Translations under genes and position numbers: made by a program
Shown: positions 1 to 42,307 of the stretch, piece after piece
Layout of the letters: every line of letters begins with the position of its first letter
How positions within the stretch are numbered: position 1 is the first letter of the stretch
NCBI RefSeq assembly: GCF_010367435.1
Contig: NZ_WJWY01000019.1
Span: 1-42,307, forward strand
Source of the DNA: Fusobacterium sp. IOR10
GTDB taxonomy: Bacteria > Fusobacteriota > Fusobacteriia > Fusobacteriales > Fusobacteriaceae
Direction: 5' to 3'
DNA length: 42,307 nt
Notes under the pieces: generated by a model
What the model was told of the DNA's origin: nothing
Database searches by the model: none
The model's input: the letters and a program-made list of their open reading frames with translations, nothing else

Positions 1-2
1 AT

Positions 3-89
3 TATATTGATTATTATAATAATCAGAGAATTAAAATAAAATTAAAAGGATTAACTCCTGCAGAATACAGGAATCAATCCTTAAATTAA
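3..89 (+). CDS. IS3-family transposase OrfB, C-terminal fragment (cut by window edge)
   Basis: The frame starting at base 3 is open from the window edge and ends with TAA at 87-89. It encodes 28 residues, including YNNQRIKIKLKGLTPAEYR. This is the typical C-terminal tail of the DDE integrase subunit (OrfB) of IS3/IS150-group elements, where YNxxRxxxxLxxxxPxxYR is conserved. The catalytic residues lie upstream, outside the window. The inverted repeat that follows 14 bases later supports the assignment. Whether the full copy is intact cannot be judged. Confidence 0.8.
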   Translation, partial: YIDYYNNQRIKIKLKGLTPAEYRNQSLN

Positions 90-102
90 ATATTAAATTT
101 CA

Positions 103-127
103 TGTCCAAGAAAATGGGTTCACTACA
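103..127 (-). repeat. IS right terminal inverted repeat
   Basis: The reverse complement of this 25-mer starts TGTAGTGAACCC and ends CTTGGACA. It pairs with the IS left end at 42183-42207 with five mismatches. TG...CA ends are characteristic of IS3-family elements. The boundary at 127 is inferred from the comparison of the two ends. Confidence 0.75.
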
Positions 128-141
128 TTTACAGTCCCTCT

Positions 142-1614
142 TTATTTTGAAAAATTAAAAATTGTTGTTATTATATTTTTCAGTTTATTTTTTTTAATAT
201 TTGATTCATCTATATATTTTATTGTTAGACCTGTATACCCATAAATTGCTGAAATTACTGGATTTATTAAATTTAAAAAACAATATGGTACATATACCCA
301 TGGAGCTATTCCTAAAGTAGCTATCATATAAGCTCCACAACTATTCCAAGGTATAAGAGGCGACGTCATTGTTCCTGAATCTTCTAAAACTCTAGATAAA
401 GTTACTGGATGTAAATTTCTCTTTCTATAGGCATCTTTAAATATTCTTCCTGTTATTACAATTGATAAATATTGCTCTGAAGCTAATGCATTTGCAGCTA
501 AAGCTGTAAGCAATGTTGCAAGAATTAGACTCCCTGTTGAATTTGCTAGTTCTAATATTTTATTTGCTATAGCTGAAAGCATACCAGTTCTTTCCATCAC
601 TCCACCAAAGAATAAGGCACAAATTATTAAAGATACTGTCCACATCATACTATTCATTCCACCACGTGTTAAAAGAGAATCAACAACGTTATTTCCTGAA
701 TTAGATACATAACCAATTTGAAGAGAAGTAACAAAATCTTTTAATTTAACACCTTGAATAAAAACTGCTGCTATACCACCTATTATACTACCGCACACTA
801 ATCCAGGAATTGCAGGTATTTTTTTTATAACCAATCCTATTGTAATAATTGGTACTATAAATAAAACTGGAGTAATTACAAATTGTGAATTCAATGTTTC
901 TAAAATTGAATTTAACACCTCTGTATTTATTTGAGAATTAGAATATTTATTTCCTATTATCATAAATAATATTATTGTTATTATAAAACTAGGTATTGTT
1001 GTATATAACATATATTTTATATGTTCAAATAATTTAGACCCTGCCATGGCTGGAGCTAAATTCGTTGTATCTGAAAGAGGGGACAACTTATCCCCCATAT
1101 AAGCTCCTGAAATTATTGCACCTGCTGTTATTTGAGCAGGTATTCCCAATCCTGCTCCAACTCCCATAAGGGCAATTCCTATAGTGGCAGCTGTACTCCA
1201 AGAACTTCCTGTTGCTATTGCCACAATAAAAGAAAGCATTAAAGTTGCTGGTAAAAATATACTAGGGGACATTATCTTTAGCCCATAAAAAATCATTGTT
1301 GGTACAACACCAGAAATAATCCAACTTCCCACAACCATACCAATAATCAATAGAATTATTGCTGCTTCCATTGAAGACTTTATAGTTTCTAATATTCCTT
1401 CTAATATTTCATCCCAATTATATTTTAACGAGAACATAGCAATACAAGCAGCAAGCATCCCAGACATCATTATAGGTATATGAGGATCTGCCCCTGTAAA
1501 CTTCAAGGTATAAAAAAGAGAACCTACTAGAAATATCAACGGTATCATAGCATGTATAAATTTAGTTTCTTTTACTTCCTTGGTAGTTCTTCCATTACAA
1601 TCATTTTTTTTCAT
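142..1614 (-). CDS. nhaC: Na+/H+ antiporter, NhaC family
   Basis: A 490-residue polytopic membrane protein that would exchange cytoplasmic Na+ for external H+. The sequence shows a dozen or so hydrophobic segments. It also has the NhaC-family pattern of glycine-rich polar helices, such as SGAYMGDKLSPLSDTTNLAP around residues 170-190 and a second AANALASEQYLSIVITGR region near 370-390. An SD sequence (GGAGG) lies about 10 bases before the ATG. The gene has its own consensus promoter and a riboswitch-like leader with a terminator (1701-1922), so expression is probably controlled by premature termination. It is the last gene before the IS. In a cell that pumps Na+ with glutaconyl-CoA decarboxylase and imports amino acids with Na+, it would help set the Na+/H+ balance. 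Some NhaC-like proteins exchange other substrates (for example malate/lactate), so ion specificity is inferred. Confidence 0.85.
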   Translation of the reverse strand: MKKNDCNGRTTKEVKETKFIHAMIPLIFLVGSLFYTLKFTGADPHIPIMMSGMLAACIAMFSLKYNWDEILEGILETIKSSMEAAIILLIIGMVVGSWIISGVVPTMIFYGLKIMSPSIFLPATLMLSFIVAIATGSSWSTAATIGIALMGVGAGLGIPAQITAGAIISGAYMGDKLSPLSDTTNLAPAMAGSKLFEHIKYMLYTTIPSFIITIILFMIIGNKYSNSQINTEVLNSILETLNSQFVITPVLFIVPIITIGLVIKKIPAIPGLVCGSIIGGIAAVFIQGVKLKDFVTSLQIGYVSNSGNNVVDSLLTRGGMNSMMWTVSLIICALFFGGVMERTGMLSAIANKILELANSTGSLILATLLTALAANALASEQYLSIVITGRIFKDAYRKRNLHPVTLSRVLEDSGTMTSPLIPWNSCGAYMIATLGIAPWVYVPYCFLNLINPVISAIYGYTGLTIKYIDESNIKKNKLKNIITTIFNFSK

Positions 1615-1700
1615 TTTTTATTTTTCCTCCTAGCTATTAAATTTTAGTCCTAAAGGCTAAAATTTTAATTATCACCCCTATTTTTCAATATTTTAACAAT

Positions 1701-1736
1701 AAAAAAAACATCATTGATTTTAAAACCAATGATGTT
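1701..1736 (-). terminator. Intrinsic terminator in the nhaC leader
   Basis: On the minus strand a perfect 10-bp stem (1727-1736 with 1707-1716) is followed by a run of U. It lies between the conserved leader blocks and the nhaC start, about 90 bases ahead of the ATG, as expected for a riboswitch expression platform. The stem base CATTGG (1726-1731) can instead pair with CCAATG at 1749-1754, a possible antiterminator. Confidence 0.75.
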
Positions 1737-1740
1737 TAAC

Positions 1741-1880
1741 CACTTTTCCATTGGATCCCAAATCTACCTGTCAATATTTAGACGAGGTTAGCTACGGATA
1801 TTAATCCGATTAGAATGGGTCCCCCGCTTTCTTCTTAATTATAATTGTTAAAAATTATAAATAAAACTAAGCGATTTATT
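1741..1880 (-). ncRNA. ydaO/yuaA-like (c-di-AMP) riboswitch candidate, apparently short form
   Basis: Read on the minus strand, the nhaC leader has three blocks that match the ydaO class as I remember it: AAATCGCTTAG (1867-1877), GCGGGGGACCCA (1816-1827) and AGCTAACCTCGT (about 1781-1793). A small hairpin CGGAT-TAAT-ATCCG sits between the last two. I do not see the GGGGTGAATC and GTAGGG blocks that usually lie in that interval, so the element may lack part of the canonical two-site fold. c-di-AMP riboswitches of this class typically control ion transport and cell-wall genes, which fits an Na+/H+ antiporter. A promoter lies upstream and a terminator downstream. The ligand is inferred, not shown. 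Confidence 0.65.
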
Positions 1881-1894
1881 TGCTATTTCAATCT

Positions 1895-1922
1895 ATTATA
1901 TAATAAAATTAAAATATGTCAA
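1895..1922 (-). promoter_or_regulatory. Promoter of nhaC
   Basis: On the minus strand a perfect -35 TTGACA (1917-1922) is followed after 16 bases by a perfect -10 TATAAT (1895-1900). It lies directly after the hit stop codon and would start the riboswitch leader, so nhaC can be transcribed separately from the upstream genes. Confidence 0.8.
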
Positions 1923-1928
1923 TATTTT

Positions 1929-2270
1929 TTAAACTATTTTTGTTTCTAATTTTTTTCCACCTAAAAGATGAAAATGAATGTGAAATACTTCTTGTCCACC
2001 ATACTCGTTACAATTGCTTATAACTCTATATCCTTGGTCAGCTATACCTAAATCTTTGGCTATTTTTCCTATAGCTAAATATATTTCCCCAATTAATTCT
2101 CTATCTTCTTCTTTTAAATCATTTATTGTTGGTATTTCTTTTTTAGGAACAACTAAAATATGTATTGGAGCTTGTGGATTAATGTCCTTAAAAGCCAACA
2201 CTTTATCATTTTCAAAAACTATTGTTGCTGGTATTTCTCTATTAATTATTTTTGTAAATATAGTTGCCAT
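1929..2270 (-). CDS. HIT-family nucleotide hydrolase (HinT-like)
   Basis: A 113-residue histidine-triad protein. The family hydrolyses purine nucleoside phosphoramidates and acyl-adenylates through a histidine nucleophile. The HIHFHLLGG motif (His97, 99, 101) carries the triad, and the N-terminal MATIFTKIINREIPA is typical of bacterial HinT. The ATG at 2268-2270 was chosen because GGAGG precedes it by seven bases. An upstream in-frame ATG at 2285 overlaps that SD and is unlikely to be used. The gene sits 26 bases after rpiB in a run of minus-strand housekeeping genes. Its physiological substrate is unknown. Confidence 0.9.
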   Translation of the reverse strand: MATIFTKIINREIPATIVFENDKVLAFKDINPQAPIHILVVPKKEIPTINDLKEEDRELIGEIYLAIGKIAKDLGIADQGYRVISNCNEYGGQEVFHIHFHLLGGKKLETKIV

Positions 2271-2296
2271 TTTAAAATCCTCCATAAATTTTTAAA

Positions 2297-2725
2297 TTAA
2301 TCTTCTATCATGGATACTCTTCTTAAATGTCTTCCCCCTTGAAACTCTGTATTTAAAAATGTATCTACTATTTCCAATGCAAGAACATCCCCTATAATTC
2401 TAGCTCCAAAAGCTAAAACATTTGCATTATTATGTTCTCTTGTAAGTTTAGCCATTGTTGTATTCATACAAAGTCCAGCTCTTACACCTTTTACTTTGTT
2501 TGCTGCTATTGAAATTCCTATTCCAGTACCACAAATAACTATTCCACAATCAGCTTTTTTCCCAACAACTGCTTCCCCAACTGCTTTCCCATAAATAGGA
2601 TAATCTACTGATTCTTTAGAGGCACACCCTAAATCTAATACTTCATACCCTTGTTTTTCTAAATGTTCTTTTACAGTTATCTTTAATTCATATCCACCAT
2701 GGTCACATCCTAAAGCTACTTTCAT
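2297..2725 (-). CDS. rpiB: Ribose-5-phosphate isomerase B
   Basis: A 142-residue RpiB/LacAB-fold sugar-phosphate isomerase that interconverts ribose 5-phosphate and ribulose 5-phosphate in the pentose phosphate pathway. It begins MKVALGCDHGGYELK, the family N-terminus with its Asp-His phosphate/ring-opening residues. It carries CGTGIGISIAANK with the catalytic cysteine at 65, followed by the conserved GVRAGLC segment. The length is normal. GAGGAG precedes the ATG. It lies 31 bases after the SlyD-like gene and 26 before hit, consistent with cotranscription. Allose-6-phosphate isomerase activity, known for some relatives, cannot be excluded. Confidence 0.92.
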   Translation of the reverse strand: MKVALGCDHGGYELKITVKEHLEKQGYEVLDLGCASKESVDYPIYGKAVGEAVVGKKADCGIVICGTGIGISIAANKVKGVRAGLCMNTTMAKLTREHNNANVLAFGARIIGDVLALEIVDTFLNTEFQGGRHLRRVSMIED

Positions 2726-2756
2726 TTTTTCTCCTCACATTTATATTAAATTTTTA

Positions 2757-3236
2757 TTAAAAGCCTTCAAACAATGGCTCTCCTGCCTCTACTTCCTTTT
2801 CTGTAGGTTCTCTCACACCTTTTACTTCAACTTCAAATCTAACTTCTCTTCCTGAAAAAGGATGATTTCCATCAGCTATTATTTTATCATCTAAAATTTC
2901 TTTTATTATAAAAGATTGTTCTTCACCATCTTCTAAATCAGCTATAAAATCAAGTCCTTCATAAATATCTTCAAAATCTAAGAATTGTTCTCTATCCATT
3001 TCAATTATTAGATCTTTTTCTCTTTCTCCGTATCCTTCTTCTGGAGTTAAAACTATTTTACTTTTAAAACCTACACCTTTTCCTTCTAAAGCTTCTTCCA
3101 CCTTTAAAACAAAATTTCCAAAACCTTGGATATAAAGAAATGGTCCCACTTCTTTAGTATCCTCTAGTAATTCGTTGTTCTTATTATCATAAACTTTAAA
3201 ATCTAAAGTTACTACTTTTCCCTCTTCTATATTCAT
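2757..3236 (-). CDS. FKBP-type peptidyl-prolyl isomerase, SlyD-like
   Basis: A 159-residue protein with the SlyD layout: an N-terminal FKBP half (GKVVTLDFKVYDN), an inserted chaperone (IF) segment around residues 70-125, and the return FKBP strand NHPFSGREVRFEVEVKGVREP. It should catalyse proline cis-trans isomerisation and act as a cytoplasmic holdase chaperone. The His/Cys-rich metal-binding tail of Escherichia coli SlyD is absent; the chain stops at EGF after EKEVEAGEP. A nickel-delivery role is therefore not supported, although an isolated hydE gene elsewhere in the window implies a hydrogenase. GAGGTG precedes the ATG at good spacing. Confidence 0.88.
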   Translation of the reverse strand: MNIEEGKVVTLDFKVYDNKNNELLEDTKEVGPFLYIQGFGNFVLKVEEALEGKGVGFKSKIVLTPEEGYGEREKDLIIEMDREQFLDFEDIYEGLDFIADLEDGEEQSFIIKEILDDKIIADGNHPFSGREVRFEVEVKGVREPTEKEVEAGEPLFEGF

Positions 3237-3286
3237 TTTTTCACCTCACTATTATATTTTATATTTTAAGAATACCATAAATTTAT

Positions 3287-3907
3287 TTAAATTTCATCCT
3301 TTATTTTATAACCCATCTCTTTTTCTATTATTTTTCTATTGTCTGCTGAGGTTAACTTTTCTAAAAGTAAAAAAGCTAAATTAATAGCACTTTTAGGATT
3401 TGATGAAGTTATTATATTATCATCTTCTACTATTTCTTCCAAAACCCCATTAGCTCCATATTTATTTAATTGATTAAAATATCTTTTGTTTTCACTTAAG
3501 TATGTTGTTGCTTTTTTATTATTTAGAGTACCTATACTTCCTAGTGCTATTGCTCCTGTACAAATCCCTAAAATTAATTTTTTTCTTTGTACAAATTTAA
3601 AAATAAGTTCCTTTACTTCTTCTCTTAAAAAGTCATCAAAATAACCATATTTTCCAAAGCCTCCAGGTATAACTATTGCATAATAATCTTCCACATTTAT
3701 TTTTTCTTTATTTAAATCTATTTCAGGTATTATTTTCATTCCACTAAAAGAAATTTTTGAAGACAAATCATCAGTAAATGAAGCTGTCACTACTTTTATT
3801 TCCCCATATTTTTTAAAAATTATATTATACCATCCGAATACATCTATAAAGGGAGCTATTTCTAAAATTTCGCTGCCATTGGATATTAAAAGTAATATCT
3901 TTTTCAT
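3287..3907 (-). CDS. DJ-1/PfpI family protein (class I glutamine amidotransferase-like)
   Basis: A 206-residue Rossmann-like protein of the DJ-1/ThiJ/PfpI superfamily. It has the conserved glutamate near the N-terminus (GSEILEI, residues 11-17), PGGFG at 81-85 and the nucleophile elbow LGICTGA with Cys116. Superfamily members include glyoxalase III-like enzymes, chaperones, proteases and regulators, and nothing here decides between them. It is the first gene of a minus-strand cluster (this gene, slyD-like, rpiB, hit). An SD-like GGGTG lies before the ATG, with an upstream region shared with the divergent decarboxylase-arginase gene. Confidence 0.82.
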   Translation of the reverse strand: MKKILLLISNGSEILEIAPFIDVFGWYNIIFKKYGEIKVVTASFTDDLSSKISFSGMKIIPEIDLNKEKINVEDYYAIVIPGGFGKYGYFDDFLREEVKELIFKFVQRKKLILGICTGAIALGSIGTLNNKKATTYLSENKRYFNQLNKYGANGVLEEIVEDDNIITSSNPKSAINLAFLLLEKLTSADNRKIIEKEMGYKIKDEI

Positions 3908-3965
3908 ATTATTTTCACCCTTTCAAAACATTATTTTCTTTTTAATTAAAAAAATAAAAAAAATA

Positions 3966-3994
3966 TTGACTTAATGAAAAAAGTCAAATACAAT
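3966..3994 (+). promoter_or_regulatory. Promoter with overlapping palindrome for the decarboxylase-arginase gene
   Basis: -35 TTGACT (3966-3971) and -10 TACAAT (3989-3994) are 17 bases apart. An inverted repeat, TTGACTT (3966-3972) with AAGTCAA (3981-3987), covers the -35 box and most of the spacer, where a repressor dimer could sit. A second -10-like TATAAT nearer the gene (about 4052) lacks a convincing -35. Confidence 0.5.
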
Positions 3995-4085
3995 ACCTTG
4001 TTTGATTATATCATAAAAATAAATTTAAATAACAACTTTTTTTTATTTGTTGTATAATATTAAATAAAATATTAAGGAGGTTTGA

Positions 4086-6440
4086 ATGGCTAAATTAGAC
4101 CAAAATTTAACACCATTATTTACAGTTTTAAAAGATGTTTATGCAAAAAAAAATATTACTCCTTTCCATGTTCCTGGACACAAACAAGGGAATGGTATGG
4201 ATAAAGAATTCCTTGAATTTATAGGTAGAAACCCCTTAAAAATAGACGTTACTATTTTTAAAATGGTTGATGGGCTACACCATCCAACAAGTTACATAAA
4301 ACAAGCGCAAGAATTAGCTGCAGATGCCTATGGAGTAGACCAAAGTTTCTTTGCTGTTAATGGTACTTCTGGGGCCATTCAAGCTATGATCCTTGCAGTT
4401 GTAAAATCAGGAGAAAAAATATTAGTTCCTAGAAATGTTCATAAATCTGTTTCTGCTGGAATTATACTATCTGGAGCAATTCCTGTATATATGAATCCTG
4501 AAATTGACAATAATTTAGGAATAGCTCACGGGGTTAAACCTCATACTGTTGAAAAAATGTTAGAACAACATCCAGATGCTAAGGCTGTTTTAATTATCAA
4601 TCCAACTTATTATGGAGTTGCCACTGATATTAAAAAAATAGCTGATATTGTTCATGATTTTGATTTACCATTAATAGTAGATGAAGCTCATGGACCTCAT
4701 CTTCATTTTCATGAAGATCTACCTATCTCAGCAGTTGATGCAGGAGCTGATATTTGTTGTCAAAGTACACATAAGATAATTGGAGCTATGACTCAAATGT
4801 CTTTATTACATGTTAATTCAGATAGAGTTAGCCCTAGTAGAATTCAACAAATACTTAGTCTTTTACATACAACTTCACCTTCATATCCTCTTATGGCATC
4901 ACTTGATTGTGCTAGGAGGCAAATTGCAACAAATGGTAGAGAACTTATTTCAAAGGCTATTGATCTTGCTAACTTTACTAGATCAGAATTAAATAAAATT
5001 CCTGGTGTTTTTTCTTTTGGAGAAGAAATAGTAGGAACAGAAGGAGTATTTGCCTTTGATCCAACAAAGTTGAGTATTTCCATAAAAGAAATGGGAATTA
5101 CAGGATTTGAATTAGAAAGAATTTTAATTGAAGAATATGATATTCAAATGGAACTTTCAGATTTCTATAATGTTTTAGGAGTAATTACTTTAGGAGATTC
5201 TAAAGAAAGTGTTACTAAATTAATTGACGCACTTAAGGATATTAGTTTAAGATTTTTTAACACTAAAGATGTTAAGCCAATAAAATCTATCAGAATTCCT
5301 TCTGTTCCAGAACAAGTTTTAATACCAAGAGAAGCTTTCTACAGTGAAACAAATGTAATCCCTTTTGATGAAAGTGAAGGTAAAATTTGCGCTGAAATGA
5401 TAATGGCTTATCCACCAGGAATTCCAATAATAACTCCTGGGGAAAGAATTAGTAAAGAAATTGTGGATTATGTTTATGAACTTAAAGAAACTAAAATCCA
5501 ACTTCAAGGAATGGAAGATTCTCAATTAAATACTATTAAAGTAATTGAAGAAGAAGACGCTATGTATATCTATACTGAAAAAATGAAAAATAAATTATTT
5601 GGTGTTCCTTTAAATTTAGGGGCAGATAAATCTGGAATAGAATTTGGTATTGACGTTTTAATTGAAAATTATCAAGATACTTTTGATGAAATTGAAGTGA
5701 TTGAAGTTGAAAAACAAAGGGAGAATTTCAATTCTCCAAATTTAAAATATAAAAACACAATTTTGCACACATGCGAAAAACTTGCTAAAGCAGTTGATGA
5801 ATCTATTATGGATGGGTATAGGCCTATAATAATTGGTGGAGACCATTCTATTTCCCTTGGAAGTATTTCTGGTGTTGCAAAAACTAATAGAAATCTTGGA
5901 GTAGTGTGGATTGATGCCCATGCTGACATGAATACAGATGAAACTACATTAACAGGAAACATTCATGGAATGCCGCTTGCTTTACTTCAAGGAGCTGGAG
6001 ACTCTGAGTTAGTTAATTGTTTCTTTGAAGGTCAAAAAATAAATCCTAAAAATGTTGTTATTATTGGTGCTAGAGATATTGATGTAAGAGAATATGATGT
6101 TATTAAAGAACTAGGAGTTAAAGTTATACATTATGATGATATTATTAGAAAAGGTATGGATAATGTATTAGAAGAAATTAAAGATTACTTGAAAGTTGAA
6201 GATATCCATATAAGTTTGGATATTGATTCTATTAATCCTAATTTTGCTCCAGGAGTTAGTACTCCAGTTAAAAATGGTTTAGATGAAGATGATGTTTATA
6301 AGAGTTTTAAATTTTTATTTAAAAATTATTTTATAACTTCTGTGGATATTGTTGAGTATAATCCAATATACGATATGAATCATAAAACTGCACATCTTGT
6401 TAAAGATTTTACAGATTATATTCTAAACCCTATATATTAA
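4086..6440 (+). CDS. Fused Orn/Lys/Arg decarboxylase and arginase (bifunctional)
   Basis: One uninterrupted 784-residue ORF holds two enzymes. Residues 1 to about 490 are a wing-less, Bacillus SpeA-type PLP decarboxylase: HVPGHKQG near residue 28, DEAHGPH with Asp199 and His202, and STHK with the PLP lysine at 230. Residues about 500-784 are a ureohydrolase with the binuclear Mn ligands GGDHS (His587), DAHAD (610-614) and SLDID (Asp712, Asp714). The ureohydrolase looks like arginase (RocF), not agmatinase: it has GNIHGMPL, APGVSTPV and VEYNPIYDMNHKTA. Together they could take arginine through ornithine to putrescine plus urea. If the first domain instead decarboxylates arginine, the partner would have to accept agmatine. 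AAGGAGG precedes the ATG. There is no stop or frameshift at the junction. The gene is monocistronic between a promoter and a terminator. Confidence 0.9.
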   Translation: MAKLDQNLTPLFTVLKDVYAKKNITPFHVPGHKQGNGMDKEFLEFIGRNPLKIDVTIFKMVDGLHHPTSYIKQAQELAADAYGVDQSFFAVNGTSGAIQAMILAVVKSGEKILVPRNVHKSVSAGIILSGAIPVYMNPEIDNNLGIAHGVKPHTVEKMLEQHPDAKAVLIINPTYYGVATDIKKIADIVHDFDLPLIVDEAHGPHLHFHEDLPISAVDAGADICCQSTHKIIGAMTQMSLLHVNSDRVSPSRIQQILSLLHTTSPSYPLMASLDCARRQIATNGRELISKAIDLANFTRSELNKIPGVFSFGEEIVGTEGVFAFDPTKLSISIKEMGITGFELERILIEEYDIQMELSDFYNVLGVITLGDSKESVTKLIDALKDISLRFFNTKDVKPIKSIRIPSVPEQVLIPREAFYSETNVIPFDESEGKICAEMIMAYPPGIPIITPGERISKEIVDYVYELKETKIQLQGMEDSQLNTIKVIEEEDAMYIYTEKMKNKLFGVPLNLGADKSGIEFGIDVLIENYQDTFDEIEVIEVEKQRENFNSPNLKYKNTILHTCEKLAKAVDESIMDGYRPIIIGGDHSISLGSISGVAKTNRNLGVVWIDAHADMNTDETTLTGNIHGMPLALLQGAGDSELVNCFFEGQKINPKNVVIIGARDIDVREYDVIKELGVKVIHYDDIIRKGMDNVLEEIKDYLKVEDIHISLDIDSINPNFAPGVSTPVKNGLDEDDVYKSFKFLFKNYFITSVDIVEYNPIYDMNHKTAHLVKDFTDYILNPIY

Positions 6441-6495
6441 AAAGTATACATTAAGACAAATAAAAGAACATCCTTTAGAAAAACACATATTAGAT

Positions 6496-6530
6496 AGAGC
6501 TATAAGTAAAACTTATAGCTCTATTATTTT
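6496..6530 (+). terminator. Terminator of the decarboxylase-arginase gene
   Basis: A perfect 12-bp stem (6496-6507 with 6511-6522, loop AAA) is followed by ATTATTTTTT. It lies 55 bases after the stop codon. Confidence 0.85.
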
Positions 6531-6622
6531 TTACTATTTTACTTTTATTTTATTTTTTGATAGAATTCATTTATATTAGGTGGAAGAAAATTCCTAATTT
6601 CCCATCTAGTTTCCTTAACCTT

Positions 6623-6684
6623 ATAGTTATAAATAAAAAAAAATGGAAAGTTGCCCCTTCCCATTTTTTTTTATTTATAACTAT
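6623..6684. repeat. 24-bp perfect inverted repeat (long hairpin)
   Basis: Arms 6623-6646 and 6661-6684 are exactly complementary and enclose a 14-base loop containing GCCCC. The stem contains a run of nine A/T, so it could terminate transcription in either direction. The length is unusual for a terminator, and it may be a small mobile or regulatory hairpin. It lies 66 bases ahead of kdsC. Confidence 0.6.
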
Positions 6685-6750
6685 TTTTATTAGAATATAA
6701 ATTTTATTTATGATAAAATCATAATGATCACTAAAAATATAGGAGGATTT

Positions 6751-7257
6751 ATGATTAAATTAATTGTTTTAGATGTTGATGGAACACTTACAGATGGAAA
6801 ACTATATATTGATAACTTTGGAAATGAAATGAAATCTTTTGATGTGAAAGATGGACTAGCTATCTCCCAAGCTATTAAACAAGGATTAAAAATAGCTATT
6901 ATTACAGGAAAAACCTCTAATATTGTAGAAAAACGCTCTAAAGAACTTGGTATAAAGGATGTAATACAAGGAAGTAGAAATAAAGTTAATGATTTAAAAA
7001 CTATACTAAAAAAATATAATATTTCTTTTGAAGAAACTGCTTATATGGGTGATGACTTAGTTGATTTAAAAGTTATGAAACATTGTGGACTTTCAGGTTG
7101 CCCAAAAGACTCTGTTAATGAAATAATTAATATATCGGACTTTATTTCTACAAAAAATGGTGGTAATGGAGCTGTGAGAGAATTTTTAGAATACTTGTTA
7201 AAAAAAGAAAATCTTTGGAATAATATTATTGACAACTTTTCTTCAACAGAACAATAA
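6751..7257 (+). CDS. kdsC: 3-deoxy-D-manno-octulosonate 8-phosphate phosphatase (KdsC-like)
   Basis: A 168-residue C0-type HAD phosphatase. Motif I is LDVDGTLTDG (Asp8 nucleophile, Asp10), motif II is IITGKTS, and motif III/IV includes MGDDLVDL. The lack of a cap domain and the DGTLTDG...FDVKDG pattern are those of KdsC, which removes phosphate from Kdo-8-phosphate in LPS core synthesis. This suits a diderm organism. The start at 6751 was chosen because AGGAGG ends four bases before it; a longer frame from 6724 would contain that SD. No kdsA or kdsB lies nearby. It is followed after 20 bases by the YdcF-like gene, probably in one transcript. Confidence 0.85.
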   Translation: MIKLIVLDVDGTLTDGKLYIDNFGNEMKSFDVKDGLAISQAIKQGLKIAIITGKTSNIVEKRSKELGIKDVIQGSRNKVNDLKTILKKYNISFEETAYMGDDLVDLKVMKHCGLSGCPKDSVNEIINISDFISTKNGGNGAVREFLEYLLKKENLWNNIIDNFSSTEQ

Positions 7258-7277
7258 TTAAAGGGGGTAATATTAAA

Positions 7278-8030
7278 ATGTTTGAATTTATAAAAATATT
7301 TTCATTATTTTTATTTTCTCCTTTTATATTTATTTTGGTATTATTTTTTATTGGATTTTTCAATATTATTAATCGAAAAACTAAAAGTGGAATTTCTTTA
7401 ATATTAATAAGTTTAATTACTTACTCTTGTTCTTGTAATTTTTTTGTTAGTCCACTTATACATACTTTAGAAAATAATTTTTCAAAAGTATCTGAAAAAA
7501 ATATTGAACAGTCTGATATTTATATACTACTTGGAGGAGGAATTTTAACTAATAAATCATTAAGTTCTTTTCCAACCAAAAATGCCTATCCAAGACTTTT
7601 AAAAACCATTGAACTTTATAATAAAGAACAGAAACCAATTTATATCTCAGGGGGGAAAAGTTTCAACAATAAAGAAAGTGAAAGTTCAATTTATAAAAAA
7701 ATTCTTATTGATTCTGGAATTAGCAAAGAAAATATTTTTATTGAAGAAAATAGCAGAAACACTGCTGAAAATTCTAAATATATAAAAGAAATAATGCATA
7801 ATAATAATTTTAAATCTGGAATTTTAATAACATCAGCATATCATATGCCTAGATCTATGGCTATATTTAAGGATGATTCCCTTATTTTTTATCCTGAAAG
7901 TGCTGGTTATTTAGAAAATATATCCAATAAAAAATTCTTAAATTATCTTCCTAATTTTGAGAATTTATCTATTTTTAATATTGTCTTACATGAATATATA
8001 GGAAGAATTTACTATTATATGAGATACTAA
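7278..8030 (+). CDS. YdcF/ElyC-like DUF218 membrane protein
   Basis: A 250-residue protein with two N-terminal hydrophobic segments (about 7-30 and 38-58) followed by a DUF218 domain. The domain shows ILLGGGIL, YISGGKS, NSRNTAEN and the closing TSAYHMPRSM, the usual family signatures. The layout resembles E. coli ElyC and related proteins linked to envelope polysaccharide or undecaprenyl-phosphate metabolism. The active-site chemistry of the family is not established. Its position after kdsC agrees with an envelope role. GGGGG lies before the ATG. Confidence 0.8.
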   Translation: MFEFIKIFSLFLFSPFIFILVLFFIGFFNIINRKTKSGISLILISLITYSCSCNFFVSPLIHTLENNFSKVSEKNIEQSDIYILLGGGILTNKSLSSFPTKNAYPRLLKTIELYNKEQKPIYISGGKSFNNKESESSIYKKILIDSGISKENIFIEENSRNTAENSKYIKEIMHNNNFKSGILITSAYHMPRSMAIFKDDSLIFYPESAGYLENISNKKFLNYLPNFENLSIFNIVLHEYIGRIYYYMRY

Positions 8031-8050
8031 ATTAACAAAAAGGGGTTGAT

Positions 8051-8992
8051 ATGCTACAAATAATAAGCAAGATTTTTCCAATAATAGTTCTATTTACTAT
8101 AGGAATTTTTATACGTAAAAATAATTACTTAAGTATTCTAGGAATGAAAGAAATTAAAAAACTAGTTGTCAATATTTCTTTGCCTGCTGTTCTTTTCAAA
8201 GCTTTTTTTATTATGAAATTTGATATTAAATTTTTAAAGTTATCTTTAATAACCACATGCCTACTAGTTTTCATGTATTTTCTTGGATTTTTAATCTACA
8301 AATTAAAATTTATTTCTTCCAATATGTCTCCTTTTTTTAGTAGTGGATTTGCTTTTGGACTTATTGGAATTCCATTATTTTCAATAATGTATGGAGAAGA
8401 AAATCTTGGCCTTTTTTCAATTATTGGACTTGGACATGAATTTTTTATTTGGTTCATATATTATTCTTTAGTTAATATGAAATTGTATAATCATAAATTT
8501 TCTATCTCATATTGTAAAGGATTCTTTAAATCTCCTCTAATTATTTCCATTGGTCTTGGACTTTTCTTTAACCAATTAGGTGTCAATGAACTTATTCATA
8601 CTAATTACCTTGTAAATGGAATCTTTTCTGCTATAACATATGTTGGCTCTCTAGCAACACCTCTTATTTTAATTAGTATTGGATATTCCTCTAAAATTTC
8701 ATTGAAAAATTCAAAGGAAACTTTTAAACTAATTATAGCTCGGTTTATATGTGTTATAAGTACAGGAATTATTTTTAAAATTTTTGTTATTAATAATTTT
8801 TTTGAATCAACATGGCTATTAAATGTTTCCTATACAACTTTATTTGTTCTTCCTCCTGTATACTCTCTAACAGTTTTTCTAGGGGTTGCTGGAGATACTA
8901 AAAATGAAGAATTGATTAGTAATGCTACAATTATATATACACTTATAAGTATTGTTTTATTTATAATAACTGCTTTATATTTTAAAATTTAA
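8051..8992 (+). CDS. AEC-family (auxin efflux carrier-like) transporter
   Basis: A 313-residue membrane protein with about ten hydrophobic segments in two halves. It starts MLQIISKIFPIIVLFTIG, the typical opening of bacterial AEC-family permeases, which include malonate and malate carriers. Polar residues conserved in the family appear in the first half (NISLPAVLFKAF) and in GFAFGLIGIPL. The substrate cannot be named. It follows the YdcF-like gene by 20 bases with an AGGGG SD, so it probably shares its transcript. Confidence 0.8.
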   Translation: MLQIISKIFPIIVLFTIGIFIRKNNYLSILGMKEIKKLVVNISLPAVLFKAFFIMKFDIKFLKLSLITTCLLVFMYFLGFLIYKLKFISSNMSPFFSSGFAFGLIGIPLFSIMYGEENLGLFSIIGLGHEFFIWFIYYSLVNMKLYNHKFSISYCKGFFKSPLIISIGLGLFFNQLGVNELIHTNYLVNGIFSAITYVGSLATPLILISIGYSSKISLKNSKETFKLIIARFICVISTGIIFKIFVINNFFESTWLLNVSYTTLFVLPPVYSLTVFLGVAGDTKNEELISNATIIYTLISIVLFIITALYFKI

Positions 8993-9002
8993 AAATATAA
9001 CA

Positions 9003-9032
9003 TTGATAATAAAAACTATTTCATTGTATAAT
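9003..9032 (+). promoter_or_regulatory. Promoter of the C_GCAxxG_C_C gene
   Basis: -35 TTGATA (9003-9008), an 18-base spacer and a perfect -10 TATAAT (9027-9032) lie 32 bases before the chosen start. Confidence 0.6.
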
Positions 9033-9064
9033 AAGTGAAGAAGAAAAAATTTAGGAGGACTAAG

Positions 9065-9469
9065 ATGCTAGAAGAAATTGCTAAAAAATATTACCATGAA
9101 AAAGGCTATAACTGTGCTGAATCAATTTTACTTGCTACAAATGAATATTACCATCTAAATTTAAAGGATAATGATTTTCAACTTGTAACTGCTTTTGGTG
9201 GAGGTCTTGGATGTGGAAGAATTTGTGGAGCTTTAACAGGAGGACTTGCAGCTTTAGGGAAAATTTTTATTGTGGAAAAAGAAGTAATGCACGAACTTTC
9301 AACTGAATTTATTTCCAATTTTGAAAAAAAATTAGAAACAAGCGTTTGTACTGATTTAAAGGAAAAATATAGAAGTGAAGAATTCCATTGTTTAAAAACT
9401 GTTGAACTTGCTGCTAATGTCCTTGAAAATTTTATTTCAGAAAAAAAAAATTATATTAAAGCTAAATAA
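9065..9469 (+). CDS. C_GCAxxG_C_C family cysteine-rich protein
   Basis: A 134-residue soluble protein with cysteines at 17, 50, 54, 95 and 109. They are arranged as YNCAES...GLGCGRICGALTGG...C...FHC, the signature of the C_GCAxxG_C_C family. Members are small redox or metal-binding proteins of anaerobes with no settled function, sometimes near oxidoreductases or regulators. The ATG at 9065 follows AGGAGG by six bases. A longer frame from a GTG at 9035 would read through that SD and was rejected. It appears to be monocistronic, with its own promoter and a terminator shared with the opposing transporter genes. Confidence 0.82.
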   Translation: MLEEIAKKYYHEKGYNCAESILLATNEYYHLNLKDNDFQLVTAFGGGLGCGRICGALTGGLAALGKIFIVEKEVMHELSTEFISNFEKKLETSVCTDLKEKYRSEEFHCLKTVELAANVLENFISEKKNYIKAK

Positions 9470-9550
9470 AAAAAGACTCTCTATAATATGCTGTTCTAAA
9501 GAATTTTAAATTCAAATTCTAGGAATCATATAAAAAGAGGGTCTTTTTTT
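9470..9550. terminator. Bidirectional terminator between convergent genes
   Basis: AAAAAGACTCTCT (from 9470) pairs with the AGAGGGTCTTTTTT segment ending at about 9550, giving U runs on both strands. The large loop holds a second small stem (AGAATTT with AAATTCT). It separates the C_GCAxxG_C_C gene from the converging chromate-transporter genes. Confidence 0.65.
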
Positions 9551-9553
9551 GTT

Positions 9554-10105
9554 TTAATATATTATTACTCCAATTAATCCAGAAATAATTATTATTCCAA
9601 TTGGATTCATTTTTCTTTTTTTAAATATTATGTAACAAAATAAAAAAATTCCTAATGCTGTCAGATTTATATCCCTTAACTTTCCTATTTCTTTATTCCC
9701 CCAAAAAGCAACTGACATTATTGAAACTCCTGCAGTACCAATTAAGGCTACAACAACTGGTCTTAGAGTTTCTAAAACTTTTTTTACACTTTTTAAATTT
9801 TTATATTTATAATAAAAATGAGCTAATGTTATTACAATAATACAAGATGGAGTAACGCATCCTATTGTGGCAACTATTGCCCCTGGAATTCCACCTAATT
9901 TAGTTCCAACAAAGGTTGATGCATTTATTGCAATTGGTCCTGGAGTCATAGAAGCTATAGTTATTAAATCTGTAAATTGCCCCATAGTAATCCAATGGTT
10001 TTGATTAACTAAAATTTGTTCAATTAAAGGAAGAGCAGCATAACCTCCTCCTATACTAAAAAGACCTATTTGTACAAAGCTTAAAAATATTTTAATGTAC
10101 ATCAT
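9554..10105 (-). CDS. Chromate-transporter (CHR) family protein, short subunit 2
   Basis: A 183-residue membrane protein equal to one half of ChrA. It has FSIGGGYAALPLIE near residue 17 and MTPGPIAINASTFVG near residue 53, followed by hydrophobic helices. Short CHR proteins normally occur as encoded pairs that act together. Here the ATG overlaps the stop of the other subunit by four bases, so translation is probably coupled. The family exports chromate in some bacteria, but paired short forms in anaerobes may carry other anions, and the substrate is not known here. Confidence 0.85.
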   Translation of the reverse strand: MMYIKIFLSFVQIGLFSIGGGYAALPLIEQILVNQNHWITMGQFTDLITIASMTPGPIAINASTFVGTKLGGIPGAIVATIGCVTPSCIIVITLAHFYYKYKNLKSVKKVLETLRPVVVALIGTAGVSIMSVAFWGNKEIGKLRDINLTALGIFLFCYIIFKKRKMNPIGIIIISGLIGVIIY

Positions 10106-10641
10106 TTTCTAATCACCCCAATTATCATTGCAACTATTATTACTATTGCCACATTTACTTTAAATATATAAGCAGCTAAAAATGCTAATATCATTAATAA
10201 TACCATAAAAATTTTTTTACTTCTTAAAATTGTTATAGCCATTGTGGATACCACATCGAAAATTATAACAGCTACCCCTGCCTGCATTCCTTTTAAAACT
10301 GCATTAACTATTCTATTATCTCTAAAAACAGAATAAAACATAGAGACTATTGTAATAATTATTAAAGGAGGTAAAACTGTTCCTGAAATTGTTACAAATG
10401 CTCCCTTTAATCCTCCCATTCTATATCCTATTAATATTGAAGTGTTTACTGCAATTGCTCCAGGGGAAGATTGCCCTATTGCAATTAAATCTAACATCTC
10501 TTTTTCTTCTATCCATTTTAAATCTTCAACAAATTTCTTTTTCATCAAAGGTACTATTACATATCCTCCACCAAAAGTAAAAGCACTTAAATAAAAGGTA
10601 GAAATAAATAATTTTAAATATAAGTGTTTATCTTTATCCAT
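10102..10641 (-). CDS. Chromate-transporter (CHR) family protein, short subunit 1
   Basis: A 179-residue half-size CHR protein, encoded just upstream of its partner. It shows FTFGGGYVIVPLMK near residue 21, SSPGAIAVNTSILIGYRMGG near 58-77 and about five or six hydrophobic segments. The two halves differ clearly in sequence, as is usual for the pair, which would insert with opposite topology to build the full ChrA-like carrier. AAGGAG precedes the ATG at good spacing. Oxyanion export is the family's known activity; the role here is inferred only. Confidence 0.85.
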   Translation of the reverse strand: MDKDKHLYLKLFISTFYLSAFTFGGGYVIVPLMKKKFVEDLKWIEEKEMLDLIAIGQSSPGAIAVNTSILIGYRMGGLKGAFVTISGTVLPPLIIITIVSMFYSVFRDNRIVNAVLKGMQAGVAVIIFDVVSTMAITILRSKKIFMVLLMILAFLAAYIFKVNVAIVIIVAMIIGVIRK

Positions 10642-10700
10642 TAATATTCTCCTTTAAATTATTATATATTAATTATACATCAATTCAATTTTTTTACAAA

Positions 10701-10732
10701 TAAAAAGAAAGCTATTTTTCAATAACTTTCTT
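10701..10732 (-). terminator. Terminator of the alanine symporter gene
   Basis: On the minus strand AAGAAAG...CTTTCTT forms a stem followed by TTTTTATTTG. It begins eight bases after the symporter stop codon at 10741. Confidence 0.65.
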
Positions 10733-10740
10733 CACTATAA

Positions 10741-12237
10741 TTAATTTTTTTTCAAAAATTTAAGTTCATAATCTTTTAAAGAATCTATTGCTTGACCAGA
10801 TAATGGTAAAATAGCCAAAATATTAAATACTGTCATTAAAGCTACACCTAAATCTCCTAAATTCCAAACCCAAGTATATTGAGCAATCCCCCCAAAGAAT
10901 AACATTGCTATCATAAATATTCTGTAAATATTTTGAGCCTTCCAGCTATCTCCAAATAAAAATGCCACATTTCCTCTAGCATAGAAAGTTAATCCTAAAA
11001 AAGTACTAAAACTAAATAAGAATAAAATTATTGCAATAAATATAACTCCAATTTCTCCAATATGATATCTCATTGCCTCTTGTAATAAATCCATCCCCAT
11101 AAGTCCCTTCATTTTATCACTAGGAACTAATAGTATAATAAAAGCTGAACAACTACAAATAAATAATGTATCTATAAATACTCCTAAAGATTGAATTAAA
11201 CCTTGCTTTGCAGGATGATCTATATCTGCTGCTGCTGCTGCACAAGGAGCTGACCCTGACCCTGCCTCATTTGAAAACAATCCTCTTTTAACTCCATTCA
11301 TTAAAACTGCTCCAAATCCTCCTGCTACAACTTGCTTAAAGCCTAAAGCTTGACTTATAATTTCTCTAAACATATTTGGAATAACTGTTATATTTTTAAA
11401 TAAAATAAATATTGTTATAAGTAAATATAACCCTGCCATAACAGGCACTATCCTATCTAAAATCATAACAACTGCTTGTTTTTTAAATATAACTATTGAT
11501 GATAAAACTACCAACAATATAGTAGTATATAAAGGAGATATACCAAAAGCATTGTTAAATGATTGGGATACTGAATTAGCAACTATTTGACTTATTCCTC
11601 CCCAACATATTAAAGCTGATATTGCAAATAATCCTGCCATCAGTTTAAACTCAGAAGCTTTTCTAAATACTTTCCCACAGCTACCTTTTAATTTATTACT
11701 ATCTTTTAATTGGATTTTGTTAATATCTTCTTCTTCTATTTTTGTAACTAAAGACATTCTTTTTATATAATAAGCTGGTCCACCTCTATATCCACCATAT
11801 AATGGATCTTTTTCTTTGTATATCTGTGCTAAGGTAGATTCTATAAAAGCTGTTGCTGAACCTAATAAAGCCACTATCCACATCCAAAACACTGCACCTG
11901 CACCACCAAATGTTATTGCTGCTGCAACTCCTGCTAAATTTCCCATACCTACCCTTGTTGCTGTTGCAACAATTAAAGCTTGAAACCCTGAAATACTTTT
12001 ACTATCATTTGTTTTTTTTGGCTCAACTACAGCCTTTAACATTTGAGGAAATAATCTAAAGGGTAAAAACTTAGTTTTAATAGTAAAATATATACCTGAA
12101 GGCAATAATAATAAAACTATTATACTTAATCCTATTTTCACTCCTCCTAAATTAAAAACAATTACATCTCCCCATAAAAATTTATTTAAAGCATCTATTA
12201 CACTAATAAATACCCTAGCCACTATATTTTCTATCAT
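10741..12237 (-). CDS. Na+/alanine (glycine) symporter, AGCS family
   Basis: A 498-residue polytopic protein of the alanine/glycine:cation symporter family. Signatures include GFQALIVATATRVGMGNLAGVA near 85-106, the GAVFWMWIVALLGSATAFIESTLAQ helix, and NEAGSGSAPCAAAAADIDHP near residue 320. It would import alanine or glycine with Na+ (or H+). A stretch of about 25 hydrophilic residues after YYIKR is a normal family loop. GGAGGATAG leads into the ATG. A promoter at 12312-12341 and a terminator at 10701-10732 make it a single-gene unit. It shares the Na+ economy of gltS and the Gcd pump in this window. Confidence 0.9.
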   Translation of the reverse strand: MIENIVARVFISVIDALNKFLWGDVIVFNLGGVKIGLSIIVLLLLPSGIYFTIKTKFLPFRLFPQMLKAVVEPKKTNDSKSISGFQALIVATATRVGMGNLAGVAAAITFGGAGAVFWMWIVALLGSATAFIESTLAQIYKEKDPLYGGYRGGPAYYIKRMSLVTKIEEEDINKIQLKDSNKLKGSCGKVFRKASEFKLMAGLFAISALICWGGISQIVANSVSQSFNNAFGISPLYTTILLVVLSSIVIFKKQAVVMILDRIVPVMAGLYLLITIFILFKNITVIPNMFREIISQALGFKQVVAGGFGAVLMNGVKRGLFSNEAGSGSAPCAAAAADIDHPAKQGLIQSLGVFIDTLFICSCSAFIILLVPSDKMKGLMGMDLLQEAMRYHIGEIGVIFIAIILFLFSFSTFLGLTFYARGNVAFLFGDSWKAQNIYRIFMIAMLFFGGIAQYTWVWNLGDLGVALMTVFNILAILPLSGQAIDSLKDYELKFLKKN

Positions 12238-12311
12238 CTATCCTCCATTTTTTCAAAGAAATTTAAACACTTTTGTAATCTAATATTTATGTTTTTACAT
12301 ACTTATAAAAA

Positions 12312-12354
12312 AGTATACACTATTAAACATTATAAAGTCAAGACTACTGTTTAA
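12312..12354 (-). promoter_or_regulatory. Promoter of the alanine symporter with flanking inverted repeat
   Basis: On the minus strand -35 TTGACT (12336-12341), an 18-base spacer and -10 TATACT (12312-12317). An inverted repeat TTAAACA (12323-12329) / TGTTTAA (12348-12354) brackets the -35 and is a candidate operator. Confidence 0.55.
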
Positions 12355-12364
12355 TTTTTTTTGT

Positions 12365-13453
12365 TTAATTTTTTTTTAATCTTTTAAAATAATGTGGGGA
12401 ATCTCCCTTTTGAAAGTATCCCACTTCCTCTCCTATATTTTTTAAATTTTCATCCAATGATTTCTTTACATCATTTGAATTATCTTTCAATCCTGGTTTT
12501 CCATTATATAAATTATAATTTTTTCTTGCATCCTTTTTAGTTACATTTGGCATTATGATATTTGCCCCTGCTTTTATTCCTTGCTCTCTTCCAAATTTAT
12601 CTAACACTTGTAATGCTGTTGTTGCAGCTATATTTATATTTTGAAGATAAATTCTACAAATTGCAATCATTTTTAAAGATAACTCTAACCTTTTTTTATT
12701 TGGAAGAAGTTTGTCTTTAAATTCAATACCCATCGGAGTATCTTCATGTAAAATATAAGGACCCATTCCTATCATATCAATATCTATTTCTTTGAAAAAT
12801 AAAATATCATTCACAAGATCTTCTTCTGTTTGTCCTGGAAGCCCAATCATAACACCAGTTCCCACTTGGTATCCAATTTTTTTTAAATCTTTTAAAGCTT
12901 TTATTCTTTTTTCATAAGAATGTAGTTTATCCTTATAATGTATTTTTGTAAACAAATCTCTATTTGTTGTTTCTATCCTTAAAAGATATCTAGTCGCTCC
13001 CGCATCAAACCATCTTTTATATGTTTCATAAGTTTGCTCTCCTAAAGATAATGTTATTCCCATATCTAATTTTGACATATTTTGAATAGAATATACTACG
13101 TCTTCAATAAAATCAATATATTTTTTATCATTTCTTTCTCCAGCTTGTATAGCCATAGAAGCGTATCCGCTATCATAAATAATTTTAGCTGAATCTAATA
13201 TATCTTCTTTACTTAGAATAAATCTATCTACTTTTTTATTTTCGTTTCTTATTCCGCAATATTTACAGTTTTTTATACAAATATTACTGCATTCTATTAA
13301 GCCTCTATAAAAAACTTTGTTACTTCTATATTTTAATTTAATCTCATATGCTTTTTCTAAAAGTATATTTAAATCTTCTTGGTTATCTATTAACATTAAT
13401 TTTAATAAATCTTCTTTATTTAATACTTTTTTTTCTAATATTCTCTTTATCAT
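12365..13453 (-). CDS. hydE: [FeFe]-hydrogenase H-cluster radical SAM maturase HydE
   Basis: A 362-residue radical SAM enzyme of the biotin/thiamin-synthase-like group. The SAM [4Fe-4S] motif is Cys59-x3-Cys63-x2-Cys66 (CIKNCKYC). It also shows VGTGVMIGLPGQTEEDLVND and DIDMIGMGPYILHEDTP, which are characteristic of HydE rather than BioB. HydE works on the diiron precursor of the hydrogenase H-cluster with HydG and HydF. Neither of those, nor a hydrogenase, is in the window. GGAGG precedes the ATG. The gene is divergent from the metal ATPase. A PylB-like methylornithine synthase is a relative, but no pyl genes are present. Confidence 0.83.
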   Translation of the reverse strand: MIKRILEKKVLNKEDLLKLMLIDNQEDLNILLEKAYEIKLKYRSNKVFYRGLIECSNICIKNCKYCGIRNENKKVDRFILSKEDILDSAKIIYDSGYASMAIQAGERNDKKYIDFIEDVVYSIQNMSKLDMGITLSLGEQTYETYKRWFDAGATRYLLRIETTNRDLFTKIHYKDKLHSYEKRIKALKDLKKIGYQVGTGVMIGLPGQTEEDLVNDILFFKEIDIDMIGMGPYILHEDTPMGIEFKDKLLPNKKRLELSLKMIAICRIYLQNINIAATTALQVLDKFGREQGIKAGANIIMPNVTKKDARKNYNLYNGKPGLKDNSNDVKKSLDENLKNIGEEVGYFQKGDSPHYFKRLKKN

Positions 13454-13521
13454 TTTTCCTCCTTAAATTAAATTTTATAACATCTATATAATAACATTTT
13501 TTTTGTTTTTTAAAAAAATTC

Positions 13522-13577
13522 TTTACAAAATAGTTACATACATGATAATATTTATACATATGGGGGTATATCCTAAA
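13522..13577 (+). promoter_or_regulatory. Promoter and possible CsoR-type operator of the metal ATPase
   Basis: TTTACA (13522-13527), an 18-base spacer and TAATAT (13546-13551) form a plausible promoter. Just after it lies ATATGGGGGTATAT, a G-tract flanked by AT steps that resembles the half-sites bound by the CsoR/RcnR family. No such regulator gene is in the window. Confidence 0.35.
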
Positions 13578-13590
13578 ACGGAGGTCTATT

Positions 13591-15699
13591 ATGAAATTAG
13601 AATTAACTGTACATAACTTAAGCTGTGCCCATTGTGCTCAAAAAATTGAAACTGCTCTTAAGGATTTACCTGAAGTAGAAACATGTCATTTAAATTTCTA
13701 TTCAAAAAAATTATTTATAACTTCAACTGAAAATTTAAATAAAGATTCCCTTGCTAAAAAAATTAACTTAATTGCTGGAAAAATAGAACATGGAGTTACT
13801 TTCAACTTAGAAAGTCTTAATGAAAATAAAAATTTAGATTCTAAAGAAAATTTCTATTTTCATGATAAATTAGAAGGTTTTACTTTAATTGCTGTTAGTA
13901 TTGTTTTGGCAGTTTCATTTTTATTTCAAAATAATTTATATAAAACAATAGTTTTAATAATTTTATATTTAATAATTGGTTATGATATTCTTTGGAAATC
14001 AGTTGTTAATTTAAAGAACAAAAACTTTTTAGATGAAAATTTTTTAATGTCCATTGCAACTATAGGAGCTATTTCAATAGGAGAATACACTGAAGCTATT
14101 GGAGTTATGATCTTTTATAAAATAGGAGAACATTTTCAAGAAAAAGCTGTTGAAAATTCTAAAAAATCAATTGAATCACTTTTAAAATTAAAAAATATTA
14201 ATGCTAATCTTAAAACTAAATCAGGGGACATGAAGGTTGTTAAACCTGAAACTTTAAAAAAAGATGATATTATTATTGTCAAAGTTGGAGAAAGTATTCC
14301 TGTAGATGGAATTGTAGTAAAGGGAAACTCTAACCTTAATACGTCCACATTAACTGGAGAATCATTACCTCTCTTTGTAGAAGAAAGATCAGAAGTTTTA
14401 AGTGGTAGTGTTAATCTTGGAAAAGTTCTTGAAATTAGAGTACTTCGAGAATATAAAAATTCTGCTATTAATAAAATTATTAAAATGGTTGAAGAATCAA
14501 ATGTCAATAAAGCTGATGTGGAAAAATTTATTACTAAATTTGCAAGATACTATACTCCAATGGTTGTTGTTTCAGCAATTATTATTGGAATTTTCCCTCC
14601 ATTATTTTTTGGAAATTTCCAAATTTGGTTTAAAAAATCTTTAATATTTTTAGTTATATCATGTCCTTGTGCACTTGTATTATCTATTCCTTTAACTTTC
14701 TTTAGTAGTATTGGGTTAGCTTCCAAAAGAGGAATTCTCATAAAAGGAGCAAATTTTTTAGAAAGATTAACTAATATTGATTCTGTTGTCTTTGATAAAA
14801 CAGGAACTTTAACTAAGGGGATTTTTATGGTTAATAAAGTTATAAATTTCAATTCTTCTGAAAAGGAAATTATTGAACTTGCAAAGGCTGGTGAGCTTTA
14901 TTCAAATCATCCTTTAGCAAAGGCAATTCTAAAATATAAAAATATAAAAATAGATGAAAGTGAAATAAAAAATCATGAAGAAATTTCTGGAAAAGGAACT
15001 TCTTGCATCTATAAAAATAATTCTATATTAGTTGGAAACATTAAATTAATGGAGCATTTTAAAATTGATTGTCATCTTTCAAAATTAAAAGAAACAAATT
15101 CTGTTATATATATTGCTAAAAACAATGCTCTTATTGGAGCTATTTTGTTATCAGATGAAATAAAAAAAGATTCTAAGGAAACTATAGAGTTCCTTGATAC
15201 TCTTAATATTTCTTCATATTTATTAACTGGCGATAACAAGGAAACTGGAGAAATGATAGGAAGACAAATTGGTTTTAAAAAAGAAAATATTTTCACCAAT
15301 TTGCTTCCTGAAAATAAAGTTTCTATTTTAAATAATATTAAAAATAAAAGCGTTGGAACAATTTTCATTGGGGATGGTATAAATGATGCACCTTCTTTAA
15401 ATGTATCGGATATTGGTATTGCCATGGGTGGAATTGGAAGTGACCTTGCTATTGAATCAGCAAATATTGTTTTAATAAACGACGAACCTTCTAAATTAAT
15501 TGAACTTTTAAAAATTGTCAAAATTAATAAAAAGGTTGTTAAAGAAAACATTGTTTTTTCCATTGGAATAAAACTTGCTGTAATGTTACTTAGCCTTTTT
15601 GGATTTGCTAATATATGGATGGCTATCTTTGCAGATGTTGGTGTCTCATTAATTGCTGTTTTAAATGCTTCTAAAATATTAACCATTAAAAAACTATAA
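13591..15699 (+). CDS. Heavy-metal P1B-type ATPase, Zn/Cd/Pb exporter (ZntA/CadA-like)
   Basis: A 702-residue metal pump. It has an N-terminal HMA metal-binding domain with Cys12-x2-Cys15 (LSCAHC), then membrane helices. The transport motif is Cys358-Pro-Cys360, the phosphorylated Asp402 is in DKTGT, HPLAKAI is the HP motif of the nucleotide domain, and GDGINDAP carries Asp595/Asp599. The final helix contains ADVGVSLIAVLNA, the D-x-G feature of Zn/Cd-type (P1B-2) pumps, as opposed to Cu pumps. It would export Zn2+, Cd2+ or Pb2+ using ATP. CGGAGG precedes the ATG. The length and domain order are normal. Possible metal control is described at 13522-13577. Confidence 0.9.
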   Translation: MKLELTVHNLSCAHCAQKIETALKDLPEVETCHLNFYSKKLFITSTENLNKDSLAKKINLIAGKIEHGVTFNLESLNENKNLDSKENFYFHDKLEGFTLIAVSIVLAVSFLFQNNLYKTIVLIILYLIIGYDILWKSVVNLKNKNFLDENFLMSIATIGAISIGEYTEAIGVMIFYKIGEHFQEKAVENSKKSIESLLKLKNINANLKTKSGDMKVVKPETLKKDDIIIVKVGESIPVDGIVVKGNSNLNTSTLTGESLPLFVEERSEVLSGSVNLGKVLEIRVLREYKNSAINKIIKMVEESNVNKADVEKFITKFARYYTPMVVVSAIIIGIFPPLFFGNFQIWFKKSLIFLVISCPCALVLSIPLTFFSSIGLASKRGILIKGANFLERLTNIDSVVFDKTGTLTKGIFMVNKVINFNSSEKEIIELAKAGELYSNHPLAKAILKYKNIKIDESEIKNHEEISGKGTSCIYKNNSILVGNIKLMEHFKIDCHLSKLKETNSVIYIAKNNALIGAILLSDEIKKDSKETIEFLDTLNISSYLLTGDNKETGEMIGRQIGFKKENIFTNLLPENKVSILNNIKNKSVGTIFIGDGINDAPSLNVSDIGIAMGGIGSDLAIESANIVLINDEPSKLIELLKIVKINKKVVKENIVFSIGIKLAVMLLSLFGFANIWMAIFADVGVSLIAVLNASKILTIKKL

Positions 15700-15735
15700 T
15701 TTATGATATAATACAAATGTTAGTTCAAAACATTT

Positions 15736-15769
15736 AAAGGTTCCTGTACTAAATATAGGAACCTTTTTT
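15736..15769 (+). terminator. Terminator (or attenuator) between the ATPase gene and holA
   Basis: A perfect 10-bp stem (15736-15745 with 15757-15766) ends in a U run. The U run directly abuts the holA SD AGGAGG at 15770-15775, so the hairpin could both end the ATPase transcript and affect holA expression. Confidence 0.8.
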
Positions 15770-15783
15770 AGGAGGTTATAATT

Positions 15784-16770
15784 TTGATTTATTTTTTATA
15801 TGGAGATACACTATTACAACTTAAGTATGAAACTCTATTGAAAAAAGTGAGAGCTGAAAATAAAAATTTAACTGAAAAAATTTTTGATGCTTCTCAAGAT
15901 AATATAGAAATAATTTTTCAATCATTATCATCTAATAACATGTTTTCTCCTATGGAGCTTATTATTGTAAAAAAAACTGAAACTTTAAAAAATTTATCTA
16001 AATTTTTTAAAGGTCTGAATGAATTTAATTATTCTAAAAAAATTATAATTTTATTATATAATGAAATTTTTAATGATTTTGGAGTTATACAAAATGAAGT
16101 TTCAAAAACCACTTTAAAATCTGCTGAAAAAATATGTAAACTAATTTCAGCTAGAAAAAATGATGAAAAAAAAGCATTATTATTCTATGCTAAAGAAAAA
16201 TTAAATTGTTCCAATTATGAAGCTGAAAAAGTTTTAGAAATGGTAGGAGAGGATTTTATTAAATTAAAAAATGAAATTGATAAAGTTAACTTATTTTTAA
16301 ATAATACACCCTTTAACTTGGAAAAAATTATTCCTATTTTATCAATAAGTAATGAGTTTAATTTAAATTTTCTTTCTCAAAATTTAATATATAAAAATCA
16401 AAGTAAAGATTTAATATTAAATTTAAAAAACACAAAAAATTATATGCTCTTTTTAAATATTATTTCTGAAGAAATTTCCTTACTAATAAAATTAAAAGAT
16501 TTAGAAGAAAGAGGTATTATTAACTCCACAATGAATTTCAATTTGTTTAAAAATGAAGTTTATACAGGTATAAAAGAAATATTTAAAAATAAAAATCGCT
16601 ATACTCATCCTTATCCCTTATTTTTAAAATTTAAATATCTTAAGAATTTCAAAATTGATTTTTTAGAAAAAAAATTAATAGAGTGTTTAAAAGCTGAATT
16701 CAAATTTAAAGCTGGATTAATGGATAGTTTCTCCTCTATTGAATTATTTATATTAAATTTTAATAACTAA
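15784..16770 (+). CDS. holA: DNA polymerase III delta subunit (HolA)
   Basis: A 328-residue protein with the HolA opening IYFLYGDTLLQLKYETLLKK, the SSNNMFSPMELIIVKK segment and the DFIKLKNEIDKVNLF clamp-loader lid region. Delta opens the beta sliding clamp within the clamp-loader complex during replication. Sequence divergence is normal for this family. The start is a TTG (15784-15786), chosen because AGGAGG lies eight bases upstream and the conserved N-terminus begins there. The next gene follows after 15 bases, so cotranscription with the exported chelatase gene is likely although the functions are unrelated. Confidence 0.85.
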   Translation: MIYFLYGDTLLQLKYETLLKKVRAENKNLTEKIFDASQDNIEIIFQSLSSNNMFSPMELIIVKKTETLKNLSKFFKGLNEFNYSKKIIILLYNEIFNDFGVIQNEVSKTTLKSAEKICKLISARKNDEKKALLFYAKEKLNCSNYEAEKVLEMVGEDFIKLKNEIDKVNLFLNNTPFNLEKIIPILSISNEFNLNFLSQNLIYKNQSKDLILNLKNTKNYMLFLNIISEEISLLIKLKDLEERGIINSTMNFNLFKNEVYTGIKEIFKNKNRYTHPYPLFLKFKYLKNFKIDFLEKKLIECLKAEFKFKAGLMDSFSSIELFILNFNN

Positions 16771-16785
16771 TAAAGGTGGTAATTT

Positions 16786-17709
16786 ATGAAAAAAATATTA
16801 ATAGGGCTATTTTTAACAACATCTTTAATCTCCTTTGGAATTGAAAAAGAAGGATATGTTGACTCTAAAATAAAAGAAAATATGACTAAGAATGATAAAC
16901 TTTCATTTCTTATTGTACATTTTGGAACAACTTTTGATGACACTAGAGTCAAAACTATTGATGCACTTAATAATGACGCTAAAAATAAATTTTCTGACTT
17001 TAAAGTTGTTGAAGCTTATACTTCTAGAATTATAATGAGACGATTAAAAAGTAGAAATATTATAAAAGATAATCCTGCTGAAGCTATTGATAAACTTGAA
17101 AAAGAAGGATACACTTACTTAATAGTTCAACCTAGTAATATTATTCCTGGGATAGAATTTAAAACTTTAGAAAAACAAATTGAATTATATAAAACTAAAT
17201 TTAAAGATATTAGAATCGGAGCTCCTCTTCTTGGAGAAAATGAAAACTATAAAAAAGTATTAACTATTCTAAAAAAAGATATTGGAGATTTAGAGGATAA
17301 TGAAGGAGTTGTTCTTGTGGGACATGGAACTAGAGATTCTGCCAATTCCACTTATGCTTGTGTTGACTACACTGCTAAAGATCTTGGACTTCCTTTTTAT
17401 GTTGGTACCATTGAAGGCTATCCAACTATTGATAATGTCATTAAAAATTTAAAAAAAGACAATATTAAAAAAGTTATCCTTACTCCTTTTATGTTTGTTG
17501 CTGGAGATCATGCAAATAACGATATTGCAGTTGATTGGAAAGAAAAACTTGAAGAAAATGGTTTCATTGTTATAAATAGAGTTAAAGGGCTAGGGGAAAT
17601 AAAAGAAATTAGAGAATTAATGATTGAAAATGCTAATTTTATGATCACTCATAAAAAAGAAGATATGATTTCTAAAAAACTTTTCTATAGCAAACAAAAG
17701 GATAAATAA
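16786..17709 (+). CDS. cbiK: Exported CbiK-like cobalto/ferrochelatase (sirohydrochlorin chelatase family)
   Basis: A 307-residue protein. The first ~18 residues (MKKILIGLFLTTSLISFG) form a signal peptide, so the protein is probably periplasmic. The rest is the two-lobed CbiK chelatase fold. IVHFGTTFDDTR opens the N-lobe. VGHGTRDSANSTY carries His180, and MFVAGDHANND carries His242; these are the two metal/catalytic histidines of CbiK. Cytoplasmic CbiK inserts Co2+ into sirohydrochlorin for cobalamin. Exported forms are known in Desulfovibrio (CbiKP), and an exported copy without cobalamin genes beside it may instead handle haem or metal in the periplasm. No cob/cbi neighbours are present. 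A GGTGG SD precedes the ATG. Confidence 0.83.
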   Translation: MKKILIGLFLTTSLISFGIEKEGYVDSKIKENMTKNDKLSFLIVHFGTTFDDTRVKTIDALNNDAKNKFSDFKVVEAYTSRIIMRRLKSRNIIKDNPAEAIDKLEKEGYTYLIVQPSNIIPGIEFKTLEKQIELYKTKFKDIRIGAPLLGENENYKKVLTILKKDIGDLEDNEGVVLVGHGTRDSANSTYACVDYTAKDLGLPFYVGTIEGYPTIDNVIKNLKKDNIKKVILTPFMFVAGDHANNDIAVDWKEKLEENGFIVINRVKGLGEIKEIRELMIENANFMITHKKEDMISKKLFYSKQKDK

Positions 17710-17724
17710 TTTAATTAATATATT

Positions 17725-17758
17725 AAAAGGATTGTATTTTATAAGATACAATCCTTTT
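17725..17758. terminator. Bidirectional terminator between the chelatase and WYL-regulator genes
   Basis: A perfect 13-bp stem (17725-17737 with 17746-17758) has A/T runs on both sides. It overlaps the last bases of the stop codon of the converging regulator gene at 17757. Confidence 0.8.
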
Positions 17759-18596
17759 AATAATTTTTCAACGCCTCTAAAAAATCTTGTTTCATTTCTT
17801 CTCTTAAATCTAGTGGTTCTAATATTATAGCTTCTTTTAAAAACTGTCTAAAATATAATTTTGCATTCTCATTAGAAGCTTCAAAAATATAAATATCATT
17901 CTTTTTACTTACTAATTGTGGTCTATAATTGGTAAGCCCTTTAAGAAGTTTTTTTCCTTCCTCTGAAAGTTTAACTTTAACAAAATTTCCATTTCCTAAA
18001 AAAGGATCAAATTTTTTCCTGACGCTTTCTATGTATTTTTTATTTTTCCCTTTTATTTTTTCTTCTAATATTGAAATAACCTCTAAATCTTTCAATTTGT
18101 AATTGTGATAAACTTTTTCTAAATCTGTGAAACAAAACAAGAAATTTTCATCCCCTTGTTCTTCTCTTTTTAAAAAATAAGGTTCTATTGTTTCAATTTT
18201 ATTATTATATTTTATTTTTATTTTTTTCTTGTTTCTTATGGCTTCTAGTATTATCTTAACCTTATCTTCAAAAACAAATAATTCCCTTATATATTTAAAT
18301 TTAGAACAGTATCTTTCAAATAATTCTCTAAAAAATTCAGCTTCTATTTCAACATTATTTTCTTTTAAGATATCATAATAAATTTTTTTATTTGAAACAT
18401 TTAAATCAAATTGAACTATTTTTTTTAAAGGTCTACCTTGGGTTTCTAGTTCTTTTTCAATATCTATTTCTTTTTTATACTTTAATTTATCTAAAATATA
18501 ATTGCAAAGTTTATTATTATTTATTCCAAATTCTTCAATATCATTTTTCATCATACGCCAAATATCTTCTGGTACTGTCACTCTTATTTTTTTCAT
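17757..18596 (-). CDS. WYL-domain transcriptional regulator with ribbon-helix-helix-like N-terminus
   Basis: A 279-residue regulator. Residues 1 to about 40 (KKIRVTVPEDIWRMMKND...) look like a ribbon-helix-helix DNA-binding unit instead of the winged helix usual in WYL proteins. The middle ~70 residues are helical. From about residue 115 a WYL-type domain follows (ILEAIRNKKKIKIKYNN, then EPYFLKREE and FLFCFTD). WYL domains sense small molecules or nucleic acid. The ATG at 18594-18596 was chosen because GGTGG lies five bases upstream; the longer GTG start overlaps the SD. The nearest divergent gene is the FAH-family hydrolase, a possible target. Confidence 0.75.
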   Translation of the reverse strand: MKKIRVTVPEDIWRMMKNDIEEFGINNNKLCNYILDKLKYKKEIDIEKELETQGRPLKKIVQFDLNVSNKKIYYDILKENNVEIEAEFFRELFERYCSKFKYIRELFVFEDKVKIILEAIRNKKKIKIKYNNKIETIEPYFLKREEQGDENFLFCFTDLEKVYHNYKLKDLEVISILEEKIKGKNKKYIESVRKKFDPFLGNGNFVKVKLSEEGKKLLKGLTNYRPQLVSKKNDIYIFEASNENAKLYFRQFLKEAIILEPLDLREEMKQDFLEALKNY

Positions 18597-18705
18597 TTTG
18601 ACCACCTTCCAAAAAATAATAAATTATTTTCTCTATTATAACATAATTTATATTTTTTAGTGTATAATATATTCAATATAATCACTTCTAAAAAAGGAGA
18701 AATTT

Positions 18706-19599
18706 ATGAAACTTTTAAAATTTATTTCAAAAAACTCAAAGCAAGAAAATCTTGGTATTCTGTCAAAATGTGAAAAATTTGTTATTGAATTAAAGTCTAT
18801 TGATTCTGCCTTTAATTTTCATTCAACTTTAGAATTAATAGAAACTCTTAGTGAAAAAGATATTCTCAAATTAAATAAAGTAAGTACTTCTAATAGTTTG
18901 GAAAAATATACTATTTTTCCAGTTGAAAACATTATTATTTTATCTCCCTTTAAAAGTACAAAACACGACATAATTTGTGCTGGATTTAATTATATGGATC
19001 ACTTAAAAGAAATAAAAAAATCAATAGATAATAATAAAAAAAATACAATTTATTTTTCTAAAAGAGCTACTTACATACTTGGACCAGAGGATTATATTAT
19101 TCCTCATTTTGATATTAATGATTCTTTAGACTACGAAGTTGAATTAGCTGTTATTATTGGGAAGAAAGGTTTTCAAATACAGGAAGAAAATGTTGAAGAT
19201 TATATATTTGGCTATACTATTATGAATGATATTTCTTCTAGAAATCTTCAAGGTAAATATAGACAATGGTATATAGGTAAAAGTTTAGATTCCTTTACAT
19301 CTCTTGGACCTTTTATTGTTCATAAATCTTCACTACCAATGCCTTTTAATCTTGAAATTTCAAGCTCTTTAAATGGAGAACTTAGACAAAAATCAAATAC
19401 TGAAAATATGATTACCCCAATTAATAAAATGATCTCAGAGCTCTCTCAAGGCATTACTCTTGAACCAGGGGATATTATTGCCACTGGAACATGCTCAGGA
19501 GTTGGAGTAGGCTTTAATCCTCCAAAATACATGCATTCTGGTGATAAAATAGAATGTTTTATAGAAAGAATTGGAAATCTTATAAATATTGTTAAATAA
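18706..19599 (+). CDS. Fumarylacetoacetate hydrolase (FAH) family protein
   Basis: A 297-residue protein. The C-terminal FAH domain starts near residue 83 (HDIICAGFNYMDHLKE). Metal-binding acidic residues lie in DYEVELAVIIG, then GYTIMNDISSRNLQ, KSLDSFTSLGPFIV and the closing ATGTCSGVGVGF motif. FAH relatives include 2-oxopentenoate hydratases, acylpyruvases and oxaloacetate tautomerases/decarboxylases; the substrate is not determined. An AAGGAG SD precedes the ATG. Although it sits beside the glutaconate operon it converges with it and has its own terminator, so no shared pathway is implied. Confidence 0.82.
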   Translation: MKLLKFISKNSKQENLGILSKCEKFVIELKSIDSAFNFHSTLELIETLSEKDILKLNKVSTSNSLEKYTIFPVENIIILSPFKSTKHDIICAGFNYMDHLKEIKKSIDNNKKNTIYFSKRATYILGPEDYIIPHFDINDSLDYEVELAVIIGKKGFQIQEENVEDYIFGYTIMNDISSRNLQGKYRQWYIGKSLDSFTSLGPFIVHKSSLPMPFNLEISSSLNGELRQKSNTENMITPINKMISELSQGITLEPGDIIATGTCSGVGVGFNPPKYMHSGDKIECFIERIGNLINIVK

Positions 19600-19631
19600 A
19601 AAAGTGGAGCTATTGATATAGCTCCACTTTT
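19600..19631. terminator. Bidirectional terminator between the FAH-family gene and hgdB
   Basis: A perfect 14-bp stem (19600-19613 with 19618-19631, loop TGAT) with A/T runs on both sides ends both the FAH-family transcript and the long glutaconate operon. Confidence 0.85.
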
Positions 19632-19648
19632 AATTAATTTATTAATTA

Positions 19649-20779
19649 TTAGAAATTTTCTGAAAAAGCTTGTAAAGAAGTTCTTGCTTGACCAAAATCT
19701 ACCATTTGTTGGTCAAAACCAAATTTAACATGAGGCATTCCAGCTTCATCTAAAGCTTTTCTTAATGATGGATATTCCATTTCTTCTGGGTCACAGAATT
19801 GCATCATACCTATGATAACACCTTCAGCACCTGCTTTTTTAGCTTGTTCTGCTACATAAGTTGGTCTTGTAAATATAGTTGGATCGTATAAGATAGTATC
19901 GTTATCTTGATTAGCAAATTGAGTTGCTAAAGCTCTCATTGGATCTTTTTCATCCATAGGAACGTCTTCTCTTATTGCTCTTGTTTCTTGAGCTACATCA
20001 TCACCAACTATTACTAATCCATATTCATCAAATAATTGTAATAATTTTGGATTATCCATAATAATTCCAGAAGTGAATACTTTTGCTCCTTTAGGAGTTA
20101 CTTCTGCCATTTTCTTTAATTCTTCATTTAATTCTTTTACTAAAGCTGTATGTTCATCTTTTAATGTAAAGAATGCACTTTTTAATACTGCTGATCTTGA
20201 AACTGCTGATATTACATCTGAATGTTTTCCAGCAAGTTCTATAAATTCTCTTCTTGCTGCTCTACTTTCATTGTATACTTTAAATGCATTAACTAATTTT
20301 TCATCAGTTATTTTTTCTCCAGCTATTTCTTCTAGTTGTCCTTTTATTCTATTATATTCAGTCATTGTATATTTAATTCCATATTCAGGTTTTCTGCTTT
20401 GTGGATGTGCAAGAAACATGAATGGTAATTGAGGAACTGCAACACGGAAATTTTGAGTAAATGGACGTAAAGTATCACATATTGAACTTAATATTACTCC
20501 TGACAATCCATCTAAAGTTCCGTCTAATCCCATTTCTAATCCCATTTGTGCTATTGTACAATAGAATGATGGAAAATATTCTTTTGCTTTATTAGGAGTT
20601 CCACTTTTTCCCCAAACTCCCATTGGTACCATATCTGCTGCATAAACTAATTCTTCTGGAATATAGTATGGAAAACATCCTATAACTTTTTTACCTTGTG
20701 ATTTATATTTAGCTAATTGATTTTTTGGATTATATGCAATGTCTTTAAATTCTTTTATTAATTCTTCTATTCTAGTCAT
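19649..20779 (-). CDS. hgdB: (R)-2-hydroxyglutaryl-CoA dehydratase, beta subunit
   Basis: A 376-residue subunit. With HgdA it dehydrates (R)-2-hydroxyglutaryl-CoA to (E)-glutaconyl-CoA by a ketyl-radical mechanism at a [4Fe-4S] centre. Family features are GKKVIGCFPYYIPEELVYAA near residue 28, FPSFYCTIAQ, SSICDTLRPFTQN and, towards the end, GVIIGMMQFCDPEEMEYP; the cysteines in these segments are the cluster-ligand candidates. The length matches Acidaminococcus HgdB. The start codon overlaps the hgdA stop by one base (TAATG) and its SD lies within the end of hgdA, so translation is coupled. It is the last gene of the operon. Confidence 0.93.
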   Translation of the reverse strand: MTRIEELIKEFKDIAYNPKNQLAKYKSQGKKVIGCFPYYIPEELVYAADMVPMGVWGKSGTPNKAKEYFPSFYCTIAQMGLEMGLDGTLDGLSGVILSSICDTLRPFTQNFRVAVPQLPFMFLAHPQSRKPEYGIKYTMTEYNRIKGQLEEIAGEKITDEKLVNAFKVYNESRAARREFIELAGKHSDVISAVSRSAVLKSAFFTLKDEHTALVKELNEELKKMAEVTPKGAKVFTSGIIMDNPKLLQLFDEYGLVIVGDDVAQETRAIREDVPMDEKDPMRALATQFANQDNDTILYDPTIFTRPTYVAEQAKKAGAEGVIIGMMQFCDPEEMEYPSLRKALDEAGMPHVKFGFDQQMVDFGQARTSLQAFSENF

Positions 20780-22026
20780 TATTTGTTTCCTCCCTCTTTT
20801 GCAGCTTTATTTGCTTCCATTACTTCAAAAAGTCCTTCTACACGAGTATTATATTGTTCTTCAGAGAAGTTTCTTGGATCAGCTTGGTCACCATCAAATC
20901 CTGCAACTGCTACACCTAAATCTTTACGGAATCTTCTTTCCATTTCTGGCATGTAACCACTCCATGGTTTACAACTTCTATTATAATGTACTAAAATTCC
21001 ATCAACATTATTTTCTTTACAAATTGTTTCTCTCCATTCTACACCTTTTTCTATACAAACTGAGTTTGGAGCTTTACAATATGCTGCCATTAATTCATCC
21101 ATATTATTATATTCAAAACCAAATGCAGGAGCATATACAACAGCTGTTGTATTTATTCCTCTTTCTTTTAATGGTTTAAATAATTTTCCTAATTGAGGCC
21201 AACAAGGGATTCCTTCAAACATAATTCTATGATTTTCATCATATTTCCATGTTGATTTTCCTGTTTTTACATTTTCTTCTAATTCTTCAGCTAATTGTTC
21301 AAAAGCTAATGCTGTTGATTTTTTTGCACGGGCAGTAACTATATCTGCCATATGGTTAAATAAATCAAATCCTGCAAAAGGAGCTGGAGTATATTGTAAG
21401 TAACTACATACTTTTAACCATGCTTTTGCTGCTCTATTTGCGTTAGAACAAGCTTCTTCAAATTTTGCCATATCCATTTTACGACCAGCTATTTCTTCTA
21501 ATTTTTTTATAGCATCGTCAAATTGCCCACGAATGTAGTCTATTTTATTTTGATCTGGTTCTTTTGTATTTGCATAAGGAACATCTATCATAATTAGAGG
21601 AATATTATGCATTCTTGCTAGATTTTCATACCATTTTGTCATACAATTACAAATGTTATTACAACATAAAACAAAATCTGGTTGTGGCATTGGTTTTTCT
21701 GCTGCTTCATGTCCTGCAGCGTAAGCTAAGTTTATTCTTGCATAAGCACAAATATCATTGTCAAATCCCATAGCTTCAGCATGTTCACACATTCTTTCTC
21801 CACCATGTTTTGCCCCTATTGCTGCTGCTTGATTTTCTGGATAAACTAAATTTAGTCCTAAAGCTTCTGTTATTTCAGAAGGGAATTTAGAAGATGACCA
21901 CCCTACAGGTTCTCCTCTTTTTTTAGCATCCCATGCTGCTTGGTAAACTTCTCTCTCTACTACTTCTCTAAGTACATATTTTGCAGCTTTTTTTTCTTCA
22001 GCTGGTTTATTTATTGCTTCGCTCAT
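20779..22026 (-). CDS. hgdA: (R)-2-hydroxyglutaryl-CoA dehydratase, alpha subunit
   Basis: A 415-residue partner of HgdB. It shows [20 protein letters not shown] near 38-57, [23 protein letters not shown], and [18 protein letters not shown] near residue 118, which hold the conserved cysteines of the 2-hydroxyacyl-CoA dehydratase alpha family. The C-terminal part has [18 protein letters not shown]. It receives the activating electron from HgdC. The ATG overlaps the hgdC stop by four bases (ATGA), with AAGGAG upstream. The neighbouring gctAB and gcd genes identify the substrate as hydroxyglutaryl-CoA and not lactoyl- or phenyllactyl-CoA. Confidence 0.93.
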
Positions 22027-22823
22027 TTCTTATCCACTCCTTCATATTTTTTATATGCAAACAATGCTGCCCCTATTGCTCCTGTATATTGTGTCAATGG
22101 AGATCTCTTTATTTTATGATTTAAAGTTTCTTCTAGGGCTTCAACCACACCACCATTTAATGCAACTCCCCCTGTCATTACTAAATCATCTTCTATTCCA
22201 ATTCTTTTTGCTAATCCTCCAACTCTTCCTGCTACTGAACGATGGATTCCTTTAATTATATCATTTTTATGAACCCCTTTAGATAATTGAGAAATAACTT
22301 CTGATTCTGCAAATACAGTACAAGTTGAACTTATACTAACATCTTCAGTAGATTTTTCTCCTAATCCCTCAAGCTCACCAATATTAACTTCTAATATTTT
22401 AGCCATTACATCTAAAAATCTTCCTGTTCCTGCTGCACATTTATCATTCATTACAAAATTAATTAGAACTCCGTTTGGACCAACTTTTAAGACTTTAGCA
22501 TCTTGACCACCAATATCTATTACTGTTCGTACATTTGGAAATAAATAATTGGCTCCTTTTGCATGACAACTTAATTCACTCATTTGGTTATCTGCCCATT
22601 CTAATAAAGAATTACGACCATATCCTGTAGCTAAAATATAGCTGATATCTTCTCTAGAAAGACCTGCTGCCTTAGTTACTTCTTCTATAACTCTTTTTGG
22701 CCCACTAGTTCCTGCCCCTACATCAATAACTGCTTTACTTATTATTTCTTTTCCGTCTTTTAGTATAACACTTTTTGATGCTGTAGAACCTATATCAATT
22801 CCCATTGTATATATAGCGCTCAT
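22023..22823 (-). CDS. hgdC: 2-Hydroxyglutaryl-CoA dehydratase activator (component A, ATP-driven)
   Basis: A 266-residue homodimeric ATPase of the ASKHA (actin/hexokinase) fold. It injects one high-potential electron into HgdAB at the cost of ATP. It shows [18 protein letters not shown] (phosphate 1), DIGGQDAKV (phosphate 2) and the two cluster cysteines Cys129 ([11 protein letters not shown]) and Cys168 ([11 protein letters not shown]). Such activators are extremely oxygen-sensitive. The ATG at 22821-22823 was chosen since GGAGG lies just before it and the protein then begins like characterised HgdC; a longer frame to 22868 was rejected. A stable intercistronic hairpin lies upstream. Confidence 0.93.
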
Positions 22824-22895
22824 TATTCCTCCAATCAAAATTATATCTGTCAATATTTCATTTTCCATAACTTTATAGTTATATATGATAATGCA

Positions 22896-22934
22896 AGATT
22901 ATCTCTCCCCTCTTAAAGAGGAAAGAGATAATCT
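22896..22934. promoter_or_regulatory. Intercistronic hairpin between gcdA and hgdC
   Basis: An 11-bp perfect outer stem (22896-22906 with 22924-22934) surrounds an inner 6-bp CCTCTT/AAGAGG stem. On the transcribed (minus) strand no U run follows, so it is more likely an mRNA processing or stability element, or a partial stop, than a full terminator. Confidence 0.6.
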
Positions 22935-22961
22935 CAGCTATTTCATATTTTTAAATTTTTA

Positions 22962-24719
22962 TTACTTTTTAAAAGTTTGAAATTCACGTATAGCTCTTGG
23001 TAATAACATTTGATGGAATGCACATATTGATTTTGGATTTTGATAAGCTGCCTCTGCGAAAGCTTCTATATATCCACGCATTGCCTTCATATCAATAATC
23101 TCATCAATCATTCCTGCTGCTGCACATGGTAAAGGTCTTGATTCAGCAGTGAATTTCTCAATTAATTTATTCATTTTATCTATTGTTGGTTGTAAATCTT
23201 TTCCAGCTTTTTTATCTTTAGCAAGTCTTCTTGAGTACATTGCTGAAGCTGCTGTTTCTCCATTCATTACATAAACTTCAGATGCTGCTGTTCCTAGTGA
23301 GAATACATTTGTATTATTCCCTTGAGGTCCTCCAAGAACATAATGAGCTGCAGCTGATGCTTTTCTTAAAGTTAATTCTACTTGAGGTACTTTTGAGTTT
23401 TCAATTGAATATATTAAAGATTGACCTAATCCTAATAATTCAGCTTTTTCTGCCTCATCCCCAACATCTATTCCTGTTGTATCTTGTAACCAAACTATTG
23501 GAAGACGATCTCTACCACATAAAGTTACAAATTCATTCATTTTTACAAGTCCTTGACGGTATAGTTTTCCACCAATTCCTATTGAATTTTCTTTATATTC
23601 TGGATATTTCATTAGTAATCCTTGAGCATTAGCAACGACTCCTACTAATAATCCGTTTACTTTTGCCATTCCTGTAACAACTTCTGGTCCATAACCTTTT
23701 TTATATTCAGAAAATTCACTGTTATCAAATAAACGTCCTATTACTTGGTATACGTCATAAGTTTTCTTTTGGTTCATAGGAATTATTGTATATAAATCTT
23801 CTGAATCAAATTTAGGTAATGCTGGATCATCTACTCTAAAGAAATCTAAATTATAAGCAGGAAGCATTCCTAAATATTTTTTAATTCCTTCTAGTACTCC
23901 TAATTCTTCTTGATATACTTCTCTCATGAATCCAGTTTCATTGAAATGAACTGAAACTGATCCTGGTGGTAATTGTTTTTTAGAATTGTTAACCATGTCT
24001 GCCATTTGTTCTGCAGATTCCATGTCAACATATCCTTTAGGATTCATTCCACCTAATATTCCTGCTCCACCAACTGCCATATTAGCATTTCTATGAGCAA
24101 CTAATATTGTTGGACTGATACTGTGGTATCCTCCACCAGCTGGGTTTGTTCCATAAATTCCTACAATTACAGGAATTCCTAATTGTTGTAATTCTGCATT
24201 TCTAAAGAATGGAGTTCCTCCACCACGTCTGTTAGGATAAACTCTATCTTGTTCGTCGAATTTAACACCACTACAGTTTAAAATATATACTAAAGGTATA
24301 TTTAATAATTTTGCTGTGTCAGATCCTCTTAATAAACTTTCTGCTTGACCTTTTATCCAAGCTCCAGCTAATTTTTTGTTGTCAGATGCAACTATTACAG
24401 CCCATCTTCCATCTATTTTACCTAAACCTTTTACAATCCCAACAGTTCCATGATCGTTTCCTTCTGGATTAAATAAAGAGTTTAATGGACACCAAGTCCC
24501 TTTATCTATTAACGCATCAATACGTTGTAAAGCTGTCATTTGTCCAGATTTATTTAAAGATTCTGTTGGACGCCCTGCTTCTTGAGCTGCTTTTATAGCT
24601 GCTTGTATTTCTTTTTCAACTTTTTTTATAGCTTCTTTATTTTCCTCGTTTGCTGCAGGAATAGGTTTACCTACTACAGGCATACCTTGAAAATATCTTG
24701 GCATTGAATAATTTTTCAT
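22962..24719 (-). CDS. gcdA: Glutaconyl-CoA decarboxylase, alpha (carboxyltransferase) subunit
   Basis: A 585-residue carboxyltransferase of the crotonase superfamily. It moves CO2 from glutaconyl-CoA to the biotin of GcdC, giving crotonyl-CoA. The N-terminal half has NPEGNDHGTVGIVKGLGKIDG and GGGTPFFRNAELQQLGIP. The C-terminal half has LPIVWLQDTTGIDVGDEAE and the oxyanion-hole-type VLGGPQGNNTNVFSLG. The length matches Acidaminococcus GcdA. AGGAGG lies before the ATG. It sits after gctAB and before hgdCAB, the gene order known from glutamate fermenters. Other acyl-CoA carboxyltransferases (propionyl-, methylmalonyl-) are related, but the context settles the substrate. Confidence 0.93.
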   Translation of the reverse strand: MKNYSMPRYFQGMPVVGKPIPAANEENKEAIKKVEKEIQAAIKAAQEAGRPTESLNKSGQMTALQRIDALIDKGTWCPLNSLFNPEGNDHGTVGIVKGLGKIDGRWAVIVASDNKKLAGAWIKGQAESLLRGSDTAKLLNIPLVYILNCSGVKFDEQDRVYPNRRGGGTPFFRNAELQQLGIPVIVGIYGTNPAGGGYHSISPTILVAHRNANMAVGGAGILGGMNPKGYVDMESAEQMADMVNNSKKQLPPGSVSVHFNETGFMREVYQEELGVLEGIKKYLGMLPAYNLDFFRVDDPALPKFDSEDLYTIIPMNQKKTYDVYQVIGRLFDNSEFSEYKKGYGPEVVTGMAKVNGLLVGVVANAQGLLMKYPEYKENSIGIGGKLYRQGLVKMNEFVTLCGRDRLPIVWLQDTTGIDVGDEAEKAELLGLGQSLIYSIENSKVPQVELTLRKASAAAHYVLGGPQGNNTNVFSLGTAASEVYVMNGETAASAMYSRRLAKDKKAGKDLQPTIDKMNKLIEKFTAESRPLPCAAAGMIDEIIDMKAMRGYIEAFAEAAYQNPKSICAFHQMLLPRAIREFQTFKK

Positions 24720-24756
24720 TCTTTCCTCCTGAATTTTTATTTTACTTCAAAATTAA

Positions 24757-25557
24757 CTATTTAGATTCCGCAGGCACTTTTATAAAAGCTTGTCCTGGAT
24801 CAATTTCTTCTCTTATTAATTTTATTACTTCTGGATCAGGAGCGTCTAATTTAACTGCTCTTGAAACATCTATATCAAAACCTGTATTTGCTATTACATC
24901 TTCTGGAGATGAAGTTGGATAGTATCCTGCTAAATACATACGTTTAGTTTCATCATCAAACTTAAGTATTCCTCTATCTGTTACTACCATAACTGGTCCT
25001 CTGTTTCCAGGAAGTCCTACTTTTTCACGACCTCCAGGTCCGTCCATCCATCCTGCAGATGTTATGTAATCAACCTCTTTCATAAATCTTCTTTTTTCAT
25101 GTTGCATCATGATTATTGTATTTGAATAAGTAGCTATACCATTTGCTCCACCTGAACCTGTGAATCTAGTTTTTGGATGGTTATAGTCTCCTATTGATGT
25201 TGAGTTAACATTTCCATATGGATCTATTTGAGCTCCACCTATGAAAGCTATTAATCTATCTGTATCATGTAACCATTCATTTGCTTCAAATCCTATGAAT
25301 CTTACATTTGGCCATTGAACACCACAATGTGCCATGAATCTGTTGTCACCAACACTTCTTGGAACTTCTATTGGAGCGCAATCCATTAAACCACTTTCTA
25401 CTATTAAGTTACATCCTGGAGCAAATACTCTTTTAGCAAGAGAAGCACCTATTAAAGGAAGCCCTGTCCCTACTATAACTATTTGTCCATCTTTTATTTG
25501 TCTTCCTATTGTAACTGCTTGCATTTCTTTATTAGTATATTTAGTATAATCTGCCAT
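24757..25557 (-). CDS. gctB: Glutaconate CoA-transferase, subunit B
   Basis: A 266-residue subunit of the class I CoA-transferase. It moves CoA from acetyl-CoA to (R)-2-hydroxyglutarate or glutaconate. The catalytic glutamate is Glu54 in NLIVESGLMD, the same number as in the characterised Acidaminococcus enzyme. GSGGANGIATYSNTIIMMQH, which helps bind CoA, follows. It starts two bases after the gctA stop, with AAGGAGG inside the end of gctA, so the two subunits are probably translated in equal amounts. Confidence 0.93.
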   Translation of the reverse strand: MADYTKYTNKEMQAVTIGRQIKDGQIVIVGTGLPLIGASLAKRVFAPGCNLIVESGLMDCAPIEVPRSVGDNRFMAHCGVQWPNVRFIGFEANEWLHDTDRLIAFIGGAQIDPYGNVNSTSIGDYNHPKTRFTGSGGANGIATYSNTIIMMQHEKRRFMKEVDYITSAGWMDGPGGREKVGLPGNRGPVMVVTDRGILKFDDETKRMYLAGYYPTSSPEDVIANTGFDIDVSRAVKLDAPDPEVIKLIREEIDPGQAFIKVPAESK

Positions 25558-25559
25558 TG

Positions 25560-26522
25560 CTATTTTACCTCCTTAGCTGCTTTAGCATATCCAAGTCCTG
25601 GAACATTTTTTAAATCAATTAAACGCATAGCACCTAATTTATTCAAATAAGCCTCATGAGTTGGTACATCATATATCCACTCTTGTAAGAAAGCATCAAA
25701 ATCTTCTTGTGTTTTACTTACAACATCATACATTTTTAAGAATTTATTATCATAATCATAATAATCATAACATTGAGATGGATGTGCTCCATAAGGGGCA
25801 TGGATAACTGCGTCAACACAGAATCCAGGTATTGATGTTAATGCTGGATTTAAACGAATTTGTTCATTACTTATTACTTCTTCACAAGTAACTATACAAC
25901 GTTTCCCTGCTACAGCTATATCTACATCATGGAATTCGTCTCCTAAAATTACACAAGTTCCATCTGGTGAAGCTTGTTGTACATGAATTATAGCTAAATC
26001 TATTGTAGGAACTGGAACAGCTACTACTTTTTCTCCTTCTTTAAAAGGATTATCTACATAAATAAATTTATCATTAGGTAATTTGTCTATTGTTTTTCTA
26101 ACTTCTTTAGATATTCCCCATTTGTTTACAAGATCTGTTCCCATCATTAAACGAACTGGTAAATAAGGTAATCCTAATGATGCAGCATGTAACATTAACA
26201 TGATTACATCTTGAGAATAATCTTCCATATTTAATTTTCCTTGTTCGAACCAAGCTCTGAAACGTCTTGAAACATTTGTTACTCCTGAATTTGCAGTATA
26301 ACAGTTAATATAAGCTTTTACTCTCCCTGCTCCTATTAATGTATCCCAGTCTCCTCCTGCAGGTCCTGATTCACCTACAAAATCTGTAAATCCTTGTCTT
26401 AAAATTTCATTAACTATTGCGTATGGTTTTCTATTTGTAGTAAAACCACCTATAACCATGTGATCTCCATTTTTGACATATTTTGCTACTGCCTCTTTTA
26501 AAGACATTACTTTGTTCTCCAC
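25560..26522 (-). CDS. gctA: Glutaconate CoA-transferase, subunit A
   Basis: A 320-residue partner of GctB. It shows GDHMVIGGFTTNRKPYAIVNEI near residue 19, GESGPAGGDWD and later HVQQASPDGTCVILGDEFHD, the class I CoA-transferase alpha-subunit features. The start appears to be a GTG at 26520-26522, because GGGAGG lies eight bases upstream; the first ATG (codon 6) has no SD. The 76 bases between gcdB and this gene contain no clear promoter, so it is probably transcribed from the operon promoter at 28561-28589. Confidence 0.92.
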   Translation of the reverse strand: MENKVMSLKEAVAKYVKNGDHMVIGGFTTNRKPYAIVNEILRQGFTDFVGESGPAGGDWDTLIGAGRVKAYINCYTANSGVTNVSRRFRAWFEQGKLNMEDYSQDVIMLMLHAASLGLPYLPVRLMMGTDLVNKWGISKEVRKTIDKLPNDKFIYVDNPFKEGEKVVAVPVPTIDLAIIHVQQASPDGTCVILGDEFHDVDIAVAGKRCIVTCEEVISNEQIRLNPALTSIPGFCVDAVIHAPYGAHPSQCYDYYDYDNKFLKMYDVVSKTQEDFDAFLQEWIYDVPTHEAYLNKLGAMRLIDLKNVPGLGYAKAAKEVK

Positions 26523-26598
26523 GTCAAAAACCTCCCTTTAATTTTATTTTTTTAATTAAATTATAATCTTATACTTTATTTATATTTAAAACAATTTT

Positions 26599-27738
26599 TT
26601 ACCCAAATATCATCATAAAGAATCCAGCAGCTACTGCTGAACCTATAACACCTGCAACATTAGGACCCATTGCATGCATTAATAAGAAATTAGTTGGATT
26701 TGCTTTTGCTCCTTCAACTTGTGCAACTCTAGCTGCCATTGGTACTGCAGAAACTCCAGCTGCTCCTATTAATGGATTTATTTTCCCTTTTGTTAAGAAA
26801 CATAGTAATTTTCCTAATAACAATCCACCTGTAGTAGAGAAACAGAAAGCTAAAAGTCCCATTCCTATAATTGCTAAAGTTTGAGTTCTTAAGAATATAA
26901 CTCCATCAGATGTTGCTCCAACTGCTAATCCTAACATAATTGTTACTATGTTACACAAAGCATTTTGACATGTATCTGTTAAACGACCTACTACTCCTGA
27001 TTCTCTCATTAGATTTCCATACATTAACATTCCAATTAATGGAGCTACTGAAGGAAGTAATAAAGAACAGAATAATGTTACGAATACTGGGAATACAACT
27101 TTTTCAGTTTTAGTAACTTTTCTTAATTGTCCCATTTTTATTTTTCTTTCTTTTTCTGTAGTTAATAGTCTCATAATTGGCGGTTGAATCATTGGAATTA
27201 ACGCCATATAAGAATAGGCTGCAACTGCTATTGGAGCTACTAGTTGTGGAGCTAAATTATTTGCAATATATATTGCTGTTGGTCCATCTGCTCCTCCTAT
27301 AATTCCTATAGCTGCTGCTTCACCAACTGAGAATAATCCAGTTGCATTAGCTAACATAAAGGCTATATAAATACCAAATTGAGCTGCTGCTCCTAAAACC
27401 AAACTAATTGGGTTTGCAATTAAAGGTCCAAAATCAGTCATTGCTCCAACACACATAAATATTAAACATGGGAATAAACTACTTTTTACCCCGTTATATA
27501 TTATTCTTAAAATTCCTGATGAATACCAAGGATCTGCATGCTTCATCAAGTCTGCTAAAGGTAAGTTTGCTAAAAACATCCCAAAAGCTATTGGTAAAAG
27601 TAATAATGGTTCAAATTTTTTAACAATAGCTAGATATATTAGTACAAAAGCTACTAACATCATAACAGCTTGCTGCCAACTTATTGCTAAGAAACCTGAT
27701 TGCATCAGTAATTCTTTTAATACTGTAAAAAAGTTCAT
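26599..27738 (-). CDS. gcdB: Glutaconyl-CoA decarboxylase, beta subunit (Na+-translocating)
   Basis: A 379-residue membrane protein with about ten hydrophobic segments, of the OadB/MmdB/GcdB family. It decarboxylates carboxybiotin on GcdC and couples the free energy to export of Na+. Typical segments are [20 protein letters not shown] near 140-160, [16 protein letters not shown], and [16 protein letters not shown] near 325-340; these glycine-rich polar helices build the Na+ path. AGGAGG precedes the ATG. It lies directly after the biotin carrier gene. It makes the primary Na+ gradient that GltS, the alanine carrier and NhaC in this window could use. Confidence 0.93.
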
Positions 27739-27751
27739 TTAATGTTCCTCC

Positions 27752-28156
27752 TTATTTAAGAACAACTAAAGTTGCGTCTGTATCTACTGCATCACCTTTT
27801 TTAACAAGAACAGATTCTACTGTTCCGTCAGCTGAAGCAACTACTTCTGTTTCCATCTTCATAGCTTCTAGTATAACTACTACTTGTCCGTATTTAACTG
27901 TATCCCCAGCTTGAACTTTAACTTCTAAAACAGTTCCTGGTAAAGGACTTACTATACTTGAATCTCCTGCTGCTACTGGTGCTGGAGTTGCTGCTACTGG
28001 TGCTGGTGCTGCTTGAACTGGTGCTGCTTGAACTGGTGCTGCTGCAATAACTACATTAGGATTTGTTATTTCTTCACGTGTTAAAGCTCTGTACTCTTCA
28101 ACTTTTTCTAATTCAACCTCATATTTTTTTCCGTTTAATGTTGCTATGTATTTCAT
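27752..28156 (-). CDS. gcdC: Glutaconyl-CoA decarboxylase, gamma subunit (biotin carrier)
   Basis: A 134-residue biotin carrier. A short N-terminal domain (MKYIATLNGKKYEVELEKV) is joined by an Ala/Pro-rich linker (residues about 38-63, with VQAAP and APVAA repeats) to a biotinyl domain with EAMKMETEV. Lys100 is the biotinylated residue. The flexible linker lets biotin move between GcdA and the membrane-bound GcdB. The linker is much shorter than in some relatives. The ATG at 28154-28156 was chosen since AAAGGTGGGG lies upstream; a GTG five codons earlier is inside that SD. The bio operon at 37619-42063 could supply its cofactor. Confidence 0.92.
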   Translation of the reverse strand: MKYIATLNGKKYEVELEKVEEYRALTREEITNPNVVIAAAPVQAAPVQAAPAPVAATPAPVAAGDSSIVSPLPGTVLEVKVQAGDTVKYGQVVVILEAMKMETEVVASADGTVESVLVKKGDAVDTDATLVVLK

Positions 28157-28198
28157 ATTAATATACCCCACCTTTCAATTTTTATTTTAGTTTTTAGT

Positions 28199-28480
28199 TT
28201 ATTTTACTTCTTTAATTTCTTTAATTTTATATTCACCTTTTAAAGAACGTACTTCTTCTGATACTGCTGCCATAACAACTGCATAAACATCATCATTATT
28301 CTCTTTTTTTGCTTGAACTACTGGTTTTTTAGTTTCATCTTGTCCTGAAAATTTTCCAAATATTTTAGAAAATATTACTATTGACAAGGCTAATGTTACC
28401 AAAGCTGAAAAAACTATAGAAATACCCAATCCAGATATAACAAGTGATTCTGCAAAAGACATTACATTACCTTCGAACAT
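28199..28480 (-). CDS. gcdD: Small membrane subunit of the decarboxylase (OadG/GcdD-like, delta)
   Basis: A 93-residue protein with one N-terminal membrane helix (SLVISGLGISIVFSALVTLA, about residues 12-31) and a hydrophilic, charged tail ending KIKEIKEVK. The position ahead of the biotin carrier and beta subunit, the size and the membrane anchor match the OadG/delta subunit, which holds the Na+-pumping decarboxylase together. AAGGAGGTG lies 10 or so bases before the ATG; an internal ATG at codon 7 is a possible alternative. It is the first gene of the operon. Confidence 0.85.
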   Translation of the reverse strand: MFEGNVMSFAESLVISGLGISIVFSALVTLALSIVIFSKIFGKFSGQDETKKPVVQAKKENNDDVYAVVMAAVSEEVRSLKGEYKIKEIKEVK

Positions 28481-28520
28481 TTAATAATACACCTCCTTGT
28501 GTTATTATTTTTGTTTTAAA

Positions 28521-28544
28521 TTCCACATTATGGAATGCGTTCCA
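28521..28544 (-). promoter_or_regulatory. IclR-type operator of the glutaconate operon
   Basis: Three alternating half-sites, TTCCA (28521-28525), TGGAA (28531-28535) and TTCCA (28540-28544), form two overlapping palindromes. They lie about 16-40 bases downstream of the -10 box. TGGAA-N-TTCCA is the type of site bound by several IclR-family proteins, and an iclR gene is encoded next door. Binding here would block elongation or open-complex formation. Confidence 0.6.
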
Positions 28545-28560
28545 CCAATTTTATAAAAAG

Positions 28561-28589
28561 ATTATAATACAACCTTCCTTAGAAGTCAA
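28561..28589 (-). promoter_or_regulatory. Promoter of the gcd-gct-hgd operon
   Basis: On the minus strand -35 TTGACT (28584-28589), a 17-base spacer and a perfect -10 TATAAT (28561-28566). It lies about 80 bases before gcdD and would transcribe nine genes. Confidence 0.8.
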
Positions 28590-28686
28590 TAGTTTTTTTT
28601 AACTATAGTCGTATTACATAATATTTTCTCCTATTCAATTCATTGCATTCTACAACCGTACAGATAACAGTTGTCGTATATAAAAT

Positions 28687-29442
28687 TTATATCTTTTTAG
28701 AATACCCCATACATTGAGATAATTCTTGTCCTTTTATTTTTACCACTTCTTTTAAAAACCCTATCCTTTCTTCTGTTAGGCTTTTATTTCTCAACACAAC
28801 AATACCAATTGATGAAATAACTTTTCCGCTACTATTGAATATCGGAGCAGCTATCCCCATAGTTCCTTTCACATAATCTCCAGAAGAAGTTGAAATACCA
28901 TCCTTCCTTATTTTTTCTAATTTTTTTAAAAGTTGTTCCCCCGTCATTTTTAATTTACTTTTTTTTCCTTCTATGATTTTTTTAATATACGCGTCTATAA
29001 AGTTCTCATCTTGATAGGCTAATATGGCTCTTCTAATTGCTCCATAATGTAAATATAATTCATCTCCAAATTCTTCTACTATTTTTAAAGTCCTTGGCCC
29101 ATCAATTCTTTCCAAAACTATTCCTTTATTACCTACAGGTATAACTAAAAATGTATCCTCTCCTGTTAGTGAAACTAATGTCTTTAAAATTGGATATGCT
29201 ATTTTTTGCAAATGAATATTTTTAGAAGCAGCGCTACCTAATGAAATTAAAGCTGGTCCTAACATATAATAGTGAGACTCTCCATCCTTAACAACATATT
29301 TTTCAGAACATAACGTTTTTAATATACGGTGCACTGTGCTAGGTGGAAGATTTAATTCTTCTACTATTTGAGCTATTGTACAGCTTTCTTTATCCTTCAA
29401 AACTCCCAATACTTCCATAGATTTTAATAAACTTTGAATCAT
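28687..29442 (-). CDS. IclR-family transcriptional regulator
   Basis: A 251-residue regulator. Residues 1 to about 65 are a winged helix-turn-helix (CTIAQIVEELNLPPSTVHRILKTL as scanning and recognition helices), and the remainder is the IclR effector domain. The latter includes GEDTFLVIPVGNKGIVLERIDG, GAIRRAILAY and the closing GDYVKGTMGIAAPIF and SIGIVV strands. It lies between the glutaconate operon and gltS, so it probably controls glutamate fermentation, with a glutamate-pathway intermediate as effector (inference). The first ATG has no clear SD, and an internal ATG at codon 9 is no better, so the start is uncertain. The upstream DNA carries a 21-base-period tandem repeat. Confidence 0.85.
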   Translation of the reverse strand: MIQSLLKSMEVLGVLKDKESCTIAQIVEELNLPPSTVHRILKTLCSEKYVVKDGESHYYMLGPALISLGSAASKNIHLQKIAYPILKTLVSLTGEDTFLVIPVGNKGIVLERIDGPRTLKIVEEFGDELYLHYGAIRRAILAYQDENFIDAYIKKIIEGKKSKLKMTGEQLLKKLEKIRKDGISTSSGDYVKGTMGIAAPIFNSSGKVISSIGIVVLRNKSLTEERIGFLKEVVKIKGQELSQCMGYSKKI

Positions 29443-29502
29443 AATGTTTTATTTGTTAATAAAAATTTTAAAAAATTTCTATAACTTTTCCCTCCTTCCC
29501 TA

Positions 29503-29543
29503 CATTAATATAATGTAAAATCCCATTAACTTAATGTAAAATC
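29503..29543. repeat. Tandem 20-bp repeat (21-bp period) upstream of iclR
   Basis: Copies at 29503-29522 and 29524-29543 match at 18 of 20 positions. The first contains the perfect inverted repeat TACATTA-ATA-TAATGTA (29501-29517). A two-helical-turn period and a location about 60-100 bases before iclR suggest an operator, perhaps for autoregulation or for gltS. Confidence 0.55.
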
Positions 29544-29895
29544 ATCTTTAAATATTTGTGCTATAAATTTAAATCCTCTATTTTTTAGTATACTATTTTT
29601 TTTTGAAATAGCAAATTTTTTTGAATTTGTTTTTTTGATATTGAGTTTATCATTAGAAATAAAGAGTTTATGCACTGGTTATATATGGTATATATATTAT
29701 ATGTATGGTATTATTGAAAATATAAATTTTATAAAATTTAGATTATGTGATACTATCGTTTATGAAGTGACAGTTAAGTACAATTTTCTTATACTTTTAA
29801 TTGAAACTGAACAAAATTATTTTTTTCATTCAGTAGAGCTTATCTTTTAGCGCTATTAATGATATATATATAATACAAATAGGGGGTAATATTTT
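29544..29895. other. 352-base gene-free interval before gltS
   Basis: Very AT-rich. A 71-codon frame at 29635-29850 lacks an SD and is unlikely to be a gene. A -10-like TATAAT near 29872 could serve gltS, but no good -35 is visible. I recognise no riboswitch or RNA gene. Confidence 0.5.
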
Positions 29896-31086
29896 ATGAC
29901 GTTTAATTTTAATATTTATGAAACTCTTGCAATTGCAATCGTTATACTTTTAGTTGGAGATTTTTTAAAGAAAAGAATTTCTGTACTTGAAAGATTTTTC
30001 ATTCCTGAACCAGTAATTGGTGGGGTACTATTTTCTATAATTTTACTTATAGGACATAATACTGAATTATTTAATTTCACTTTTGATGGTACTTTAAAAA
30101 CTTTCTTAATGGTTTCTTTCTACGCAACAGTTGGATTCCTAGCAAGTTTTGAACTTCTAAAAAAAGGTGGAGTTGGAGTTGCTTTATTCTTAGTTTGTGC
30201 GATTATACTAGTTACTATACAAGATATAGTTGGTGTATCTCTAGCTAAGATGTTTGGACTACATCCTTTCATAGGTCTTGCAGCTGGTTCTGTTCCTTTA
30301 ACAGGTGGACATGGAACTTCAGGAGCCTTTGGACCTATACTAGAACAAGCTGGAGCTACTGGAGCAATGTCTGTTGCTATGGCTTCTGCTACATTTGGTC
30401 TTGTTGCTGGTTGTTTAATCGGTGGACCTATCGCTAAAAAGTTAATTGAGAAACATACACTTCACGGACCTAGTGAAGAATCTATTATCAATGAAAACAA
30501 TGAAAATGGAGTTGTTGAACACAAAATAACTGAAAAAAGTATCACACATGCAGTTGTTGCTATTGGTTTAGCTGTAGGTTGTGGAGTTTGGATTCCTGCT
30601 TTCTCTAAAGCTCATGGATTAGCTTTACCTATCTACTTAGGACCAATGATTATCGCAGCTTTAATTAGAAACTTAATGGATGCTTCTAAAAAGAAACTTC
30701 CTTTAAAAGAAATCTCTTTAATTGGAAACATTGCTCTTGCTTTATTCCTAGCTATGGCATTAATGTCTATGAAGTTATGGCAATTAGCTGACCTTGCTTT
30801 ACCATTAATTGTTATCTTACTAGTTCAAACTTTCTTAATGGGTGTTTTCGCTTACTTTGTAACATTCAATGTTATGGGTAAAGATTACGACGCTGCTGTT
30901 ATAGCATGTGGACATTGTGGATTTGGAATGGGAGCTACACCTAATGCAATGGCTAATATGGAATCTTTCACTAAAGCAAATGGACCATCTATAAAGGCAT
31001 TCTTCGTAATACCTTTAGTTGGATCTCTATTTATAGATTTCTTTAATGCTTTCATAATCACAACTTTTATGAATATATTCAAATAA
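29896..31086 (+). CDS. gltS: Na+/glutamate symporter GltS
   Basis: A 396-residue polytopic protein of the ESS family. The two inverted halves each carry a glycine/serine-rich re-entrant loop: AAGSVPLTGGHGTSGAFGP near residue 130-148, and VIACGHCGFGMGATPNAMANM near 335-355. It would import glutamate with Na+ driven by the gradient from the Gcd pump. The N-terminus and the FFIPEPVIGGVLF segment are typical. AGGGGGT precedes the ATG. It diverges from iclR and stands opposite the complete glutamate-fermentation operon, making it the likely entry route for the fermented substrate. Confidence 0.93.
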   Translation: MTFNFNIYETLAIAIVILLVGDFLKKRISVLERFFIPEPVIGGVLFSIILLIGHNTELFNFTFDGTLKTFLMVSFYATVGFLASFELLKKGGVGVALFLVCAIILVTIQDIVGVSLAKMFGLHPFIGLAAGSVPLTGGHGTSGAFGPILEQAGATGAMSVAMASATFGLVAGCLIGGPIAKKLIEKHTLHGPSEESIINENNENGVVEHKITEKSITHAVVAIGLAVGCGVWIPAFSKAHGLALPIYLGPMIIAALIRNLMDASKKKLPLKEISLIGNIALALFLAMALMSMKLWQLADLALPLIVILLVQTFLMGVFAYFVTFNVMGKDYDAAVIACGHCGFGMGATPNAMANMESFTKANGPSIKAFFVIPLVGSLFIDFFNAFIITTFMNIFK

Positions 31087-31103
31087 AAATATACAATTAA
31101 TAG

Positions 31104-31140
31104 AAATACCTTTGACTGAAATAGTCAAAGGTATTTTTTT
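31104..31140 (+). terminator. Terminator of gltS
   Basis: A stem AAATACCTTTGACT (31104-31117) with its complement at 31123-31136 is followed by a T run, 18 bases after the gltS stop. Confidence 0.85.
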
Positions 31141-31151
31141 ATTAAGAAATA

Positions 31152-31183
31152 ATAAAAATTCCTTCAACTTAAGTTGAAGGAAT
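31152..31183 (-). terminator. Terminator of the accD-accA-pfkA operon
   Basis: A perfect 26-bp palindrome (31158-31183) is followed on the minus strand by TTTTTATT. It lies 28 bases after the pfkA stop. Confidence 0.75.
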
Positions 31184-31211
31184 AATAATTTTTTATGAAT
31201 ATATAATTTTA

Positions 31212-32177
31212 CTATCTTGAGAAAATATCTGCAACATGATATAAATCTAAAATATCTTGTTTCTTTTCACCTTCCCAAGCATAAGAAATAGGATGAGTGA
31301 CTATAGTTCCATTTTCTATACCAACCATAATTCCACCTTCTCCCTCTTCCAAGGCTTCAATAGCTTTTATCGCCATTCTAGTTGCAATAATTCTATCTCT
31401 TCCAGAAGGAGTTCCACCTCTTTGAACATGTCCTAAAATAACTGACCTTACTTCAGTGGAAACTTTCTCTCTTAATTTCTTTTCTATTTCTAAAATATCT
31501 CCTGCACCTTCTGCAACAAGTATTATATCATGAAGTCTTCCTGTATTTCTTCTTTGTTTTATTTGAAAAGCGAGCATCTCTATTGAATTCTCAACTTCTG
31601 GTATAAGTAATCCATCACCGCCACCAGCAAGACAAGCATGCACAGCTAAATCTCCTGCACTTCTTCCCATAACTTCAATTAATATAGTTCTTTCATGAGA
31701 AGTTGCTGTATCTCTTAATTTAGATATTGCATCTAAAATTGTATTTAAACATGTATCGAATCCTATTGTAAAATCAGTACCTATAATATCGTTATCTATG
31801 GTTCCTGGCAATCCAACTACCTTTATTCCATGTTCCTTAGCTAGGAGATCTGCACCACGATAAGACCCATCACCACCTATTACCACAAGACCTTCTATGC
31901 CTCTTCTTTTTAGATTTTCTGCTGCGATCGCTCTATATTTAGGATCTTTAAATTCTGGACATCTTGCTGTTAGAAGAGCAGTTCCCCCTCTCTCTATGAT
32001 TCCAGATAAAAATAACCCTTCCATTAAAAAGATTTCATCCATTAACATACCATGATAACCTCTTCTAACACCATAAACTTCCATGCCTTTGTATTGTGCC
32101 ATTTTTGCAGCTGCTCTTATTGCTGCATTCATTCCAGGAGCGTCTCCTCCACTTGTTAAAATAGCTATTTTTTTCAT
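31212..32177 (-). CDS. pfkA: ATP-dependent 6-phosphofructokinase
   Basis: A 321-residue enzyme that phosphorylates fructose 6-phosphate, the committing step of glycolysis. It shows the ATP-site LTSGGDAPGMNAAIRA at the N-terminus, VIGGDGSYRGA, the catalytic GLPGTIDNDI (Asp proton acceptor in TIDND) and EVMGRSAGDLAVHA. Gly and Ser/Tyr positions at the nucleotide site are those of ATP-type, not PPi-type, enzymes (GGDGSYRG). The ATG at 32175-32177 follows GGAGGG by five bases and gives the usual ~320-residue length; a longer frame to 32201 was rejected. It follows accA by 27 bases, so glycolysis and fatty-acid synthesis genes share a transcript. Confidence 0.93.
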   Translation of the reverse strand: MKKIAILTSGGDAPGMNAAIRAAAKMAQYKGMEVYGVRRGYHGMLMDEIFLMEGLFLSGIIERGGTALLTARCPEFKDPKYRAIAAENLKRRGIEGLVVIGGDGSYRGADLLAKEHGIKVVGLPGTIDNDIIGTDFTIGFDTCLNTILDAISKLRDTATSHERTILIEVMGRSAGDLAVHACLAGGGDGLLIPEVENSIEMLAFQIKQRRNTGRLHDIILVAEGAGDILEIEKKLREKVSTEVRSVILGHVQRGGTPSGRDRIIATRMAIKAIEALEEGEGGIMVGIENGTIVTHPISYAWEGEKKQDILDLYHVADIFSR

Positions 32178-32204
32178 CTTATCCCTCCAAGTCCTACACA
32201 TGTT

Positions 32205-33152
32205 TTACTCTTCTATAAATATACCTATCTTTCTATATTTATTATATCTATTTTCTAATAAAGTATCCATATCTATTTTTTTTAACTCTTGAATTGATGA
32301 TAATACTGCTTTTTTAAGATTAATTTCTGAGCATTCTTTATTTTTATGAGCTCCACCTAATGGCTCTGGTATTATTTCATCTATTATTTCTAATTTTTTT
32401 AAATTTTGAGCTGATATTTTTAAATTCTTTGCAGCTTTTTCAGATAAATTTCCATCTTTAAAAAGTATAGCTGCGCATCCCTCTGGGGAAATAACTGAAT
32501 AAACAGAATGTTCAAACATCATAACTTTATCTGCCACTGCAAGGGCTAAAGCTCCACCACTTCCCCCTTCACCTATTATTACAGCTATTATTTGTGTCTT
32601 CAACCCTGACATTTCCATTAGATTTCTAGCTATCGCTTCTCCTTGTCCTCTTTCTTCAGCTTCTAAGCCAGGATAAGCTCCTGCTGTATCTATTAGTGTT
32701 AGTACTGGTATGGAGAACCTTTCAGCTGTTCTCATGAGCCTAAGAGCCTTTCTATACCCTTCAGGACTAGCCATCCCAAAGTTACTATGAAGTTTCTCAT
32801 CCATACCTCTTCCCTTTTGTATTCCTATAACCATAAACTTTTCTCCAGATATTTTGCATAATCCACCTACAATTGCTCCATCATCACCAAAAAGTCTGTC
32901 TCCATGTAGTTCTACAAAATCATCTGTTATACCATTTATATATTCAACTGAATTTGGTCTTTCAGAATTTCTAGCTATAAAAACTTTTTCCCAATCACTC
33001 AGATTTGAATATACTTCTTTAGCTTTCTTTTCATATTTTTTATCTAATTTTTCAATTTCATCATCTAAATTAATATTTTTATCTTCAGAAAACTGCTTTA
33101 ATTCTTCTATTTTATTTTCTATTTCAAAAAGTTCGTTTTCAAATTTCACCAT
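32205..33152 (-). CDS. accA: Acetyl-CoA carboxylase carboxyltransferase, alpha subunit
   Basis: A 315-residue subunit that with AccD moves the carboxyl group from biotin on AccB to acetyl-CoA, giving malonyl-CoA. It has the coiled N-terminus (FENELFEIENKIEELKQF), then ERPNSVEYINGITDDFVELHG, LIDTAGAYPGLEAEERGQGEAIA and IGEGGSGGALALAVAD. The SD AGGAGG ends only two bases before the ATG at 33150-33152, while the next codon is a GTG at better spacing, so translation may start one codon later. It follows accD by 13 bases. accB and accC are not in the window. Confidence 0.92.
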   Translation of the reverse strand: MVKFENELFEIENKIEELKQFSEDKNINLDDEIEKLDKKYEKKAKEVYSNLSDWEKVFIARNSERPNSVEYINGITDDFVELHGDRLFGDDGAIVGGLCKISGEKFMVIGIQKGRGMDEKLHSNFGMASPEGYRKALRLMRTAERFSIPVLTLIDTAGAYPGLEAEERGQGEAIARNLMEMSGLKTQIIAVIIGEGGSGGALALAVADKVMMFEHSVYSVISPEGCAAILFKDGNLSEKAAKNLKISAQNLKKLEIIDEIIPEPLGGAHKNKECSEINLKKAVLSSIQELKKIDMDTLLENRYNKYRKIGIFIEE

Positions 33153-33165
33153 AACCTCCTAACCG

Positions 33166-34044
33166 CTACAAGATATTGCTTAAAATTTTAGCAACTGTCT
33201 CTTTCATATCTTCTCTTTTAACAATCATATCAACCATTCCATGTTTCAACAAAAATTCACTTCTTTGAAATCCTTTTGGTAATTTTTGCTTAATAGTTTC
33301 TTCTATAACTCTTTGACCTGCAAACCCTATTAGTGCATTAGGTTCAGTTATTATTATATCTCCTAACATTGCAAAGGAAGCTGTCACTCCACCTGTTGTA
33401 GGATTTACTGGAATTGATATAAATGGAATCCCAGCTTGTTTTAATTTTTCAACAGCTGCTGAGGTTTTAGCCATTTGCATTAAAGAAACTATTCCTTCAT
33501 ACATCCTAGCTCCCCCTGAACTAGCAACAATAACCACTGGCAATTTTTCTTTTAGTCCTCTTTCTAATGCTCTTGTTATTTTTTCACCAACAACAGATCC
33601 CATACTTCCACCCAAAAAATTAAAATCCATAATAGCTATACTTACTTTTATACCTAAAATATTTCCTATTCCAGACAATACCCCTTCATTCATCTTTGTT
33701 TTTTCTTTTGACTTTTCTATCTTTTTTTCATAACCTTCAAATTCTAAAAAATCTTTAGTTTCTAAGTTTTTATCCTTTTCCTCAAATGTATTTTCATCAA
33801 TTAATAAATTCATCCTTTCTTCTGCAGTCATTTTATAATAATAACCACATTGAGGACATTTTTTTAAATTTCTACCTATATCCTTTTTTATTGTTATCTC
33901 TCCACACTCTGGACATTTTTCCCATAATTCTGATACCTCTTCTGTTATTCCATTTTTTTCTTTTTCTATTACTGTACTAGTTTGATCTGAATCCTTAACT
34001 GTCAATGTTGCGTACTTTTTCTTTCTTAGAGAAAAAAATCTCAT
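33166..34044 (-). CDS. accD: Acetyl-CoA carboxylase carboxyltransferase, beta subunit
   Basis: A 292-residue subunit with an N-terminal zinc ribbon, Cys44-x2-Cys47 and Cys63-x2-Cys66 (KCPECGEI...KCPQCGYY). It is followed by the crotonase-fold domain with ASSGGARMYEGIVSLMQMAKT and NPTTGGVTASFAMLGDI. The zinc ribbon can bind nucleic acid in other bacteria. The ATG at 34042-34044 was chosen since AAGGAGG lies six bases upstream; a longer frame to 34077 would contain that SD. The gene opens the accD-accA-pfkA operon behind the promoter at 34079-34107. Confidence 0.92.
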   Translation of the reverse strand: MRFFSLRKKKYATLTVKDSDQTSTVIEKEKNGITEEVSELWEKCPECGEITIKKDIGRNLKKCPQCGYYYKMTAEERMNLLIDENTFEEKDKNLETKDFLEFEGYEKKIEKSKEKTKMNEGVLSGIGNILGIKVSIAIMDFNFLGGSMGSVVGEKITRALERGLKEKLPVVIVASSGGARMYEGIVSLMQMAKTSAAVEKLKQAGIPFISIPVNPTTGGVTASFAMLGDIIITEPNALIGFAGQRVIEETIKQKLPKGFQRSEFLLKHGMVDMIVKREDMKETVAKILSNIL

Positions 34045-34078
34045 TCTCTTCCTCCTTATTTTTGATTTCGTAACCACT

Positions 34079-34107
34079 ATTTTATATGATTTTTAAAAAT
34101 ATTTCAA
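34079..34107 (-). promoter_or_regulatory. Promoter of accD-accA-pfkA
   Basis: On the minus strand -35 TTGAAA (34102-34107), a 17-base spacer and -10 TAAAAT (34079-34084), about 35 bases before the accD start. I see no FapR- or FabT-like operator. Confidence 0.5.
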
Positions 34108-34171
34108 CATTTATTTGCATTCTATTACATTATAATATAGAATAAACTTAAAAATCTATAACTATTACGAG

Positions 34172-34684
34172 GTGATTATCATTAATAAAAATTTAACAAA
34201 CTTACGGCTTGAACTAGATAATATCGACAATAAAATAGCTAAACTTATTTTAGAAAGAATTAACATTGTTAAACAAGTTGGCCACATAAAAAAACAAGAA
34301 AAAAATAATTTCTATGTTCCTAATAGAGAAGATGAAATAATATCTAAAATTTCTTCAAATTATCCTGAATTAAATATTTCTATAATTAAAGCTATCTTTA
34401 CAGAAATAATTTCTGCTTGTAGAAGTTATGAAAAAATTTTTAATATAGCCATCCAAAATAATTCTTTATCTAGAACCGCTACTCAAAAAATATTTGGTTC
34501 TTTTTGCAATACTTATATTTTTTCAGATTTAAAAGAAATTAATTTAAAAGATACTGACTATGTTATCCTTACTTTAGATGATTATTATGGTAAATTAGTT
34601 GAAATTAATTTAAATTTTTTATTACTAAAAAAAATATCTGTAGAAAACATTGAATTTTGCCTATTACAAAGCAATAAAAAATAA
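34172..34684 (+). CDS. Chorismate mutase (AroQ type) with degenerate prephenate-dehydratase-like tail
   Basis: A 170-residue protein. Residues ~6-92 are an all-helical AroQ chorismate mutase (LRLELDNIDNKIAKLILERINIVKQVG..., then NREDEIISKI), converting chorismate to prephenate. Residues ~97-160 resemble the first lobe of prephenate dehydratase. RTATQKIFGS aligns with the ...AAxKxFG element, and DTDYVILTLDDYYGKLVE aligns with the ADYGVxPIENSxxG element, but catalytic residues are missing and the second lobe and ACT domain are absent. It could be a remnant of a PheA P-protein. The frame starts with GTG at 34172, but this GTG lies inside the apparent SD GAGGTG; an ATT at 34181 is at normal SD spacing and may be the real, rare start. 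Confidence 0.75.
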   Translation: MIIINKNLTNLRLELDNIDNKIAKLILERINIVKQVGHIKKQEKNNFYVPNREDEIISKISSNYPELNISIIKAIFTEIISACRSYEKIFNIAIQNNSLSRTATQKIFGSFCNTYIFSDLKEINLKDTDYVILTLDDYYGKLVEINLNFLLLKKISVENIEFCLLQSNKK

Positions 34685-34686
34685 TT

Positions 34687-34715
34687 TTGCTAAATATATA
34701 AATAGACTGTATAAT
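34687..34715 (+). promoter_or_regulatory. Promoter of the lipoprotein genes
   Basis: -35 TTGCTA (34687-34692), a 17-base spacer and a perfect -10 TATAAT (34710-34715) lie 37 bases before the first lipoprotein gene. Confidence 0.5.
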
Positions 34716-34752
34716 TTTAATATGTCTAATTAATTTATTTGGAGGTTTTATA

Positions 34753-35406
34753 ATGAAAAAAATATTAGCATTTATAATAACAGCTGTTTTTGTAGGATGT
34801 TCTGGATTGCCATCTGTTCCTTCTAACACTTCTCCAACAGTTTTAAACAAAGTATCTGAATATGTTGATTTAAAAAGTGAAATTTATGGATTAGGATATA
34901 ATAGAATATCATCTGCAGGGACCTTTGTAGCTGAGGGAAAAGCAAAAAAAGAATCTTTAGCTAAACTTAAAAAAAATGTAGCCAGTGAAGTAGATACTTA
35001 CTTCAATGATTTTTTGAAAAATGTTGATCCTTATTCAAAATCTATGTTTCTTAGTTCTAGAAATGAATTGAAAAATTATGCTATTGACTCAATCTTATTA
35101 AATGCATCCCAAAAAGAAACTTTTGAAATTGACAATAAAATATATATGATTTCAACTGTTGAAAGAAAGGATGTTTTTGAAAAAAGTAAATTTACATTCT
35201 TAGAGTATACTTCAAATATAAAAAAAAGATTAGAAAATATATATTCTGATGTAAATACCAATTCTTTTGAAAATATAAATAACAAATCTCCACAAACTAA
35301 TTTAGTACCTGAAGCTACAATTTCTCAAGAATCATCTGAAAATAGTGAAACAAATATTTCTTCAACTGATTTTACATCTCTTGAAGATGATCCTTTATTC
35401 CTGTAA
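34753..35406 (+). CDS. Putative lipoprotein (LPP20-like)
   Basis: A 217-residue protein with a lipoprotein signal: MKKILAFIITAVFVGCSG, with lipobox VGC and Cys16 as the likely lipidated residue. The mature part has GTFVAEGKAKKESLAKLKKN followed by a mixed helix/strand domain ending KIYMISTVERKDVFEKSKF. That arrangement (xGxAxxxxxxxARxxLxxxV...) resembles LPP20-type outer-membrane lipoproteins. The last ~40 residues are Ser/Asn/Glu-rich and probably disordered. GGAGG precedes the ATG. A second lipoprotein gene follows after 32 bases. Family membership is tentative and no function is known. Confidence 0.65.
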   Translation: MKKILAFIITAVFVGCSGLPSVPSNTSPTVLNKVSEYVDLKSEIYGLGYNRISSAGTFVAEGKAKKESLAKLKKNVASEVDTYFNDFLKNVDPYSKSMFLSSRNELKNYAIDSILLNASQKETFEIDNKIYMISTVERKDVFEKSKFTFLEYTSNIKKRLENIYSDVNTNSFENINNKSPQTNLVPEATISQESSENSETNISSTDFTSLEDDPLFL

Positions 35407-35438
35407 AACTTTAATATGAAAGGAGTTTATTTAAAATT

Positions 35439-35858
35439 ATGAAAAAATTATCTTTATTATTCCTTACTTTATTTTTCATGATAGGTTGTAGTAATTTAGA
35501 AAAAAATGTTCCTTTGAAAACTGGAACTTTTAAAACATTTTATGAAAATGGTAATTGTAAAAAAATAAAAAACTATACTGATGGACTTTTAGATGGAGAA
35601 TTTATAGAGTTTTTTGAAAATTCTAATATAAAAACTAAAGTTAATTACAAAAATGGAAAAAAAGATGGAATTTTCCAAAATTTCTATGAAGATGGAGATT
35701 TAAAAGAAACTGGACTTTATAAAGATGGATTGAAATTTGGAATTTGGACTTATTTTAATAAAGATAAAAGTATAAATTTTAAAACTGATTTCAAAAATAA
35801 AGGTTATTTTAATCCTGAAATACTAAATAATTCTAAAGAAAAAATTCCTTCAGATTAA
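35439..35858 (+). CDS. Lipoprotein with MORN-like (YwqK-type) repeats
   Basis: A 139-residue protein. The lipoprotein signal ends in IGCS (Cys17), and three to four repeats of about 21-24 residues follow with pattern FYENG-x-K-x-x-x-x-Y-x-G-x-x-D-G: FKTFYENGNC, FIEFFENSNIKTKVNYKNGKK, FQNFYEDGDLKETGLYKDG. These are MORN-variant repeats of the YwqK family. Such proteins are common in fusobacterial and Bacteroidetes envelopes; the function is not known and the automatic label 'antitoxin' should not be trusted. The last codons and the stop are part of the terminator palindrome. Confidence 0.75.
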   Translation: MKKLSLLFLTLFFMIGCSNLEKNVPLKTGTFKTFYENGNCKKIKNYTDGLLDGEFIEFFENSNIKTKVNYKNGKKDGIFQNFYEDGDLKETGLYKDGLKFGIWTYFNKDKSINFKTDFKNKGYFNPEILNNSKEKIPSD

Positions 35859-35873
35859 TCTGAAGGAATTTTT
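35840..35873. terminator. Palindromic terminator overlapping the lipoprotein stop codon
   Basis: A perfect 34-bp palindrome (arms 35840-35856 and 35857-35873) with A/T runs on both sides. It contains the last codons and TAA of the plus-strand lipoprotein gene and also serves the converging stress-protein gene. Confidence 0.8.
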
Positions 35874-35893
35874 CATATAATTAAATTTTTAAT

Positions 35894-36292
35894 TTATTCA
35901 GGAACAATCATAACTATACAATGAGAATGCTTAACTACATAATTAGTTACGGATCCTATCATACGAGTCAATCCCTTCTTTGTAGATTTAGTCATTACTA
36001 TTATATCACTACTTTCTGTTTTTGCTATTCTTAATATTTCTCTACCTGGTTCAACAAATCCAACTCTAGTAGTTACATCATAATTTTCCAATTGATCAAC
36101 AGCTTCAGCTACTTTTTCTTGCATTTCTTTTTCTGCTTCTGAATAATCCATTTCTTCAATAAATAATTTAGCATCTTCTTTAACATATAACAGTGTAATT
36201 GAGACATCTTCAGGTTTATAAAGATTTTTAACTAAGTTAATTGAATGCATGCTTCTTTCTGTCCCATCTAAAGGTATTAACAATTTTTTCAT
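35894..36292 (-). CDS. Universal stress protein (UspA family)
   Basis: A 132-residue single-domain Usp protein. It opens MKKLLIPLDGTERSMHSIN, has SITLLYVKED, and ends with SDIIVMTKSTKKGLTRMIGSVTNYVVKHSHCIVMIV. The glycine-containing loop normally written G-x2-G-x9-G(S/T) is altered to KSTKKGLTRMIGSVT, so one ATP-loop glycine is replaced; nucleotide binding is uncertain. AAGGAGG lies seven bases before the ATG. It follows homoserine dehydrogenase on the same strand by about 90 bases. Its target or stress is unknown. Confidence 0.85.
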   Translation of the reverse strand: MKKLLIPLDGTERSMHSINLVKNLYKPEDVSITLLYVKEDAKLFIEEMDYSEAEKEMQEKVAEAVDQLENYDVTTRVGFVEPGREILRIAKTESSDIIVMTKSTKKGLTRMIGSVTNYVVKHSHCIVMIVPE

Positions 36293-36384
36293 AACAAAGC
36301 CTCCTTATACAGATTAATAAAGTAAAAATTTAAAAAACTCCTATTATTATAGTATTCTAAATTTATTTAATTTTTCCTTTATTT

Positions 36385-37548
36385 TTAATCAATTCTTAGG
36401 AAAAAAATATTTTTATCATCCATTAATTTAACAATGTCATGCATTTTATCGTTTGTAATCTCTTGTGTTATGTATATATTATAATCATTAATTTTTTCTT
36501 CTTTTTCTATAAAATTTAATTGTTCAAGATTAAATTTTTTCACTGTTCTAATATAATATTTTCCTTTTATCAATGAAGAATCTTTTGTCAATTTTTTATT
36601 AAAGTTTGGATAATCATATTCTTTTTCCTCTAATATTTCTATTAAATCTTGAACTCCTGCATTTCCAGTTGGATATTTTCCCGCACCTTGTCCAAAAAAT
36701 TTAAGCTCTCCTATTGTTTCACCTTTTAAAAAAGCAATATTGAAATTTGTAGGAACAGTTGCCTCAATTTTATTAAAATCAAAAGCAACTGGTTCAACAC
36801 AACAAATATAATTGTCATTCTCTTTTTTCCCTATGGCCATTAATTTAATGACTCTATCTTGTTTCTTAAAGTAATCTATATCTATTTTTAAAATATTTCT
36901 AATTCCAAAAACTTTAACTTCTTCCTTTGGAACTAAAAAATCAAAAGCAATTGAAGAAGAAATAATTATTTTTCTCAAAATATCTATTCCATCTATGTCA
37001 GCAGAAGGATCCGCTTCAGCATAACCTTTTTCTTGAGCTTCTTCTAATGCTTCTTTAAATTCAGCAGAATATTTAGTCATTTTGTCCAAAATAAAATTTG
37101 TAGTACCGTTAAATATTCCACCAATCTCAGAGACTTCATCTACTTTTTTAACTTTTTTTAATCCTTCTATTATAGGAACTCCCCCGCATACACTAGGTTC
37201 ATAATAAAATTTTACTTTATTTTTTTTTGCAACTTCTATAAATTCTTCGAAATTCTCAGCTACAACAGCTTTATTTGCTGTTACTACATTTTTACCAGCC
37301 TTTAAAGAGTCTATAATATAGTTATAAGCTGGATATATCCCTCCCATAACTTCTACTACAGTGTCAATCTCTTCATCTTGTATTATTTCCTGAGGATTTA
37401 TGGTTAGAATATTTAAAGTTCTCCCTTTAATTGAACTTACCAAAGCTTTTTTCACTTCAATTTTTTTTAAATTTAAAGTTTTTTTAGTGTCTATAATGTC
37501 GTAAATACCTTTTCCTACTACTCCAAAACCAAATAATCCTACTTTCAT
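36385..37548 (-). CDS. hom: Homoserine dehydrogenase
   Basis: A 387-residue oxidoreductase that reduces aspartate semialdehyde to homoserine, on the way to threonine and methionine. It shows the NAD(P) site VGLFGFGVVGKGIYD, VVTANKAVVAENF, the homoserine-site segment YEPSVCGGVPIIEGL, NGTTNFILDKM and EADPSADIDGIDILRKI with its conserved acidic and lysine residues. The C-terminal ~60 residues look like a single short ACT-type regulatory domain. The ATG at 37546-37548 follows GGAGGTAATT; a longer frame by four codons contains the SD. It seems to have its own extended -10 promoter after bioC. Confidence 0.92.
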   Translation of the reverse strand: MKVGLFGFGVVGKGIYDIIDTKKTLNLKKIEVKKALVSSIKGRTLNILTINPQEIIQDEEIDTVVEVMGGIYPAYNYIIDSLKAGKNVVTANKAVVAENFEEFIEVAKKNKVKFYYEPSVCGGVPIIEGLKKVKKVDEVSEIGGIFNGTTNFILDKMTKYSAEFKEALEEAQEKGYAEADPSADIDGIDILRKIIISSSIAFDFLVPKEEVKVFGIRNILKIDIDYFKKQDRVIKLMAIGKKENDNYICCVEPVAFDFNKIEATVPTNFNIAFLKGETIGELKFFGQGAGKYPTGNAGVQDLIEILEEKEYDYPNFNKKLTKDSSLIKGKYYIRTVKKFNLEQLNFIEKEEKINDYNIYITQEITNDKMHDIVKLMDDKNIFFLRID

Positions 37549-37598
37549 AATTACCTCCATTTAATATATGTAATATATTTTTTTATGTATTACTGAGT

Positions 37599-37607
37599 AT
37601 TATACCA
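37599..37607 (-). promoter_or_regulatory. Extended -10 promoter candidate for hom
   Basis: On the minus strand TGGTATAAT (TGn plus a perfect -10) lies about 50 bases before hom. No good -35 is visible. Confidence 0.4.
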
Positions 37608-37618
37608 CATTTATTAGT

Positions 37619-38287
37619 CTATTTGGAACATAAAAAATATCCAACACTATATGAAAGACTTTTATCCTTGAAAGTTCTTATTTTACGAACAGATGATTTT
37701 GAATTTATCCCTACACCTGTTTTTTTCAAATGTCTCAATGCATCTAATGGTTCTTCAAAATTAATAACCTTATCTTCTTCCCAGCTTTCAACTTCTGAAA
37801 AATTTTTCTTTAATAATAACATGATTTCTTCCCTTGTTTTGTAATCTAAGCTAATATTAAAATGTTCTTGAATTTCTTTTAAATTACCCTTTAGATATAC
37901 AGAAAACGCTAATTTGTCAGTAGTTTTAGAAATATCCTTAAATAAGCTTTCTAAATCCTCTATCCATTGAAAACTAGAGCTTGAAATAACTAAATCATAT
38001 TTTTCTTTTAAACATTTAGACATATCTTCTTTTATAAATTTATGATATTTTATATCTGATAAATATTCTCTAGTATCAAAATAATCATTTAGATTTAGTT
38101 TTTCTACTTCTAAATTTTTTATAACATATCTTGTAAATATTCCTGTTCCACACCCCAATTCAATAACTTTGGAATAATTAGTTTTTTTAAATTTATTATT
38201 TATTAAATCAATTAGTTTTTTGGCCACTTGTTTTTGTACTATTGCATTATCATCATATGTTGAAAAGTTTTTATTAAATTCTTTCAT
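37619..38287 (-). CDS. bioC: Malonyl-ACP O-methyltransferase BioC
   Basis: A 222-residue SAM methyltransferase. It begins FNKNFSTYDDNAIVQKQVAKKL, typical of BioC, then has motif I KVIELGCGTGIFTRYV and the DLVISSSSFQWIEDLESLF segment. BioC methylates the free carboxyl of malonyl-ACP so that the fatty-acid machinery can build pimeloyl-ACP for biotin. It follows bioG by two bases. It is the last gene of the bio operon. Confidence 0.9.
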   Translation of the reverse strand: MKEFNKNFSTYDDNAIVQKQVAKKLIDLINNKFKKTNYSKVIELGCGTGIFTRYVIKNLEVEKLNLNDYFDTREYLSDIKYHKFIKEDMSKCLKEKYDLVISSSSFQWIEDLESLFKDISKTTDKLAFSVYLKGNLKEIQEHFNISLDYKTREEIMLLLKKNFSEVESWEEDKVINFEEPLDALRHLKKTGVGINSKSSVRKIRTFKDKSLSYSVGYFLCSK

Positions 38288-38289
38288 AA

Positions 38290-38877
38290 TTATCTTAATA
38301 TATCCTCCCAGCTTTTTAATTGAGAAAAAATATAATGACCTCCATCTACTTTTTTTATCTCTACGTCCTTTGATTCATAATATTTATTTTGATTTTTACT
38401 TTTTATTATTTTATCATTTATGCTAATAATAGCCTTTGAAACTTTATTTTCTTGAGGACTGTAGTTGTCTTTTAAATATTGAAGTTCATAAATTAATTCA
38501 TCTATTTTCTTGCTTTTGGTCATAAATTTGTAATCCATATTAATATAAAATTTTTCTAAATTTTCTTCATTCATATGCTTTAAAGTTAAGTTATAAACTT
38601 TTTCTGGAATTCCATTTTTACCAATTATTTCAGGAGTTCCATTTATAGCTATAACATCTTCGTAGCTAATGTCTTTATTTTTATTTAAAAATTCACACAT
38701 ATAATACACACCAAAAGACCATCCTACAAATATTTTTCTTTTGTAATTTTCTAATTTAACTTTATCTATTTTATAAGGAAAGGATATATTTAAGACTTCA
38801 TAATTTGTTTTGTTTTCTAATTTTTTTAAAATTTTTTCATCCATTCCCCAGCCATTAAAAAATATTATTATATTCAT
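38290..38877 (-). CDS. bioG: Pimeloyl-ACP methyl ester esterase BioG (DUF452)
   Basis: A 195-residue alpha/beta-hydrolase of the DUF452/BioG group. It opens NIIIFFNGWGMDEKILKKL and has the nucleophile elbow VGWSFGVYYM with Ser54. The C-terminal VDGGHYIFSQLKSWEDIL carries the likely catalytic histidine. BioG removes the methyl group installed by BioC, ending pimeloyl-ACP synthesis, in place of BioH. AAGGAA precedes the ATG. The gene overlaps bioF by 23 bases, so translation is probably coupled. Confidence 0.88.
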   Translation of the reverse strand: MNIIIFFNGWGMDEKILKKLENKTNYEVLNISFPYKIDKVKLENYKRKIFVGWSFGVYYMCEFLNKNKDISYEDVIAINGTPEIIGKNGIPEKVYNLTLKHMNEENLEKFYINMDYKFMTKSKKIDELIYELQYLKDNYSPQENKVSKAIISINDKIIKSKNQNKYYESKDVEIKKVDGGHYIFSQLKSWEDILR

Positions 38878-39979
38878 ATTTAAATTCCTTTAAAAAAATT
38901 TCCATATCCTTTTTTGTTATATTTGGATTTAAACCTATTCTTATTCTCTCTGTTCCTTTCCCCACTGTTGGACTTTTAATAGAATAAACTATATATCCTT
39001 TGCTTCTTAAATTTTTTGAAATTATATCCACTTTTTGGTTATCTCCCACAACTAAACCTAATATATGGGAATCTGAAACTACATTTATTTCTAATTCTTT
39101 TATTTTAAGAAAAGTAAATTCTATTAATTCTTTTAATTTCTTTCTTCTGTCTTCAAATTTATCCATATTTTTTAAGATAAATAAATTCCAAAAAATATTA
39201 ACTGGAGGTAAACTTGTAGTATAAATAAATTCTTTCCCACAATTTATTAAATAATCCTTATAATAATCTTCACAAATTATATAAGCTCCTATGGATCCTC
39301 CGCCTTTTCCCAATGGAATAACTAAAAAATCAATATCCTTGATTAAGTTTAAATTATAAGAAATCCCATATCCAAAAACTCCATAAGAATGTGCCTCATC
39401 TATCATTAAAGAACAATTGTACTTTTTTTTAAGCTCTACTAATTTTTTTAAGTTAGCTGTATCTCCTTCCATACTGTAAATAGTTTCAGAAACAATTAAT
39501 ATATCCTTATATTTTTCTGAGTATTTTTTCAATATGCTTTCAAGGTGATCCATATCTAGATGTTTATATCTAGATATTTTACAATTACTTAATATTATTC
39601 CATTATATATACTTGCATGATTTAGTTTGTCTGTTATTATTAGGGAATTTTTATTATAAAAAGTTTCTATTATTGTCTTATTTGCTGAAAATCCACTATT
39701 CATAACAAGAGCTGGTTTTTCATAAATTTCCTCTAATTGTACTTCTAATTTTATAATTCCATTATAATTTCCTGTGATTAATCTAGAAGAACTAGATGAT
39801 AAATATACTTCCTCTTTAAATTCTTCATAAAATTTTTCTTTCAATTTATCGTCATGAGCCAATCCTAAATAATCATTTGAAGATAAATTTAAATCTTTTT
39901 CATTGAAAATTTTCAATGTTCTAAAGTTATTTTCTTGTTTTTTTTTATTTAACTCTAATATTATTTCATCTTTTTTCAT
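38855..39979 (-). CDS. bioF: 8-Amino-7-oxononanoate synthase
   Basis: A 374-residue PLP enzyme (alpha-oxoamine synthase family) that joins pimeloyl-ACP and alanine. It shows NLSSNDYLGLAHD near 31-43, SSSSRLITGNY, NSGFSANKTII, IVSETIYSMEGDTANL, MIDEAHSYGVFG (PLP-pyridine Asp) and VIPLGKGGGSIGAY with the Schiff-base lysine. The canonical TFGKALG appears here as PLGKGGG, a minor variation. Family members also make 2-amino-3-ketobutyrate, but the bio neighbours settle the role. The SD is GGAAG. Confidence 0.92.
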   Translation of the reverse strand: MKKDEIILELNKKKQENNFRTLKIFNEKDLNLSSNDYLGLAHDDKLKEKFYEEFKEEVYLSSSSSRLITGNYNGIIKLEVQLEEIYEKPALVMNSGFSANKTIIETFYNKNSLIITDKLNHASIYNGIILSNCKISRYKHLDMDHLESILKKYSEKYKDILIVSETIYSMEGDTANLKKLVELKKKYNCSLMIDEAHSYGVFGYGISYNLNLIKDIDFLVIPLGKGGGSIGAYIICEDYYKDYLINCGKEFIYTTSLPPVNIFWNLFILKNMDKFEDRRKKLKELIEFTFLKIKELEINVVSDSHILGLVVGDNQKVDIISKNLRSKGYIVYSIKSPTVGKGTERIRIGLNPNITKKDMEIFLKEFKYEYNNIF

Positions 39980-40013
39980 AGTTATAATCTTCCTTATATT
40001 TCAAAATTAAAGT

Positions 40014-41384
40014 TTATTTTTTATTTGAAAGAAATTCATCAATTGAAATTTTACAAATACTTACCATTTCATCTATTTCTTCTTTTGATATTATAAATGG
40101 AGGTAAGAAATAAATAGTATCTCCCAATGGTCTCAATATTGCTCCATTTTTTAAAGCAGTTTTATATATCCCATATCCAACTCTTTCCTTTGAAGAAAAT
40201 CTTTCTTTTGTTTTTTTATCTTTTACAATTTCTAAAACACCTATCATTCCTATTCTTCTTATTTCTCCTATGTTTTCATTTTCTCCAAAAACTTCTTTCA
40301 TTTTTGCCTCTAGATAGTCTCCTTTTTCATTTATTTGAGCTAATATATTTTCCTCTTCATAAATTTTTAGAACTTCCAAGGCAATTCTACACCCTAAAGG
40401 ATTTCCTGAGAAACTGTGAGAATGTAAAAAAGATTTTCCTTCTGAATAATCAGCATAGAAAGAATCATATATTTCTTCTCTCATACAAACTATAGACATT
40501 GGATAGTATCCTGCTGTTAAGGCTTTTCCCACAGTCATTATATCTGGAGAAATTCCTGCCCATTCACTGGCAAACATTTTCCCAGTTCTTCCAAATCCCA
40601 TAGCTATTTCATCAACAATCATAACTATATTTAATTCCTCTGTTACTTCTCTTAATTTTCTTAAATATTTTGGAGAATATATTTTCATTCCCCCTGCTCC
40701 TTGAACAATAGGCTCAACAATTACTGCTGCTATTTCTTCATGATTTTCTCTTAATTCTTTTTCCATATATGAAAAACATTCTGCTCCACAAGTTTTGTAT
40801 TCTTTATTAAATTTACATTTAAAACATTCAGGGCCCTCAACTTTAACTGCTTCTTTTATTAATGGTCTATATGTTTTTGTGAAAAAATCAATATCTCCAA
40901 CAGCTAACGCTCCTATTGTTTCACCGTGATATGAATTTTTAATTGTTACAAATTTTCTTTTCTTTTCATAACCCCTTTGGTTTTGAGATTGGTAAGCTAG
41001 CTTTAAAGCTATCTCTACACCTGAGGATCCATTATCTGCAAAAAATAATTTTGATAACCCCTCTGGTAAAAGTTCAACTAATTTTTCTGAAAGTTCTATA
41101 GCAGGCTTATGGGAAAAATTAGAAAAAATTACATGCTCTAAAGTATTCGCTTGATCAATTAACACCTTATTTATTCTTTCATTACAATGTCCTAAAGGAT
41201 TTAACCACCAACTTGCAATACAATCCATATATTTTTTTCCAAATTCATCATACACGTACATCCCCTTTGCTTTTTCTATAACAATTGGAGGAAAATCTTC
41301 ATAATCTTTCATTTGAGAACAAGGATGGAATATATGTTTTAAATCTCTTTTTTGTAATTCACTTAAATTTTTATTTATTTTCAT
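40014..41384 (-). CDS. bioA: Adenosylmethionine-8-amino-7-oxononanoate aminotransferase
   Basis: A 456-residue class III PLP aminotransferase that uses S-adenosylmethionine as amino donor to make 7,8-diaminopelargonate. It shows CSQMKDYEDFPPIVIEKAKG and SWWLNPLGHCNERIN near the N-terminus, typical of BioA. Later come FADNGSSGVEIALKLAYQ, NSYHGETIGALAVGD, MIVDEIAMGFGRTGKMFA and MTVGKALTAGYYPMS with the PLP lysine. GGGGAG precedes the ATG. It overlaps the end of bioD by 14 bases. A four-cysteine segment (CFKCKFNKEYKTCGAEC, near residues 196-212) could bind a metal. Confidence 0.92.
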   Translation of the reverse strand: MKINKNLSELQKRDLKHIFHPCSQMKDYEDFPPIVIEKAKGMYVYDEFGKKYMDCIASWWLNPLGHCNERINKVLIDQANTLEHVIFSNFSHKPAIELSEKLVELLPEGLSKLFFADNGSSGVEIALKLAYQSQNQRGYEKKRKFVTIKNSYHGETIGALAVGDIDFFTKTYRPLIKEAVKVEGPECFKCKFNKEYKTCGAECFSYMEKELRENHEEIAAVIVEPIVQGAGGMKIYSPKYLRKLREVTEELNIVMIVDEIAMGFGRTGKMFASEWAGISPDIMTVGKALTAGYYPMSIVCMREEIYDSFYADYSEGKSFLHSHSFSGNPLGCRIALEVLKIYEEENILAQINEKGDYLEAKMKEVFGENENIGEIRRIGMIGVLEIVKDKKTKERFSSKERVGYGIYKTALKNGAILRPLGDTIYFLPPFIISKEEIDEMVSICKISIDEFLSNKK

Positions 41385-42063
41385 TTTTTTTCTCCCCTAA
41401 TAAATTAATTAAATCATTTTTTTCTAAACTTTTTTGACCTTTTTTTACTGTTATATAATTTTTTATTTCACTATCCTCTAATACCACGCTAATATTATCA
41501 TCTTCATATTTTTCCCCAGTATATCCATTAAAAACTATTCCTTGAATTTCAATTCCTTTTGTTTTTAAAAATTCTATTGTTAGCATAGTATGATTTATTC
41601 CTCCAACCTTAGTACTTGAAACTAAAATAATCGGTAATTTTAACTCTTTCATAATATCAAACATATAAACTTTATTTCTTATAACTGGAACGTATACTCC
41701 CCCTGCTCCTTCAACTATAACAGTTGAGTATTCTTTCTTTTTTATTTTTATTTTTTCATAAATTTTATTAATATCTATTTCCTTATTTTCCATTTCAGCT
41801 GCAAGATGAGGTGATACTTCTGGCATTAAAGTAACAGTACACATATCCTTATCATATTCAACTCCACTAAAATCACATACAAATTTAACATCTGGAGCTA
41901 TTATTTTATCAGCTTTATAAAAACATCCACTTTGAATAGGTTTATAATAACCTGCATTCTCCCTTTCTTTTAAAGCTTTGTAGAGTAAAGCACTTATGTA
42001 AGTTTTCCCTATATCTGTCCCTATCCCAGTAACAAAATATCCTGATTTTAATTCTTTTTCCAA
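41371..42063 (-). CDS. bioD: Dethiobiotin synthetase
   Basis: A 230-residue P-loop enzyme that closes the ureido ring from diaminopelargonate, CO2 and ATP. It shows the Walker A FVTGIGTDIGKTYISALL at the N-terminus, GYYKPIQSGC, VEGAGGVYVPV and ILVSSTKVGGINHTMLTIE, typical of BioD. The start is read as a TTG (42061-42063) because GGGAGTG lies eight bases upstream and the conserved sequence begins there. A longer open frame to 42192 runs into the IS element and is not coding. It is the first gene of the operon. Confidence 0.9.
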   Translation of the reverse strand: MEKELKSGYFVTGIGTDIGKTYISALLYKALKERENAGYYKPIQSGCFYKADKIIAPDVKFVCDFSGVEYDKDMCTVTLMPEVSPHLAAEMENKEIDINKIYEKIKIKKKEYSTVIVEGAGGVYVPVIRNKVYMFDIMKELKLPIILVSSTKVGGINHTMLTIEFLKTKGIEIQGIVFNGYTGEKYEDDNISVVLEDSEIKNYITVKKGQKSLEKNDLINLLGEKKNENK

Positions 42064-42100
42064 AAAAATCACTCCCTTTAAACTTTTATCAAACACAATC

Positions 42101-42157
42101 ATTATATATTTAAAATGGTTAATATTACAATAAAAAATATCTTGAAGGTTAACATTA
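42101..42157 (-). promoter_or_regulatory. Promoter and tandem operator candidate of the bio operon
   Basis: On the minus strand -35 TTGTAA (42125-42130), an 18-base spacer and -10 TATAAT (42101-42106). Two copies of TAAYATTAACC (plus-strand GGTTAAYATTA at 42117-42127 and 42147-42157) lie 30 bases apart in the same orientation. One is mainly within the spacer and the other upstream of the -35. TTAACC resembles the half-site of Gram-positive BirA operators, but the two copies are direct, not inverted. Confidence 0.55.
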
Positions 42158-42182
42158 AGAAATATAAAAAAGTCCCCCTTAA

Positions 42183-42207
42183 TGTAGTGCACCCAAAATC
42201 TTAGACA
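42183..42207 (+). repeat. IS left terminal inverted repeat
   Basis: The 25-mer begins TGTAGTGCACCC and ends CTTAGACA. It matches the reverse complement of 103-127 at 20 of 25 positions. Confidence 0.75.
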
Positions 42208-42231
42208 AATAAGATGGAGGGTGCATTTCTT

Positions 42232-42307
42232 ATGTCCAAATTAACAAATAAACAAAAAATAGAAATTTATGAAAGAAGGTTGAAAGGAGAAACAGTAAAA
42301 TCTTTAG
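42232..42307 (+). CDS. IS3-family transposase OrfA, N-terminal fragment (cut by window edge)
   Basis: An open frame from the ATG at 42232 to the window edge encodes 25 residues starting MSKLTNKQKIEIYERRLKG. This is the first helix region of the IS150-group OrfA helix-turn-helix protein, which precedes OrfB and is normally joined to it by programmed frameshifting. GGAGG lies 11 bases upstream. It is truncated only by the end of the window. Confidence 0.75.
   Translation, partial: MSKLTNKQKIEIYERRLKGETVKSL

Follow-up and report, generated by a model that had tools for sequence, protein, structure and literature searches.

Riboswitches of the ydaO class (Rfam RF00379) sense c-di-AMP. In the accessible parts of PMC6488665, PMC9337991 and PMC7288161 they are described as two-lobed RNAs that bind two ligands, and the c-di-AMP riboswitches tested in the first two of these papers are OFF switches. 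Na+ biology is tied to c-di-AMP in the Na+-I/c-di-AMP tandem riboswitches, which, in the accessible text of PMC9337991, comprise two full aptamers and two terminators, in contrast to the one short element at the locus described here. The lysine riboswitch (RF00168) is an RNA unrelated to that element, but it too controls orthologous NhaC-family genes in this phylum. LysW, which belongs to the NhaC superfamily and is governed by a lysine riboswitch, is put forward as a lysine transporter in the accessible parts of PMC5584792 and PMC11477304, where its true function is called open. In a mostly open-access literature, searched partly at title level, we found no report of a short or variant ydaO element, of a fusobacterial variant of the c-di-AMP riboswitch, or of a c-di-AMP riboswitch combined with NhaC.

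The window, by which we mean the whole 42,307-nucleotide stretch of Fusobacterium sp. IOR10 DNA that was analysed, carries on its minus strand, flanked by a histidine-triad gene (1929-2285) and a gene for an NhaC-family transporter (142-1614), a leader some 280 nt long. Its promoter agrees with the consensus at 12 of 12 positions (TTGACA at 1922-1917, a 16-nt spacer, TATAAT at 1900-1895), other short leaders having a like layout, and the leader runs into an intrinsic terminator with a 14-bp stem, a 4-nt loop and a T tract (1737-1701). A preliminary description had picked out this promoter, the terminator and three blocks of the ydaO class (AAATCGCTTAG, GCGGGGGACCCA and AGCTAACCTCGT); all are present, with their positions and letters correctly given. 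Along the transcript, CGCUUAG (1867-1873) is the homologue of the 5' strand of ydaO P1, the 3' partner of which is absent; the CGCUU within it is conserved in all ten short leaders known to us and can pair with AAGCG at 1829-1825 (hairpin H1). An inner hairpin, UUAUAAUU/AAUUAUAA (1839-1860), has the P1-like strand on one side and P2 on the other. The 5' strand of P2, GCGGGG (1822-1827), equals that of RF00379 and reads GCGAGG in three of nine aligned leaders. It adjoins a conserved junction, GGACCCAUU (1814-1822), which could also provide the 5' strand of a competing long-range helix, P-alt. In place of ydaO P4 and the whole second lobe stands a small hairpin, CGGAU/AUCCG (1795-1808), followed by GCUAACCUCGUC (1781-1792), which is invariant in 10/10 leaders and contains the P2 3' strand CCUCGU (1787-1782). 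Between the terminator and the start codon, at 1639-1665, there is an SD-like GGGGTGATA, then a AAATTTTAGCC/GGACTAAAATTT hairpin and then what is likely the real SD, an arrangement that resembles the one visible in other leaders.

How close is this leader to the ydaO class? It shares with RF00379 the P2 helix with its conserved GGGGGAMCCA junction and AGCUAACCUCG strands, the AGCUAACCUCGU strand, a hairpin placed after the P1-like 5' strand and before P2, the downstream terminator and the association with a transporter gene; it differs in lacking most of P4, the second lobe and the 3' strands of P1 and of the pseudoknot, and its switching pairings are possibly unlike the canonical ones. The closing helix P1 keeps its 5' strand, whereas the 3' strand is replaced in 10/10 leaders, and the second three-way junction (GGGGYGAAUC, GUAGGG) and the pseudoknot are absent from all ten. 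The GGGGTGAATC and GTAGGG blocks, the lack of which had been pointed out at this locus, are missing from every homologous short leader, and alignment of the nhaC leaders shows the retained blocks to be conserved. When 701 bases containing the leader were compared with 4227 Rfam families, RF00379 was the best match (31.6 bits, E 1.8e-5); any other class was rejected, all remaining families having E values of at least 0.2. A search of the 2.03-Mb genome with RF00379 returned the leader (E 1.3e-5) as the sole match at E <=10. The curated cut-off of the family is 38 bits, and the leader falls below it because some 40 nt (the second lobe) and the 3' strands of P1 and the pseudoknot are absent; 38 mid-model consensus positions are deleted in the alignment to the model, and non-standard pairs are flagged within P1. 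For the same reason of score, a scan of the whole window at Rfam gathering cut-offs lists no family. The model also matches the orthologous leaders in genomes G031, G033, G034 and G036; five other short leaders reach 25.8-30.5 bits, every listed short form remaining below 38, and an Rfam scan of nine loci at E <=0.01 gave RF00379 alone, in three of them. The leader is a genuine, conserved relative of the ydaO class in reduced form, matching RF00379 significantly and better than any other family, and is not a formal member by the tests made. The kinship and the reduced form proposed at the outset stand. The element plausibly works like a c-di-AMP riboswitch.

Among 98 Fusobacteriota genomes, eight carry the short leader, which stands before ten nhaC orthologues in all. 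In the window's genus (g1), an nhaC orthologue under such a leader is present in every one of the seven genomes, in nine copies; in two of them (G032, contig C7, and G033, contig C56) the transporter gene is duplicated in tandem and each copy has a short leader of its own. A covariance model (R1) built from the nine g1 leaders and run over the 98 genomes recovers these nine plus one more, scoring 68.8 bits, in G019, a member of another genus. There, too, the leader stands before nhaC, with an upstream gene different from that in g1, and it shares the genome with two full-length riboswitches of RF00379 located at other genes. Full-length RF00379 elements (87-100 bits) occur in 12 of the 98 genomes at 14 loci, all in the sister genus g5, at what appear by eye to be opuC-type (osmolyte) and kdp (K+) transporter genes. 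Further R1 matches with E values of 0.01-1 outside g1 and g5 (L059, L063-L065, L071) were dropped, no motif being seen by eye in L059 and L063-L065; L070 in g5 was dropped on like grounds. An exact short-gap pattern, strict enough to miss GCGAGGGA forms, found a single record in a collection of genome contigs, NZ_JARHZE010000106.1 from a Fusobacterium sp. MAG (L022), with two copies of the short leader. A mobile origin was set aside, as neither plasmids nor viral contigs (the latter searched with the exact pattern) gave a match. At four loci of relatives in the genus (L015, L016, L021, L022) the upstream gene encodes an FKBP-like protein with a Cys/His-rich extension, not seen in the window's copy.

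Is the element a decaying riboswitch? This reading was rejected, since the 36-nt core blocks are 94-100% identical in eight chosen pairs of orthologous leaders, whereas fourfold-degenerate sites of nhaC agree at only 43-63% in six more distant pairs. In the same six pairs, agreement is 16-74% over the small-hairpin region and 26-65% over the 3' tail. The small hairpin itself takes the form of three unrelated stems, CGG/CCG, AUGAAC/GUUCAU (G035) and AAGAG/CUCUU (G019). Variants within the core are an A to G change in the junction of G019 and, in both G035 and G019, a U instead of the A that precedes GCUAACC. In the alignment of nine leaders the six pairs of P2 are paired in 100% of cells; none has changes on both sides, and there is little covariation within the core. 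P2 is hardly variable and hence gains no compensatory support, and five of the 11 consensus pairs of the terminator stem have changed on both sides among nine leaders.

We propose, with a probability of about one half, that the leader derives by reduction from the ydaO/RF00379 c-di-AMP riboswitch, still senses c-di-AMP and governs transcription through its intrinsic terminator. From the ancestor it would have retained P2 (GCGRGG/CCUCGU) together with the junction GACCCA and the strand GCUAACC. The lobe with the second three-way junction would have been lost, as would the pseudoknot and the 3' strand of P1, leaving a remnant of ligand site 2 to sense c-di-AMP. We envisage two mutually exclusive folds: fold A, in which P2 is formed, and fold B, in which CGCUU and AAGCG would form a hairpin, CCUCGUC would pair downstream and GGACCCAUU would pair with the linker. 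The ligand would favour fold A. Because the partner of GGACCCAUU in the linker shares nucleotides with the putative antiterminator strand, a ligand favouring P2 would set that strand free, which most simply predicts an ON switch.

Folding predictions bear on this scheme to differing degrees. Unconstrained minimum-free-energy folds contain the CGCUU/AAGCG hairpin in 10/10 short leaders, and in most of them CCUCGUC pairs with the linker just 3' of it and the linker also takes up GGACCCAUU or bases beside it, the folds of G034 and G019 deviating in detail. The possible anti-P2 partner of CCUCGUC in the window is GACAGG (1767-1772; hairpin AP). This hairpin is suggestive: 13-60 of 500 shuffles were as good in seven of ten leaders, as against 156, 301 and 385 of 500 in the window's leader, G034 and G035. 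The candidate 3' strand of the competing helix, UUGGGAUCC (1753-1761), faces GGACCCA and shares 2 nt with the proposed antiterminator strand CCAAUG (1749-1754). Helices between GGACCCAUU and the linker have predicted energies of -6.3 to -12.4 kcal/mol in the ten short leaders, against -2.2 to -5.4 kcal/mol in 14 canonical leaders. They are equalled by 26-428 of 1000 dinucleotide shuffles per leader and are mostly insignificant singly; we retain the helix as a suggestive feature, since its energies separate short from canonical leaders completely, though the leaders are related. The antiterminator itself fared less well. CCAATG at 1754-1749 can indeed pair with CATTGG at 1731-1726, as had been noticed in the first reading of this DNA, but 62 of 300 shuffles do equally well (26-209 of 300 over the ten leaders) and linkers pair about equally with the terminators of other leaders, and we have discarded this pairing as evidence. 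Two further estimates weigh against the proposed switch: whichever fold is adopted, the terminator is predicted to be favoured at equilibrium, by 3 to 14 kcal/mol, and forming P2 carries a predicted cost of 7-14 kcal/mol.

The sign of the switch could well be the reverse: the canonical OFF logic may have been preserved, with c-di-AMP stabilizing the short aptamer and thereby favouring the terminator, a reading to which we give a substantial chance and which the OFF behaviour of the riboswitches tested elsewhere favours. Two weak points weigh against it. The potential antiterminator strand overlaps the partner of GGACCCAUU in fold B and would be freed by P2, and the terminator is predicted to be weaker when P2 is formed in 7/10 short leaders, whereas in the 14 canonical leaders P2 never weakens it by more than 1 kcal/mol. 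The same calculation assigns OFF to only five of the 14 canonical leaders, with no clear difference in nine, and a sign test based on folding energy hence discriminates poorly. On such modelling the pairings lean weakly to a ligand-ON switch, opposite to canonical ydaO.

What might such an element bind? As reference for ligand contacts we used the T. pseudethanolicus RNA. Onto it we placed the nucleotides of the two c-di-AMP sites as tabulated in the accessible part of PMC7288161, and 27 of 28 letters agree. On this mapping, the short form has lost the site-1 nucleotides contributed by the second lobe and by the 3' strand of P1. Site 2 keeps both P2 strands, A9 (after the P1-like strand) in nine of ten leaders and A93 in eight, G035 and G019 lacking the latter; its P4 contacts GGU/CC are replaced by the small hairpin, which differs in these same two genomes. 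A one-site aptamer, as first suggested for this leader, is thus possible and compatible with the published contacts in that site 2 is partly retained, at the price of the defining contacts of site 1 and the P4 contacts of site 2. In the canonical RNA each c-di-AMP bridges both lobes, which would make a half-aptamer harder to understand. A DAC domain is encoded in 94 of the 98 genomes, including all eight with the short leader, and the window's genome encodes DisA (DAC plus DisA-linker) beside a RadA-like gene, the latter recognized by eye. What the analysis demonstrates is the homology and its conservation, the terminator, the loss of the missing parts and the co-occurrence with a c-di-AMP synthase; c-di-AMP as the ligand, a single site and a two-state switch are inferred.

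The identity of the controlled gene complicates the question of the ligand. Its product scores 473.4 bits against TIGR00931 (NhaC; curated cut-off 370) and also matches PF03553, its substrate being uncertain. In a tree of 33 homologues the ten short-leader proteins form one group (support 1.000), whose nearest branch, from G053 (joint support 0.929), has a lysine riboswitch, as has the clade next to it. RF00168 lies above its cut-off at 7 of 20 nhaC-family loci scanned (G053 and six others), and RF00168-bearing NhaC-family orthologues (L074, L075, L076, L078, L079, L080, L093) show 55-66% identity; the two short-leader loci among the 20 (L026, L073) gave no RF00168 match. Lysine riboswitches at the closest orthologues beyond the short-leader clade make the label of Na+/H+ antiporter doubtful, and with it the earlier suggestion that the leader ties Na+/H+ exchange to c-di-AMP. 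By analogy with LysW, the NhaC of this clade may be a lysine transporter, and a c-di-AMP link may concern lysine or pH rather than Na+. Elsewhere in the same genome (C33; L098, 1788-3170), another PF03553 transporter lies behind a lysine riboswitch, and the window encodes at 4086-6440 a 784-aa protein in which an Orn/Lys/Arg decarboxylase (PF01276) is joined to an arginase-family domain (PF00491).

It is conceivable, if unlikely, that the RNA, having lost half of the aptamer, kept its fold and now recognizes a different ligand, which might be some other nucleotide, an ion or an amino acid (lysine, for example). Both c-di-AMP sites lack defining parts although the core is under strong selection, and the gene is nearest to orthologues controlled by lysine riboswitches; yet the retained core is nearly letter-for-letter that of ydaO, the genomes encode a c-di-AMP synthase domain, and no positive evidence for any alternative ligand emerged from this analysis. 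Quite improbable, in our view, is a protein-binding attenuator or relic, in which the core would be a protein site and c-di-AMP uninvolved. The predicted cost of P2 would suit such a reading, as would an antiterminator not above chance; the core, however, is invariant, unpaired positions included, is identical to that of a known small-molecule aptamer, and is retained in both tandem nhaC copies of G032 and G033. We think it very unlikely that the leader is half of a pseudo-dimeric aptamer working only as a leader-RNA dimer or with a second RNA in trans: the short form retains one lobe of a structure reportedly called internally pseudo-dimeric in the title of a paper, but switching in cis on a nascent transcript would presumably give two RNAs little chance to pair.

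Returning to the c-di-AMP-sensing descendant, its fullest form would be a natural half-ydaO, a stand-alone one-lobe, one-ligand ON switch that, within a single fusobacterial lineage, took the place of a lysine riboswitch at a LysW/NhaC-type transporter. As a whole we regard this conjunction as doubtful. A conserved natural one-lobed form would show either a minimal sufficient aptamer or drift to a new ligand, and would test the need for the two-site architecture. The short form was missed by the Rfam cut-off, and others may therefore be hidden. For these bacteria, it would mean that control of an NhaC/LysW-type transporter has passed from lysine to a different signal, possibly c-di-AMP.

What the first reader, a model, noticed from the sequence alone, without database searches (positions are those of the whole stretch)
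4086..6440. Single polypeptide fusing a PLP amino-acid decarboxylase to an arginase
The 784-residue ORF holds a full SpeA-type decarboxylase (PLP Lys230) and a full arginase with all Mn-ligand motifs. The ureohydrolase has arginase, not agmatinase, features. The simplest reading is arginine to ornithine to putrescine plus urea in one protein, an arrangement I do not know from classical polyamine pathways. The decarboxylase would then be an ornithine decarboxylase within a SpeA-like family.
Basis: partly seen in the sequence, partly recalled or inferred. Interest (0 to 1): 0.65.

Follow-up and report, generated by a model that had tools for sequence, protein, structure and literature searches.

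The report
Ornithine decarboxylase fused to intact arginase
A Fusobacterium relative encodes one protein that appears able to turn arginine into ornithine and then into putrescine; the fusion is already known from Fusobacterium nucleatum, where the arginase half is judged dead, but here and in most of the family that half keeps every catalytic residue.

Summary
Window 4086-6440 is one uninterrupted 784-codon ORF with a complete OKR decarboxylase (PLP Lys230) and a complete arginase-fold ureohydrolase. It is no assembly artefact: the same fusion is full-length in 49 other Fusobacteriaceae genomes.

The fusion is not new. Li et al. 2021 (PMC8503589) and Xu et al. 2025 (PMC12826042) describe it in F. 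nucleatum ("oda"), showed ornithine decarboxylase activity, and judged the arginase half dead because two Mn-binding Asp are Ser and Asn.

What appears unreported is that the window protein does not share that defect. All six Mn ligands, the catalytic His and Glu and most arginine-binding residues are present, and they are invariant in 46 fused proteins from 45 genomes. The "dead arginase" state belongs to the F. nucleatum clade plus two single lineages: three independent losses from a most simply intact ancestor. Some other relatives have kept only one half: one genome arginase only, two decarboxylase only.

Best explanation: arginine to ornithine plus urea, then ornithine to putrescine plus CO2, in one polypeptide. 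Arginase activity is inferred, not assayed.

The parts
4086..6440 (+). 784-codon fusion gene (orthologue of F. nucleatum oda)
   Evidence: full-length homologues
4086..5549 (+). Residues 1-488: ancestral-form AAT-fold decarboxylase, predicted L-ornithine decarboxylase
   Evidence: Pfam PF01276/PF03711; nests with ODC-type relatives, 45 of 53 diagnostic columns ODC-like
4773..4775 (+). PLP Schiff-base lysine, Lys230 (QSTHK)
   Evidence: Invariant in 67 of 67 rows
5550..5582 (+). Short linker, residues 489-499
   Evidence: Between the two domains; low pLDDT at 496-499 in the model
5583..6437 (+). Residues 500-784: arginase-fold ureohydrolase with intact active site
   Evidence: PF00491; 8d27 and B. 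subtilis arginase are the best structural matches
5844..5846 (+). Mn ligand His587 (human Arg1 H101)
5913..5927 (+). Mn ligands D610, H612, D614 (DAHAD; human D124, H126, D128)
   Evidence: D610 is Ser in the F. nucleatum clade
5964..5966 (+). Catalytic His627 (human H141)
6219..6227 (+). Mn ligands D712 and D714 (human D232, D234)
   Evidence: D714 is Asn in the F. nucleatum clade
6354..6356 (+). Guanidinium-binding Glu757 (human E277)
3966..3994 (+). Promoter-like site TTGACT-17-TACAAT; similar TTGACT...TACAAT-type sequence upstream of many orthologues
   Evidence: Sequence read; upstream regions of orthologues (by eye, not a statistical test)
4074..4080 (+). Ribosome-binding site AAGGAGG

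Best explanation
The gene encodes a two-enzyme protein for making putrescine from arginine. The C-terminal half is predicted to be a working Mn-dependent arginase (arginine + water to ornithine + urea). The N-terminal half is predicted to be a PLP-dependent L-ornithine decarboxylase (ornithine to putrescine + CO2). Shown here: one ORF, both domains complete, the known catalytic residues and most substrate-binding residues kept, and conservation of those residues across the family. Inferred: arginase activity, ODC specificity in this particular protein, and use of arginine as the main source. Not claimed: physical channelling of ornithine between the two sites.
For: Both domains complete in one ORF. 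Six Mn ligands, H141 and E277 equivalents, and arginine-binding N130, N139, D183, E186 equivalents are invariant in 46 fused proteins from 45 genomes, while only 59 of 281 arginase-domain columns are invariant. Loop A between the metal site and the catalytic His has the arginase length with Asn at position 130, whereas agmatinase has a loop three residues shorter (PMC9224512). Profile scores: arginase 224 bits against agmatinase 102 and HutG 98. dN/dS of the arginase half within the genus is 0.05-0.18, close to the decarboxylase half. One relative, G018, keeps an intact arginase half at the same locus with no decarboxylase half, which suggests the arginase is useful by itself. ODC: the window domain sits in one clade with the F. 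nucleatum-type enzymes, whose type is shown to be ODC (PMC8503589), and matches them at 45 of 53 columns that separate them from ADC-type relatives. No arginine deiminase above cut-off in 61 family genomes, and 33 of the 45 genomes with an intact fusion show neither OTC nor ArgC above cut-off (my count), leaving arginase as the only ornithine route found there.
Against: No assay. The arginase half scores just under the TIGR01229 equivalog cut-off (224 vs 227.6 bits). The window's own genome has an argC-J-B-D-F cluster, so it can probably make ornithine without arginase. The only family members studied experimentally were judged arginase-inactive. Position 137 (human Ser) is Thr here, though Thr and Ser both occur among intact relatives.
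Confidence: 0.8

Rival explanations
1. As concluded for F. nucleatum, the arginase half is a catalytically dead structural or regulatory appendage and only the ornithine decarboxylase works.
For: Stated for F. nucleatum, where two Mn-binding Asp are Ser and Asn (PMC8503589; PMC12826042). The F. nucleatum decarboxylase domain alone has activity similar to the whole protein.
Against: The two replaced residues are Asp in the window protein and in the other 45 intact fused proteins; replacements occur only in five proteins on three separate branches.
Confidence: 0.12
2. The protein makes putrescine by the other order: the decarboxylase turns arginine into agmatine and the C-terminal half is an agmatinase.
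For: The decarboxylase fold includes arginine decarboxylases (SpeA), and agmatinase belongs to the same ureohydrolase family.
Against: Arginase-length loop A with Asn130, and Asp183/Glu186 equivalents kept; arginase profile score more than twice the agmatinase score. The decarboxylase groups with ODC-type relatives and away from the ADC-type ones.
Confidence: 0.05
3. Mainly a catabolic arginase that disposes of arginine nitrogen as urea; putrescine is a by-product. (This can overlap with the best explanation, because both halves would be active.)
For: G018 keeps the arginase half alone. Clear urease hits occur in 8 of 61 family genomes.
Against: No clear urease in the window's genome; dead-arginase lineages keep 162-165 of 165 decarboxylase invariants, so putrescine synthesis is usually the function kept when one is lost; oda is essential for putrescine in F. 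nucleatum (PMC12826042).
Confidence: 0.1

Closest known systems
F. nucleatum Oda, ODC/arginase fusion (Li et al. 2021 PMC8503589; Xu et al. 2025 PMC12826042; structure 8d27 of its arginase domain)
   Same: Same two domains in the same order, nearly the same length (783 vs 784 aa); the F. nucleatum-clade genomes here are 68-69% identical to the window protein
   Different: F. nucleatum arginase half lacks two Mn-binding Asp (Ser609, Asn713) and has Glu for the D183 equivalent; the window protein has all of them
F. necrophorum ancestral-form ODC (WP_005954404, 490 aa; PMC8503589)
   Same: Decarboxylase family; unfused genomes that look like this type (g6) are 70-71% identical to the window domain
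   Different: No arginase half; g6 is placed inside the fused clade, so most simply a later loss of it
Bacillus subtilis arginase (6nfp, 6dkt)
   Same: Fold, six Mn ligands, His141 and Glu277 equivalents
   Different: Stand-alone protein; about 40% identity
Psychrilyobacter ancestral-form ADC with agmatinase (PMC8503589)
   Same: Homologous decarboxylase in the same family of bacteria; leads to putrescine
   Different: Arginine decarboxylase with a separate agmatinase gene; the ADC-type relatives here are 44-47% identical to the window domain
Trypanosoma brucei arginase-like protein without a Mn cluster (cited in PMC8503589)
   Same: Parallel case of an arginase fold that lost its metal site
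   Different: Relevant to the dead lineages, not to the window protein

Membership tests
Fusobacteriaceae ODC-arginase fusion (Oda) | N-terminal ancestral-form OKR decarboxylase and C-terminal arginase-fold domain in one ORF | tested here: met
Fusobacteriaceae ODC-arginase fusion (Oda) | Found in Fusobacteriaceae | tested here: met
   Present across most genera of the family and absent from the other families of the order searched; a same-genus genome matches a record named Fusobacterium sp. (L049)
Fusobacteriaceae ODC-arginase fusion (Oda) | Loss of two Mn-binding Asp, as in F. nucleatum | tested here: not met
   D610 and D714 present; the loss is a trait of the F. nucleatum clade, not of the whole fusion family
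Arginase (EC 3.5.3.1) | Six Mn ligands, catalytic His and Glu | tested here: met
Arginase (EC 3.5.3.1) | Arginine-specific loop A length with Asn130, and loop B Asp183 | tested here: met
   residues against PMC9224512
Arginase (EC 3.5.3.1) | Above TIGR01229 equivalog cut-off | tested here: not met
   224.0 vs 227.6 bits, a near miss; the unfused relative in G018 scores 228.3
Arginase (EC 3.5.3.1) | Hydrolyses arginine to ornithine and urea | not testable with these tools
   Needs an assay
Ancestral AAT-fold ornithine decarboxylase | PLP lysine and OKR fold | tested here: met
Ancestral AAT-fold ornithine decarboxylase | Groups with tested ODCs rather than ADCs | tested here: met
   the assayed proteins were represented by relatives, not by their own sequences
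Ancestral AAT-fold ornithine decarboxylase | Prefers ornithine | not testable with these tools
   Shown for the F. necrophorum protein, and ODC activity for F. nucleatum, in PMC8503589; not for this one

The most novel reading that the evidence does not exclude
A catalytically complete arginine-to-putrescine enzyme in one polypeptide is the ancestral state of the Fusobacteriaceae fusion, possibly with ornithine handed from one active site to the other; the well-known F. nucleatum protein is a degenerate form, and the arginase half has been switched off at least three times and discarded at least once.
Probability: 0.7. Interest if true: 0.6.

Novelty: new variant of a known kind. Interest (0 to 1): 0.5.

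Why it matters
The papers found treat the arginase half of this protein as non-functional, on the basis of F. nucleatum alone. If the intact form works, most fusobacteria could make putrescine from arginine with one protein and would not need ornithine from neighbours, unlike F. nucleatum, which is reported to benefit from ornithine released by streptococci. Putrescine is essential in F. nucleatum and affects biofilms and host cells. The repeated loss gives a natural test of what decides whether a cell keeps or drops arginase, and a set of orthologues for testing whether fused sequential enzymes pass their intermediate along.

Tried and rejected
Assembly or frameshift artefact: rejected, because 49 other genomes carry the fusion uninterrupted. 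Agmatinase reading: rejected on loop A, profile scores and decarboxylase grouping. Riboswitch or other known RNA control of the gene: no Rfam match in the window. A conserved operator: the TTGACTT-8-AAGTCAA inverted repeat upstream occurs only in the window and its nearest relative, so it was not pursued. A simple rule that arginase is kept only where ornithine cannot be made: not supported, since the window's own genome and about a dozen others have OTC and/or ArgC together with an intact arginase. Separate decarboxylase and arginase genes side by side: none in any fetched locus at E 1e-10. No paper on structure 8d27 was found.

Full report
Observation. Window 4086-6440 (+) is a single 784-codon ORF with an AAGGAGG ribosome-binding site just before its ATG. 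Pfam finds the OKR decarboxylase major domain at residues 9-374, its C-terminal domain at 391-477 and an arginase domain at 504-776. The PLP lysine is Lys230. An AlphaFold model built on 37 family sequences has mean pLDDT 80.7, with about 90 over most of the arginase half, but a pTM of only 0.59, so the placement of the halves relative to each other should not be trusted. Its best PDB matches are the F. nucleatum arginase domain 8d27 (rmsd 1.3 over 282 columns), Bacillus arginases and bacterial OKR decarboxylases.

Not an artefact. The window lies in a 2.03 Mb genome in 74 contigs, 99.94% complete. All seven genomes of the genus have the fusion at 79-100% identity. In the family, 50 of 61 genomes including this one carry a full-length fused ORF, down to 54% identity; one genome carries two. 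In other families of the order the decarboxylase occurs without the arginase half.

Prior knowledge. Li et al. 2021 (PMC8503589) reported that the F. [quoted passage not shown] Xu et al. 2025 (PMC12826042) showed that oda is essential for putrescine supply in F. nucleatum and repeated that the arginase half is non-functional. I found no paper saying whether this holds in other species; the library is open-access only, so this is not proof of absence.

The window protein differs. Its Mn ligands are H587, D610, H612, D614, D712 and D714, all intact, as are H627 and E757. The arginine-binding positions N616, N625, D666 and E669 (human N130, N139, D183, E186) are also kept; the Ser137 position is Thr, and Ser and Thr both occur among intact relatives. 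The stretch from the metal site to the catalytic His has the same length as in human arginase. Mutational work shows that this loop decides arginase against agmatinase specificity, and that agmatinase has it three residues shorter (PMC9224512).

Family-wide pattern. Of 51 fused proteins (duplicates removed), 46 from 45 genomes have all six ligands and the catalytic pair; in these, 59 of 281 arginase-domain columns are invariant, and all six ligands are among them (chance of drawing six such columns 7e-5, a rough figure because intact sequences were selected on those columns). Five proteins have lost ligands: three of genus group g4 (H-S-H-D-D-N), G049 (H-G-H-D-D-D with the catalytic His replaced by Asn) and G043 (H-G-R-G-D-G). 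The F. nucleatum structure 8d27 is 80-91% identical to the g4 proteins and falls among them in the tree, so g4 is the F. nucleatum clade. On a tree built without the active-site columns the dead state needs three changes, and the deepest fused relatives (g10, g13, g14) are intact, so the ancestor of the fusion was most simply intact. The dead proteins still keep 162-165 of 165 decarboxylase invariants.

Loss of whole halves. Two g6 genomes have an unfused decarboxylase of about 490 residues, matching the F. necrophorum type of Li et al. by length and fusion state; I did not have the F. necrophorum sequence to confirm it. They sit inside the fused clade as sister to the F. nucleatum clade (bootstrap 100, SH-aLRT 99). 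An AU test against keeping all fused proteins together gave p = 0.03, on a quick tree and with the group chosen after seeing the tree, so it is moderate evidence. No arginase remnant is found beside them. Conversely G018 has a 285-residue arginase with all ligands intact, beginning at the point where the arginase half starts, beside the same DJ-1-like neighbour, and with no matching decarboxylase. Two g4 genomes, G021 and G023, have a separate arginase from a different branch elsewhere in the genome.

Decarboxylase specificity. The window domain is in the same well-supported clade as the F. nucleatum and g6 enzymes and apart from the ADC-type relatives. Of 53 columns that separate those ODC-type from ADC-type sequences, the window has the ODC residue in 45, the ADC residue in 3 and another in 5. 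That the reference groups are ODC and ADC rests on assays of named relatives in PMC8503589.

Metabolic setting. No family genome has arginine deiminase above the profile cut-off. OTC is above cut-off in 17 of 61 and ArgC in 13 of 61, with a shorter ArgC-like protein in the three g12 genomes. By my count from these tables, 33 of 45 genomes with an intact fusion have neither, so arginase is the only ornithine source detected; several of these assemblies are incomplete. The window's own genome is an exception: contig C20 carries argC, argJ, argB, argD and argF in a row (named from the ORF sequences; OTC and ArgC by profile). It has no clear urease hit. Intact arginase therefore does not track ornithine auxotrophy exactly.

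Conclusion. The fusion is real and known; the catalytically complete form in this window and in most of the family is, as far as I could find, undescribed. The most likely function is putrescine synthesis from arginine in one protein, with arginase activity the main inferred step.

Noticed in passing
window 3287-3907 (-): A DJ-1/PfpI-like gene lies divergently upstream of the fusion; a homologue lies beside the fusion in all 7 genomes of the genus, 12 g5 loci, 10 g3 loci and single g2 and g11 loci. Role unknown.
   Followed up: partly
window 3966-3987: Inverted repeat TTGACTT-8-AAGTCAA overlapping the promoter-like site, seen only here and in the nearest relative G004.
   Followed up: partly
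L136 2479-3336 (G018): Arginase half alone, with intact ligands, at the orthologous locus; the decarboxylase half is missing. The Asn139 equivalent is His, as in the stand-alone g14 arginases.
   Followed up: yes
G021 C1:1228617-1229477 and G023 C27:15655-16497: Separate arginase genes (302 bits to TIGR01229 for the G021 one) in two genomes of the clade whose fused arginase half is dead; in G021 it follows an elongation factor P-like gene.
   Followed up: partly
window 19649-28171 (-): Cluster resembling the hydroxyglutarate pathway of glutamate fermentation: 2-hydroxyglutaryl-CoA dehydratase subunits and activator, CoA-transferase, glutaconyl-CoA decarboxylase subunits (read from ORFs, not searched).
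   Followed up: no
window 37619-42192 (-): ORFs resembling biotin synthesis genes bioC, bioG-like, bioF, bioA, bioD in a row (read from ORFs, not searched).
   Followed up: no
L171 140-5521 (G000 contig C20): argF, argD, argB, argJ, argC cluster in the window's genome; OTC and ArgC hits are also in G004, but not in the five other genomes of the genus.
   Followed up: partly
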